Shown piece after piece: positions 1 to 50,894 of a stretch of 50,894 nucleotides of DNA. Position numbers and translations under genes: made by a program. The stretch comes from an uncultured Alphaproteobacteria bacterium. Its GTDB lineage: Bacteria; Pseudomonadota; Alphaproteobacteria; CAAHEQ01; UBA3637. The stretch spans positions 1 through 50,894 of the forward strand of contig CANQUX010000011.1 of assembly GCA_947627155.1 (NCBI GenBank), in the 5' to 3' direction. Positions within the stretch are counted from its first letter, which is position 1. Each line of letters begins with the position of its first letter. The notes below the pieces were generated by a model that made no database searches, had not been told where the DNA came from, and worked only from the letters and a program-made list of their open reading frames with translations.

Positions 1-1488
1 GAAAATCAAACTCAACAAGGCCGCAGTATGGTTGAAATGCTAGGCGTATTGGCCGTTATCGGGGTTATTTCACTCGGCGGTATAGCCGGTTACAGAATGG
101 CAATGAATCGATATCAGGCGAATCAAATAGCAAATGAAATCAATCTCATGCGCACCGATGCAAAAATGAAAGTGGCGCGTGGCGTGGAATTATTGCTCGG
201 TGAGCCGTATGATGGTGAGGACGGGCATTTAAATTTTAATGCGAATTATGGCGTTGAGATAGCTTATCCGGTTATAATATCGGATGAAGAAGGGGAAGAA
301 GGCGGAGAAAAAGGCTATTCATTTACGTTATCGGGTATACCGGCCGGAGTTTGCCAGCCGTTAGCCACGTTATTAGACGGCATGGATGACACGGCCGTAT
401 TAGAAATTAACGGTAAAGATTATGAGACGGCAGAAACCCTTTGTGATAATGAAGAAAATGAAGTACTGGTAGCCTTTTCAACCAAAGATTTAGGTGGTAT
501 AAAAGTATGCAATCCCGAAAAGTGTCCGGGAGAATGTACCGAAAATGGCGAGTGCGAATGTCCAGAAGGAAGTCATTTAAGTGGCGATGAATGTGTAACT
601 TGTTCGGATGAGGCGCCGTGGAATGGCAGTGAATGTGCTTGTCCGGAAGCAAATGAATATTGGAACGGGAATGTATGTGTGGGTTGCAAAGGCGGTACAT
701 GGGATAATGATACAAAAACATGCACCTGTACCAGCGAAGAGCAGACATGGAATATGGCTACCGGTGAATGTGTTTGTTCGTCGGAAAAACAACATTGGGA
801 TGATTCCAGTTCCAGTTGCGTAGCATGTGAAAACAATAAAGTGTGGAATAATGGCCGATGTGAGGAACCGGAATCATACTGTCGCACGAATGCAGATTGT
901 AATAAAAATGGCAAAAGTGGTTATTATTGCTTCACGAATAAAGGTAAAAGTTCGGGTGTTGAGTTTGATGATGATAGTAACAGCGAGTATAATTCAGGAA
1001 CATGCAAACTGGTAATTCCCAGTTTAACGAAAAAAGCAAAAATTGGCGGCACAACATATTATGGCACAACGAGTAGAATGACGTGGTGGAGTGCGTGTCG
1101 GTTCTGTGCGGCAAGAGTCGGAGGTGATGAGTCCGGATGTGCGTCAGGGACATCAGGAACAACGGCAGAGCCAAACTTTATGGCGGGATATGAAATGTTG
1201 CAATGTGCAGACACGATAGATGTGGATAATAGTAAGATGGGTTATTGTCATGAAACGGAAGCGAGAAATACGGAACTAGACGAGAATAATGTATCAGATA
1301 GAGTAAAGGATTTAAGGGAAATGTATGGTTGTGATAGAGAGGAAACAAGTAGCACAACTTGTCATCAAAATCTATGGTTGAGAGATACTTTTTATTCTTC
1401 CCTCTACGCGTATAACATTCATCTCGGCTTGGATTACGTCGGCCGCGACAATCGCAACCACAGCTACTACTACGCCTTATGTGAGTGA
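1..1488 (+). CDS. Prepilin-like cysteine-rich surface protein with lectin-like, DGR-type C-terminus (5' truncated)
   Basis: The reading frame is open from base 1; the first ATG at 28 is internal. Codons 1-27 encode the lead-in to a prepilin cleavage motif, GRSMVEMLG, with Glu at +5, followed by a hydrophobic helix as in type IV pilins and pseudopilins. The two paralogues at 25525-27399 and 49218-50669 suggest that only about 10 to 15 residues are missing. Next come a pilin-like segment, a Cys-rich region of CxC and WNxxxC modules (about 517-870), a CxxxxDCN...GYYC module, and a lectin/DUF1566-like region beginning at MTWW (1078-1089). In the last 29 codons before the terminal Leu-Cys-Glu (1390-1476), 27 end in C or T and the residues are Y, D, N, H, S and G rich. 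This is the pattern expected of a DGR variable repeat. The role is probably surface display and binding, which is inference. Confidence 0.8.
   Translation, partial: ENQTQQGRSMVEMLGVLAVIGVISLGGIAGYRMAMNRYQANQIANEINLMRTDAKMKVARGVELLLGEPYDGEDGHLNFNANYGVEIAYPVIISDEEGEEGGEKGYSFTLSGIPAGVCQPLATLLDGMDDTAVLEINGKDYETAETLCDNEENEVLVAFSTKDLGGIKVCNPEKCPGECTENGECECPEGSHLSGDECVTCSDEAPWNGSECACPEANEYWNGNVCVGCKGGTWDNDTKTCTCTSEEQTWNMATGECVCSSEKQHWDDSSSSCVACENNKVWNNGRCEEPESYCRTNADCNKNGKSGYYCFTNKGKSSGVEFDDDSNSEYNSGTCKLVIPSLTKKAKIGGTTYYGTTSRMTWWSACRFCAARVGGDESGCASGTSGTTAEPNFMAGYEMLQCADTIDVDNSKMGYCHETEARNTELDENNVSDRVKDLREMYGCDREETSSTTCHQNLWLRDTFYSSLYAYNIHLGLDYVGRDNRNHSYYYALCE
1390..1488 (+). other. Candidate DGR variable region at the 3' end of the prepilin-like gene
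   Basis: Twenty-seven of 29 codons are NNY and 19 end in C, whereas the preceding sequence prefers A or T in third position. The encoded tail fits the A-Y-x-I-x-L...R...ALC layout also seen at the end of the gene at 49218-50669. In DGR targets, AAY codons of the template become NNY in the variable copy. No template repeat or reverse transcriptase is visible in this window, so this is an inference from codon pattern and position. Confidence 0.45.
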
Positions 1489-1520
1489 GGCCAGCCCGCC
1501 TGCCGTCTCTTTTCCCTTAT

Positions 1521-1552
1521 GCCCCGCCTTTACGGCTTCCATTCAGCGGGGC
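1521..1552. repeat. GC hairpin just 3' of the candidate variable region
   Basis: A 7-bp perfect stem (GCCCCGC / GCGGGGC) with an 18-nt loop lies 33 bp after the stop codon. There is no T-run, so it does not look like a terminator. Known DGR targets carry a hairpin or cruciform shortly after the variable repeat, and the placement matches that. Confidence 0.6.
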
Positions 1553-1595
1553 ACCTCTCCTCTTTTTCTGGCAGAAAATGTGCAATGCCGTACTC

Positions 1596-1667
1596 ATTTT
1601 CCCCCTACCGACCCATAGCGATGCGCCCCTTTCAGCGGCGCATCACAACCGCCGATAGAGGGAAAAT
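1596..1667. repeat. Nested double palindrome, copy 1
   Basis: Outer arms (TTTTCCC... / ...GGGAAAA) enclose an inner stem GATGCGCC / GGCGCATC. The junctions carry CCATAGC on the left and ACAACCGCCG on the right. The same element, with compensatory differences, lies downstream of the paralogous gene at 25424-25495 in the same orientation relative to that gene. Confidence 0.75.
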
Positions 1668-1709
1668 TCGGCAATAACGTCAAAAACTAACACATTTTCC
1701 CTGCCGTTT

Positions 1710-1774
1710 TCTCATTCTCGGCACATAGCGGAACGTCACATTTTGCGCCGTTCCACACCCGCCGAGAATGAGAG
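1710..1774. repeat. Nested double palindrome, copy 2
   Basis: Outer arms TCTCATTCTCGG / CCGAGAATGAGA are 12 bp and perfect; the inner stem is GGAACG / CGTTCC. Junction sequence CACATAGC on the left and ACACCCGCCG on the right matches the other copies, although the arm sequences differ completely. Structure is conserved while sequence is not. Confidence 0.75.
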
Positions 1775-1820
1775 ACAGAGGCACAATCATCACAACCGTT
1801 TCTCATTTTTAGCTTGCTGC

Positions 1821-1891
1821 CTTTCTTATTTTCGACCCACCGCGCCGGCTCATATTCCACGAGCCGGCACTTTCCGCCGAAAATAAGAAAG
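1821..1891. repeat. Nested double palindrome, copy 3
   Basis: Outer arms CTTTCTTATTTTCG / CGAAAATAAGAAAG are 14 bp and perfect; the inner stem is GCCGGCTC / GAGCCGGC. The junctions retain CCCACCGC and a CCGCCG-like element. The right arm is repeated in degenerate form twice more, to about 2010. Confidence 0.75.
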
Positions 1892-2015
1892 AAAACGGAT
1901 ATAGTCACCACCCCTAAAAAAATAAATTATCACCGACCGAAAATTAAGAAAGAAAACAAATATATCCCCTCTAAAAAACAAACATCGGCCGAAAATAGGA
2001 AAATCCCCAAAGCTT
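1876..2015. repeat. Degenerate tandem repeats following the palindromes
   Basis: Three imperfect copies of a unit of about 50-60 bp begin with CCGAAAAT-AAGAAAGAAAAC and are followed by an ATATA-CCCCT stretch, starting near 1876, 1937 and 1990. No convincing gene is present anywhere in the 1489-2084 gap. Confidence 0.5.
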
Positions 2016-2083
2016 CCGTCTTTTTACTGAGCCAGGCCGAAAACATAAACGAATAAATAATAAAAACACTATTTCCCCAAAAA

Positions 2084-2116
2084 ATAAAAAACGCCTTCTT
2101 TAAAAGGCGTTTTTTT
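2084..2116 (-). terminator. Terminator downstream of tRNA-Glu
   Basis: Stem ACGCCTT / AAGGCGT (2091-2110) is flanked by A-runs and T-runs on both sides. It can therefore end the minus-strand tRNA transcript and possibly plus-strand transcription from the left. Confidence 0.8.
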
Positions 2117-2192
2117 TGGCGACCCCAGCGAGAGTCGAACTCGCGTTACCGCCGTGAAAGGGCGATGTCCTGGGCCACTAGACGATGGGGTC
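2117..2192 (-). tRNA. tRNA-Glu (anticodon TTC)
   Basis: Read on the minus strand, a full cloverleaf is present: acceptor GACCCC / GGGGTC, D arm CGTCTAGTGGCCCAGGACA, anticodon loop CTTTCAC with TTC, T loop GTTCGACTC, and an encoded CCA. The variable and anticodon arms closely match bacterial tRNA-Glu. Confidence 0.97.
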
Positions 2193-2208
2193 ATTCACGG
2201 ATTTCTCT

Positions 2209-2237
2209 TTTATACTCTTTTTATCTTAAAAAAGCAA
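2209..2237 (-). promoter_or_regulatory. Sigma70-type promoter of tRNA-Glu
   Basis: On the minus strand, -35 TTGCTT (2232-2237) and -10 TATAAA (2209-2214) are separated by 17 bp and lie about 10 nt upstream of the mature tRNA 5' end. The same TTGCTT-17-TATAAA layout precedes tRNA-Thr. Confidence 0.75.
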
Positions 2238-2285
2238 GCGTTTTTTTCATCTTCCCCGTTTTTTTTTTACATCTTTTTGATTCTG

Positions 2286-4373
2286 TTACTCTTTTATGCT
2301 CATCTTTTGTTCATTTTCGCGCTCTTTTTCCTGAATAAGAAACAAAAGCGACAATTCCGAAATAATTTCCGGATGATATAAGCAATATTTTTCTTCATCG
2401 GCAGATAATGTCGGCATTGCTCCTTGCGCAAAAGCTTGTATTTTTTGCTCGGCACCGCGAATGGTTTTTAACTCAAAATCAGGCACGGGACCGTTCACCG
2501 AAAGCAAATAAACATGCATGGCCTGATAAATCGGCTGATGAATAAGCAAGGCAAGGCCTGTTTCCTTCGGCGACGCCTTTTCCAGCTCCGTCAGCGCTTG
2601 CTTGGCCATTTTTAAAATAACAGGCGGATTATATTCCTCGGGCGTGATAAACAAATGATGCTTTTTTGCCCACAAACCCACGCTTTCCCGCGAGGAATAA
2701 ACCGACAGCGGAATGGACAAAATTAAACCGACGGTAATGGGCAAAATCCAGTAAAAAAGCGACGGGATATACACATAAACAAGTGCCGTTACGGCCACTC
2801 CCAACACCGTATGCCAAAAATGACGCCGAAAGGCAAGCTGCCACGGCGTTCCCGCCTCATCCCGATTTTGCGCTTTCCAACCGGCATCGTTTCCGACCAG
2901 AATATCAAACACGATTTTTGTTTGAAACAACATCATAATCGGTGCCGTTAAAGCGCTGAAAACAAACTCGACAATTAACGTGAACAACAAACCGAAAAAG
3001 CCGCCGAATTCCTTTAACGGCCGATGCTGCACAAAAGCAATCAATCCGCCCAAAATTTTCGGAATAAACAACATTCCCATGGACAAAACAAACAGCGCTA
3101 ATGTGCCGATAAAATCAAAAACCGGCCACGTGGGAAACAATGTTTTGGTATCGGCAAAATATTCCGGCGGAAAAAATTCACGCCATAAAGCAAACGTTAA
3201 TCCGCCCAATAAAAACAAAAACCACAACGGTGATGACAAATAAGACATAATGCCCAACAAAAAATGCAATCGCGAAACGGGGTGCAATTTTTGCGAAAAC
3301 AAAATGCGCAAATGCTGTAAATTTCCCTGACACCACCGTCTGTCACGAATGGCAAAATCAAGCATAGAGGGCGGACACTCCTCATAACTGCCTTTCAGTT
3401 CGGGCAACATCCACGCGAGCCAACCGGCGCGCCGAATCAAAGCCGCTTCCACAAAATCATGGCTTAAAATATGCCCGCCGAACGGCGCCTGCCCGGGAAA
3501 AACGGGCAATCCGCAACATTCCGTAAAAGCATGTGTTCGAATAATGGCATTATGTCCCCAATAGTTGCTGTCCCACACCTGCCAATAAGCCAACCCGGCA
3601 CTGACAATCGGCCCGTATACACGACCGGCAAACTGTTGCACCCGCGCAAAAAACGAGTGACGGTTAATAATAATCGGCGGGGCTTGAATAATACCCGTTG
3701 TTTCGTTGGCTTCCATTAACTGTGCCATGGTCACAACGGTTTCGGCTGCCATTAAACTATCGGCATCTAACACAATCATGTGATCATAATTAGCACCCCA
3801 ACGCACACAAAAATCTTCAATATTGCCGCTTTTGCGTGCCGTATTTTTCGGACGATGCCGATAATAAAGCCGCATATTGTCGGGGAATATCGTTTGTGTT
3901 TGCATCCAAAGCGCTTCTTCTTGAACCCACACGCGCGGATTGGTCGTGTCACTCAACACAAAAAAGTCAAACGCTTCCTCCTGCCCCGTTTTGGCCAAAT
4001 CACGCGCCATGGCCAACAAATTGGCAAAAACGCTTGTCGGATCTTCATTATAAACCGGCATTAAAACAGCCGTTTTGGTTGAAAGTTTCGTTTCAAACGG
4101 CACCCGTTTAATGGCCGGCATTTTCCGATGACGAATCAGCTCCCAAAAACCGAACAAACTTGACCAGAAATAAAGAGAAATCCACGCAAAAGTAATACAA
4201 AACAGAAAAATCATACCATAGCGGGCGGCAAGTGACATATCCGTCGGCATAAAATCGGCCCATTTCACGGTTGCCAAAACCACACTCACCAAAACAAGTC
4301 CGAACAGTTTTATACGCCGCCAAATGATTTGTCGTTTATTGAGTTGCGATATAACAATATAATTTTCTGCCAT
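2286..4373 (-). CDS. opgH: Glucans biosynthesis glucosyltransferase H
   Basis: This inner-membrane family 2 glycosyltransferase polymerises beta-glucan from UDP-glucose for osmoregulated periplasmic glucans. At 695 aa it has two N-terminal membrane helices, then a cytosolic catalytic domain with LMPVYNED (about 104-111), SGNIEDFC, the DADS metal motif (203-206), SHDF (304-307) and RDRRW (343-347). Further membrane segments follow. Enterobacterial OpgH has about 850 aa; this one lacks most of the N-terminal cytosolic extension. It starts 1 bp after the small upstream gene, which itself follows opgG, so the three probably form one transcript. Family assignment is very secure. Confidence 0.96.
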   Translation of the reverse strand: MAENYIVISQLNKRQIIWRRIKLFGLVLVSVVLATVKWADFMPTDMSLAARYGMIFLFCITFAWISLYFWSSLFGFWELIRHRKMPAIKRVPFETKLSTKTAVLMPVYNEDPTSVFANLLAMARDLAKTGQEEAFDFFVLSDTTNPRVWVQEEALWMQTQTIFPDNMRLYYRHRPKNTARKSGNIEDFCVRWGANYDHMIVLDADSLMAAETVVTMAQLMEANETTGIIQAPPIIINRHSFFARVQQFAGRVYGPIVSAGLAYWQVWDSNYWGHNAIIRTHAFTECCGLPVFPGQAPFGGHILSHDFVEAALIRRAGWLAWMLPELKGSYEECPPSMLDFAIRDRRWCQGNLQHLRILFSQKLHPVSRLHFLLGIMSYLSSPLWFLFLLGGLTFALWREFFPPEYFADTKTLFPTWPVFDFIGTLALFVLSMGMLFIPKILGGLIAFVQHRPLKEFGGFFGLLFTLIVEFVFSALTAPIMMLFQTKIVFDILVGNDAGWKAQNRDEAGTPWQLAFRRHFWHTVLGVAVTALVYVYIPSLFYWILPITVGLILSIPLSVYSSRESVGLWAKKHHLFITPEEYNPPVILKMAKQALTELEKASPKETGLALLIHQPIYQAMHVYLLSVNGPVPDFELKTIRGAEQKIQAFAQGAMPTLSADEEKYCLYHPEIISELSLLFLIQEKERENEQKMSIKE

Positions 4374-4374
4374 T

Positions 4375-4839
4375 TTACTTCTTCTTTACCGAATGAACAA
4401 CCGCTTTGACCCCTTTGGCAAACGTTTTTCTGATTCGCCAAAACGGATGATATGTTTTAATGCTTTGACGCTGCATATCGGATAAAATTAAATCCGGCGC
4501 TGCCAAAAACCGATGAAACCGTGGCGCCAACACCGCATATTCCTCGGGTGTCGGCTCTTCAAACAAGGCGAATCGTGCGGCTAATCCCTCACTTAAAAAA
4601 ATCATTTTAAAATAATTGAGTTTTTGCAAGTCACCGAACCCGTCGCCCGGCAAATAATTTTCAATGCGCCGCATCACTTTTTGATTGAGAACAGCAATAA
4701 CGTCTTCCGGACGCAACGTCTTATTTTCCTTTTTCAATTCACCGCTTAACCGCGCCGTTAACGCAGGATTGTTATATCCCCATTCTTTCAAATAAGCCTG
4801 CACCCAATCTTCAATCGTATAAAACTTAATCGCGCTCAT
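4375..4839 (-). CDS. Unrecognised small protein between opgG and opgH
   Basis: This 154-residue basic, soluble-looking protein has no signal peptide or membrane helix. An in-frame ATG lies 33 bp further upstream, but the start at 4839 has a GGGA ribosome-binding site and sits 8 bp after the opgG stop, so it is preferred. The C-terminus is Lys-rich and ends in KKK. I do not recognise a family. Its position, wedged between opgG and an opgH lacking the usual N-terminal extension, suggests a role in glucan synthesis or in regulating OpgH. A detached OpgH N-terminal region is possible, but I see no clear sequence match. Confidence 0.75.
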   Translation of the reverse strand: MSAIKFYTIEDWVQAYLKEWGYNNPALTARLSGELKKENKTLRPEDVIAVLNQKVMRRIENYLPGDGFGDLQKLNYFKMIFLSEGLAARFALFEEPTPEEYAVLAPRFHRFLAAPDLILSDMQRQSIKTYHPFWRIRKTFAKGVKAVVHSVKKK

Positions 4840-4847
4840 GCTTTTCC

Positions 4848-6377
4848 CTATGGAATATACTGATAAGACCAAATTTCCGTCAGTGTTTCCGATTCTTTCG
4901 TTTTTTGATTTTCCTTTTTCAATGAGGCTCGTAATTCGGCCGTTTTATTTTCCGGATGAAAATCGAAAAATAACCGCACCGATTGATCAATCTCATTTTT
5001 CTGCACAATCACGTTTCTGATTTGTCCGAAATCAACACTCACATCAGGCTTTAAATCGGAAACATTTTTCACTTGATTTAACCCGGCGCCTTTAAAATCA
5101 ATCACGAATTTAATCCACTTTTCATCAGGCACACCCGATACCCCCCCTACCCCGCTGCGCGTGGCAATCACTTTGGCTTTCGGGAAAAGCGATTCGTCTT
5201 CGGTTAAAATCCAGTGCATCCGATATTTAAACGTGCGTTTTTGATTTTTTTTCAAGGCTTCATCCGGCCACCAAAAAGCCACAATGTTATCATGAATTTC
5301 TTTATCGGAGGGAATTTCCACCAAATGCACCCGCCCGCTGCCGAAACCCTCCAAGGGCTCAATCCACACACTCGGACGCTCTTGATAATGCGCTTCTAAA
5401 TCCTGATAATGATCGGCATTTCGATCGCGTTGCATTAAGCCGAATCCTTTGGCATCAGCGTCGGAAAACGAACTTAACCGCAATTGCGGTGCATTATCCA
5501 ACGGACGCCATAACCATTCACCGTTTTTATTGTGAACCAATAATCCGTCACTGTCATGCACTTCAGGGCGATAATCAAAAAACCGATTTTTGGTATTTTC
5601 GCCGAATAAAAACATACTTGTTAACGGGGCAATACCCAATTTTTGAATATCATCTCGCGCAAATAAAACAGCCGTTACGTCAATTTTCGTATCGGCGCCC
5701 GGCTGAACAAAAAATGCATAAGCACCCGTCACCCGCGGACTGTCTAACAAGGCATAAATTGTTATGTTTCTTTGCCGTTTCATCGGCTTTTTAATCCAAA
5801 ACTCACGAAAAATCGGAAATTCCTCACCGATTTGTTCCCCCGTATCAATAGCCAACCCGCGGGCGGATAATCCGTATTTTTGATTTTTTCCCAATGCCCG
5901 AAAATAACTGGCGCCCAAAAAGGAAATCAGCTCATCATAATAGCTGTCGCGATTGAGCGGATAATGCAACCGAAACCCGGCGTAATCAACCACATCGGGA
6001 ATATCGGCCAACGGCGCATCGGCTTTGGTAAATGCTTTGGAAACATACGGAATGTAAACGGATTCGCCTCCCACAATTTGATTCACGCGCACGGCATTTT
6101 CATAGATGGAACCGATATGAAAAAATTGCAATTCGAAAGGAATGTTTTGATGATACCACGGCCCTTCTTTGCGATCATATCTTAAAGAACGAAACGTATC
6201 ATAATCCATTTCGGTTAATTCTTTGGGCAGATTTAACTTTTCCTGCCGATAGGGTTTTTGCGCCAAATCTTGAGCGATTTTTTCCACATCTTCAAATCCG
6301 AACGAAGCACCGTAAACATCGGGCGTTTCTCCCAGAATAAGAAATAAACCGACAAGGCAGGATAAAATTTTTTTCAT
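4848..6377 (-). CDS. opgG: Periplasmic glucans biosynthesis protein G
   Basis: OpgG acts in the periplasm on the glucan backbone exported by OpgH. The 509-aa protein has an N-terminal signal peptide (MKKILSCLVGLFLILG...) and the family's typical opening, with FGFEDVEKIAQDLA, YRQEKLNLPKEL and DYDTFRSLRYD in order. Conserved beta-sandwich blocks such as WIEPLEGFGSGRVHLVEIP and AFWWPDEAL follow. Length is normal for MdoG/OpgG. It leads the opgG-small gene-opgH operon. The paralogue OpgD is the only plausible alternative; pairing with opgH favours OpgG. Confidence 0.94.
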   Translation of the reverse strand: MKKILSCLVGLFLILGETPDVYGASFGFEDVEKIAQDLAQKPYRQEKLNLPKELTEMDYDTFRSLRYDRKEGPWYHQNIPFELQFFHIGSIYENAVRVNQIVGGESVYIPYVSKAFTKADAPLADIPDVVDYAGFRLHYPLNRDSYYDELISFLGASYFRALGKNQKYGLSARGLAIDTGEQIGEEFPIFREFWIKKPMKRQRNITIYALLDSPRVTGAYAFFVQPGADTKIDVTAVLFARDDIQKLGIAPLTSMFLFGENTKNRFFDYRPEVHDSDGLLVHNKNGEWLWRPLDNAPQLRLSSFSDADAKGFGLMQRDRNADHYQDLEAHYQERPSVWIEPLEGFGSGRVHLVEIPSDKEIHDNIVAFWWPDEALKKNQKRTFKYRMHWILTEDESLFPKAKVIATRSGVGGVSGVPDEKWIKFVIDFKGAGLNQVKNVSDLKPDVSVDFGQIRNVIVQKNEIDQSVRLFFDFHPENKTAELRASLKKENQKTKESETLTEIWSYQYIP

Positions 6378-6403
6378 ATTTCAAAACACTCTCTTTTATG
6401 TTT

Positions 6404-6442
6404 AAAAAGAAGTAAAGCCTGAACACATATCAGGCTTTACTT
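6404..6442 (-). terminator. Terminator of mscL
   Basis: An 11-bp stem (AGTAAAGCCTG / CAGGCTTTACT) around a short loop is followed on the minus strand by a T-rich run. It lies between the mscL stop and the opgG start, separating the two units. Confidence 0.85.
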
Positions 6443-6450
6443 GAAATTTT

Positions 6451-6927
6451 TTATTTTTTGCTCTTTTTTAAATCTGCCGTACAATTCGGACATTTAATGG
6501 CTGCCACGTTAATTTCCGAACAGCAATACGGACACGTTTTTGTGGTGGGCGCCGCATTTTTTTCGTTTCTGTCCAATTTCTCTTGAACCGTATTCATGGC
6601 TTTAATAAGCATAAACACCGCAAAGGCAACGATAATGAAGCTGATAACCGTGTTGATAAATAATCCGAAATTCACGGTTACCGCGCCGGCAGCTTGAGCG
6701 GCAGCCAACGAATCATACGGTGCCGCAGCGTTCGGACCGTCTTTAATAACCACAAACAAGTTGGAGAAATCAACATTACCGAGCAACCACCCGATCGGCG
6801 GCATAATCACATCTTTCACCAACGAATCAACAATTTTTCCGAAAGCGGCACCAATGATAATACCGACGGCCATGTCCAGCACATTGCCGCGCATGGCAAA
6901 TTTTTTAAATTCCAATAAAAAGTTCAT
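6451..6927 (-). CDS. mscL: Large-conductance mechanosensitive channel with C-terminal zinc ribbon
   Basis: MscL is a homopentameric inner-membrane channel that opens under membrane tension and releases solutes on osmotic downshock. The 158-aa protein starts with the typical FLLEFKKFAMRGNVLDMAVGIIIG, TM1 at about 16-44 and TM2 at about 87-110, with a periplasmic loop containing the usual FGLFINTVISF entry to TM2. The unusual part is the C-terminus: a CPYC (132-135) and CPNC (146-149) pair forms a zinc-ribbon-like extension after the cytosolic helix. Ordinary MscL proteins are about 136 aa and end in the helix. Being next to opgGH gives a small osmotic-adaptation cluster. Confidence 0.96.
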   Translation of the reverse strand: MNFLLEFKKFAMRGNVLDMAVGIIIGAAFGKIVDSLVKDVIMPPIGWLLGNVDFSNLFVVIKDGPNAAAPYDSLAAAQAAGAVTVNFGLFINTVISFIIVAFAVFMLIKAMNTVQEKLDRNEKNAAPTTKTCPYCCSEINVAAIKCPNCTADLKKSKK

Positions 6928-6947
6928 TTTTTCTTTCCTTTCACAAG

Positions 6948-7847
6948 TTAGTTAAACAGATGAAACAATTCTTTGTACGCCAAAGAAAGACCGATCATAA
7001 AATTACTGCCTTTCTTTTGAGCTTCCCGCGATTTTGCCTGTCTGTAAGAAATATAGGGGCCAAACGTAAAGTTGGTTGTCATATCAACATCCATACGCGC
7101 CGTTAAATTCAAATCATATTTTAAATCCGTACCGACATATTCGCTGTACGCCAAATATTTTCTGAAATAACCGTCCGTTGACATTTTTACACCCTCCCGA
7201 ACATCATATTCCAAACGCCAACCGGTTTCCAGTGCAAATTTTGTTGTTCGATCATCGGAATACGTAATATCATATTCGCCGACGGCCGCCACATATAATT
7301 CTTTCACGATATCACCGCTAAACAACTTCGGACCTGTTTTTCCCCGAAATACTTTCATTCGCGGCGCACCGTCATTACTGGTGAACTCGGTTTGATAGGC
7401 AATGCTGGCAAAGGGACCGAAATCCATATCCCGTACCTTCATCAATTTATACATATAATCACTGGTCAACAAAATTTCATCTTCGTTTTCCGTTGTTTCC
7501 TTCGGCTGATTATAAGGTTTGATTTTTGTTTTGCCGTAATTTAGAAACACGCTGTTATCCCAACGCATATTTTCCCGTTCGTGTTCCAAAACAAAATCAA
7601 AAACACCGTTGATTAAAGTTTGACTGTCTGAATTTAATGCTGAAACGGGTGAATTTTGATACTCACCGGGATTATCAACCTCCGTTGAAGAAATTTGCAA
7701 TCCCAACCGACGCACATTTGCTCGCCATTGAGGAGCCGTAACAACGGAAACCGCTTCCGTTTCATCGGTTGTTTCCGCTGCCGTTGCCGTTCCGGCCATA
7801 AAAACGCCGCATGCAAGAACGGCGGTACTTAAAAGTTTTAAATTCAT
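6948..7847 (-). CDS. Predicted outer-membrane beta-barrel protein
   Basis: The 299-aa product has a clear signal peptide (MNLKLLSTAVLACGVFMAG, cleavage near ATAA-E). Alternating hydrophobic/polar strands follow, with aromatic-rich turns typical of a barrel, such as SVFLNYGKT, FGPFASIAY and FTFGPYISY. It resembles families of uncharacterised outer-membrane barrels (DUF481 or DUF3078-like), but I cannot name one securely. I chose ATG 7847 rather than 7859 because the upstream ATGAGG provides the ribosome-binding site. It lies directly upstream of mscL on the same strand, 20 bp apart, so co-transcription is possible. Confidence 0.8.
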   Translation of the reverse strand: MNLKLLSTAVLACGVFMAGTATAAETTDETEAVSVVTAPQWRANVRRLGLQISSTEVDNPGEYQNSPVSALNSDSQTLINGVFDFVLEHERENMRWDNSVFLNYGKTKIKPYNQPKETTENEDEILLTSDYMYKLMKVRDMDFGPFASIAYQTEFTSNDGAPRMKVFRGKTGPKLFSGDIVKELYVAAVGEYDITYSDDRTTKFALETGWRLEYDVREGVKMSTDGYFRKYLAYSEYVGTDLKYDLNLTARMDVDMTTNFTFGPYISYRQAKSREAQKKGSNFMIGLSLAYKELFHLFN

Positions 7848-7969
7848 TGAATACCTCATTAACTGATTAACATAAACAAATGCATATAAACATATATTCC
7901 CGTAAATTGCAAGTTTTTATTGCATTTCAAATAAATTTTTATAAAATAAAAAAGCTGAAAGGAGAAAAG

Positions 7970-8419
7970 ATGAAAAATCATATTTATTTTTTACAAAAAG
8001 CCGTTCAAGAAAGTGCGCATTCCGTTCGCGTCGGTTGTTCGCCCTTCGGCGCCGTTATCGTGAAAGACGGAAATGTTATTGCCAAAGCCCACAATCAGGT
8101 TGTTTCTCATCAAGATCCCACGGCGCACGCGGAGGTTTCCTGCATTCGCAAAGCCTGTCGCAAGCTGAAAACGCACGATTTAAGCAATTGTGTTTTATAC
8201 ACCTCTTGCGAGCCGTGTCCCATGTGTTTAAATGCTGCCAAATGGGCAAACATCACACAAATTTTTTATGCGGCCTCCCGTGATGATGCCGATGCCATCG
8301 GTTTTCGGGACAGAGTGTTTTATGAAGAAACGGTGGTTTCTTTAAATCACCTTGACTTGAAAGAGGCGCGTGAAATTATGGATGCCTGGTTTGCCAAAGC
8401 CGATAAAAAACCTTATTAA
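7970..8419 (+). CDS. guaD: Guanine deaminase-like nucleoside/base deaminase
   Basis: This 149-aa zinc-dependent deaminase of the cytidine-deaminase fold is most like Bacillus-type GuaD, which converts guanine to xanthine. Visible are PFGAVIVKDG (25-34), the catalytic HAE (53-55), and the zinc ligands in SCEPCPMC (79-86), with DPTAHAEV and YTSCEPCPMC matching GuaD rather than TadA. The start at 7970 has AAAGGAGA seven bases upstream; an earlier in-frame ATG at 7880 has no such site. It stands alone between convergent and divergent genes. The exact substrate (guanine, cytosine or another base) cannot be settled from sequence alone. Confidence 0.85.
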   Translation: MKNHIYFLQKAVQESAHSVRVGCSPFGAVIVKDGNVIAKAHNQVVSHQDPTAHAEVSCIRKACRKLKTHDLSNCVLYTSCEPCPMCLNAAKWANITQIFYAASRDDADAIGFRDRVFYEETVVSLNHLDLKEAREIMDAWFAKADKKPY

Positions 8420-8422
8420 AAT

Positions 8423-8878
8423 TTAAAAAATTTTTTCCATACAAACGGCATCGCAAAAACCGGCTTTTGTTTTATAATAATTTTTGCGCTGCCCGATAGG
8501 ACAAAACCCTTTTTTATCATATAAGTTTCTGGCTGCCGTGTTTTGAACGGAAACCTCCAAAAACAAGCGATGAATGCCTTTTTCGACAGCATATTGAAAC
8601 AAATAATCCAAAAATTTTTCGCCCAATCCCGCTCTGCGAAAACAAGGCGCGACACACAGCGTTAAAATTTCCATTTCGTCGGCCACTTTTGAACAAACCA
8701 GCAAGGCTTTTTCATCAATCCAGCCGATTGTTGTCGGTAACGATATCACTGATTCAAACGACTCCTTCGACCACGGAAAATCAAAACTTGTCTGATGCAA
8801 AGCAGCTGCCGCTTCGCAAAAAGCCGACGTTAATAAAACAGGCGTTAAAGAGAGGGGTGTTTTATTTTTTTGAAGCAA
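8423..8878 (-). CDS. rimI: Ribosomal-protein-alanine N-acetyltransferase
   Basis: A GNAT-family N-acetyltransferase, expected to acetylate the N-terminal alanine of ribosomal protein S18. The 151-aa protein has the acetyl-CoA loop CFRRAGLGEKFLDYL, preceded by EILTLCVAP, and the C-terminal VSVQNTAARNLYDKKGF motif typical of RimI. It starts with TTG at 8878, preceded by a GAGG site six bases upstream, and overlaps the end of tsaB by 17 bp. The tsaB-rimI pairing is common in bacteria and indicates translational coupling. Confidence 0.9.
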   Translation of the reverse strand: MLQKNKTPLSLTPVLLTSAFCEAAAALHQTSFDFPWSKESFESVISLPTTIGWIDEKALLVCSKVADEMEILTLCVAPCFRRAGLGEKFLDYLFQYAVEKGIHRLFLEVSVQNTAARNLYDKKGFCPIGQRKNYYKTKAGFCDAVCMEKIF

Positions 8879-9479
8879 GTGTCACCTCGGCATCGCGCAT
8901 ATAGTAAGCAACGGGCGGCAATAAAACCTCTTTTTGCGTTTGATAAATCGAAATCATTTGTTCGGCGGGCGACGCCGGAAACGGCAATATTTTAATCGAT
9001 GCATTTGAAAACTCTTCGGGTTTATCCGTGATAATCGGCAAATTTGTTTTGATAATTTCATCTGCCTTTAAAATTTGCGGCGTGCCTGACTGTGATGATT
9101 GAAACAGTTGCGTATAAAAATCACCGCGCCGCGTGTCCAGTGCGACAAGGCACGGCAGTTGAGCATTTGCCGCCGCAATATGAAAGCAGGAAATGCCCGC
9201 AAGCGGAATATCAAGCGCCAAAGCCAAGCCTTTGGCTGCCGCAAGCCCGATTCGAACGCCCGTAAACGAGCCGGGTCCCACTGCCGCTACAAGCGCGGAT
9301 AATTCTTGCATCTCCCGGTGACTTTTTTCAAATAATTCTTGAATGCGCGGCATTAAAATTTCACTTTGTCCGCGTAAAACACAAGCGTTATAAGAAGCTA
9401 AAATCCGTTGATTTTCCGCCAAGGCTACCGATAAGCACGCACCCGACGTATCTATTGCCAAAACTAAATTTTTATTCAT
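8862..9479 (-). CDS. tsaB: tRNA threonylcarbamoyladenosine biosynthesis protein TsaB
   Basis: TsaB is the scaffolding, inactive ASKHA-fold partner of TsaD in forming t6A37 on ANN-decoding tRNAs. The 205-aa product begins with LAIDTSGACLSVAL and contains the family-defining VGPGSFTGVRIGLAAAKGLA (about 68-87), then ALDTRRGDFY. Length is slightly shorter than the E. coli protein (231 aa). It is followed by an overlapping rimI. A substrate of the pathway, tRNA-Thr, happens to be encoded just upstream. Confidence 0.95.
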   Translation of the reverse strand: MNKNLVLAIDTSGACLSVALAENQRILASYNACVLRGQSEILMPRIQELFEKSHREMQELSALVAAVGPGSFTGVRIGLAAAKGLALALDIPLAGISCFHIAAANAQLPCLVALDTRRGDFYTQLFQSSQSGTPQILKADEIIKTNLPIITDKPEEFSNASIKILPFPASPAEQMISIYQTQKEVLLPPVAYYMRDAEVTLASKK

Positions 9480-9598
9480 AAAATTGTTTCCTTAAAACAA
9501 GATAAACAAAACTTACCATTTTTTTTGCGGGAAAGCAAGCCTGATTTTAAGGAAAATAAGCAAAAACAAAAATAAGCGGAGGTATCGAATAAAAAAAA

Positions 9599-9674
<76 letters not shown>

Positions 9675-9685
9675 ACTGTTTGACC

Positions 9686-9714
9686 TTTATACACAATATT
9701 TTTTAAAAAAGCAA
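9686..9714 (-). promoter_or_regulatory. Sigma70-type promoter of tRNA-Thr
   Basis: On the minus strand, TTGCTT (9709-9714) and TATAAA (9686-9691) are spaced by 17 bp and sit about 12 nt upstream of the tRNA. The layout is the same as for tRNA-Glu. Confidence 0.75.
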
Positions 9715-9740
9715 GTGTTTTTTTTAAAATTAAAAAATTT

Positions 9741-10898
9741 TTAAACAAACCGATCGTTCGTTCGTGCCGAAAAAACTGCCGAAACGGTATCGGTTGGGTT
9801 TGACAATAAATTCAATTCCTGCTTCTCCGCACCGGAATTTTGTGTTAAAATTGATGACAATCCTTGTTGCTTATTATTATCTTTATTTTCCGTTTTCTCA
9901 TTCATTTTTTGAGGAGCCGGCTCGTTCTTTTGCGGCGTTTCGGGAAGATGAAATTCTTCTTTAATTTTTTGAACAGTGGGAATTTTCATTAAGGCCTCTG
10001 TTCCGTATCTTTGTCGATAAATATCAGCATACTTGTTCAACAAAGAGAAATTCCAAACCGGTTCTTTTTGTGCTTTATATGCCGTATATTCATCGGTAAT
10101 CATATTTTCCAGCTTTTTTTGAAAAGCTTTCTCACAACTTTCGGCAATCATTTCTCTTTCAACGTTAAAAGAAAATTGTTGAAACGAATCCATTTGTTCA
10201 TAAAGCTTGTCAATTTCTTTCTGATGAATTCGATACCGTTGAAAAATTTGATTTTCTTCTTCATTAAACGTGTTTAAAGCGCTTTTTTCATCCCATTGCG
10301 GATAAAATGATTTTAAAAATATTTTTTCTTCTTCACTTCTTTTCGTTAAAATTTTTGCCCGTTCATAATTCACCTCCGGCATAAAATATTGAAACGATTC
10401 CCGATCCGGTAAAGTAACGTTCGGTTCTTTGCGATTGTATAAACCGTACATATCGGAAAGGGCTTCTTTGCCGAACATTTGTCCGTAAATCTGCGCCCAA
10501 TTTTTTTCTTCATCCTTCAAAAACAAATCGTTCGTTCCGGCATTATTATTTTCTTCAATGGCGGTAATAATGCGACTTAAATGCGTTTCAATATCATCTT
10601 TCAAAAACACAAGTGCATATTTTTGAACCTCATTTTTACCGGCATTAATTTCGGCTTGTTCATTAAGATTTAATTTTTGATATTGATCCTCGAATACCTG
10701 ACTGACTTTTTCATATCGCAATAACGGATTATACACTTCGGAAGAAACGGCTGCGGACTTATTCGAATATTGTTTCAACAATTGTGTATTAACGGAATTT
10801 ACCCCATCCGTCGTTTCGTTCCATTGCGGATAACGCGCTTTCAAAAAAGTTGTTAAGCGGCATAAATCAAACAACTTTTTGATAACGGCTTCATCCAT
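9741..10898 (-). CDS. Unrecognised protein with an internally duplicated domain
   Basis: This 385-aa protein is rich in Glu, Lys, Gln and Asn, helical in character, and has no signal peptide or membrane segment. It contains two related halves: FLKARYPQWNE (18-28) and FLKSFYPQWDE (194-204) open the repeats, and WAQIYGQMFGKEAL (134-147) and YADIYRQRYGTEAL (290-303) close them. The last 65 residues are a low-complexity Gln/Asn/Lys tail. It follows the ankyrin-like gene by 9 bp and is the last gene of the apparent ftsK-lolA operon. I do not recognise the family. The context hints at an envelope or cell-cycle link but does not prove one. Confidence 0.8.
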   Translation of the reverse strand: MDEAVIKKLFDLCRLTTFLKARYPQWNETTDGVNSVNTQLLKQYSNKSAAVSSEVYNPLLRYEKVSQVFEDQYQKLNLNEQAEINAGKNEVQKYALVFLKDDIETHLSRIITAIEENNNAGTNDLFLKDEEKNWAQIYGQMFGKEALSDMYGLYNRKEPNVTLPDRESFQYFMPEVNYERAKILTKRSEEEKIFLKSFYPQWDEKSALNTFNEEENQIFQRYRIHQKEIDKLYEQMDSFQQFSFNVEREMIAESCEKAFQKKLENMITDEYTAYKAQKEPVWNFSLLNKYADIYRQRYGTEALMKIPTVQKIKEEFHLPETPQKNEPAPQKMNEKTENKDNNKQQGLSSILTQNSGAEKQELNLLSNPTDTVSAVFSARTNDRFV

Positions 10899-10907
10899 TT
10901 TAAACTC

Positions 10908-11648
10908 TTAAAATTCGCTTTTAGTTAATGATTCGGGCTTAAACGGTTCATCCGGCTCTGCTTCAATGACATTACCGGCTGAAGTCTTTTCTTTTTTGCT
11001 TTCCTTGGCAACCGGCCGACTTTTGGCTTCTTTCTTATCATTTTTCGCTTGAGCAGCAGCTTCCTTTTCTGCCGCTTCTGCCTCGGCTTTGGCTGCTGCC
11101 TCTGCCTCAGCCTTCGCTTCTGCCGCATTTGCCGCCGCGGAAGCTCCCATAATCAGCTTATTCGTTACTTGATCGACCAGCTCCGTGTTTAACAACACCG
11201 GATTTTGATTCAAATACCATAAAATGGTTTCACCGCGCGAATCGGTGGCCATAATATCAACACCGGCATTTAAAATCAATTGCATAATATTAATACTCGG
11301 TGAATGATATGCGGCAAAAAATGACAACGGAATTTCTTTGGGCGCTCCCGGAATCGGATAATCCGTATTCGACACCAACACATCTACCGGTAATTTAGAA
11401 TTTTCAATCAAGGCTTTAACAATAGAACTGTTTCCGCGTAAAATAGCCAATTGATAAACATTTCCCCCGCATTTGGGACGAATATTTAAATTAACGTTAT
11501 TATTAATCAGCTTCATGACGTCTTCTTCGGTACGAGCTGTTCGAATTACCTGTTGAAGCGGTGAATAAGAACATTCTTTGGCTGCACCGAAAGCAACCGT
11601 ATTAATTAAAAAAGCAGCTGCCGCTATCACCATTGATATTTTATTCAT
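10908..11648 (-). CDS. Exported ankyrin-repeat-like protein with Ala/Lys-rich tail
   Basis: This 246-aa protein has a signal peptide (MNKISMVIAAAAFLINTVAFGAA). About four ankyrin-like helices pairs follow, recognisable from VYQLAILRGNSSIVKALIE, PLSFFAAYHSPSINIMQLIL and GVDIMATDSRGETILWYL. After about residue 165 comes a charged Ala/Glu/Lys segment likely to form a long helix or disordered tail. A strong AAGGAG site precedes the ATG. It sits 11 bp after lolA and 9 bp before the duplicated-domain gene. A periplasmic protein-binding role is inferred from the fold only. Confidence 0.8.
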   Translation of the reverse strand: MNKISMVIAAAAFLINTVAFGAAKECSYSPLQQVIRTARTEEDVMKLINNNVNLNIRPKCGGNVYQLAILRGNSSIVKALIENSKLPVDVLVSNTDYPIPGAPKEIPLSFFAAYHSPSINIMQLILNAGVDIMATDSRGETILWYLNQNPVLLNTELVDQVTNKLIMGASAAANAAEAKAEAEAAAKAEAEAAEKEAAAQAKNDKKEAKSRPVAKESKKEKTSAGNVIEAEPDEPFKPESLTKSEF

Positions 11649-11659
11649 GGAATCACTCC

Positions 11660-12298
11660 TTATTTCTTTTTATACGGATTATGGAATAAAAATGTTTTTT
11701 TGTCAATAGGAACATTAAATTGCGTGTCAAAAAGTGAAACGGTTGACTTAACTCCCTCCATATCCACAACATCCCATTGTTTTAATTGCATACTGTCTTT
11801 ATCAATAATCAGCGTTAAACTGCCCAATTCCCGCGCATCTTTTTTAATAGCCGTTACATAATATTCATCCAACACGGTTCTGACATCGGTAACCAAGAAT
11901 TCGGGATCGCTGAATTTGAGTTTTTCCTTTAAAATTAAGCTCACGGGTGTTTGCTGCAAGCGAAAATAATTCACTTCTTTTAAATCTTTGTCATGATAAA
12001 TCAAATAGCCGTTATGCGCATAAAATTCCAGCGGCGACCCTTTTTCATAAACCAGACGCATTTCTCCCGGACGCGATAAATAAAGCTCCCCGGTTTGCAA
12101 ATCATCTTGCATTTTCGAGTTAAATTGCGCAAACTTGGCTTTTAAAGTTTTAATTTTATTATAAGCCGATTCGACTTTTTGCAAAATTTCGCGATTTTGC
12201 GGCGTATCAATTCGTTTATCAACATCTGCCTGCGCCGAAAAATGCACACCGAAAACAAAACTTGCAATCAATAAGCCGTATAAAAAACTTTTTTTCAT
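11660..12298 (-). CDS. lolA: Outer-membrane lipoprotein carrier protein LolA
   Basis: LolA is the periplasmic chaperone that takes lipoproteins from LolCDE to the outer membrane. The 212-aa product has a signal peptide (MKKSFLYGLLIASFVFG) and the LolA hallmarks YNKIKTLKAKFAQ, GELYLSRPGEMRLVYEKGSP, YHDKDLKEVNYF and an LTLIIDKDSMQLKQW strand. The ATG at 12298, with AAAGGAGA upstream, is preferred to an in-frame upstream ATG that lies inside ftsK. Following ftsK by 16 bp is the common alphaproteobacterial arrangement. Confidence 0.93.
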   Translation of the reverse strand: MKKSFLYGLLIASFVFGVHFSAQADVDKRIDTPQNREILQKVESAYNKIKTLKAKFAQFNSKMQDDLQTGELYLSRPGEMRLVYEKGSPLEFYAHNGYLIYHDKDLKEVNYFRLQQTPVSLILKEKLKFSDPEFLVTDVRTVLDEYYVTAIKKDARELGSLTLIIDKDSMQLKQWDVVDMEGVKSTVSLFDTQFNVPIDKKTFLFHNPYKKK

Positions 12299-12314
12299 TT
12301 GTTCTCCTTTAACT

Positions 12315-14693
12315 CTATGCGTTATCCGTCGGCACGATAATTTCACGTTTACCGGCAATGTTCGGCTTTGATATAACCCCTTCCGCCTCCATTCTGTCAA
12401 TTAAATCGGCCGCTTTATTATACCCGATTCGCAAAACGCGTTGCACATAACTGATGGTCGGCTTTCTGTCACGCAAAACAATGGCCACTGCTTTATCATA
12501 TAAATCACCCGATTCCGATTCGCCAGCCCCGCCGAAGCTGATATCTGCCGAATCGTTCGCGGCATCGGGATCAGCAGTCACGGCTTCCACATATTCCGGC
12601 TCAGCCTGCATTTCCCAATGATGCACCACGCGTTCCACATCGTTATCACTGACAAACGGCCCGTGAATACGCTGCGGCGCGGAACCGGCCGGCATAAAGA
12701 GCATATCGCCCTTACCCAGCAATCGTTCGGCACCCGGCTCATCTAAAATGGTGCGTGAATCGATTTTACTGCGCACCTGGAAAGACATGCGTGACGGGAA
12801 ATTCGATTTAATGGTGCCCGTAATCACATCAACCGACGGCCGTTGCGTTGCCAAAATCAAGTGAATGCCGACCGCGCGCGCCATTTGCGCCAATCGTTGA
12901 ATTAAAGGATCAACTTCTTTCCCGCATCTGCCCATTAAATCGGCCATTTCATCAACAATAATCACAATATACGGAATCGGCGTTAAATCAAACTGCTGTT
13001 CTTCAAAAATCGGCCGTCCCGTTTCGGGATCAAACCCGGTTTGCACCCTTCGTGTTAATTCTTTACCTTCACGCGCCGCTTCCGCCAATTTTTGGTTATA
13101 GCCGGAAATGTTACGCACCCCTAACTGACTCATGGAACGATATCTGTCTTCCATTTCACGCACTGCCCACTTTAACGCCACAACGGCCTTTTCCGGCTCG
13201 ACAACCACCGGCGTTAACAAATGCGGTATGCGATTATAAACCGATAATTCAACCATTTTCGGATCAACCATAATCATGCGACATTCTGCCGGCGTAAACC
13301 GATATAACAGCGACAGCACCATGGTGTTAATGGCAACCGATTTACCCGAACCCGTGGTACCGGCAACCAGCAAGTGCGGCATTTTGGCCAAATCGGCAAA
13401 AACAGGCGCCCCGCCGATATCTTTCCCCAAAATAAGGGGCAAAGCGCCGCTGTTTGTTTGAAAATTCACGTTTTCGATCATTTCCCGAATATAAACCGTT
13501 TCCCGTTGTTTATTCGGCATTTCGATACCGATATAACACGTTCCCGGAATAACAGCTATTCGCACCGATTCCACACTCATTTTCATGGCAATATCGTCCG
13601 CCAGCGAAATCACGCGCGCGGCCTTAATCCCATCGGCCGGCAAAAATTCGTAAAGCGTTACCACCGGCCCGGGATGCGCCTGTTCCACCTTTCCTCTCAC
13701 GTTAAACTGCGCCAACACTTTTTCCAACGCGCGGGAAACGGTGTCCATTGCCTCTTTGGAAAGCCCTTGAACATTACTGATCTTAACGGGATCCAACAAA
13801 TCGGATGCCGGCAATTCCAATGTATTTTTTTCATTTGTTTCTTCATCAATTTCCGTTCTTTGCGAAGTTCGATTCGAATCGGCGCGCGTTTTTTGCAAAC
13901 TGACGGGTTCCGTCGGCTTGATTTCCGATGTTTTTGATATCGGCGTTTCATGCTCGCCGTTCAAAAAGGCGAACGAGGGCTCCACGCGTTCAACGGGCTC
14001 CGTTTTTTCTTTCTTTTTAAACAAGAAACGACGTTTTTCTTTAGATTGTGCTTTTTCCGATGTTTCCGCCTCATCCGACACTTTTTCAATAACGGCAGAT
14101 GATGCGGGCGCCGTTACGGTCGCTTTTTGTTTTATATGAACATTTTTCACCATTTTCTTTAATTTATCCGTCGGAACGGCGCGCACGGTTGCCGCCGCTT
14201 TTCGCGATAACAACATCACCGGCACTTTTAAAGAGAAAATCAGGCACAGCCCCGCAATACCGTAGGCAATAAAGCGATAAACACTGGATTGCAACACAAA
14301 AAAGCGATTAAAGAAATATCCGACATAACCGCCCTTGCCGGCTTTAAACCACGCGGAATCCAACGAGGTTTGCAAATCACTTAACAACCAAACAGCCGTT
14401 AAAAAGGCGCATAAAAACATCAAAAACCGAAAAGCCACCCATTTTGTGCGGCGCCACAAGAACAATCCGAACACAATGAAAGCAATCGGCACAACAAAAG
14501 CCATCACGCCGAACAGTTGCAATAACAAATCGGCCGTTAAGGCACCGAACGCCCCGCACCAATTTTTAATGCCGTACGTGCCGGCAGCATTCAACGATGA
14601 ATCGGTTACCTGATATGTCACACACGCGACAAGCGAAAATAAGCCGAATAAAATCAACAATAAAGCAAATAATTTTCGTAAAAAGTTTTTCAT
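12315..14693 (-). CDS. ftsK: DNA translocase FtsK
   Basis: FtsK is a septum-anchored hexameric motor that pumps chromosome termini and activates XerCD recombination during division. The 792-aa protein has four membrane helices in the first 170 residues and a charged linker (about 180-300). The motor domain carries Walker A AGTTGSGKS (about 444-452), MVDPKMVELSVYN and IVDEMADLM, and a C-terminal winged-helix gamma domain (about 725-792, SYVQRVLRIGYNKAADLID) that reads KOPS sites. The linker is short compared with E. coli, as is normal in alphaproteobacteria. It leads an apparent four-gene operon with lolA. Confidence 0.97.
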   Translation of the reverse strand: MKNFLRKLFALLLILFGLFSLVACVTYQVTDSSLNAAGTYGIKNWCGAFGALTADLLLQLFGVMAFVVPIAFIVFGLFLWRRTKWVAFRFLMFLCAFLTAVWLLSDLQTSLDSAWFKAGKGGYVGYFFNRFFVLQSSVYRFIAYGIAGLCLIFSLKVPVMLLSRKAAATVRAVPTDKLKKMVKNVHIKQKATVTAPASSAVIEKVSDEAETSEKAQSKEKRRFLFKKKEKTEPVERVEPSFAFLNGEHETPISKTSEIKPTEPVSLQKTRADSNRTSQRTEIDEETNEKNTLELPASDLLDPVKISNVQGLSKEAMDTVSRALEKVLAQFNVRGKVEQAHPGPVVTLYEFLPADGIKAARVISLADDIAMKMSVESVRIAVIPGTCYIGIEMPNKQRETVYIREMIENVNFQTNSGALPLILGKDIGGAPVFADLAKMPHLLVAGTTGSGKSVAINTMVLSLLYRFTPAECRMIMVDPKMVELSVYNRIPHLLTPVVVEPEKAVVALKWAVREMEDRYRSMSQLGVRNISGYNQKLAEAAREGKELTRRVQTGFDPETGRPIFEEQQFDLTPIPYIVIIVDEMADLMGRCGKEVDPLIQRLAQMARAVGIHLILATQRPSVDVITGTIKSNFPSRMSFQVRSKIDSRTILDEPGAERLLGKGDMLFMPAGSAPQRIHGPFVSDNDVERVVHHWEMQAEPEYVEAVTADPDAANDSADISFGGAGESESGDLYDKAVAIVLRDRKPTISYVQRVLRIGYNKAADLIDRMEAEGVISKPNIAGKREIIVPTDNA

Positions 14694-14842
14694 AAAATCC
14701 TCTTGTATTCATCATAACGAAAAACGAAGAAAAATACAAGTTTTTTTAACGAAAAATAACCTCGAAAAGCATTTTTTCCCTCTTCTGCGTCATTTTTTGT
14801 CGTAGAAGTTTCATTTGATTGTTTTTATTTATTTCGGGCAAC

Positions 14843-14875
14843 AAAAAAAGGCGGATGAACAATGCCTCCGCCTTT
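14843..14875 (-). terminator. Terminator of the large autotransporter gene
   Basis: Stem AAGGCGGA / TCCGCCTT with a 10-nt loop is followed on the minus strand by a run of seven T. It lies 19 bp after the autotransporter stop. Confidence 0.9.
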
Positions 14876-14893
14876 CTTTTGGTTCGGTTCATA

Positions 14894-17800
14894 TCAGAAC
14901 TTGTATTTCAAGTTGGCAAGCCCTGTATGATTGGTGTAATCGCCTTTGAACAAACCTTCGTATTCGATGGCGACCTCCGCTTTCCGATTGATATCCAACC
15001 CGATGCGGGCACCGACTTCAATGCCGAAGCGATCCATATTTTCGGTTTTCACTTCATAGACACTGCCGTTCAGCAGATTGACATGCATTTTGGTATCGGG
15101 TTCAATAAAGTCGTATGTTAAAGCGGCTCTCAATTCAGGATACCATGACAATGTCGGCGACAAGGTATAACCGATGGTGTATTGCGCACCCAAGATACCT
15201 GTCAACGTGTTACCGTCAGCGGAACCGACGCTTTGACCGACCGTATCGGTGTAGGAATGTTGTTTCGTATAGACATACCGTGCGCCGATTTCGGGTTTAA
15301 TCACCCCTGTTGCCCAATCATCATTGACATAGGGACCCATTTTTTGTCCGAACATCACTTGAGCACCGAAAGCATCAACATTATAATTGGCTTTCACATG
15401 ATGATTAAACACTTTTTTGTCTTCATCATATTTCGACCGTGTATACATGGCCAACCAGTTTGCATAGAAGCGATTCGGATTATAGTTTCCGTAAATCATA
15501 CCGGTATGCGATTTAATATCCGTATCGCGTTGCACCGATTCGCCGCTTGATTTTGTGTAAGCATAAGCAACACCCAAGCGAACGGCATCGTTGACATGAC
15601 CGTCAAAGCCGACGGAAATACCGCGATTATCCATATCCCAGCCTTTCCGGACATCATATTTTGATTTACCGTACAAGCCTTGAACCCACAAATTGGAGTC
15701 ATGCCGCGGGAAACGATAGAAACGTTTGCCCCGATGGATATAACCCGTACGATCCATGGATTCGTAGAAGCGATCGCTCACAATAGAGGCCAACCGTTGT
15801 GTAATTTCGGTTGCATGGGCTTGAATGAGCGGCGACACATCGGGTGCCAAGCCGTCTAAAGCCTCTCTTTGTCCTTCTTCAACTTCAAACAATTTCCGTT
15901 GAATATCCAATGCATCGCTGTTTTGCGTGATATCATCACCGTCAAGCCAACCGTCATTGGTATTCACTTCATTTTGATCGCAACCCGGACAAGCATTTTT
16001 ATCTCTCCGATAAACTTCATAATTACCATCGCCCAAAGCTCTTGTTCTATAGTTGGCATGTTCTCCGAAATCGGTAAATTCGCCGGTAATATTTCCGTCC
16101 AAAATTTGATAGTCTTTTTTCTCGCCTTTTGCCAAAGTACCCGCACTGATTACAACATCTAACGTTGTATTATCTTGCGCAACGTTAATATCGTTTGCGC
16201 TAATTCTTCCGTGATTTCCGTCGGGCTCTTTACTCACGTGCGTTTTAATGGTGGAATTGGCGTTAATGTTGACTTCATCACCATACATCACACCGGCACC
16301 TTCCACATTACTGCCGCCCAAGTCAACCGTTGAGCCGGTAATATTCACCGTACCGACTTTACGTTCGCTATCACTTGTCAATTCTGCACCGGTATTAATT
16401 CCCTGATGCAATTGCAAGTTACTGTTGGTAATTTCCATTCTGCCGCGATTGTAAATATCTTGCGATTGATCAAACAAGGTATGCAATTCACCGGCCGGAC
16501 GCGGCGTTGTGCTGTCGGGATAGGGTTTGTAGTTCAAGTCAATCTGATCATCAGCGCCATCAATGGTTACAACGCCCGAATCGTCGTTATAAAGGTTTTG
16601 ACCGAGCGCGGCCGTATTACCTTGAATGGTCACGCCGCTGCCTTGAATGGTTAATTCGCCGTTATTATAGATACCGCCGCCGTTACCGGTTGCTTCATTG
16701 CCGGAAATGGTTGTATTTCCGTCAATAACAGCCACACCGCCTTGATCGTTATAAATACCGGCACCGGAAACAGCCGTATTATTTTGCACTCTCACATTTT
16801 TGGCATTTAAGTCTTGCGCGTTATAAATACCGCCGCCGTGACCGGTGCCGGAGCTGCTTTCAACGGCTTGGTTGCCCAAAATAACCGTGCCGTCAATGTT
16901 CACGTTGCTTCTGTTTGCATACGATTCGATATTCACGTTTGCCAAACCACCGCCGACGGCTGCCGTATTGTTGAAAATAACGCCGTTGACAATATCCGTT
17001 TGTGCGGGGCCGTTTGAGTTACGCGCAAAAACACCACCGCCGTTCTTCTTTGCCGTATTACCGACAATGGTAGCATTAACCAAAGTCGTGTTACCGTTAG
17101 AACCGATAGCACCGCCGTTGGTTGATGAGGTATTGCTCGTGAAGGTATCATTAACAGACATCCATGTACCGTTATCGTTATAAACGGCAGCGCCGCCAAG
17201 AGCCGCATTACCCTTAACCTCATTACCCGTAAAAACATTTCCTGTGGTCTTTAACAAGGTATTTCCGACTCCTGAACCCAGGTCGTGATGTATTGCGATA
17301 GCACCGCCGAATCCTGTGACACTATCAGTGGTAGATGTGACCGTGTTATTGAGGAAATCGGAATTCGTAACCTCTGCCGAAGCATTGTTATCAAGGACTA
17401 AGGCACCGCCGTTTGTGGCGCTGTTATTGCTAAACAGCGTATTTGTAATAGAATCGATTGTTCCGCCGTTATAAATAGCACCGCCGGAATCTGTTGCTGA
17501 ATTGTTACTGAACGTTGCTTGATAAATTGAACCGATTGTTCCTTTGTTATAAATGGCACCGCCTTGTGCATTATCACCTGTTGCCTTATTTTCATCAAAT
17601 AACGCTTTAATGCTTCCAATGTTTCCACCATTTTCAACCGAAATGGCACCGCCCCATTTTGCAGTGTTCGCACCGAATATGGTTCTGGCAATGCTATCTA
17701 CATTTCCGAAAACATCAATAGCACCGCCTGAGCCGCCGGCCGAATTCTTTACAAAATAATCATCATAAAATGTGTTATCATTAGTGCTGCTTACAAGAAC

Positions 17801-18421
17801 GGCACCGCCGTCTGTTGTTGTGGTATTGCTATAATAAATATTCAATTCTGATGTTAAAGTAGCACCATTTCCCACAAAAACCGCACCGCCGAAATCGTGC
17901 TCATCAGAGTCTTTGTTATTCGAGCCGGCAAAAACCGAGTCCGTTAAGTTCAAAACGGCGTTTTGTGCTATAATGGCTGCGTTGTTTGAACCGTTCTCGG
18001 AATTTTTCCACCCCGTTACGTTAGTGGTTGTCCATTTGCGCCAATCTAAGTTACCGCTGGCATCAATATCTTGAGTAGTATTCGGAAATTTTCCGATGAT
18101 GTTTGTGTTTAAAGTCGGCGTGTTTCCATCACTACCAACAACATATAATGTACCGGTAAATACGGCGCTTTCGGATGCACTTGAATCAATTGTTAAGCTA
18201 TCAGATTTAAGCGTTGTATTCGGACTAATTGTCACATCTTTTGCATCGCTTTTCAACTTAAATGTCTTATCGCTATCTTCTTGTGCACTTTTAATAGCAC
18301 TATCATCAAGTGTTACTTTTCCTTCCTCGGCAGTAACCGTAACGGCAGCCGCAGCCGACATAGGCAACAAACCGAAAACGGTTGTGCTGAGTAAAACAAG
18401 TGCAAATTTACGTGAGCTCAT
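14894..18421 (-). CDS. Autotransporter with Pmp-like GGAI/FxxN passenger
   Basis: This 1175-aa type Va autotransporter is exported by Sec and displayed through its own C-terminal barrel. A signal peptide (MSSRKFALVLLSTTVFG) precedes a long parallel beta-helix passenger built from repeated GGAI/GGAV and FxNN tetrapeptides, as in chlamydial polymorphic membrane proteins. The last roughly 280 residues form the autotransporter domain, starting near DSNLWVQGLYG and ending in NLKYKF with the terminal Phe needed for barrel assembly. I chose ATG 18421 because the GGAGG ribosome-binding site overlaps the preceding in-frame ATG at 18433. It is diverged from the tandem pair at 28-35 kb. A likely adhesin, by inference. 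Confidence 0.9.
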   Translation of the reverse strand: MSSRKFALVLLSTTVFGLLPMSAAAAVTVTAEEGKVTLDDSAIKSAQEDSDKTFKLKSDAKDVTISPNTTLKSDSLTIDSSASESAVFTGTLYVVGSDGNTPTLNTNIIGKFPNTTQDIDASGNLDWRKWTTTNVTGWKNSENGSNNAAIIAQNAVLNLTDSVFAGSNNKDSDEHDFGGAVFVGNGATLTSELNIYYSNTTTTDGGAVLVSSTNDNTFYDDYFVKNSAGGSGGAIDVFGNVDSIARTIFGANTAKWGGAISVENGGNIGSIKALFDENKATGDNAQGGAIYNKGTIGSIYQATFSNNSATDSGGAIYNGGTIDSITNTLFSNNSATNGGALVLDNNASAEVTNSDFLNNTVTSTTDSVTGFGGAIAIHHDLGSGVGNTLLKTTGNVFTGNEVKGNAALGGAAVYNDNGTWMSVNDTFTSNTSSTNGGAIGSNGNTTLVNATIVGNTAKKNGGGVFARNSNGPAQTDIVNGVIFNNTAAVGGGLANVNIESYANRSNVNIDGTVILGNQAVESSSGTGHGGGIYNAQDLNAKNVRVQNNTAVSGAGIYNDQGGVAVIDGNTTISGNEATGNGGGIYNNGELTIQGSGVTIQGNTAALGQNLYNDDSGVVTIDGADDQIDLNYKPYPDSTTPRPAGELHTLFDQSQDIYNRGRMEITNSNLQLHQGINTGAELTSDSERKVGTVNITGSTVDLGGSNVEGAGVMYGDEVNINANSTIKTHVSKEPDGNHGRISANDINVAQDNTTLDVVISAGTLAKGEKKDYQILDGNITGEFTDFGEHANYRTRALGDGNYEVYRRDKNACPGCDQNEVNTNDGWLDGDDITQNSDALDIQRKLFEVEEGQREALDGLAPDVSPLIQAHATEITQRLASIVSDRFYESMDRTGYIHRGKRFYRFPRHDSNLWVQGLYGKSKYDVRKGWDMDNRGISVGFDGHVNDAVRLGVAYAYTKSSGESVQRDTDIKSHTGMIYGNYNPNRFYANWLAMYTRSKYDEDKKVFNHHVKANYNVDAFGAQVMFGQKMGPYVNDDWATGVIKPEIGARYVYTKQHSYTDTVGQSVGSADGNTLTGILGAQYTIGYTLSPTLSWYPELRAALTYDFIEPDTKMHVNLLNGSVYEVKTENMDRFGIEVGARIGLDINRKAEVAIEYEGLFKGDYTNHTGLANLKYKF

Positions 18422-18475
18422 ATTAACCTCCATTAAACAGATTGCTCATTGATCGTTATTTTGACGATTAAACAC

Positions 18476-18504
18476 ATATTATCACGCTTAAAAACAAAAA
18501 GCAA
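18476..18504 (-). promoter_or_regulatory. Promoter of the 14894-18421 autotransporter
   Basis: Minus-strand TTGCTT (18499-18504), 17-bp spacer and TATAAT-like TAATAT (18476-18481). The leader to the start codon is about 50 nt and ends with GGAGG. Confidence 0.65.
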
Positions 18505-18576
18505 GAAAAAAAATAACTTTTTATTAACTTTTTATTAATTTTCGACAAAAGAACAGTTTTTTTACATATTTTTCAA

Positions 18577-18612
18577 GAAAAAAACACCCGAACCGTATAT
18601 CGATTCGGGTGC
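18577..18612 (-). terminator. Terminator of the first repetitive-tail gene
   Basis: Stem CACCCGAA / TTCGGGTG with a 7-bp-plus inner pairing is followed by a T-run on the minus strand. Its stem sequence is the same as in the terminator after the paralogous gene (20475-20509). Confidence 0.9.
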
Positions 18613-18623
18613 TTTAAGCCTAT

Positions 18624-20261
18624 TTATCTTCTGCTCGCAGACCTGTCAACAGCCTGATTGAAACCAACGTTATTTTTTGGAGATCCAGTAGACCTAGATC
18701 CAGTAGATCTATCTTCATAATCCGCACTCGCGCTAGGGCTAAGAAGCTGATCCGCGCATGCTCCAAAAGCTTGTAACAACCCCGAGCCTGTCTGTTCTTT
18801 AGGAGTTTGTAACTCTCCCAAGCCTGTCGCCGGTAAGACCCCATCACTAACAGTAACAGTCCCGGCAGTCCCGGTACCGCTACCGGCAGCATCCGACTCA
18901 CCTTTTATCCTGCTGTCTCCTTTGTCTTGTCTTTTGGGTGTCTTTAAGGCCGGTGGTGTTCCCTGCGATGCCGGCGGCGTCTGCGGCTCCGGCGTTAGCG
19001 TCTGCGTGCCCGTGTCACCTTTGCTCGCGTCCGACTCTGGTGCCGGCGGGTTATAGCTTTCTTCATAAGAATCCTTCCCGTCACCTTGACTTCCCGCATC
19101 TTCTTCATGAGAATCACCACTCGATGCTGGCGGGTCGTCATGAGAATCACCACTCGATGCTGGCGGGTCGACATGTTCTTCACTTGACTTGTCTGGCTGC
19201 TTAGCCTCCGGCTCTGGGGCTGGCTCTGCCGCCGGCGGTGTTCCCGTGCTCGTGCCGCCACTCGTATTGTCTTTGCTCGTGTCCGGCGGCGGTGTCGTCT
19301 GCTCTGCCGGCGGCGGTGTCGTCTGCTCTGCCGGCGGCGGTGTCGTCTGCTCTGCCGGCGGTGTTCCCGTGCTCGTGCCGCCACTCGTATTGTCTTTGCT
19401 CGTGTCCGGCGTTGGTGTCGGTGTTTTGTTATCCGTGCTCGGTTGCTTATCTGTACCCTGCGTTTTATCAGCGCCCTGCGTTTTATCCGCTGCTTGCTGA
19501 TTCTGCGCGTCCGGCTGCTTTTGTGTGCTTGCGTCCGGTTGCTTTTGCGCGTCTTTCGATGCATCTTTCGACGCATCTTTTGACGTATCTTTAACATCTT
19601 TTACATCAGCAACTTTTGTTTTTTCTGCTGCTTTGGCTGCCGCCGCTTTTTGCTTTTTCTTTTTATTATGTCTGTGCACCAACCAACCGACAACACCGCC
19701 GATGGCAGCAACACCCAAAATGGTGGCCGTTAACCACTTCCAGTTTCGGCTCCACCAGCTGCCTTGTTCTTCTTTCTTCTTTTTCTCTTCTTCTTTTTTC
19801 TTTTGTTGAACAATTTTTGAATCATTTCCCACAAAATTAAATGAATTGCTGCCGTTTGCACCGATACCCGGAGCGGTAATTTCCCAATCATGCGCTTTTT
19901 CAACCGGTTGACCTTTATCATCAACCTTTGTGGAATTGCGGTATTCAATTTCGGCAATTAAAGCATCGGCCGTATAGGGCTTACCCGTGTTGGGATCAAC
20001 AATTTTCTCCCCGGTTTGTTTATCAACAAACCCTTCGCAAAGACCGCCATGTTTTTCGGCATATTTGCGAATGTTATTATAAGCTTTGTTTCGATCGGCA
20101 GACGGAAGAACGGATCTTCTTTTTGCGGCTTGCTCGCTCGTGGAAACAACACCGTAAGAACTGTGTTTCAATTCCGTGGTAGCGGGTTTTGCAGCCGTTT
20201 TTTGATCGGCATTTGCTTGTGCTTTTGCCTGTTCGGCGGTTTTGTTTTCTGTATCAGCCAT
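18624..20261 (-). CDS. Single-pass membrane protein with long repetitive Pro/Thr/Ser-rich tail (paralogue A)
   Basis: This 545-aa protein has no cleavable signal peptide. An N-terminal domain (about 1-165) contains the motif GGLCEGFVDKQTGEKIVDPN followed by TGKPYTADALI. A Lys/Glu stretch leads to one membrane segment (WWSRNWKWLTATILGVAAIGGVVGWLV, split here as about 172-200) bounded by HRHNKKKKQK. The remaining 340 residues are low complexity: KDASKDASKDA, PPPAEQTT and TSKDNTSGGTSTG repeats, ending in SASRR. The protein at 20521-21672 has the same plan, so these are paralogues. Function unknown; topology cannot be fixed because both flanks of the helix are basic. Confidence 0.85.
   Translation of the reverse strand: MADTENKTAEQAKAQANADQKTAAKPATTELKHSSYGVVSTSEQAAKRRSVLPSADRNKAYNNIRKYAEKHGGLCEGFVDKQTGEKIVDPNTGKPYTADALIAEIEYRNSTKVDDKGQPVEKAHDWEITAPGIGANGSNSFNFVGNDSKIVQQKKKEEEKKKKEEQGSWWSRNWKWLTATILGVAAIGGVVGWLVHRHNKKKKQKAAAAKAAEKTKVADVKDVKDTSKDASKDASKDAQKQPDASTQKQPDAQNQQAADKTQGADKTQGTDKQPSTDNKTPTPTPDTSKDNTSGGTSTGTPPAEQTTPPPAEQTTPPPAEQTTPPPDTSKDNTSGGTSTGTPPAAEPAPEPEAKQPDKSSEEHVDPPASSGDSHDDPPASSGDSHEEDAGSQGDGKDSYEESYNPPAPESDASKGDTGTQTLTPEPQTPPASQGTPPALKTPKRQDKGDSRIKGESDAAGSGTGTAGTVTVSDGVLPATGLGELQTPKEQTGSGLLQAFGACADQLLSPSASADYEDRSTGSRSTGSPKNNVGFNQAVDRSASRR
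19230..19412. repeat. Intragenic direct repeats in paralogue A
   Basis: A block of about 48 bp encoding the DTSKDNTSGGTSTGTPPA stretch occurs twice (near 19232 and 19364). Between the copies lie three tandem copies of a 24-bp unit encoding PPPAEQTT. Such repeats can change copy number by slippage or recombination. Confidence 0.85.
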
Positions 20262-20310
20262 GTTTTATTCTCCTTGGTATAAGTGAGTTAATTTGTTTGT
20301 TTATAAGTTA

Positions 20311-20339
20311 ATTATACACCAAAAAAAGGAATGAATCAA
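20311..20339 (-). promoter_or_regulatory. Promoter of paralogue A
   Basis: Minus-strand TTGATT (20334-20339) and a consensus TATAAT (20311-20316) with 17-bp spacing; AAGGAG precedes the ATG at 20261. Confidence 0.75.
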
Positions 20340-20474
20340 TTATTTTTTTAAAAAAGATTAAAAAAGATTTAACATTTATATACCCTCCCCCCCGATAAGT
20401 GACGGTTTCAGCCTGATACAAAAGAATTGTTTTTTTAAAAAATGACAATTTATTGTTCAAATTATTTTTGCGCA

Positions 20475-20509
20475 CAAAAAAACACCCGAACCGTTTCCGA
20501 TTCGGGTGA
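20475..20509 (-). terminator. Terminator of the second repetitive-tail gene
   Basis: Stem CACCCGAA / TTCGGGTG (20483-20508) followed by a minus-strand T-run, just after the stop at 20521. The stem matches the one after paralogue A. Confidence 0.9.
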
Positions 20510-20520
20510 GTTTTGCAAAT

Positions 20521-21672
20521 TTATCTTCGAGCGCCCCAAGACTCATCATGAATAGAGGGGTGGTAACGACCACTTCCGGAGCCGCTATCATTCTCTTCCG
20601 AATCCGGATTCGGAACCGGGTCTCCGATACCGGGCTTTTCTTCCGGCATATCTCCGGTGTCTCCGATATCTCCGGGATTGTCTTGATCGTTACCATGATC
20701 CTCGGGTTCTTTGTCGCCACCGGTAATATCCGTTCCGGCATCGACCAAACCACCGCTGCTACCGGGATTTTCTCCGCTCGGCGTGTTTCCGGTATCTCCG
20801 GTATTATCATTACCGCCAGGGGTGTCCGGTTCACCTGTTATCGGGCCGTCATCGCCATGATCGGGCCGATCGGGCGGCGTAACTGACGGCGGATTATCTT
20901 GATTACCGGGATTATCATCACCCGGGTTATCAGGCGTTGTGGGATCATCTTTGCCCGGATTATCAGGCTCTTTTCCCGGATTGTCCGGCTCTTTGCCCGG
21001 ATTATCAGGCTCTTTGCCCGGATTGTCCGGCTCTTTGCCCGGATTATCAGGCTCTTTGCCGCCGCTCGGATCTTTATCGCCACCCGGCACCGGCGTTACC
21101 GGTTTTTTATCATCAGGTACAATTTTGTTCGTTTTTCTGTTCTTATGCACCAAATAGGCAATTAAACCGCCAATGGCTCCCAAGCCGGCAAGAACCGTCG
21201 GCACAAACCATGCCCAGTTCCGCGCAAACCAGCCTTTCTTCTCTTCATCTTTCTTTTGCTGCTCTTCCGCTGCCGGCTGACCGATAGCCGTAATTTTCTG
21301 ATCACCCACTTTAAGCGTTGGCGTTTTCACGGCCGTTGCCATGTGATTCACCGATAATTCGCCCAATTGTTGCAAAAACGCATCCGGCGTGGGAGCCTTC
21401 CCCGTTTTCGAATCAACCAACGGCTTCCCCGTGCGTAAATCGGTAAACCCTTCCAAAACACCGTTGTGCTTCGCAGCATATTCATCTAACGCCGCTTTTA
21501 ATTGGGCTTGATCAGACGGATTCCATGTGCGAATGTATTGTTCCGCTTGAGAACCATATACAAAACCCGTAAACGAACCGTTTTGCTTAATGTTTTCAGC
21601 AACTTCCGTCATAATTACTTTAAATTTTTCCGGAACTTTTTTTAAAGATGGATCATTTTTTAAATCAGCCAT
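20521..21672 (-). CDS. Single-pass membrane protein with repetitive Pro/Asp/Gly-rich tail (paralogue B)
   Basis: This 383-aa protein shares the plan of the gene at 18624-20261. Its N-terminal domain has GVLEGFTDLRTGKPLVDSK then TGKAPTPDAFL, followed by a Glu/Lys stretch and one membrane segment (about 150-175, within WFARNWAWFVPTVLAGLGAI...). Its tail contains five tandem KEPDNPG units and many PDNPGDD/TGD motifs, ending in WGARR. There is no cleavable signal peptide. Each gene of the pair has its own promoter and terminator, so they arose by duplication but are transcribed separately. The function is not recognised. A surface or envelope-spanning stalk is one possibility. Confidence 0.85.
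   Translation of the reverse strand: MADLKNDPSLKKVPEKFKVIMTEVAENIKQNGSFTGFVYGSQAEQYIRTWNPSDQAQLKAALDEYAAKHNGVLEGFTDLRTGKPLVDSKTGKAPTPDAFLQQLGELSVNHMATAVKTPTLKVGDQKITAIGQPAAEEQQKKDEEKKGWFARNWAWFVPTVLAGLGAIGGLIAYLVHKNRKTNKIVPDDKKPVTPVPGGDKDPSGGKEPDNPGKEPDNPGKEPDNPGKEPDNPGKEPDNPGKDDPTTPDNPGDDNPGNQDNPPSVTPPDRPDHGDDGPITGEPDTPGGNDNTGDTGNTPSGENPGSSGGLVDAGTDITGGDKEPEDHGNDQDNPGDIGDTGDMPEEKPGIGDPVPNPDSEENDSGSGSGRYHPSIHDESWGARR
20950..21062. repeat. Tandem 21-bp repeats encoding KEPDNPG
   Basis: Five near-perfect 21-bp units (alternating two synonymous versions of the codons, attatcagg and attgtccgg on the plus strand) lie in the tail of paralogue B. Confidence 0.9.
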
Positions 21673-21714
21673 TTTTTTCCTCCATTGTTAATGTTGATTT
21701 CCAGCTTTTCTTCT

Positions 21715-21743
21715 AATATATCATAAAATTTTACATAACGCAA
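21715..21743 (-). promoter_or_regulatory. Promoter of paralogue B
   Basis: Minus-strand TTGCGT (21738-21743), 17-bp spacer, TATATT (21715-21720), followed by a roughly 40-nt leader with GGAGG. Confidence 0.65.
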
Positions 21744-21866
21744 CAAAAAAATGAATATTATTACAATTATTTTGTCCAAAATACATACAAATTACTGTTT
21801 TTCCTTTCGTTCTCAACATTTTAGCAAAAATTTCGCCTTTGTTTCATTTTTACCGCTTTTTTTCAC

Positions 21867-21895
21867 TTGCTTTTCATCTTCTTTCCGCTTATATT
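21867..21895 (+). promoter_or_regulatory. Promoter of the BOF-family gene
   Basis: TTGCTT (21867-21872), 17-bp spacer, TATATT (21890-21895). AGGAGG lies eight bases before the ATG at 21940. Confidence 0.7.
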
Positions 21896-21939
21896 TAACA
21901 TGTTATGAATTGTAACTTTATTTTTTTTAGGAGGTTATT

Positions 21940-22314
21940 ATGAAAAAATTACTCACTCTTGCCGCCGCGCTCGCTTTGTTCTCAACCGGCGCTCATGCTC
22001 AATTTGCAGGCGGTACACAAGCCCCCGCCGGCGGGTTTAAAGGCCCCGGTTTAAGCGTGTCAACCGTTGCGCAGGCTTTGGATATGCACGATGATTCGCC
22101 CGTGGTTTTGCAAGGCTCCATTCAACAAAATTTGGGCGATGAAAAATATCTTTTCAAAGATGCAACCGGCACCGTTATTGCCGATATCGACAATAAATAT
22201 TGGGCCGGACAAACCGTTACGCCCGAAAATACCGTTGAAATTTCGGGTACCGTCGATAAAGAGTTTATGGAAAAAACAGAAATCGATGTGAAAAGTTTGC
22301 GAATCGTTAAATAA
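21940..22314 (+). CDS. Periplasmic OB-fold (BOF/YgiW-YdeI) stress protein
   Basis: A 124-aa exported protein with a signal peptide (MKKLLTLAAALALFSTGAHA) and the bacterial OB-fold pattern of YgiW/YdeI: GPGLSVSTVAQALDM, VVLQGSIQQNLGDEKYLFKD, IADIDNKYWAGQTVTPE and IDVKSLRI. Members of this family bind ligands in the periplasm and are linked to stress tolerance in enterobacteria. The precise ligand is unknown. It is a single-gene unit with its own promoter and terminator. Length and motifs fit the family well. Confidence 0.9.
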   Translation: MKKLLTLAAALALFSTGAHAQFAGGTQAPAGGFKGPGLSVSTVAQALDMHDDSPVVLQGSIQQNLGDEKYLFKDATGTVIADIDNKYWAGQTVTPENTVEISGTVDKEFMEKTEIDVKSLRIVK

Positions 22315-22343
22315 TCGCGACTCGTTGATTTTTAAGAAAAAAT

Positions 22344-22375
22344 GCCTTTTACACTTGCTGTGAAAGGCTTTTTTT
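22344..22375 (+). terminator. Terminator of the BOF-family gene
   Basis: Stem GCCTTT / AAAGGC with inner CAC / GTG pairing is followed by seven T. Confidence 0.85.
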
Positions 22376-22460
22376 CAAGGGCTTCACTCCTTTTTCCCGA
22401 ACGGGAATAAAACGAATCGCTTTCAAAAAAATAAACAAATAAATTCATACTCTTGTATGC

Positions 22461-22495
22461 AAAAAGCCTGCTTAAATTGAATTAAACAGGCTTTC
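22461..22495 (-). terminator. Terminator of aaxC
   Basis: Stem AAGCCTG / CAGGCTT around a 16-nt loop with further AT pairing, followed by a T-run on the minus strand, 20 bp after the stop. Confidence 0.85.
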
Positions 22496-22514
22496 TTCAA
22501 ATTTAAGGCTTCGG

Positions 22515-24050
22515 CTATAAGGTAACCAGCCCGCGCGCAAAGGCATAGACGGCAATTAAGGCAACAATAATAATCACGCTGCACAAAATCTTTTCACCCG
22601 TCGTAAACCATGCCCGTTGATAGGCAATCGTGTTCCGATTATTCATATCCGAGCGATTCCTTGCGATTCGGTTACCCGTCATAATGTCGCGTTCCTCACA
22701 CCGCGCCCAAATGTAAAACGGAATTCCCAACGCGATGAACACAACCGCCATCAATAAATATGTTAAGCCGGCCGCATAAAGTAACCAAATGGCGTAAACC
22801 GTGCCCAACATACCCGTTAACAGCGCCGCAAACCGACTGACGCCCGTGTTCATTGGAAATTCGTGATCTTCGCAGATTTTCCATAAATATAAACACGAAA
22901 CCAAATAAGCCGGTAAAACCATAACGCCCGTAATGGATAACATGGTGTTCCAAGCGTTCCCCGCAAAATAAACCAGCAACATGGCCAGCTGCATCAATCC
23001 GCTTGTAATGAACAATGACACGCTCGGCGATCCGAATCGATTTTCTTTTGCGAAAAAGCCCGGGAAAGCGCCGTTTTTCGCCATGGCATAGGGCATTTCG
23101 GCCACAATCATTGTCCAAGACAGCCAGCTTGCCAAAATGGCAACGATAACGCCGATATTCATCAGCCAGGAACCCCACGCGCCGACAATGCTTTCCAACA
23201 CACCCGCCGTTGACGGATTCGGAACCGCCGCCAGCTGTTCTTGCGTCATCACGCCGAACGGCAAGACCGATAACAAAACATAAATGGCCAAACAACCCAA
23301 AAAGCCGATTAAAGTTGCCCGACCCACATCGTTTTGATTTTCTGCCCGTCCCGACAACACCACCGCGCCTTCAATACCGATAAAGGCCCACAGTGTCACA
23401 AGCATTGTGTTTTTAATTTGCGTCGGCACATCGCCCAGCTTTGCCATATTCATCCGTCCCCAAATATCGGCATCAAACCGATCGAATCGGAAAACGGCGG
23501 CAACAATAATAATGAAAATAATCAGCGGCACAATTTTTGCAATCGTAACAACAAGGTTAATCAAGGTTGCCTGCTTCACGCCACGCAACACCAAAAAGTT
23601 GAAAAACCAAATTAAAATCGATCCGCCGATAATGGAATATAAATTATTTCCGCCCGTAAAAACGCCGGGAAAGAAATAATTGAGTGCATCCATGGTAATA
23701 ACGGCATAGCCTACATTTCCGCAAATCTGACACAGCCAGTAACTCCATCCGATGTTAAAGCCCATATAGTTACCGAAACCCGCTTTGGCATATAAATATA
23801 TGCCTGTGGTTAAATCCGGACGGGCATTTGATAAAATGCGAAACGTGTTGGCAATAAAATACATACCGATTCCGGTAATGACCCATGCGAGCAAAACTGC
23901 GCCGATAGCGGCACTTTGCGCCATATTTTGCGGCAGTGAAAAAATACCGCCGCCGACCATGGAACTGACAACAATACCTGCCAATCCGAACACGCCTAAG
24001 GTGCCGCCGGAAACAAGTTTTCCCCGCCCTTGTTTTTGTTGCTGTAACAT
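22515..24050 (-). CDS. aaxC: Arginine/agmatine-type amino acid antiporter (APC superfamily)
   Basis: This 511-aa inner-membrane antiporter has about 12 membrane helices. The APC hallmark [20 protein letters not shown] lies in TM1 and [19 protein letters not shown] near TM6-7, as in the basic amino acid/polyamine antiporter group. Immediately upstream, in the same direction, is a pyruvoyl arginine decarboxylase, which matches the chlamydial AaxB-AaxC pair: arginine in, agmatine out. I chose ATG 24050, seven bases after GGAG; an in-frame TTG lies 6 bp upstream. ArcD-type arginine/ornithine exchange is the main alternative but no arginine deiminase genes are present here. Confidence 0.85.
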
Positions 24051-24070
24051 TTTCAAACTCCTTATTTGTT

Positions 24071-24107
24071 TAAAAAGGTGACGCTTTACCTGAAAGCGTC
24101 AACCTTT
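24071..24107 (-). terminator. Terminator-like hairpin between aaxB and aaxC
   Basis: A 12- to 13-bp stem (AAGGTTGACGCTTT / AAAGCGTCACCTT) ends in a minus-strand T-run, 11 bp after the aaxB stop and 21 bp before the aaxC ATG. With no obvious promoter after it, aaxC would depend on partial read-through, lowering transporter relative to enzyme. Confidence 0.75.
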
Positions 24108-24117
24108 TATTCGTTTT

Positions 24118-24705
24118 TTATTTATTCAATTCAACGGCCGGGGCATATTCAAAGTTTAAGAATCCGAGAGCCGTTAAAGAATAGCCGAATGCCTGTGTAA
24201 TATTCACGAAATTATGATAAAATTGAAAATCACTGTGTTGTTCCACGTCCCGCAGTTCCAATTCGTGCGTGAGTGATTTTTTCAGCCACATTTGCGCGTG
24301 CGCTTCGGCAATTTCATCATCAATGAACGTATCGAAATATTCCACATATTCGGCCGCCCATCCGCCGATGAATTTACCGGATTTATCTTTTCCCCAAACA
24401 ATACCGACACCGGTAGCAATGGCTTTGTGTTCCTCCCGACGCGCGCCGTTTCCCGCCATAATCACTTCCAGCACGGCACCGTGTTTAAAGGTATGCGCCA
24501 CTTCATCGACCGGCACAATATTATTAAACAATTCCGGCGGTAAAACCGAGGTATACGGAACAACGTTAAAATCTTGAATTTTTGCTTGTGACAAAGCCGA
24601 ATCGTAACAAAATGTTTCAAACGGTTGCGGCGGAATACCGTCCTCCGCCAATCCGGCACCACCGGTATGAAATGCGAGTGTGGGGTATCTTGTTCCTACT
24701 GTCAT
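24118..24705 (-). CDS. aaxB: Pyruvoyl-dependent arginine decarboxylase
   Basis: This enzyme decarboxylates arginine to agmatine and CO2, consuming a proton. The 195-aa proenzyme cleaves itself, and the serine at the cut becomes the pyruvoyl cofactor. The expected site is Thr52-Ser53 in [11 protein letters not shown], as reported for chlamydial AaxB. Other conserved parts are the N-terminal [31 protein letters not shown] and [11 protein letters not shown], and a C-terminal [21 protein letters not shown]. It has its own promoter, an operator-like palindrome in its leader and a GGAGG site. With aaxC it gives an arginine-dependent acid-tolerance or nitrogen-scavenging module. No porin like AaxA is present here. 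Confidence 0.92.
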
Positions 24706-24742
24706 AATAAATCCTCCTTCAAAAATAAATTGATTAAAATAA

Positions 24743-24761
24743 AAATTGCACCATGCAATTT
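24743..24761. promoter_or_regulatory. Perfect palindrome in the aaxB leader
   Basis: Inverted repeat AAATTGCA-CCA-TGCAATTT lies between the -10 box and the start codon of aaxB. It could be a repressor site or a leader hairpin. No T-run follows, so it is not a terminator. Confidence 0.6.
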
Positions 24762-24768
24762 CATTTGT

Positions 24769-24796
24769 GATATAAGGGGTAACGGGCTAAAATCAA
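24769..24796 (-). promoter_or_regulatory. Promoter of aaxB
   Basis: Minus-strand TTGATT (24791-24796), 16-bp spacer, TATATC (24769-24774), just upstream of the palindrome. Confidence 0.5.
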
Positions 24797-24949
24797 CTTA
24801 AAACAGCCGAGAGTCTAACATAAGGGAATATTTATTTCACGAAAAACCGTCTTTTGAACAGATTGAATCCTTGTCTTTTTCTGCCCATATCCGTTGAGAG
24901 TGAACGAGTCGTCGTTCGGGATTTAATCAACATTTTTAAGGAGAAAATT

Positions 24950-25264
24950 ATGAAAAAATTAATTGTACCCGTTGTTGCAGCCACTCTTGCTTTCACGGCA
25001 TTGAGCGCGCAAGCGGAAAGTATGAAAGGTAAAATTGTTTCCAAACAAAATAACACCATTCAAGTGCAAGGCGAAGGACAATCTTCCCCGAAAACGCTGA
25101 AAACAAACAGCAACACGCATTATTACGTGAAAAAAAGATTAAATAAAGACGGTATGCGTAGCGATGATATGCCGGAGGTCAATGAAATTGTGGAAATTAT
25201 TTACACGGTTGATCCGGCAACGAATGAAATGATTATTGATGAAATTATTATGATGATTGATTAA
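24950..25264 (+). CDS. Small exported protein of unknown function
   Basis: This 104-residue protein has a signal peptide (MKKLIVPVVAATLAFTALSAQA). A compact beta-rich domain follows, with MKGKIVSKQNNTIQVQGEGQ, then NTHYYVKKRLNKDG and an acidic, Ile/Met-rich C-terminus. The first half looks like a small beta-barrel or OB-type fold, but I cannot name a family. The ATG at 24950 has AAGGAG seven bases upstream; an earlier in-frame ATG at 24854 lacks one. It is monocistronic with its own terminator. Confidence 0.8.
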   Translation: MKKLIVPVVAATLAFTALSAQAESMKGKIVSKQNNTIQVQGEGQSSPKTLKTNSNTHYYVKKRLNKDGMRSDDMPEVNEIVEIIYTVDPATNEMIIDEIIMMID

Positions 25265-25289
25265 GTATCGGCTTTATATTTCGAAAAAA

Positions 25290-25325
25290 GCGAATCCGTT
25301 TTTTTTAAATCGGATTCGTTTTTTT
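25290..25325 (+). terminator. Terminator of the small exported protein gene
   Basis: Stem CGAATCCG / CGGATTCG followed by seven T, 26 bp after the stop codon. Confidence 0.9.
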
Positions 25326-25423
25326 ATTTGGGTAACAAGGCGGGGAAAACTTATGCTTTTTTAATGCTGCCGACGATATTTTCCCTCTATCGACGAGGGT
25401 AAGAAGTAATGCGACACTCTCTT

Positions 25424-25495
25424 TTTTCCCCCTCTATCGGCGGGTGTGATGCGCTGCTGAAAGTAGCGCATCGCTATGTGCCGATAGGGGGAAAA
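25424..25495. repeat. Nested double palindrome, copy 4, downstream of the EGF-repeat gene
   Basis: Outer arms (TTTTCCCCCTATCGG and its complement) pair over about 15 bp and enclose GATGCGCT / AGCGCATC. In the gene's orientation the junctions CACATAGC and ACACCCGCCG are the same as in the copies at 1596-1774. A degenerate extra half-copy lies at 25378-25400. The element starts about 30 bp after the stop codon. Confidence 0.8.
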
Positions 25496-25524
25496 GTTGA
25501 ATTTTTTACGAAATAGCAATCACA

Positions 25525-27399
25525 TTAAAAACCATCAATTGCTTTTTCTTTATCGCAATTATCGCCGGTGAAACCGCTATAACATTCACAATATCCCCCG
25601 CCATTAGCAGTGTTGTGCCACGCACCATGATTGCTGCAATAACCTTCTTCGGAACAATCTGCACCGCCCCACCCGGAATTGCACCGTGTGCATATTCCCA
25701 TATCGGCATCATAACCGCTTCCATGTCCGCTGCATTTATCACAATCATCACCGCTCCAACCGGAATAGCATTCTGTGCATTTTCCCGTATTGGCATCATA
25801 ACCGCTTCCATATCCGCTGCACTTGTCACACTTCTCGCCGTACCAACCGTAATTGCAGTAACAGCGACCAGCAGTATTGTCCCAGTAACCATTCTTGTTG
25901 CAATAACCTTCTTCGGAACAATCATCACCGCCCCACCCGGAATAGCATCCTCCGCATTTTCCCGTACTGGAATTATAACTGGATCCATGTCCGTTACACT
26001 TATCACACTTCTCGCCGCTCCAACCGTAATTGCAGGAACAGTAACCTCCAGTAGCAGTATTGCTCCAGTAACCATGATTGCTGCAATAATCACCTTCTTC
26101 GGAACAATCTGTACCGCCCCAACCGGAATTGCATTTTGTGCATATTCCCGTACTGGAATTATAACCGCTTCCATGTCCGCTGCACTTGTCACACTTCTCG
26201 CCGTACCAACCGTTGCTGCAGGAACAGTAACCTCCTCCGTCAGCTTTATTGTACCAGGTACCATGTCCGCAATTAACTTTTTCGGAACAATCAGCACCGC
26301 TCCAACCGTTGCTGCAGGAACAGTAACCTCCTCCGTCAGCAGTATTGTGCCAATAACCATGATTGCTGCAAGCACCTTCTTCGGAACAATCTTTACCACC
26401 CCAACCGGAATTGCAGTAACAGTAACCTCCGTCAGCTTTATTGTACCAGGTACCATGCTTGCTGCAAGCACCTTCTTCGGAACAATCTGCACCGCCCCAA
26501 CCGAACTGGCACTGTGAACATCCTGTATCGGAAAGCCAAGGTTCGTAAGTATGGGCTCCATGTCCGCTGCACTTGTCACATCTCTCACCGTCCCAACCGC
26601 GTTCGCAGTAACAGCCAACGGCATAGGAATCACCATTGTGCCATGTACCATGATTGTTGCAAGCATTTTGTTCGGAACAATCTTTACCGCCCCAACCTTG
26701 CTCACAAACACAAAATGGTTTACTCTCTGAATAATACTGTAATGAGCCATGCTTACAATTAATTCCAATATTATCATCTTCGGTTGTTGTGGTTGCAAGA
26801 GTTGTTACAGTCGTTGTTGATGTAACCGCCTCCGTCACCTCAGGCGTGTAAACATGCTCCGGCGTTTCCGATTCCTCCGGTCGCGGTTCATAGTTCGTTA
26901 CACTCGAATCTACATTAAAATATACCGTTACAAAACCCTCTGTTTCATCTGTTTCCACTTTTGTGGCATATTGCAAACTTTCTGCCGACTCCGCCACCAT
27001 TTTTTGCACCCGTTCCGGTAAATCAAGCGCCGTTATAAAATATCGCGTTTCGTTTATATTCTCACATGCCGGATTCACAATTTCGGCATTTTCTCCGCAC
27101 CCGTATTGAAAGCCGTAATTCATTGTGCGAAACGTGGGATTTTCATCATCGTAAGGCGAGCCCAGAGAAAGCGTAACCCCGTTAGCATTTCCCTTTTGCA
27201 ACAGCATAGCCAATTGCAAGCTGTTTAAATTGATTTCATTAAGAACTTGATTCGCAACATGTTTATCCATGCCCCAGCGATAGCCCGATATGCCGCCGAT
27301 TGAGATAACGCCGATAACAGCCAGAACGCCCAGCATTTCAATCATACTACGGCCTTGTTGCGCTTGATTTTTAACTTGTTTTAATTGCTTTTTCTTCAT
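25525..27399 (-). CDS. Prepilin-like protein with 13 EGF-like modules
   Basis: This 624-aa protein begins with a charged leader and the prepilin motif QQGRSMIEMLGVLAVIGVIS (Glu at +5 after the Gly), then GGISGYRWGMDKH, as in type IV pilin-like proteins. After a pilin-like domain and a Thr/Glu-rich linker (about 175-210) comes a stretch of about 13 EGF/tenascin-like units with C..HG.W......GYC.C..GW.G.DC motifs, alternating SEEG and DKCSGHG linkers. It lacks the lectin-like tail of its relatives. The repeats are near identical in DNA, so recombination can change their number. Processing by a prepilin peptidase and display on the envelope are inferred from the motif. Confidence 0.88.
   Translation of the reverse strand: MKKKQLKQVKNQAQQGRSMIEMLGVLAVIGVISIGGISGYRWGMDKHVANQVLNEINLNSLQLAMLLQKGNANGVTLSLGSPYDDENPTFRTMNYGFQYGCGENAEIVNPACENINETRYFITALDLPERVQKMVAESAESLQYATKVETDETEGFVTVYFNVDSSVTNYEPRPEESETPEHVYTPEVTEAVTSTTTVTTLATTTTEDDNIGINCKHGSLQYYSESKPFCVCEQGWGGKDCSEQNACNNHGTWHNGDSYAVGCYCERGWDGERCDKCSGHGAHTYEPWLSDTGCSQCQFGWGGADCSEEGACSKHGTWYNKADGGYCYCNSGWGGKDCSEEGACSNHGYWHNTADGGGYCSCSNGWSGADCSEKVNCGHGTWYNKADGGGYCSCSNGWYGEKCDKCSGHGSGYNSSTGICTKCNSGWGGTDCSEEGDYCSNHGYWSNTATGGYCSCNYGWSGEKCDKCNGHGSSYNSSTGKCGGCYSGWGGDDCSEEGYCNKNGYWDNTAGRCYCNYGWYGEKCDKCSGYGSGYDANTGKCTECYSGWSGDDCDKCSGHGSGYDADMGICTRCNSGWGGADCSEEGYCSNHGAWHNTANGGGYCECYSGFTGDNCDKEKAIDGF
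25570..26760. repeat. Tandem EGF-module DNA repeats
   Basis: Units of roughly 80-110 bp recur across the gene with blocks such as tgttccgaagaagg (gene sense) repeated almost unchanged. Because of the period-3 repetition, long spurious open frames occur on both strands here. Confidence 0.85.
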
Positions 27400-27425
27400 T
27401 TTTTCGACTTCCTTTCAATGCAAAT

Positions 27426-27468
27426 AGCATAAAATAAACGTACCTTTAATGCAACGCTGATTCCGGGG
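27426..27468 (-). promoter_or_regulatory. Promoter and conserved upstream block of the EGF-repeat gene
   Basis: Minus-strand TTGCAT (27449-27454), 17-bp spacer, TATGCT (27426-27431). The surrounding 34 bp (27435-27468) match the block before the gene at 49218-50669 at 33 of 34 positions. Confidence 0.75.
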
Positions 27469-27541
27469 TAAAAATACCCTCAAAAATTGGTGAAACAGGC
27501 TTTTTATAACCATTTGATATTGCATTAAATTTTCCTTAAAC

Positions 27542-27598
27542 TAAATTTTTTTTGAAAAAATCAAAAAAAAGTGTTGCAAAAATCGTACGTTTTTTTGA
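27542..27598 (-). promoter_or_regulatory. 57-bp distal regulatory block with CGTACG box
   Basis: Identical over 57 bp to 50813-50869. It contains TTTTTGAAAAAATC tracts and an imperfect palindrome around CGTACG (27577-27596). The spacing to the start codon is about 145-200 bp at both loci. Probably an activator or curvature site. Confidence 0.7.
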
Positions 27599-27608
27599 TG
27601 CATATTCA

Positions 27609-27807
27609 AAAAAAATCGCCTTGATGAGAGGCGACCGGAAGTTAACAACTATCTAACTGAATAGCGCGATATATTGACCAAAAGGCTATTTTACCGCCTT
27701 CCGGTCGTTCAATTATTAACTTTGTTCGTTTAAAAACAAAGTTAACGTCCTTTTTAAGGACACAGTTAGAGAGGTTGTTAAGCCTCAGGGCACACATCAC
27801 TTGCCTT
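27609..27807 (-). ncRNA. Putative structured RNA 1
   Basis: A good promoter and a terminator bound a transcript of about 200 nt with no coding potential. A long closing stem joins 27763-27781 to 27642-27659 and encloses hairpins GTCCTT / AAGGAC, a perfect 11-bp TTAACTTTGTT / AACAAAGTTAA, and GACC..AAGGC / GCCTT..GGTC. A 10-bp alternative pairing (27698-27707 with 27632-27641) excludes part of this. The terminator is CGCCT / AGGCG plus eight T. The last 75 nt resemble structured RNA 2. No known family recognised. Confidence 0.6.
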
Positions 27808-27813
27808 GCTTTC

Positions 27814-27842
27814 AGAATAAAAGCTTTTCATACCAATGTCAA
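27814..27842 (-). promoter_or_regulatory. Promoter of structured RNA 1
   Basis: Consensus TTGACA (27837-27842), 17-bp spacer, TATTCT (27814-27819) on the minus strand. A third CGTACG box lies about 40 bp further upstream (27882-27900). Confidence 0.75.
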
Positions 27843-27881
27843 GCAGAAAAAATAAATCTTTCTTTTAATTTTTCCTATCTT

Positions 27882-27900
27882 CAAAAATCGTACGTTTTTT
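27882..27900 (-). promoter_or_regulatory. CGTACG box upstream of structured RNA 1
   Basis: The 19-bp sequence caaaaatcgtacgtttttt is the same as in the distal blocks of the two prepilin-like genes (27577 and 50848), which suggests a common regulator. Confidence 0.55.
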
Positions 27901-27931
27901 TTGTGCAATACCCCTAAAAAATTGCCTGAAT

Positions 27932-27970
27932 AAAAAGGAAACCTCCCGGAATTGCTTCCGAGAGGCTTCC
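27932..27970 (-). terminator. Terminator of the 28008-31889 autotransporter
   Basis: A 15-bp stem with one or two mismatches (GGAAGCCTCTCGGAA / TTCCGGGAGGTTTCC), loop GCAA, followed by a T-run on the minus strand. Confidence 0.92.
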
Positions 27971-28007
27971 CTGATGAGTTCAATGATTAAACTCGACTCG
28001 TGTTAAG

Positions 28008-31000
28008 TTAGAATTTATATTTGGCACTTAACATACCGGTATGATCAACATAATCTTTACGGATTCTTGCTTCATATCCGGCAGCGATTTCAAACCGAGA
28101 CGTAATGTCGGTTGCAACTTTTGCACCCAGTTCATAACCGACGCGTTCCAGTTTTTCGCCATTGACAACATATGTTGCTCCACCGGGGATGCTGACAATC
28201 GAATCGTCATCATTTGTTGTTAAATCATATGTTAACGCCGCACGAGCTTCCGGACGGATATTAATTCCGTTTGAAAGCGTGAAGTTTTTCGCCACTTTCA
28301 CACCGGCAACCGCCGTTAACACGTCGAGGTTCCGCGCATTAACACGCACACCCAATGCATTTGTGCTGGCATCTTGTTTTGCGTGTATATATCTCAAGCC
28401 TGCTTCAGGTGTCACATCCAAGCCGTTTGCAACATGGAGGTTATAGCCGTATAAGCCTTCCAAAGCCAACGTATTCACATCATATTTGGAATCGGCATTT
28501 TCACCCAAAACGGTTTTCTTTTCTTTATAATTCGACCAGTTGTAAGAGGCAACGCCTTTCACATACCAATCGGCCGGATTATATTTGCCATATAAGAACA
28601 AGCTGTTCGTTTTGGCATCGGTTTTGCGGGTATATCCGTCAATATCCGATTTGTTATAAGCATAACCCAAACCGACTTTACCGGCACCGACTTCTTTATC
28701 AATACCCATGGCAACGCCATATGTATCAATATCGAAACCGTGCGCTTTTGCGGTATCGTGCTTATCGGCATAGTTAAACAAGCCTTTCACCCAGAACTTA
28801 ACTTTATCAATTAAGGTGTGTGTTTGAGATTGCGCAATCATTGCCGATATATTATCATCCATTGCATCATTGGCAGCTTCGAAAATGGTGTTCGTTAACA
28901 TGGTTTCACGCGTACGCACAACCGGAGCGGCATCAGCGCCCAATGCATCGGCCGCACGACCGACCACATTGGAATCAACCGTTTCGCTTTGAGCCAAATC
29001 GCCTAACGCTTTTTGAACTTTGGCAAAAGCAGGATTGTCTGTTTTAGCGCGCATAACACCCAAAACCGTTTCGGCTTCGGCACCGCTCACGCCCAAGTTA
29101 GACGCAACTTCGGAGGCTGATTTTTCTTGAACGGCAAACACGGTGCTGCCGTCTTCGTTTGTGATTGTGAACAAATTGTTGTTATCTGTAACAACATTGT
29201 CTGTCAAGTCGCTGGCGTTACCTTCTTGTGTGAAGATATTCGCCAAATCAAAGCTGTTTGTGCCGGCATTGAGCTTAACGTTAATGTCGAAATCATTAGT
29301 AGCCGATGAACCGCTACCATTTGCACCGGCAACTTTGGTTGCCACTTTGGTATCGTCATAAACGTTCAATGTGGAATTTTGACCCATTTCAACTTTGGCA
29401 GTTGAGCAAGAACCGTTCGCGCAGCTGATACCGCCGTCTAACGACAACGTTGCATTTGTGTCTACGAGAATCGAGCCGTTATCTGCACCGAAGTGAATGT
29501 CATTTTGAACGCCGTCAGCAGCCGTGTTGTTTTCAAAAGCGACATTGCCTTTAAACGTAACTTTATCAGAGCTTGTACCTGTAATTGATAAAGCACCGCC
29601 ATTGCCGCCGGCCGTATTATTGGCGAAAGTTACATCTTCAAATGTTGATGTGTTATCAGCCGCAACGGCACCACCGTCACCGCTGGCTTTGTTACCTTCA
29701 AAAGTAACTTTTTTCACATCCAAGGTTGTACCTTGTCCGGCAAAGATAGCGCCACCGTTATGTTGACCGCTTTCTTCTCCGTTTTCACTGTAACCGGCTT
29801 CATTGTTTGTAAATGAACTATCTTCAATTTTAACTTCTTTACCACTGCCGTTGGTGTAAATAGCACCACCGGTTGTTGCAGCGCGGTTGCCTTCAAACGT
29901 AGCTTCTTTCACCGTCAACGTGCCGCCGCTGTTTGTAACAGCACCACCGACACCGGTTGACGAGTTGTTTGTAAAGCTGCCGCCATCAACAGTTAACGTG
30001 CCTTTATTATAAACAGCACCGCCATTGTTGGAGGAGTTACCCGTAAATGTACCGTTGGTAACAGTCATTGAGCCTTTTTCGGTTGCATTGATTGCACCGC
30101 CGGCCACGGAAGCTTGGTTGTTTTCAAACGTTGCATCTTTAACCGTTGCATTTGTTGCGGCAGAACTGATTGCACCGCCAAAGCCCGAGTCATTTGAACC
30201 GATGGCTTGGTTACCCGAGAAGGTTGTGCCCTCAACCGATAAAGTTGTGCCTTCACCGGCAAAAATAGCACCGCCGTTACCGCCTTTTGTTTCGGCTGCT
30301 GCTGCCACTGCGACTGCTGCATCTTCTTCTCCGAGCGGTGTGTAACCGGCAATGTTGTTTTCAAACGAACCGCCTTTAACGGTTAAAGGATTGCTGCCGT
30401 TGCTGTAAATAGCACCGCCGCCGTGTGTGGAGTGGTTGCCCGAGAACGCAACATCTGTTACGGTTAACGTGCCGCCGCTGTTTGTAATAGCACCGCCAAC
30501 GCCGGTTGACGTGTTACTTGTAAAGCTGCCACCCGTAACGGCTAATTCAGCGCCTTTATTATAAATGGCACCGCCGTTGCCGGAGGAGTTACCCGTAAAT
30601 GTGCTGTTTGTAATTGTGGGCGCAATGCCTCCATTACCAACGCTGATGGCACCACCGGCAACTGTGGCCGAGTTATTTTCGAATGTGGCATTGCTGATAT
30701 CTAAGCTTGAACTGCCGTCTTCAATGGTAGCCGTAACACGCGTGGCAATAGCACCGCCGACCGTACCGGATTTGTTACCGGTAAATTCGGTACCGTTGAT
30801 TGTTACTTTACTTTCACCGCCGACAAAGATAGCGCCGCCGCCTTCAGCAACATCTGAATTACCATCGGCAAGATCAGAACCGGTTTTAGTGCCGGTTGTG
30901 GAGTTGTTTGTAAACGAACCACCGTTAATTTGCGTGTCGGAACCTGACCAAATGGCACCACCGCCGGATGAAGCACTGTTTCCTGTAAATGTAGCATCAT

Positions 31001-31889
31001 TAACCGTTAATTTTTGGCTGTTTGTGCCCGTTAAAATGGCACCGCCCTGACTACCTTCAGCAGTTGCTTTATTGGAATCAAATGTTGTTCCCGTAATAGT
31101 TAAATTACCGGCTTTTTTATCATCGGAAACATTTGTTTGATTTTGTGCATCAACAAAACCTGTTAAATAAATGGCACCACCACCGTTTGTGGCAGTGTTC
31201 TCGCTAAATGTTCCGCCGGTAATTTCCGTATTGAAATTTGTGGCAATGGCACCACCCAAACCGCCTGTCAAGCCGCTATTGAAAGAATTTTGTACCACCT
31301 CGGCCTTATTTCCGTTAAAAGTGGAATCTTTGATTGTTAAAGAACCGTTGGTACCCGTTTCATTCGCTTGCAACGTTCTGCGGGTTGCAATAGCGCCACC
31401 GCGGAAACCGCTTGTATTCCCTTTAAACGTTGCACCTTCAATATTTGTGACCGAATCAACACCCAACGCAATGGCACCACCGCCGATGGGGTTGCTGTCT
31501 TGTGCATCACTTGTGTGATCTTTATTGTTTGTAAACGTTGTGCCTTTAACGGTTAAATTACCATAGTTAGAAATGGCACCGCCATCGCCTTTTTGAGCCG
31601 TATTTCCTGAAAACGTACCACCCGTTAAATTAAGCGTACCGTTGTTTTCTGTCGGCAAACCCGCTTCTGAACGTGCTACAATAACAGCACCGAATGTTTC
31701 ACTTGAAACATTGCTTGCGGTTACATCAGTACCGTTAACCGTTGTTCCCGCATTAACGATTGATTGCGCAGTTATCGGACTTTGAATATCGCCCTCTAAT
31801 ACTGTCGGCGATTCGGCCGCCGCTGCGGCAGCTGTGCCGATAAAGGCAAAACTGACGATAGCAGTTGTTAATAAAAGATTTTTTTTCAT
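28008..31889 (-). CDS. Pmp-like autotransporter, downstream member of a tandem pair
   Basis: This 1293-aa autotransporter has a signal peptide (MKKNLLLTTAIVSFAFIGTAAA). Its passenger has more than 20 GGAI/GGAV plus FxxN repeats, characteristic of chlamydial polymorphic membrane proteins and of a beta-helix. The C-terminal barrel (about last 280 residues) ends in MLSAKYKF. Within the passenger a block of about 170-190 residues is duplicated (DNA near 30175-30690 and 29670-30140). The barrel is highly similar to the one encoded at 32198-34990, so the pair arose by duplication. Predicted surface adhesin. Confidence 0.93.
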   Translation of the reverse strand: MKKNLLLTTAIVSFAFIGTAAAAAAESPTVLEGDIQSPITAQSIVNAGTTVNGTDVTASNVSSETFGAVIVARSEAGLPTENNGTLNLTGGTFSGNTAQKGDGGAISNYGNLTVKGTTFTNNKDHTSDAQDSNPIGGGAIALGVDSVTNIEGATFKGNTSGFRGGAIATRRTLQANETGTNGSLTIKDSTFNGNKAEVVQNSFNSGLTGGLGGAIATNFNTEITGGTFSENTATNGGGAIYLTGFVDAQNQTNVSDDKKAGNLTITGTTFDSNKATAEGSQGGAILTGTNSQKLTVNDATFTGNSASSGGGAIWSGSDTQINGGSFTNNSTTGTKTGSDLADGNSDVAEGGGAIFVGGESKVTINGTEFTGNKSGTVGGAIATRVTATIEDGSSSLDISNATFENNSATVAGGAISVGNGGIAPTITNSTFTGNSSGNGGAIYNKGAELAVTGGSFTSNTSTGVGGAITNSGGTLTVTDVAFSGNHSTHGGGAIYSNGSNPLTVKGGSFENNIAGYTPLGEEDAAVAVAAAAETKGGNGGAIFAGEGTTLSVEGTTFSGNQAIGSNDSGFGGAISSAATNATVKDATFENNQASVAGGAINATEKGSMTVTNGTFTGNSSNNGGAVYNKGTLTVDGGSFTNNSSTGVGGAVTNSGGTLTVKEATFEGNRAATTGGAIYTNGSGKEVKIEDSSFTNNEAGYSENGEESGQHNGGAIFAGQGTTLDVKKVTFEGNKASGDGGAVAADNTSTFEDVTFANNTAGGNGGALSITGTSSDKVTFKGNVAFENNTAADGVQNDIHFGADNGSILVDTNATLSLDGGISCANGSCSTAKVEMGQNSTLNVYDDTKVATKVAGANGSGSSATNDFDINVKLNAGTNSFDLANIFTQEGNASDLTDNVVTDNNNLFTITNEDGSTVFAVQEKSASEVASNLGVSGAEAETVLGVMRAKTDNPAFAKVQKALGDLAQSETVDSNVVGRAADALGADAAPVVRTRETMLTNTIFEAANDAMDDNISAMIAQSQTHTLIDKVKFWVKGLFNYADKHDTAKAHGFDIDTYGVAMGIDKEVGAGKVGLGYAYNKSDIDGYTRKTDAKTNSLFLYGKYNPADWYVKGVASYNWSNYKEKKTVLGENADSKYDVNTLALEGLYGYNLHVANGLDVTPEAGLRYIHAKQDASTNALGVRVNARNLDVLTAVAGVKVAKNFTLSNGINIRPEARAALTYDLTTNDDDSIVSIPGGATYVVNGEKLERVGYELGAKVATDITSRFEIAAGYEARIRKDYVDHTGMLSAKYKF
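29670..30690. repeat. Internal duplication in the autotransporter passenger
   Basis: Two consecutive blocks of about 500 bp encode ATFENN(S/Q)A(T/S)VAGGAI...STGVGGA(I/V)TNSGGTLTV... in the same order. The DNA is similar enough for recombination. Confidence 0.8.
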
Positions 31890-32050
31890 ATTGAAAGCTC
31901 CTTACTTTTTCAATTGTTAAAAAAAAACACTCCTTTTCAGAGAAAATCAAATCATTCACATTTAAACGTTCATCCCTCCTTCAAGGATTAATGCGAAAAA
32001 ATTTTCACATTCACATATAGTTTATAACATTTTTTTCGAAAAGCAATAAA
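31890..32050 (-). promoter_or_regulatory. Leader and candidate promoter of the 28008-31889 autotransporter
   Basis: Minus-strand TTGCTT (32041-32046), then about 16 bp and TAAACT; the core resembles the promoter of structured RNA 2 (TTGCTTTT..AAAAAAA.ATGTTATA). A short CTCT / GGAG hairpin with nine T lies about 30 nt before the start codon, aligned in position with the attenuator-like terminator of RNA 2 but much weaker. Nothing else is seen in the 31890-32134 gap. Confidence 0.45.
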
Positions 32051-32134
32051 AAAACCGATTTTTTTTAAAAAAAAGCTAAAAAAATTTAAAAAAGCTTGAA
32101 ATGATTTAATTTTTACAAAAAGAAAATTCTATTC

Positions 32135-32168
32135 AAAAAAAACGTTCCGGAATTGCTTCCGGAACGCT
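32135..32168 (-). terminator. Terminator of the 32198-34990 autotransporter
   Basis: Stem CGTTCCGG / CCGGAACG with loop AAGCAATT followed by seven T on the minus strand. The core CGGAAGCAATTCCGG is shared with the terminator of the other tandem autotransporter. Confidence 0.92.
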
Positions 32169-32197
32169 TCGTAAGGAGCTCAATAAGTTAACACAAG

Positions 32198-34990
32198 CTA
32201 AAACTTGTATTTCACACTGAGTAATCCGGTATGATCAACATAATCCTTGCGGATTCTTGCTTCATATCCGGCGGCGACTTCCCAATTCGTGCAAATATCA
32301 GCAGCCACTTTGGCTCCCAATTCCACACCGAACCGGTTCAATTCTTCGCCGTTAACTCTGATAGCAGCACCGTTTGCCAATAAAACGTTCGTGTTGTTGT
32401 TATCAGATGTTAAGTCGTAAGTTAAAGCACCGCGCACTTCCGGACGGATGTTAATTCCGTTAGAAAATGCAAAGTTTTTCGTAGCTTTCACGCCGGCAAC
32501 GCCCGTTAACACGTTCGAGCTCTTGTTCAGCGCGCTTGTGCCTAAACCATCGGTATAGCTGTCTTTGGCAATGTGCATATAGCGCAAGCCGGCTTCCGGT
32601 GTGATTCCAAAACCGTGTGTGTTCAGATCGTATCCGATCATGGATTGCAATCCGAATGTATCAACATCATATTTGGCTTTGGCACCATAGCCCAAAACAG
32701 ATTTCTTTTCTTTATAATTCGAGAAACTGTATGAAGCGACGGCATTCACATACCAATCAGCCGGTTTATATTTACCATATAAGAACAAGCTGTGTGTATC
32801 AACATCGGTGTCACGAGTGTAACCGTCAATGTCCGATTCACTGTATGCATAACCTAAACCGATTTTTCCATCGCCGATTGTTTTATCAATACCAAAGGCA
32901 ACGCCATATGTGTTGACATCAAAACCGTGCGATTTGCTTGTTCCGTCTTTATCGGCATAGTTGAACAGGCCTTTGACCCAAACTTTAACCTGATCAATTA
33001 AATTGCCTTCTTTGGCAACGGCCGCATTTGTGAATGAATTATCCAACGCATCGGTTGCGGTGTCAAAAAGGGTATTTTGCAACGCCGTTTCACGCACACG
33101 CACCACCGGTGCCGCATCGGCAACCAACGCATCGGCCGCTCTGCTTAACAAAGCAGAATTTTTACCGTATTGCGCTTGATGACGCAGTGTGTCTTGCATA
33201 TCATCAAAATCGGCACGACCGCTACCCGTTTTGGAAGAGGAGACAGCAAGTAATGTGGTTGCTTCCGCTTCGGTCACACCCAAACGACCGGCAACTTCAC
33301 CGGCAGAACGTTCGCTGACCGTGTAAGTGGCGTCTTTCGTGCCATAAACTTTTGAAGAGGGATTTTCTTCAAATCGATAAAGATTGTTGGCATCGGGATC
33401 AAACATATTTTCCACATAGCTGGTTGAAACACCGCTGCTGCTTGCCGTATTGCTGGTTAAGCCTTGACTTGTGAAAATACCTTCTTTATCCACCAATTTC
33501 AACTGATGATCTTTATTTTCTTCATTGTTCATGGTGTTATCTGTTACAACCACTTGAATGGCACCGTAACCGTCAACAAGGTTTTCAATTTTGGTTGTGT
33601 CTTTCACATTCAAGATTGAACCGTTTTCGAGCGTAAGCTTGCCTTGACCCGAAATACCGCCATCAAGCGTTAACGAAGCACCTTTGTCAAGCCATGCCGT
33701 GGCACCTTCACCAATGTCAATATCATTTTTACCTTCAAGTGTTGCGTTGTTCTTAAAGACATTGTTTCCTTCAAAATGCAACTTCTTGGCACCTTGTTTG
33801 GCAATCGCTACGGCACCGCCGTTGTTGGTTGCAAAGTTGTTTGTGAAGGTGGAATCTTTTATTGTTGTGTCAACAGCCGTAGAAATAGCACCGCCGGCAC
33901 CGGTTGTTTCACCAATTGCTTGGTTGCCGTCAAAAGCAGCACCGTCAATTGTTAATTTGTGCTTCAAATCACTGCCTGCTGCGGCAAAAACAGCACCACC
34001 GTTACTGCCTTGAGCAACGTTGCCTTTAAACAAGCCGCCTTTAACGGAAACATCGCCGGAGCTGTAAATAGCACCGCCGCCGCCTTTGTATGACGTGTTG
34101 TTAACAAACGACGTGTTTGTTAAATGAAGATCACCTGAATTACCCGCCGTGCCGGAATTCATAATAGCACCGCCTTGCGCGCCCGAAGTGTTGCCTTCAA
34201 ATAAAGAATTGGTAATAATAACACCATCAGATGTATCACTGCCGGTTGCACCGATTGTGTTTAAAATGGCGCCGCCCATACCTTTGGCATGGTTGTTTTT
34301 GAAAACAGTGTTGTCAACGGTTAAAGTGCCGTTATCCGATGATTGATTCTTAACATAAACGGCACCGCCTTGATCATCGGAGGTATTGTTTTCAAAGCGG
34401 CTGTTTTTAACGGCTGCATCATTGTGTTCAACATAGAGCGCACCGCCTTGACTGGAAGCATGATTTCCTTCGAAAACATCATTATCAAAAAGTGTTTTAC
34501 CCTCAGAGCCTTCATTAAAGGCATTAACCGTCAAAAGTGCTGCTGCACCGCCTTGAGCCGCCGAGTTATTTCCAAAATAAGAATTTAAAACCTGATCTTG
34601 TTGAGAGGCTTTACCGGAGGTTCCGTCATGCCATAAAGACATAGCGCCACCCGCAGCCTTGGATTTGTTATTCGTAAATTTACTGTTATTAATGTCAGCA
34701 GCTTGAACAAAAGTTGAAGCATTAGGATTGATATTTAAATAAGCACCCCATTGTGCATTGCTCCAACCGTTTGCCTGAATTTCAAGCTGATCCCCGTTTT
34801 GCTTATAAGAAACATTGCCTTTCGAGGCGGGATCTTGTGTGAGTTGGTTCTCTGAATTATAGAATAAAGCATTTTTGTGCGGCGAAACGGTTGCCTCTGC
34901 AGCGGCAGCAGTATTAACCCATGCCACTCCGACAAACAACGACGCCATAGCTGTTGTCATTAAAAGACTACTTTTTGTATGATTAATCAT
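32198..34990 (-). CDS. Pmp-like autotransporter, upstream member of a tandem pair
   Basis: This 930-aa autotransporter has a signal peptide (KSSLLMTTAMASLFVGVAWV, then NTAAAAEA). A shorter beta-helix passenger carries GGAI/GGAV and FxxN repeats, followed by a linker with RVRETALQNTLFD and a C-terminal barrel ending in LLSVKYKF. The barrel and linker closely match those of the protein at 28008-31889, while the passengers differ. No promoter is seen between the start codon and the terminator of structured RNA 2, whose T-run ends only about 25-30 nt upstream. Expression may therefore depend on read-through of that terminator. Confidence 0.93.
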   Translation of the reverse strand: MINHTKSSLLMTTAMASLFVGVAWVNTAAAAEATVSPHKNALFYNSENQLTQDPASKGNVSYKQNGDQLEIQANGWSNAQWGAYLNINPNASTFVQAADINNSKFTNNKSKAAGGAMSLWHDGTSGKASQQDQVLNSYFGNNSAAQGGAAALLTVNAFNEGSEGKTLFDNDVFEGNHASSQGGALYVEHNDAAVKNSRFENNTSDDQGGAVYVKNQSSDNGTLTVDNTVFKNNHAKGMGGAILNTIGATGSDTSDGVIITNSLFEGNTSGAQGGAIMNSGTAGNSGDLHLTNTSFVNNTSYKGGGGAIYSSGDVSVKGGLFKGNVAQGSNGGAVFAAAGSDLKHKLTIDGAAFDGNQAIGETTGAGGAISTAVDTTIKDSTFTNNFATNNGGAVAIAKQGAKKLHFEGNNVFKNNATLEGKNDIDIGEGATAWLDKGASLTLDGGISGQGKLTLENGSILNVKDTTKIENLVDGYGAIQVVVTDNTMNNEENKDHQLKLVDKEGIFTSQGLTSNTASSSGVSTSYVENMFDPDANNLYRFEENPSSKVYGTKDATYTVSERSAGEVAGRLGVTEAEATTLLAVSSSKTGSGRADFDDMQDTLRHQAQYGKNSALLSRAADALVADAAPVVRVRETALQNTLFDTATDALDNSFTNAAVAKEGNLIDQVKVWVKGLFNYADKDGTSKSHGFDVNTYGVAFGIDKTIGDGKIGLGYAYSESDIDGYTRDTDVDTHSLFLYGKYKPADWYVNAVASYSFSNYKEKKSVLGYGAKAKYDVDTFGLQSMIGYDLNTHGFGITPEAGLRYMHIAKDSYTDGLGTSALNKSSNVLTGVAGVKATKNFAFSNGINIRPEVRGALTYDLTSDNNNTNVLLANGAAIRVNGEELNRFGVELGAKVAADICTNWEVAAGYEARIRKDYVDHTGLLSVKYKF

Positions 34991-35014
34991 TGATTCTTTC
35001 CTTTTTTAACAGTT

Positions 35015-35296
35015 AAAAGAAAACCACCTTTGTCAGAGGTGGCCGGAGAGTTCAACAATCATATCGCATAAATTGACTCTTTTAGCCTTTAAAGCCACGT
35101 TTTCAGAGAGATCAGGCGGCTTCTGAACATTCGCTAAAAGCTCCCCGACCATATTGGCTATAATCGGGGGATATATTTACTGTCGATTATTAAATAATCC
35201 ACAGTTCGCGATGTTATATCCTAACACCGTATGCGATAAGAGCCGTTGAAAGCTCCGTACCTCTTGGGTACTAAACATGAAAAGATTTCATGTCTG
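35015..35296 (-). ncRNA. Putative structured RNA 2 / attenuator-like leader
   Basis: This minus-strand transcript of about 280 nt runs from a promoter to an intrinsic terminator (CCACCT / AGGTGG, 35024-35042) placed about 30 nt before an autotransporter ATG. Hairpins include ACATGAAA / TTTCATGT, GTACC / GGTAC, ACTGT-GATTATT / AATAATC-ACAGT and CCCCGA / TCGGGG. Two long-range pairings exist: a perfect 9-bp TATCGCATA / TATGCGATA (35230-35238 with 35062-35070), and a 10-bp one (35141-35150 with 35041-35050) that touches the base of the terminator. The 3' 70 nt resemble structured RNA 1. No known riboswitch family recognised. Confidence 0.6.
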
Positions 35297-35302
35297 ATTG
35301 GT

Positions 35303-35331
35303 AGCATATAACATATTTTTTTAAAAAGCAA
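35303..35331 (-). promoter_or_regulatory. Promoter of structured RNA 2
   Basis: Minus-strand TTGCTT (35326-35331), 17-bp spacer, TATGCT (35303-35308). Confidence 0.65.
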
Positions 35332-35334
35332 CAA

Positions 35335-35616
35335 AAAAAAATAAAAATATATGCCATCATATAAAAAAATATAAATTATTTTTATAAAAAACAAAAAAAA
35401 TTAAAATTTAATTAAGTATTTAGAGCAAAATTTAAATTAAAATTCAAGTTTCTGAAAAAATTAAAGTAAAATTTAAGTTATAATCCAAGTTTAAGATAAA
35501 AATTAAATTAAAATTTAAATTTCGGGTAAAAATTAAAGTAAAAATTAAAATAAAATTTCAATTTAAATTAAAATTCAAATTCTGATTATAACTTAATTTA
35601 AATAAAAGTTAAAAAT
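35335..35616. other. Extremely AT-rich tract
   Basis: About 280 bp consisting almost entirely of A and T, with recurring AAATTTAAATT, TTAAAATT and AAATTAAAG blocks separated by rare single G or C bases. It contains no gene and no obvious terminator for parE. It could be a spacer, a curved region or a nucleoid-protein binding site. Confidence 0.7.
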
Positions 35617-37605
35617 TTAAATATCCAAATTTTCAATAAATTTGGCATGTTCCTGAATGAATTGAAAACGCAATTCCGGCTTGTTGCCCATGAGCCTTTC
35701 AACCATTTGCGCCGTGTATGCCGCTTCCTCCGCTTCTTCTTCCGTTGCCTTATGCGGAATCATCACACGCAATAAGGTGCGCTTTTGCGGATCCATTGTC
35801 GTTTCTTTTAACTGATGCGGCGGCATTTCACCTAACCCTTTAAAGCGGGAAATATCAACATTTTTCGCGTTTTTAAACACCGTTTTCAAAAGTTTGTCTT
35901 TTTCATCGTCATCGGCGGCATAAACCGATTTTCCGCCCTGTGTGAGCCGATATAACGGCGGCAAAGCAATAAACAAATGTCCATTTTCAATTAACTGCGG
36001 CATTTCCTGATAGAAAAACGACATTAAAAGCGAGGCAATGTGCGCACCGTCAACATCGGCATCGGTCATAATGATAATTTTTTCATAACGCAACGCTTCT
36101 TCGTTATATTTATCACGCCGCCCGCACCCCAACGCTTCCGTCATATCTTTAATTTCTTCATTTGCCAATATTTTATCGTTCGAAGCACTGATAACGTTTA
36201 AAATTTTACCCCGCAACGGCAAAATGGCCTGATGAACTCTGTCGCGCGCCTGTTTCGCGGAACCGCCGGCCGAATCGCCTTCCACCAAAAAAATTTCCGT
36301 TCCCGCCGTTTCTTTATGCGAACAATCGGCCAACTTTCCGGGCAGACGCAGTTTTTTCGTGGCACTGGCGCGCGCCGTTTCCAACGTTTTTTTCCGACGC
36401 TTTCTCTCTTCCGCCCGCTCAATAATATAATCTAACAACGCATTGGCCGATTTAATATCGCGACTGAGCCAATGGTCAAACGGATCTTTTACCGCATTTT
36501 CCACCAATCGGGCCGCTGACGGCGTGACCAGCCGTTCTTTTGTTTGCCCTTGAAATTGCGGATCTTTAATGAAAACGGATAACATAACGCCGGCCGTGTT
36601 TAAAATATCATCTGCCGTAATATCCGCCGCCTTTTTGTTGCCGCTCATATCGGCAAAAGCGCGTAACGATTTTGTTAAGCCGGCGCGCAGACCCGTTTCA
36701 TGCGTTCCGCCCAGCGGCGTGACAATGGTATTGCAATAAGAATAAGAAAAACCGTCTTTATAATCATCCGGCCAACAAATAGCCCACTCAACGGCACCCT
36801 CGTTATCGGGCAAGTCAACCCGTCCCGAAAACGGACGCGGCGTAACGGCCGATCTGTCTTTCATTAAATAATCCAAAAAGTCGGCAACCCCATTCGGATA
36901 TTTTAAAACCTGTTCGGCGGGCGTTTTATCATCTGCCCCGATTAAAGAAGCATCGCACGACCAACGAATTTCCACCCCGCGAAACAAAAAAGCTTTCGTT
37001 CGCGCCATACGAAACAAAGTTTGCGGTTTAAAACGCACCGATTCGCCGAAAATTTCCGTATCGGGCAGAAAAGAAATGCTCGTGCCGCGCCGATTACTCA
37101 CCGCGCCGACAACCGTTAACGGCGTGACGGGTTTTCCCTGCCGATATTCCTGCCGATATAATTTTTTATCGCGGGCAATTTCCACAATTAAGTGCGCCGA
37201 TAACGCATTGACCGCCGATAACCCCACACCGTGCAATCCGCCGGAAATCACATAAGCATTGCCGCCGAATTTTCCGCCCGAATGCAATGTTGTCATAATC
37301 ACTTCCAGCGCCGATTTATCGGGAAAGCGCGGATGCGGATCAATGGGAATTCCCCGACCGTTATCTTTAACGCTCACATATCCGTCGGCACTTAAATGCA
37401 CTTCAATGTTGGAGGCATAGCCGGCAACGGCTTCATCCATGGCATTATCGATAATTTCGGCAACCAGATGATGATAAGCGCGTTCGTCTATACCGCCGAT
37501 ATACATACCCGGTCTTTTTCGGACGGGATCCAATCCTTCCAAAACTTCAATATCTTTGGCAGAATAACCGCTTTGCACGGTTGGTGTAGAAAATAAATCA
37601 GACAT
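35617..37605 (-). CDS. parE: DNA topoisomerase IV subunit B
   Basis: ParE is the ATPase subunit of topoisomerase IV, which decatenates daughter chromosomes. The 662-aa protein opens with SAKDIEVLEGLDPVRKRPGMYIGG and has the GHKL ATP site (EIIDNAMDEAVAGYA, DNGRGIPID, GGLHGVGLSAVNAL). The TOPRIM domain contains EIFLVEGDSAGGSAKQARDR and MTDADVDGAHI. Length and the lack of the GyrB insert favour ParE over GyrB. The ATG at 37605 is chosen because the family begins there; the frame is open upstream into an AT-rich region shared with the divergent gltX promoter. Confidence 0.95.
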   Translation of the reverse strand: MSDLFSTPTVQSGYSAKDIEVLEGLDPVRKRPGMYIGGIDERAYHHLVAEIIDNAMDEAVAGYASNIEVHLSADGYVSVKDNGRGIPIDPHPRFPDKSALEVIMTTLHSGGKFGGNAYVISGGLHGVGLSAVNALSAHLIVEIARDKKLYRQEYRQGKPVTPLTVVGAVSNRRGTSISFLPDTEIFGESVRFKPQTLFRMARTKAFLFRGVEIRWSCDASLIGADDKTPAEQVLKYPNGVADFLDYLMKDRSAVTPRPFSGRVDLPDNEGAVEWAICWPDDYKDGFSYSYCNTIVTPLGGTHETGLRAGLTKSLRAFADMSGNKKAADITADDILNTAGVMLSVFIKDPQFQGQTKERLVTPSAARLVENAVKDPFDHWLSRDIKSANALLDYIIERAEERKRRKKTLETARASATKKLRLPGKLADCSHKETAGTEIFLVEGDSAGGSAKQARDRVHQAILPLRGKILNVISASNDKILANEEIKDMTEALGCGRRDKYNEEALRYEKIIIMTDADVDGAHIASLLMSFFYQEMPQLIENGHLFIALPPLYRLTQGGKSVYAADDDEKDKLLKTVFKNAKNVDISRFKGLGEMPPHQLKETTMDPQKRTLLRVMIPHKATEEEAEEAAYTAQMVERLMGNKPELRFQFIQEHAKFIENLDI

Positions 37606-37681
37606 GAGGAAACAATAAAAGATTTTTACGCAAAAATCAAGTAAAAAAAAGTTTAAAGACTTAAAAAAAGCAAAGAAATGT

Positions 37682-37710
37682 TTGACAACGGGCATATTTT
37701 TGTGTATAAA
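37682..37710 (+). promoter_or_regulatory. Promoter of gltX
   Basis: Consensus TTGACA (37682-37687), 17-bp spacer, TATAAA (37705-37710), about 36 nt before the ribosome-binding site. Confidence 0.8.
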
Positions 37711-37753
37711 AAAGCCAAATTTAATTATAAATAAAAAAACAAAGGAAATTATT

Positions 37754-39400
37754 ATGACACCTGAAATTATTGCAAAAATTTTTCCGAATGAGCTGCCGAG
37801 CATTGAAGAAATCGAGAAAAAATATCCGCCGCGCGCTTTACAACCCGGGCAAAAAGTCACACGCGTGGCACCCAGCCCCACGGGCTTTATGCATGTGGGC
37901 TCTTTATATGCGGCATTGGTTTCCGAACGGGCGGCGCATCAAAGCGGCGGCGTATTCTATCTGCGCGTGGAAGATACCGATCAAAAACGCAAGGTGGAGG
38001 GTGCCGTTGAAGTGATTTGCAAATCGTTGGCGCGTTACGGTATTGTTGCCGATGAGGGTGTGAATGAAAATAATCAGGATTACGGCCCTTATGCGCCTTA
38101 TACGCAAAGCGAACGCAAAGAAATTTATCAGGCTTATGCCAAAAAATTGTTAACGGAGGGCTTGGCTTATCCCTGCTTTTGCGGTGCCGAAGAACTTGAT
38201 TTAATGCGTAAAATTCAAGAAAAACAAGGGCAACGTCCGGGCTATTACGGCAAATACGCACATTGTCGTCCTTTAACCGATGCACAGATTCTGGAAAATT
38301 TAAATGCCGGCAAACCGTGGATTTTAAGATTTAAATCTATGGGCGATAACAATAAACGGATGCTCATTAAAGACCTTTTAAAAGGTGATGTCAATATGCC
38401 GGAAAACGATTTGGATATTGTTATTTTAAAAAGTGACGGCTTGCCCACTTATCACTTTGCGCACGCCGTTGATGATCATTTAATGGGTACAACGCATGTG
38501 TTGCGCGGCGATGAATGGCTTTCCTCCGTACCGTTACACATTCAACTGTTTGTGGCGCTCGGTTGGAAAGCGCCGAAGTACGGGCATATTGCGCCGCTTC
38601 AAAAATCGGATAATGGGAATAAGCGCAAATTATCCAAACGATATGATCCCGAAGCCAACATTACTTACTTTTGGGAAAAAGGATATCCCGAAACGGCTTT
38701 AATTGAATATTTGCTGAACTTAATTAACGCCTCGTTTGAAGATTGGCGACGCACCAATCCCGATAAAGATGCCTTTGATTTTCCGTTGAACTTTAATAAA
38801 GTTTCAAACTCGGCGGGTGCGTTGTTTGACTTTCAAAAATTGAACAGCATTTCCAAAGAAGTGATTGCCCGCATGACGGCCGATGAGGTTTATCAGGCAT
38901 TGTCAGCTTGGGCAAAAACCTATAATCCCGCATTTGCCGACAGATTAAGCGCAAATCGGGATTATTATTTGCACATTTTAAACATTGAACGCAACATCGG
39001 CAAAAAATCACGCAAAGATTTTATCAAATGGTCGGATATTGAAGCCGATACCGCCTATTTCTTTGATGACACTTTTACGCGCGATTTGGAATCTTTCGCC
39101 AAAGAAATTAACTTGTCCGTTGAAGAGTTAAAAGCCGTTGCTGCGGAATTTAAAGCCGTTTATCGGGCGGAGGACGATAAAAACACATGGTTTGAAAAAA
39201 TTAAAGTCATTGCCGAAAAACACGGGTTTGCTTCGGATATGAAATCTTATCGCGAAACGCCCGAAAAATTCAAAGGCAGCATTTCCGATATTTCAAACGT
39301 GTTACGCATTTTCATCACGGGGCGCACGCAAAGCCCCGACTTGCATGCCATTATGCAGGTGATGGGCACAAATCGGGTATTAAGCCGATTAGAGGCCTGA
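37754..39400 (+). CDS. gltX: Glutamyl-tRNA synthetase
   Basis: A class I aminoacyl-tRNA synthetase that charges tRNA-Glu. The 548-aa enzyme has the HIGH-type signature in RVAPSPTGFMHVGSLYAAL, LRVEDTDQKR, and the KMSKS-type KLSKRYDPE, with the Rossmann fold and a helical C-terminal anticodon-binding part. It is longer than the usual 470 aa; the N-terminal extension of about 35 residues (EIIAKIFPNELPSIEEIEKK) and insertions account for this. The start at 37754 has AAAGGAAA upstream. It ends 5 bp from the convergent rlmH stop. Confidence 0.95.
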   Translation: MTPEIIAKIFPNELPSIEEIEKKYPPRALQPGQKVTRVAPSPTGFMHVGSLYAALVSERAAHQSGGVFYLRVEDTDQKRKVEGAVEVICKSLARYGIVADEGVNENNQDYGPYAPYTQSERKEIYQAYAKKLLTEGLAYPCFCGAEELDLMRKIQEKQGQRPGYYGKYAHCRPLTDAQILENLNAGKPWILRFKSMGDNNKRMLIKDLLKGDVNMPENDLDIVILKSDGLPTYHFAHAVDDHLMGTTHVLRGDEWLSSVPLHIQLFVALGWKAPKYGHIAPLQKSDNGNKRKLSKRYDPEANITYFWEKGYPETALIEYLLNLINASFEDWRRTNPDKDAFDFPLNFNKVSNSAGALFDFQKLNSISKEVIARMTADEVYQALSAWAKTYNPAFADRLSANRDYYLHILNIERNIGKKSRKDFIKWSDIEADTAYFFDDTFTRDLESFAKEINLSVEELKAVAAEFKAVYRAEDDKNTWFEKIKVIAEKHGFASDMKSYRETPEKFKGSISDISNVLRIFITGRTQSPDLHAIMQVMGTNRVLSRLEA

Positions 39401-39405
39401 AAAAC

Positions 39406-39867
39406 TTAATCGCGATGATAAGGGTGATTGTCCCAAATGGTTTTGGCGCGGTAAAGCTGCTCGGCTAAAACAACGCGCGCTAAAAAATGCGGCAGTGTCA
39501 TCCGTCCGAACGAGAGTTTATAATCGGCTTTTTGCTTTAAAAAATCGGCGTGTCCGTCTGCGCCGCCAATCAGAAACGCCACGCAAGAAACACCTTCCTC
39601 CCGCCAATTTTGAAGCAGCGCCGCAAAGGCACGGGACGTGGGCGTTTGTCCGCCTTCGTCCAGCACAACAATTTTAGCCCCCGGGGGTATTGCCTGACAT
39701 AATAATTTTGATTCGGCCGCCTTTAATGCCTCTCCCGATAAAGACTTTTTTTCTTCCAATTCTTTAACAACAATCGGCAGACGGGATTTTTTAATATAAT
39801 CATCAATTAACACCGCTTCGGGCGCGTTTTTTTTCAATTTTCCGATGGCGGCAATTATTATTTGCAT
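39406..39867 (-). CDS. rlmH: 23S rRNA (pseudouridine1915-N3)-methyltransferase
   Basis: A small SPOUT-class methyltransferase that modifies pseudouridine 1915 in helix 69 of 23S rRNA, acting on whole ribosomes. The 153-aa protein shows IVVLDEGGQTPTSRAFAALL, the SAM-knot AFLIGGADGH, and the C-terminal FGRMTLPHFLARVVLAEQLY followed by HPYHRD, all family hallmarks. It overlaps the end of the cytidine deaminase gene by 10 bp and ends the cluster that begins at mlaE. Confidence 0.96.
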   Translation of the reverse strand: MQIIIAAIGKLKKNAPEAVLIDDYIKKSRLPIVVKELEEKKSLSGEALKAAESKLLCQAIPPGAKIVVLDEGGQTPTSRAFAALLQNWREEGVSCVAFLIGGADGHADFLKQKADYKLSFGRMTLPHFLARVVLAEQLYRAKTIWDNHPYHRD

Positions 39868-40280
39868 TCACAGGCTCTTTTGCGATACTTGTTCGGCAAC
39901 AGTGAAGCAATATCAACAATTTCCCAATCGGTATCATCGGCATTCGGCACAATCACTTTGGCTTGACCCCCGCTGTAATCGGCAATATATTCCCGACACC
40001 GGCCGCACGGCGAAATCACATAACCGTTTTCACCGCGAACGGCAACAATGGTATCAATTTCCATATTTTTCTCTTGCGTCATGGCAATGCCGATGGTAAT
40101 AATTTCCGCACAGGTTGCCAAAGAGGGTTGCGTTGAGCCGATGTGCAATCCGGCATATAAATGCCCGCTTTTTGTTGTGAGCGCCGCTGCCACAACGGTG
40201 TGATGCCCTTCTTTTTCATATCTGTCTTTTAAAAGCGTTCGCGCTGCTTCAATAATTTCTTCCGGTGTATATTTTGTCAT
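39858..40280 (-). CDS. cdd: Cytidine deaminase-like enzyme
   Basis: A 140-aa zinc-dependent deaminase, expected to convert cytidine or deoxycytidine to uridine in pyrimidine salvage. The zinc and catalytic site is CAE (57-59) with PCGRC (91-95), and HTVVAAALTTKSGHLYAGLHI matches the substrate-binding opening. Some blasticidin-S deaminase-like proteins have the same layout, so substrate is likely but not certain. Its ATG shares one base with the cvpA stop (TAATG), and its 3' end overlaps rlmH, so it is translationally coupled. Confidence 0.85.
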   Translation of the reverse strand: MTKYTPEEIIEAARTLLKDRYEKEGHHTVVAAALTTKSGHLYAGLHIGSTQPSLATCAEIITIGIAMTQEKNMEIDTIVAVRGENGYVISPCGRCREYIADYSGGQAKVIVPNADDTDWEIVDIASLLPNKYRKRACECK

Positions 40281-41104
40281 TATTGATTTCCTTTTTCCAT
40301 AATTTGTTCAACCATATTATCCAAAGATTCTCTTTCCTTTAAGTTATACTGCGGCGCCGATGCGGCATTCGGTGCGGGAGAAACGCTCGGCGCGGGTTTA
40401 TCCGCCTTTTCCGCCTCTTTTTTCGGCTGAGATGTTTCCGCTTTTTTCGGTTGAGGTGTTGTTTTGCTCGGTGACGTTGACGGCTTTTCTTTAATTTCTT
40501 CCACCAGATTCTTTAAAGCTTTCTGATGTGATTTTTCCGGCAATTTGTGATCGCGTTTTAAATCGGTTCCGATTTTCTTTGTTTCTTTTTTCTCGTCTTC
40601 TTCCCCGATGCCCAAATCATTTTGAACATTTTGCGGAACGAATTTCTTTAAAAATTCCGCCGTTTGACGAATATAAGCCATGGAAACATTTTCTTTTTCC
40701 ATATCTCTCAAAGCCGGCTCGGATAAAGCCACAACGGCCCCCACATAAAGCAAAGCCATTAACAAAACAGCCCGCAAAATACCGAAAATCATACCCAACG
40801 TTCTGTCCAATCCGCTCAAAGAACTTTGCCGTAATTTTTGGTTAATATGCGCATTAATGAGCGTCATAATCACCAAAATACCGAGCGCCACCAAAATAGA
40901 ACCGCATAATCCGGCCAATTTTTCGTTTTCAATGGCTTTTCCCATAATCGATTGCATGGGCGTATAGCTGTAAACGGCGCCGAAACACGCCAAAATCCAA
41001 GAGGAAATGCCCAGTAATTCGGATACCAAACCGCGATATAAGGCAAATAAAATGGAAAAAATCATAATACATAAAGCAATGGTGTCTATTACGCCGATAC
41101 TCAT
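40280..41104 (-). CDS. cvpA: CvpA family membrane protein with charged C-terminal tail
   Basis: An inner-membrane protein with four helices in the first 155 residues (IDTIALCIMIFSILFALYRGL at the start, GILRAVLLMALLYVGAV later). This is the CvpA family, linked to colicin V export and envelope stress tolerance, but its molecular role is unknown. After the membrane part there is a Lys/Pro/Ser-rich cytosolic tail of about 110 residues, unusually long, ending in RESLDNMVEQIMEKGNQ. It lies 12 bp after radA, as in many alphaproteobacteria. Confidence 0.9.
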   Translation of the reverse strand: MSIGVIDTIALCIMIFSILFALYRGLVSELLGISSWILACFGAVYSYTPMQSIMGKAIENEKLAGLCGSILVALGILVIMTLINAHINQKLRQSSLSGLDRTLGMIFGILRAVLLMALLYVGAVVALSEPALRDMEKENVSMAYIRQTAEFLKKFVPQNVQNDLGIGEEDEKKETKKIGTDLKRDHKLPEKSHQKALKNLVEEIKEKPSTSPSKTTPQPKKAETSQPKKEAEKADKPAPSVSPAPNAASAPQYNLKERESLDNMVEQIMEKGNQ

Positions 41105-41116
41105 TTTAATACTCCT

Positions 41117-42505
41117 TTATGATCCGTAAAACGTTTCAATCAGTGTTTTCAAGTGTCCGATTTGAACCACATGTAAGCTTGTTGTTTTTATTTTTTTCTC
41201 TTGACGCAACGGGGGAATTAATGCGCGTTCAAAACCCAGTTTTTCGGCTTCTTTTAACCGTAAATCCGGCTGGGAAACCGCCCGCACTTCACCCGATAAG
41301 CCGATTTCGCCGAAAATCACCGTATCGGCCGGCACGGCATGTTGCGTTAAGGAAGAAACAATCGCCGTTGCCACTGCCATATCACACGCCGGTTCCGTCA
41401 CCCGCATACCACCCGCCACGTTTAAATAAATATCTTTGTTGGCCAGCGAAATACCGCATCGGGCTTCCAACACCGCCAACACCATGGCCAACCGATTGGA
41501 ATCCCACCCCACAACGGCGCGACGCGGTGCAGCCCCGCTTTGAGGCGCCACAAGCGCTTGTATTTCCACCAACATCGGACGCGACCCTTCAATGCCCGCA
41601 TACACACAACTGCCGGCAATGTTTCCGCGCCGTTCCGCCAAAAACAACGCCGACGGATTCGGCACCTCCCGTAACCCTTCTTCGCCCATTTCGAAAACGC
41701 CGATTTCATCAGTGGCACCAAATCGATTTTTAACCGACCGTAAAATGCGAAAATGATGCCCTCTGTCGCCTTCAAAATATAACACCGTGTCAACCATATG
41801 TTCCAACACGCGCGGGCCGGCCAACGTTCCTTCTTTGGTCACATGCCCCACCAAAAATAAAACAAAATTCCGTCGCTTGGCCAACCGAATCAATTCATGC
41901 CCCGCCGCACGCACCTGTCCCACCGTACCGGGCGCCGAGTCAATGGTATCGGTAAACATGGTTTGAATGGAATCAATCACGACAATATCGGCCGAATCGA
42001 CTCTGTCCAAAGTGGCCACAATATCACGCACGTTTGCCGTTGCAGCCAAATCAACGGCTTCATGCGCCAACCCCAGTCGCATGGCGCGCAAACGCACCTG
42101 ATCAACCGATTCTTCACCGGAAATGTAAATGCATTTTGTGGGTACACCCGTTTTATTCACGCCGCGCGATAATTTCGCAACGGCTTGTAACAAGAGTGTT
42201 GATTTTCCGATTCCCGGATCACCGCCCACCAAAATAACCGAACCCGGCACCAATCCGCCGCCGCAAACTCTGTCAAGCTCCGCGATTTGTGATTTTAATC
42301 GAAACAATGTTTCGGGCGCACCGCGTAAATCGGAAAATTGAATTTGTTTGCCGCCCTGTCCGCCGGTTGCCGTGGGACTTGTTTTTTCCGGTAATTCTTC
42401 TTCAATAATGGTATTCCATTCACCGCAGGCATTGCATTTTCCCTCCCAGCGCGGATAAACGCTGCCGCAATTTTGACACACAAACCGTGATGTTTTTTTT
42501 GCCAT
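41117..42505 (-). CDS. radA: DNA repair protein RadA
   Basis: RadA is a RecA-like, DnaB-like branch-migration helicase working in recombination repair. The 462-aa protein begins with a zinc finger (C10, C13, C24, C27), then Walker A GGDPGIGKST (about 93-102), YISGEES, the family motif KNRFG (about 256-260), and a C-terminal Lon-like domain. Length is standard. Its ATG overlaps the mlaF stop by one base, so it is co-translated with the lipid-transport genes. Confidence 0.96.
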   Translation of the reverse strand: MAKKTSRFVCQNCGSVYPRWEGKCNACGEWNTIIEEELPEKTSPTATGGQGGKQIQFSDLRGAPETLFRLKSQIAELDRVCGGGLVPGSVILVGGDPGIGKSTLLLQAVAKLSRGVNKTGVPTKCIYISGEESVDQVRLRAMRLGLAHEAVDLAATANVRDIVATLDRVDSADIVVIDSIQTMFTDTIDSAPGTVGQVRAAGHELIRLAKRRNFVLFLVGHVTKEGTLAGPRVLEHMVDTVLYFEGDRGHHFRILRSVKNRFGATDEIGVFEMGEEGLREVPNPSALFLAERRGNIAGSCVYAGIEGSRPMLVEIQALVAPQSGAAPRRAVVGWDSNRLAMVLAVLEARCGISLANKDIYLNVAGGMRVTEPACDMAVATAIVSSLTQHAVPADTVIFGEIGLSGEVRAVSQPDLRLKEAEKLGFERALIPPLRQEKKIKTTSLHVVQIGHLKTLIETFYGS

Positions 42506-43308
42506 TATTTTTCGGCCTTTACTTCCACATTAATCGGCCCGTTCGCATTGCCCGCCACAAATTGACGAACATACGGATTTGTTGTCGTATCCAATTCCCG
42601 AACGGTACCGACCCAAATGATTTTTCCTTCATACAACATAGCGATTCTGTCGGCAATTTTGCGCGCGGAACTCATATCGTGCGTAATGGTTAAAGCCGTT
42701 GCTCCCAAAGTTTTAACGGTTGAAACAATCAATTCGTTAATCACATCCGACATAATCGGATCGAGCCCCGTTGTCGGCTCATCAAAAAAAATAACCGCCG
42801 GGTTTGTGGCAATGGCACGCGCCAAGCCGACACGCTTTTTCATACCGCCCGACAAATCGGCGGGATACACTTCGGCAACCGATTTGTTTAAGCCGACCGC
42901 CGCTAACTTTTCGATGGCAATTTCTTTGGCTTTGTCGCGATTGAGTTTTTGATTTTGCAACAATGAAAACGCAACGTTTTCCCACACGTTTAAGCTGTCA
43001 AACAACGCGCCGCTTTGAAACAACATACCGATTTGCGCCCGTAACGCTTCCTGCTCTTTTTGCGGCAGTGTATTTAATTTTTGCCCGTCAATTTCCACAT
43101 GACCGCCATCGGGATTTAACAAACCCAAAATGCATTTTAACGTGACGGATTTACCGGTTCCCGATCCCCCGATAATCACGACCGATTCGCCTTCGTAAAT
43201 ATCTAAATCAACACCGTCCAATACCTTTTTATTCCCAAAACTTTTTTTCACGTTTACCAATTTGATTTTGGGTTTTCGAGCTGATTTTGTTTTTGTTGAA
43301 ATAGCCAT
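42505..43308 (-). CDS. mlaF: Phospholipid ABC transporter ATP-binding protein
   Basis: The ATPase of the Mla (MCE) transporter that moves phospholipids between inner and outer membrane. The 267-aa protein has Walker A GGSGTGKS (about 47-54), the Q-loop LFQSGALFDSLNVWENV, the signature LSGGMKKR and Walker B VIFFDEPTTGLDP. The FQSGALFDSL and YPADLSGGM sequence is typical of MlaF. It follows mlaE by 9 bp. The MCE substrate-binding subunit (mlaD) is not in this cluster. Confidence 0.93.
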   Translation of the reverse strand: MAISTKTKSARKPKIKLVNVKKSFGNKKVLDGVDLDIYEGESVVIIGGSGTGKSVTLKCILGLLNPDGGHVEIDGQKLNTLPQKEQEALRAQIGMLFQSGALFDSLNVWENVAFSLLQNQKLNRDKAKEIAIEKLAAVGLNKSVAEVYPADLSGGMKKRVGLARAIATNPAVIFFDEPTTGLDPIMSDVINELIVSTVKTLGATALTITHDMSSARKIADRIAMLYEGKIIWVGTVRELDTTTNPYVRQFVAGNANGPINVEVKAEK

Positions 43309-43317
43309 TAAAGCCTC

Positions 43318-44103
43318 CTAAACGGAAAAGAACAACTCTGTTAAAATGTAGTTAAAGATTAAAATTAAAATACTGGAAGAAACAACGGCATTTGTGGTTG
43401 CCTGTCCCACACCCTGCGCACCGCCTTGCGAATGAAAACCGTTATAACAGCCGAGTAAAGTAATGATAAATCCGAAAACGGAAGCTTTCGTCAAGCCGGA
43501 AATAATATCCATGGGTTTTAAATATTGCCATGTGCTGATTAAATAGGTTGATGCGTTAAAATCAAGCTTTGAAACCCCAATCATATATCCGCCGCAAATA
43601 CCGATGACATCACCGATTAACACCAACACCGGCAACATTAATATGCCGGCAATCACGCGCGGCACGATTAAATATTTAAACGGGTTCGTGGAAAGCGTTG
43701 CCAACGCATCAATTTGTTCTGTCACGCGCATGGTGCCGATTTCCGCCGCCATGGCCGCGCCGATTCGTCCGGCAACCATTAAGCCGGCCATAACGGGCGC
43801 CAATTCACGCGTAACGGCAACCAACACCACCATGGCAACGGCGCCTTCCGCCGAAAATTGCGAAAAGCCCGAATAGGTTTGCAAAGCAATCACCATACCG
43901 GCAAAAAGTGTTGTTAACGCAACGACCGGCAAGGAATAGAACCCGATTTCGATGAATTGTTTTAAAAACGCCTTTCCGTAAAAGGGAGGCGTGAGACAAT
44001 GATGCACGGTTTCGAAAGCGAACAACCCTAATTCGCCGGCCGATTTTAAAAACTTTAAAACAACATGTCCCAACTTATTGACAAACTGTATGGCTTTTCT
44101 CAC
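43318..44103 (-). CDS. mlaE: Phospholipid ABC transporter permease
   Basis: The membrane subunit of the Mla system. The 261-aa protein starts at GTG (44103, AAGGA upstream) and has five to six membrane helices and the conserved permease region VTRELAPVMAGLMVAGRIGAAMAAEIGTMRVTEQIDAL. It is the first gene of the mlaE-mlaF-radA-cvpA-cdd-rlmH run. Length is normal. Confidence 0.94.
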   Translation of the reverse strand: MRKAIQFVNKLGHVVLKFLKSAGELGLFAFETVHHCLTPPFYGKAFLKQFIEIGFYSLPVVALTTLFAGMVIALQTYSGFSQFSAEGAVAMVVLVAVTRELAPVMAGLMVAGRIGAAMAAEIGTMRVTEQIDALATLSTNPFKYLIVPRVIAGILMLPVLVLIGDVIGICGGYMIGVSKLDFNASTYLISTWQYLKPMDIISGLTKASVFGFIITLLGCYNGFHSQGGAQGVGQATTNAVVSSSILILIFNYILTELFFSV

Positions 44104-44240
44104 GGATCAATCCTTTCCTGTTTTTTCAAACTATACCCTCTCTTCTGAAAAAAAGCAAACAAAAAGTGAAAAAACACCCGAAAACACACTTAAAAAATCT
44201 TTTTTCAAGCTCAAAAAAACGAGTTAAAAATTAATTTTCA

Positions 44241-45872
44241 TTAAGTTACCACATCGGGATGCGTTCGTCCCGTATAAGTTTCCATTTGAACCAACTGCGT
44301 GAAAATTTCTTGCAACGGTTGCAAATAATCGGCGGCATTTTCATGCAAACGCGTCGGATTTTTCTCGTGTTTCATATAATAAACCCGCAACGTTGCACCC
44401 GAACTGCCCGTACCCGACAATCGCCAGAAAATACGGCTGTTATCATCAAACAAAATATAGTTTCCCTGATTTTTTGCGGTTTCCTGCGTGACGGGATCCG
44501 TATAATTAAAAACACCGACTTCTTTAATTTGATGATTGTTCACCCTTGTACCGACCAGATCGGCGGCATGCTGCTCATAAGCGGTAAACATTTCCTGAAC
44601 GGTTGTTTTTTCCAACCCCTCATAACTTTGCGTTGACGCATAAACCCGTCCGAATTGATGCCATAATTCTTCATTTAATTCTTGCACGGATTTACGCGTG
44701 ACGGCTAAAATATTTAACCAAAACAAAATGGCCCAAATACCGTCTTTTTCGCACAAATGAAACGAGCCCGAACCGAAACTTTCTTCGCCGCAAAACGAAA
44801 TTTTCCGAGCGTTTAACAGCGATGAAAAATATTTCCATCCCGTGGGCGTTGCAAAAACGGGCAGATTTTTTTGTGCCGCCACAAAATCAACGGCATCGGC
44901 CGTTGGCATGGAACGGGCAACCCCGTAAACACGGCCGGCATAAAACGGTATTTGATCGGCATATTGCATTAAAACGGCCAAGCTGTCCGAAGGTGCTACG
45001 AAAAACTTTTTACCCAAAATCATATAGCGATCACCGTCGCCGTCGGAAGCCGCCCCGAAATCCGGCGCATCATCGGCAAACATTTTTTCCACAAACGCAT
45101 GAGCGTATGTTAAATTCGGTTCCGGATGAAGACCGCCGAAATCGGGCAGCGGTTTGGCGTGAATAACCGTTCCGGCCGGTGCGCCGAGCAGTTTTTCGAA
45201 AATATGAACGGCATACGGCCCCGTTACGGCATTTAAAGCATCATACGCCATACGAAATCCGCTTTGAAACAGTTTTTGAATAGCTTTAAAATCAAAAATT
45301 TCCTGCATATAAAGGGCATAATCTTCAACCGAATCGACCACTTCAACAACGGTGGATCCGATCATTTGTTCGCCGATTTCAGATAAATTAACATCGGGGA
45401 TATCGCATGTCCAATAATGATCAATAATTTTAGCTTTTTCCGATATTTTATCCGTTACGGCTTGCGGCGCGGGTGCCCCTTGCGCCGTATCAAACTTAAT
45501 GCCGACATCACCTTCCGGCCCGCCCGGATTATGACTGGCAGATAAAATAATACCCCCGAAAGCTTTTCGTTTCACAATCAAATGCGAGGCCGCCGGCGTT
45601 GATAAAATACCGTTTTGTCCGATAATCAAGCGCCCGAATTGATTAGCCACCGCCAGGCGAATAATCGATTGAACGGCCGTATCGTTAAAATAACGGCCGT
45701 CACCGCCGATAACCAGTGTTTTCCCCTCAATATCGCTTAAAGCGTTAAAAACGGACTGTACAAAATTTTCAAGATAGTTTTTTTGCTTAAAAACACTTGT
45801 TTTTTTTCTTAAACCCGATGTGCCGCAAACTTGATCGGTATAGGGACTTGTTTGAATTGTTTTAATTTCCAT
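44241..45872 (-). CDS. pgm: Phosphoglucomutase (alpha-D-glucose)
   Basis: Interconverts glucose 1-phosphate and glucose 6-phosphate, supplying UDP-glucose synthesis, which also feeds OpgH. The 543-aa protein has the active-site phosphoserine in SASHNPGG (Ser113), the metal-binding DGDGDR, the sugar-binding FCGEESFGSGS and a C-terminal phosphate-binding region FRLSGTGSSGATLR. The ATG at 45872 has AAGGAGGG upstream; two earlier in-frame ATGs lack one and overlap mipZ. It follows mipZ by 43 bp on the same strand. Confidence 0.95.
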   Translation of the reverse strand: MEIKTIQTSPYTDQVCGTSGLRKKTSVFKQKNYLENFVQSVFNALSDIEGKTLVIGGDGRYFNDTAVQSIIRLAVANQFGRLIIGQNGILSTPAASHLIVKRKAFGGIILSASHNPGGPEGDVGIKFDTAQGAPAPQAVTDKISEKAKIIDHYWTCDIPDVNLSEIGEQMIGSTVVEVVDSVEDYALYMQEIFDFKAIQKLFQSGFRMAYDALNAVTGPYAVHIFEKLLGAPAGTVIHAKPLPDFGGLHPEPNLTYAHAFVEKMFADDAPDFGAASDGDGDRYMILGKKFFVAPSDSLAVLMQYADQIPFYAGRVYGVARSMPTADAVDFVAAQKNLPVFATPTGWKYFSSLLNARKISFCGEESFGSGSFHLCEKDGIWAILFWLNILAVTRKSVQELNEELWHQFGRVYASTQSYEGLEKTTVQEMFTAYEQHAADLVGTRVNNHQIKEVGVFNYTDPVTQETAKNQGNYILFDDNSRIFWRLSGTGSSGATLRVYYMKHEKNPTRLHENAADYLQPLQEIFTQLVQMETYTGRTHPDVVT

Positions 45873-45915
45873 TTTTCCCTCCTTAATTTTCATTTCTTTC
45901 TTCTTTATATTATCA

Positions 45916-46704
45916 TCAAGCGTTATTATCAACCTCATTCAGAAAAATATTTTGCAAAAGCTCCGTAATTTCCTGTTTAGCCGTTAACGCCGAAGAAGAA
46001 GTCGGCATATTCAACCCGTTTTCTTTTAAATCAAGCATTGTTAAACCTTTTAAAAACAACTCCCGATAAATAACCCGTTCGGATATGCCTTTTGAAACGG
46101 TGTAATGAATGCGCCGCGCTAAAGCGTTTAACAAAACAACCATCAATTGCGTGTTGCGACTTTTGGTATAAGTCAGCCGGTTGCGCACAACAACCCAATG
46201 CAACGGCGATTTTCGTTCCAACATACGTTGTTGCCGCATGGACCACACAATTTGTGAAAAATGGCTGGGCCCTTTAATTTTTAAAGTGTTGGTATCAATT
46301 TGCGCCAACACGTCCAAATCAATTAAACTGTCGTTTAAGGGCGTAACCAAAATATCGGCGGATTTAACGGCCTCCTGCGTTAAGTCATTCACGTTGCCCG
46401 GTGTATCAATCACAATAAAATCTGCCGTGTTTTTGGCCTTTTCGATTTCGCCTTTTAAGGTGTAAATGCGGGCGGTTTCCTCATTCCACAGCAAGTGTTT
46501 TGCCTGTGGCAGCGCCACTTGTTGCGTTTGCGCGAAAGCTTTGCGATTTTCCATATAATGCGAAAGCGTTGCCTGCGGGAAATCCAAGTCGAATGACGCC
46601 ACTTTTTTACCGAGTCGTAACAGAGCGACAATCACATGCATGGCAAGCGTTGATTTTCCCGTACCGCCTTTTTCATTTGCAAAAACAATAATTTGATCTG
46701 ACAT
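45916..46704 (-). CDS. mipZ: Division-plane positioning ATPase MipZ
   Basis: MipZ is a ParA-type ATPase found in alphaproteobacteria. It forms a polar gradient via ParB and inhibits FtsZ, placing the septum at midcell. The 262-aa protein has the deviant Walker A NEKGGTGKSTLA (about 10-21), FDLDFPQATLSHYMENR, VIDTPG, and the MipZ-specific VVVRNRL, ALARRIHY and RVIYRELFLKGLTMLDL blocks. I chose ATG 46704, which matches the family's start; the frame is open for 24 codons upstream. It is strong evidence for the host's class. Confidence 0.95.
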   Translation of the reverse strand: MSDQIIVFANEKGGTGKSTLAMHVIVALLRLGKKVASFDLDFPQATLSHYMENRKAFAQTQQVALPQAKHLLWNEETARIYTLKGEIEKAKNTADFIVIDTPGNVNDLTQEAVKSADILVTPLNDSLIDLDVLAQIDTNTLKIKGPSHFSQIVWSMRQQRMLERKSPLHWVVVRNRLTYTKSRNTQLMVVLLNALARRIHYTVSKGISERVIYRELFLKGLTMLDLKENGLNMPTSSSALTAKQEITELLQNIFLNEVDNNA

Positions 46705-46803
46705 TTTTTTTAACCCCTTTTGTTTGAATGTTTCATCATAATATTTGATGATATTTAATTTTTTTTCCTTTGTCAAGCACTCTGCATTGAAAACATTTTT
46801 TTA

Positions 46804-46831
46804 TTGACTTTTAAAGGCTGACTGATATAAT
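46804..46831 (+). promoter_or_regulatory. Promoter of the HAD phosphatase gene
   Basis: TTGACT (46804-46809), 16-bp spacer, TATAAT (46826-46831), then AAAGGA before the ATG at 46867. Confidence 0.8.
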
Positions 46832-46866
46832 AAAATCGTTTCATCACTCAAACGAAAGGATTTATT

Positions 46867-47484
46867 ATGACAAAATTGATTTTATGGGATTGGGATAACA
46901 CGCTCGTTGATACATTCGGGGCTATTTTTGCCGCACAGAATGTAATGCGACAAACATTCGGTTTGGCTCCGTGGACAAAAGAAGAATCGGCGGCGGCCAT
47001 GAATAAGTCGGGGCGGAATCTCATTAAAGATATTTTCGGGGAAGAAAAAGCGGCAGAAGCGCGGGAGGTTTATTTAAACGCTTATGCCAAAAGCGCCTCT
47101 CAAATCAGTTTAAAGCCGAATGCCATTCCCGTGTTGGAAAAAGCCAAGGCAAACGGTTACATCAATGTTTTGGCCAGCAATAAAGCCGGCAGTATTTTAA
47201 GAAACGAAGCACACACTTTAAATGTTGATCATTATTTTGATCGCATCATCGGAGCGGAAGACACATCGAACGATAAACCCTCCAAACCGTTTACCGATGC
47301 CGCCATTGAAGGATATAATCCGACGGAAATCATCAGCATCGGTGACGGTAAAGCCGATATTCAAATGGGACATAATTATGCCAACGGAAAAGGCATTTTA
47401 ATTTCTCCGAACACCACATCGGAAACGGCGTTATCGGCAGAAGAAGTGTTTACCGATTTGTTTCAATTGGAAGCCTATTTATAG
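46867..47484 (+). CDS. HAD-family phosphatase (phosphoglycolate phosphatase-like)
   Basis: A 205-aa haloacid-dehalogenase hydrolase. Motif I DWDNTLVD (about 8-15) holds the nucleophile Asp and acid Asp, motif II is VLASN, the Lys is in NDKPSK, and motif IV is IGDGKADIQMG. The helical cap between motifs I and II is of the Gph/beta-phosphoglucomutase type. Phosphoglycolate phosphatase is the nearest named group but the substrate is not certain. It is followed 44 bp later by a 5'-nucleotidase gene in the same direction. Confidence 0.85.
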   Translation: MTKLILWDWDNTLVDTFGAIFAAQNVMRQTFGLAPWTKEESAAAMNKSGRNLIKDIFGEEKAAEAREVYLNAYAKSASQISLKPNAIPVLEKAKANGYINVLASNKAGSILRNEAHTLNVDHYFDRIIGAEDTSNDKPSKPFTDAAIEGYNPTEIISIGDGKADIQMGHNYANGKGILISPNTTSETALSAEEVFTDLFQLEAYL

Positions 47485-47528
47485 AAAATATTTTATTTAA
47501 ACGAACATTCAAAGAGGGGGCTTAAAAT

Positions 47529-49118
47529 ATGCGCTTAAAAACAGTATTAACGGGTATTTGTTTTATCGGATTTTGTTCGGCCCTCTTCTGTGGCGGATAT
47601 GTTTATTTAACGCAACCGGCTTATGAAGTGCATTTTGTGCATACCAACGATTTGCATGCGCATTTGCTTCCGTTTCGAGCGGAAAAGCCGGTATGCGCTT
47701 ATGATGAAAAAGAGTGTCATGGCGGATTTGCACGTCTTTTATCGTTTATCAAAGCCTATCGAACAAAATATCCCGATGCCGTTTTGTTAGACGGCGGCGA
47801 TCGATTCTCCGGCACGTTTTTCTATACCCTTCGCAAAGGAGCGGATATTATTCGGTTGATGAATCAAATGAATTATGATGCCGTAACACTCGGGAATCAC
47901 GATTTTGATGACGGCTTAACAGAAATTGAAAAAATGATGACAATTATCTCGGCACCCGTTGTTTCCGCCAATGTGATTTTTCCGAAAAGCTTTCAGCCGA
48001 AAAACAAAATCAAGCCTGCCGTTATGATTGAAAGAAACGGCGTGAAGATTGGTATTATCGGCTTATTAACGCCCGATATTAAAACGGAAACGAAGGGGGG
48101 CGGGGGTATCGATTTACGCCCTTTAACGCAAGCGGTTCAAGCGCAAATCAATGCTTTCAAAAAAGAGGGTGTCCAAATTATTGTGTTGTTATCTCATACG
48201 GGTGATGAAACGGAAGAACGCCTTGCCAAAGAAATGCCTGATGTTGATATTATCATCGGCGCTCATTCGCATACGAAAAAGTTTGAACGATTCATCGGGA
48301 AAGACGGACAAATGGTTTTGGTTTCATCGGCCGGTTACGGCGGGGAAAACATCGGTGCTTTTACGGCGGTATTCAATCGGTTAGGAAAAATTGTCGCATT
48401 TAAAAATGAAGCCGAAGTTGTTGATTATACGCTTGCGCCTGATGAAAAAATGCAACAACAAATCAATTCGTTGCAGGCCGAGTTAAATGAAGAAACCCGT
48501 AAACCCGTCACCTTTTCCGAAACACCCGTTTGGGCGAAAAAACCGCAAGAAAATCAAGTTGTCTCCCCATCAAACAACCAAAAATATGAACCGTGTTTGG
48601 AAGAATGTTACATCGGTGAAGTATTATCCGACGCGATTTTAAAAACAACACCGTCGGCCGATTTTGCGTTTATTAACAGCGGTGCCGTTCGGGCGGGATT
48701 GCCGCAAGGCGATGTAACCGTCGGTGATTTGATTGAAGCTTTTCCGTTTGATTCTTCCGTTGTTTCGGTTCAAATGACGGGCGCGGAAATTGAAAACTAT
48801 TTAAAGCACGGATTAAGCACTTTTCAAAAGGGGCGCGCTAACGGATTTATTCAAGCGGCAGGGCTTTCTTACACGTTTTTTCCTGATTACACAAAAGCTC
48901 CCGTTATTCAACTTTCAACGGGCGCTTTAGATCCTTCAAAAACATACACTGTTTTAATTCCGAGCTTTTTGGCCGAAGGCGGTGACGGATTTCCTGTTTT
49001 TAAAATCAAAAAAGAAGTGGCGCCGAGTTTCAGAGATGCCGTTATTGAAGTGATGCGTCAAGAAAACTACAAAATTCCGCCCTTTGAAAAACGCATTCAA
49101 AAAACACAAGAAGAATAA
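47529..49118 (+). CDS. Secreted 5'-nucleotidase / UDP-sugar hydrolase family protein
   Basis: This 529-aa protein has an N-terminal signal or anchor (MRLKTVLTGICFIGFCSALFC). The metallophosphatase domain carries FVHTNDLHAHLLP, LDGGDRFSGT, TLGNHDFDDG and IGAHSHTK as the two-metal ligands. The C-terminal 5'-nucleotidase domain follows, with NSGAVRAGLPQGDVTVGDL and the substrate-stacking FPFDSSVV region. It belongs to the UshA/CpdB family and is expected to release nucleosides and phosphate in the periplasm. An AGAGGGGG ribosome-binding site precedes the ATG. Exact substrate unknown. Confidence 0.9.
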   Translation: MRLKTVLTGICFIGFCSALFCGGYVYLTQPAYEVHFVHTNDLHAHLLPFRAEKPVCAYDEKECHGGFARLLSFIKAYRTKYPDAVLLDGGDRFSGTFFYTLRKGADIIRLMNQMNYDAVTLGNHDFDDGLTEIEKMMTIISAPVVSANVIFPKSFQPKNKIKPAVMIERNGVKIGIIGLLTPDIKTETKGGGGIDLRPLTQAVQAQINAFKKEGVQIIVLLSHTGDETEERLAKEMPDVDIIIGAHSHTKKFERFIGKDGQMVLVSSAGYGGENIGAFTAVFNRLGKIVAFKNEAEVVDYTLAPDEKMQQQINSLQAELNEETRKPVTFSETPVWAKKPQENQVVSPSNNQKYEPCLEECYIGEVLSDAILKTTPSADFAFINSGAVRAGLPQGDVTVGDLIEAFPFDSSVVSVQMTGAEIENYLKHGLSTFQKGRANGFIQAAGLSYTFFPDYTKAPVIQLSTGALDPSKTYTVLIPSFLAEGGDGFPVFKIKKEVAPSFRDAVIEVMRQENYKIPPFEKRIQKTQEE

Positions 49119-49217
49119 CAATGCTTTCGGCGCTGAACGGCTTTTAATTTGTTTTAACTGCTTTCTTTTTGATATAAAAATTTTTAATGCTTTCATCATA
49201 TACTGCTGATTAAAATC

Positions 49218-49340
49218 TTATTGTCGAACACACAGCGCATGACCGTCGGTATTAAAATAATCGTCATGACGCGCATCATCATCTATATAACCTGTCCAAA
49301 GATTTATAAGATAGGCCCTACAAGACGTATATCCGCCATC
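49218..49340 (-). other. Candidate variable region at the 3' end of the third prepilin-like gene
   Basis: The encoded AYLINLWTGYIDDDARHDD stretch, followed by a Y-rich part and HALCVRQ, parallels the tail of the 1-1488 gene. About 26 of 34 codons are NNY. The pattern is weaker than in the first gene and no downstream hairpin like 1521-1552 was seen. Confidence 0.35.
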
Positions 49341-50669
49341 TAACCATACATAAACATTTTCTAGAAATTTCCTATATAACTCTTTTCTGGCTTCGGTTTG
49401 ACACAAATCTTCAGTTTCCAGACCTGCACAATCTAAATCATCCAAAGTTAACTCTTTACTGTTCAATGCCTGCTGACAAAGTCGTTCGGAAGCAGTCCAC
49501 CATGTCATATTGGTTTTGGAAAAATAATATGTATGCCCGTTTACCTCTTTTTCTTCTATATCTTCTTCTACCAAACGACATGTACTGGCATAACCGCTTT
49601 TTCCTTCCCCGAAAGCGTTGGGATTAAACTCTGAATTACAGTTGAATCCCCGTTCCAGATAACAATAATATCCGGTTCTGCCATTGTTACAATCATCATT
49701 GCTTTCACATTCGCCGACACCGCATTTTTGTACTGTTTCTTGCCATTTTTGTCCCTCGGGACACGGTTCGCAAGTGTTTGTATCTGAATTACAAACCGGA
49801 TTATTTGTATCTTTTTCAATGCAATTTTGATCGCTTACGCATTCCACACATTGATTTGTGGTATTGCATTGCGGTTTTTCGGAATTCTTGCAATCGGCAG
49901 ATGTGACACATTCCACGCAGGTATTACCGTTCCATTTAGGCGTTTCCGGCGGACACGATTCACAATTGCCCAGCTCATCATTGCAACGGGGTTTGCTTAA
50001 ATCTTTGCAATCCGTATGATCTATACATTCCACACATTCATTATTTTCTACATCACAAATAGGTCTTGAAGTGTCACAATCTTCATCTTTTGCACACCAG
50101 CCTTCCGGACGATTTGAATCATAATTTCCGTTCACTTCTTCCGCATCAAACTGAATGTAAAATTCATTGGCTTCATCACATAAATCATCTCCTTTATAAA
50201 CTTTTTTATTGATTTCTATATACATTAAACCGTCCATGGCATTAACAAGTGTTGTAAGCGGTTTACAAACCCCTTTCGAAACATTTCCCACTTTAATATA
50301 ATAAGCATCCGCTTAGCGGCAGTTATAAAATTCTGCTTTGTCTTTGCGAATACAATCATAATCAACGGGATAACGATCATATTGTGTTGATAAATGCCCG
50401 CGATAACGTTCATCATCAGGCGTTTCATCATAAGGATCCCCCAATAACAATTCTTCGTTTCCCAAAGCATATTTAACCTTTAAATCGTTACGCATTAAGT
50501 TAATTTCATTAGCTATTTGATCGGCTTGATAATAGTTCATGGCTAATTTATAGCCCACGATTCCACCGATTGATAAAATGGCAATAATAGCCAACACCCC
50601 GAGCATTTCAACCATACTCCGGCCGCTTTGCGATTGATTTTCAAATTGTTTTTTTGATTGCATGGTCAT
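49218..50669 (-). pseudogene. Prepilin-like Cys-rich lectin-tailed protein interrupted by one in-frame TAA
   Basis: The two open parts, 50669-50313 and 50312-49218, are in the same frame and are separated only by a TAA at 50313-50315. The first part has the prepilin motif SGRSMVEMLGVLAIIAILS and a pilin-like segment. The second continues as ADAYYIKVGNVSKGVCKPL, aligning with the gene at 1-1488, then Cys-rich CxxxxDC modules, CESNDDCN...GYYC, MTWW (near 49500-49510), and a tail ending HALCVRQ. The tail has the DGR-variable or DUF1566-like look (YIDDDARHDDYF). The domains past the stop are intact, so this is a recent nonsense change, a sequencing error or a read-through codon. Confidence 0.8.
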
Positions 50670-50696
50670 TTTTCAACTCCCTTTCATTATACAAAC

Positions 50697-50740
50697 AGTA
50701 TACAATTAAACGTACCTTTAATGCAACGCAGATTCCGGGG
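50697..50740 (-). promoter_or_regulatory. Promoter and conserved upstream block of the third prepilin-like gene
   Basis: Minus-strand TTGCAT (50721-50726), 18-bp spacer, TATACT (50697-50702). The 34-bp block 50707-50740 matches 27435-27468 at 33 positions. AAGGGAG precedes the ATG. Confidence 0.75.
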
Positions 50741-50812
50741 TCAAAATTGCCTTCAAAAGGCAAAAATTCACTCCTAAAAAACAATCGAAAAATCAATTAT
50801 TTCCACTTAAAT

Positions 50813-50869
50813 TAAATTTTTTTTGAAAAAATCAAAAAAAAGTGTTGCAAAAATCGTACGTTTTTTTGA
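50813..50869 (-). promoter_or_regulatory. 57-bp distal regulatory block with CGTACG box (second copy)
   Basis: Identical to 27542-27598 over 57 bp, in the same orientation and at similar distance from the gene start. The intervening sequence is not conserved, so the block itself is likely functional. Confidence 0.7.
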
Positions 50870-50894
50870 GGAGAGGAAGATTAAGTTACCAAAA

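Follow-up and report, generated by a model that had tools for sequence, protein, structure and literature searches.

Variable tails on dispersed prepilin-lectin genes of an uncultured gut alphaproteobacterium point to a diversity-generating retroelement

The first gene of the DNA analysed here encodes a prepilin-anchored, lectin-type protein, and its 3' end, at positions 1399-1495, is with high probability (about 0.93) the variable repeat (VR) of a diversity-generating retroelement (DGR). The analysed stretch, called the window below, corresponds to the entire contig C11 (50,894 bases) from a genome assembly (G000) of 1.56 Mb in 32 contigs that is 95.8% complete; the relatives of this genome are mostly alphaproteobacterial MAGs from herbivore guts. 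The tail is a member of a dispersed family that varies where the template repeat (TR) of congeners has adenine, and the reverse transcriptase (RT) that would be required is found in those congeners.

Organization of the prepilin-lectin gene

The features of the window that bear on this assignment are the following.

1-1488, forward strand: target gene, with a prepilin N-terminus, Cys-rich EGF-like repeats and a C-terminal lectin-type domain that ends in the VR
985-1485, forward strand: C-terminal domain of the C-type-lectin-like (CTLD) type with the motif MTWWSAC, a homologue of the DGR lectins that congeners secrete (alignment, AlphaFold models, fold searches)
1399-1495, forward strand: VR, aligned with 25 other tails of G000 and with congener TRs
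1474-1495, forward strand: conserved 3' block GCCTTATGTGAGTGAGGCCAGC, which spans the stop codon; candidate initiation-of-mutagenic-homing (IMH) region
1520-1553, forward strand: GC hairpin TGCCCCGC-18 nt-GCGGGGCA, with an 8-bp stem and an 18-nt loop; candidate target-recognition hairpin or cruciform
49221-50312, reverse strand: prepilin-lectin paralog with a tail that can be aligned with the VR, lacks the NNC pattern and is not, or no longer, of DGR type

The target gene is open at its 5' end, the contig start falling inside it, and terminates with a stop codon at 1486-1488. Its prepilin N-terminus was recognised as a motif in the sequence, G|RSMVEMLGVLAVIGV with Glu5 (as read, G|RSMVEMLGVLAVIGVISLGG), and the class III signal G|RSMVE-MLGVLAVIGVISLGG is followed by a hydrophobic helix, as in type IV pilin-like proteins. 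T2SSE-family ATPases, the assembly ATPases expected for such proteins, are encoded in the genome, and the Pfam N_methyl match to the gene is weak (E 0.54, under the family cut-off). The prepilin anchor proposed in the first-pass annotation is therefore real, given this signal and these ATPases.

The same annotation had noticed an abrupt switch to NNY codons at the gene end, which is borne out: 28 of the 30 codons at 1384-1473 are NNY, the exceptions being GCG and TTG, compared with 48% in the preceding 461 codons (binomial P about 1e-7); elsewhere in the gene, any run of 30 codons contains at most 23. The VR reads TCC CTC TAC GCG TAT AAC ATT CAT CTC ... TAC TAC TAC GCC TTA TGT GAG TGA GGCCAGC, its limits (about 1399-1495) being taken from the alignment of 26 paralogous tails. 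The 3' block at 1474-1495 is near-identical in most of these tails, and two different classes of downstream sequence start after it; judging from the point at which TR/VR homology stops in relatives, this block would correspond to the IMH region.

The downstream GC hairpin was also reported at first pass and lies at 1520-1553, 31 nt past the stop codon. Folded as DNA it reaches -9.6 kcal/mol (z = -3.1), a stability equalled by one in 200 shuffled sequences, and the same or nearly the same hairpin is present 22-40 nt past the stop in 22 of the 26 tails, with four tails lacking it. DGR targets are marked by a GC-rich hairpin or cruciform shortly after the VR: target recognition in the Bordetella phage BPP-1 depends on a hairpin with an 8-bp stem, and the hairpins of phage DGRs have 7-10 bp GC stems, 4-34 bp past the VR, with a 4-nt GRNA loop (PMC3240598). 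The hairpin of the window may conceivably act as a transcription terminator.

Farther downstream, a series of long imperfect palindromes occupies 1580-1990 of the window (e.g. TTTCCCTCTATCGGC...GCCGATAGAGGGAAA with an inner hairpin; arms at 1821-1851/1861-1891 and 1710-1722/1761-1773). Similar palindromes follow many other tails and appear, from their sequences, to form a dispersed intergenic family; a strict conserved-palindrome pattern searched after the tails proved too strict and gave no match. A tRNA-Glu gene (TTC; 2117-2192, reverse strand) lies between the palindrome array and a gene at 2286-4373 (reverse strand).

The lectin domain received no usable name from Pfam or NCBIfam. It shares 15 invariant alignment columns with the secreted targets of relatives, and its fold was approached through one of these, a homologous target of 125 aa from another family member (L093), for which the AlphaFold model has a pLDDT of 79. 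Foldseek matched this model to the C-terminal domain of Bd2740 (E 2e-4), to the C-terminal domain of Legionella Lcl (2e-3) and then to CTLDs, and VIA-align superposed it on CTLDs with Z 10-11 over about 90 residues. The model of the window domain itself is weak (pLDDT 56); its VIA-align matches are also CTLDs, with Z up to 7.6, and Foldseek returned for this model only matches with E above 1. Structure prediction and fold searches thus support the lectin fold suspected at first pass, and the variable domain is predicted to be of the C-type-lectin fold with the VR at the 3' end of the target, as in other DGRs.

A family of variable tails

A DNA search of G000 with the tail hit 41 places, and a protein search gave 127 matches, of which about 70 are prepilin-type paralogs. 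These paralogs (e.g. window 27100-27369 and 49221-50312, both on the reverse strand), numerous for a 1.56-Mb genome, are mosaic in structure and mostly devoid of a VR tail. Reading the tails codon by codon yielded 26 distinct VR-like tails scattered over the genome; since one of them is eroded (C10:25635) and a further, longer-ended tail lies at about C4:7750, the number of clear VRs is about 26. They share the framework TCC TGC nnC GCG TAC nnC GTY nnC CTY nnY nnY GGT nnC GTC nnC nnC nnC nnT CGC (nnC)4-9, in which the last codons are often TAC, and which ends GCC TTA TGT GAG TGA GGCC.

All 26 translated VRs differ from one another and none contains a stop codon. NNY codons make up 93% of the VRs versus 46% of the 58 codons upstream, and the variation among the tails sits in the first two positions of the NNY codons while the framework bases are fixed: only 28 of 520 non-A framework cells (5.4%) depart from the consensus. 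Such non-A changes number 0-1 in 20 of the 26 tails, which suggests recent rewriting. The VR of the window has three non-A departures from the template, more than most tails, and all of them are in its 5' half, as if this part were older and had not lately been rewritten.

Tails that align with the VR without the NNC pattern are found at C10:25635 (7 non-A changes), at about C13:44450 and at C29:951, and are candidate fossil VRs. At C1:50705-50830 (locus L010) part of a tail end (CACGCTCCCTACGCCTTATGTGAATGA) is repeated after a VR and its hairpin; this duplication may have been left behind by aberrant homing or recombination. Fused tails occur in the sister genome G009 (76% complete) as well. 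The scaffolds form mosaics of modules, both across paralogs and between G000 and G009, and owing to this mosaic structure no clean orthologous VR pairs could be found between the two genomes.

Template adenines predict the variable positions

Adenine is the commonest base at 18 of the 20 variable (nn) columns in the fixed-length part of the VR. Since the TR of G000 is absent from the assembly, the TR of a congener served as an independent map of the template. Where this TR has A, the columns show a mean entropy of 1.41 bits compared with 0.40 elsewhere (Mann-Whitney p = 1.3e-6, 23 tails, one of which, C3:49119, has an extra codon before CGC that puts its last two columns off register and can only weaken the result). 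The variable columns of the G000 tails are predicted by the congener TR; the variation follows template adenines when measured with this independent template.

Three synonymous marker positions are tightly linked, as CTT-nnC-nnT versus CTC-nnT-nnC (Fisher p down to about 1e-5), which indicates contributions from two or more versions of the template, or else from two old lineages of tails. The tails also differ in length, the tract after the fixed CGC being 4 to 9 whole codons long. Insertions of 3n that keep the frame, judged against a known TR, occur in the congeners G001 and G003. In G003 an AACACA unit has been added in one VR (C26) and an AAT unit in another (C31); as we read the alignments, the non-A bases are kept and the A bases independently mutated, the outcome expected of slippage in mutagenic copying. 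Slippage of 3n at AAC repeats has been posited for the indels made by the BPP-1 RT (PMC12875486), and the loop-length differences described here would likewise stem from triplet slippage by the RT.

Retroelement genes in related genomes

An RT gene is present in three of nine congeners and in seven of 43 genomes of the family. Prepilin-Avd-TR-RT loci were found in the congeners G001, G003 and G005 and in two other family members (L092 and L093), with the TR adjoining the RT gene and the Avd gene abutting the prepilin gene; where the contig allows, the cassette also carries a secreted protein of 121-126 aa with a VR. The best solved match of the congener RT is 8ub7 (E 2.6e-25), which we take to be the RT of the BPP-1 DGR, and its LPIGNLTSQ stretch is the DGR version of RT motif 4. 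The congener Avd, an accessory protein that is common in DGRs but not universal, matches NF033474 (E 1.8e-12) and PF22296 (bAvd; E 2.2e-9), both under the curated cut-offs.

The TR-VR pairs of these relatives mismatch at 109 of 281 template adenines (39%) versus 33 of 494 other bases (7%), the latter lying partly at repeat ends. As these cassettes show A-specific TR-to-VR mutation and have target tails homologous to those of G000, they support the DGR reading. In G003 the VR tail recurs at three or more other remote sites, and on our reading two of these encode the same small lectin next to a prepilin gene, so that targets in trans are usual in this group. The lectin of the congeners is secreted as a protein of its own, whereas in G000 and G009 it forms the C-terminus of the prepilin itself.

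The first-pass annotation had proposed looking for an RT and a template repeat elsewhere in the genome. Both exist in congeners; neither is in the 95.8%-complete G000 assembly, in which no RT was detected with PF00078 (RVT_1) or with the congener RT as query, no Avd was found, the A-rich template inferred from the tails matched at no more than 84% and only at gene tails, and the congener TR had no match. RT, Avd and TR are likewise absent from G009. The genes that flank the DGR of G001 are distributed in G000 over C1, C2, C12 and C23, where no empty site or gap was identifiable.

Viral contigs searched with the exact tail pattern gave no match. As a source of the RT they were rejected, the one contig matched being a distant phage whose RT is 37% identical to that of the congeners. 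This contig (L144, IMGVR_UViG_3300043104_000075) has a 135-aa ORF in the Avd position upstream of the RT and a pair of 101-nt inverted repeats, 80% identical, one in the region upstream of the RT and the other at a nearby gene, and looks from these features like a phage DGR.

Proposed mechanism and alternatives

We propose that an error-prone RT and Avd would copy a non-coding TR whose variable codons are AAC or AAT, with random bases placed opposite template adenines, and that the cDNA would replace the 3' ends of target genes, with the constant block at the stop codon and the GC hairpin beyond it as guides. The outcome would be new binding loops on a C-type-lectin-like domain atop a type IV pilin-like stalk, and the proteins may serve as adhesins or recognition tips. 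A TR of the form TCCTGCAACGCGTACAACGTCAACCTTAACAATGGTAACGTCAACAACAACAATCGCAAC(AAC)nTACGCCTTATGTGAGTGAGGCC would be expected in a prepilin-Avd-TR-RT cassette. The RT missing from the assembly would have served all tails in trans, and at least two TR versions would have existed. This RT probably resides in an assembly gap or on an unbinned element; a gap is favoured by the well-kept framework of the tails, by the family matches near contig ends and by the location of Avd beside a prepilin repeat family that breaks assemblies. Tentatively, and at slightly less than even odds, we suppose that a DGR located outside the assembly is still active and acts in trans on some 26 or more lectins anchored to pilins, and varies both their sequence (A to N, from at least two templates) and their loop length (by AAC triplet slippage).

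Alternatively, the tails could be products of a DGR whose RT-TR locus has been lost in this lineage, leaving a frozen repertoire that only drifts or recombines. The absence of RT, Avd and TR from both G000 and G009, the two genomes with clear fused tails, speaks for this account, as do several eroded tails (the three candidate fossils named above and the one at window 49221), and there is a precedent in the Treponema denticola strains that have no RT and retain leftover targets (PMC4891356). However, most tails are near-perfect at non-A sites, as would follow from recent rewriting, and G000 is incomplete, with 12 prepilin-family matches within 300 nt of a contig end; in the cassette-bearing relatives, moreover, Avd directly adjoins a prepilin gene, at a junction prone to assembly breaks. 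We consider the loss of the locus a real but less likely possibility.

An ordinary contingency gene family with no DGR at all, in which diversifying selection acts on tails reshuffled through recombination or gene conversion, would account for the mosaic, modular scaffolds across paralogs and between G000 and G009, and the linked synonymous markers do point to a limited number of tail lineages. Shuffling alone cannot, however, restrict variation to the NN of NNY with A as the commonest base, nor fit the adenine map of an independent TR; furthermore, no two of the 26 VR sequences are alike, and relatives hold DGR machinery for homologous tails. This explanation is very improbable. That the NNY tail is merely an antisense or codon-bias artefact of a composition switch, as the flip in the sign of GC skew at about 1380, the same place, might imply, is refuted by the paralog alignment with its in-frame codon pattern in 26 genes and variation at two of three codon positions, and can practically be discarded. 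The NNY tail as the signature of a DGR target, the central claim of the first-pass annotation, is upheld by A-templated NNY codons across about 26 tails.

Comparison with known systems

DGRs, remote targets, the CLec fold and the hairpin are already known; what is new, relative to the published systems compared here, is that the lectin targets are fused to prepilins, that so many of them are dispersed over a small genome, and that separate and fused lectins occur in one genus. A literature search on DGRs and prepilins turned up only a brief reference to putative pilin structures (PMC6642488). The typical DGR described so far has one or a few targets beside its RT, and a large metagenome survey states that its method misses remote targets (PMC8144416), whereas the roughly 26 remote targets of G000 were found from the targets themselves. 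If the DGR is still active, this repertoire is larger than any single-genome DGR repertoire that we found described, and a gut alphaproteobacterium with a small genome would carry an antibody-like repertoire on the stalks of its pili. The system makes it testable whether a single retroelement can sustain a repertoire of recognition proteins genome-wide.

The system resembles the DGR of the Bordetella phage BPP-1 (mtd, avd, brt) in its RT and Avd relatives (in congeners), its A-to-N mutated 3' VR, its C-terminal C-type-lectin fold and the 8-bp GC hairpin after the VR. It differs in being chromosomal and in having about 26 dispersed targets, a prepilin fusion, a hairpin loop of 18 rather than 4 nt and no RT in the assembly. 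The Treponema denticola DGR is similar in that several remote surface targets are thought to be served from one RT-TR and in that strains with targets and no RT exist, but it has 2-7 targets as opposed to about 26, several of which are lipoproteins and not prepilins (PMC4891356). Thiohalocapsa PB-PSB1 also has many CLec targets per genome, some of them served in trans; its 15 targets, however, are accompanied by nine DGR loci in a 7.95-Mb genome and are mostly sensors of conflict systems, not proteins anchored to pili (PMC10907252). The DGRs of the same family (L086, L087, L092 and L093) have a homologous lectin with the tail S-x-AY-x-V-x-L-xx-G-x-V-xxxx-R...YALC and a prepilin gene beside Avd. 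Their variable lectin stands alone as a small secreted protein, in contrast to the prepilin fusion of G000 and G009, and the separate-lectin and fused-lectin relatives together provide an evolutionary series.
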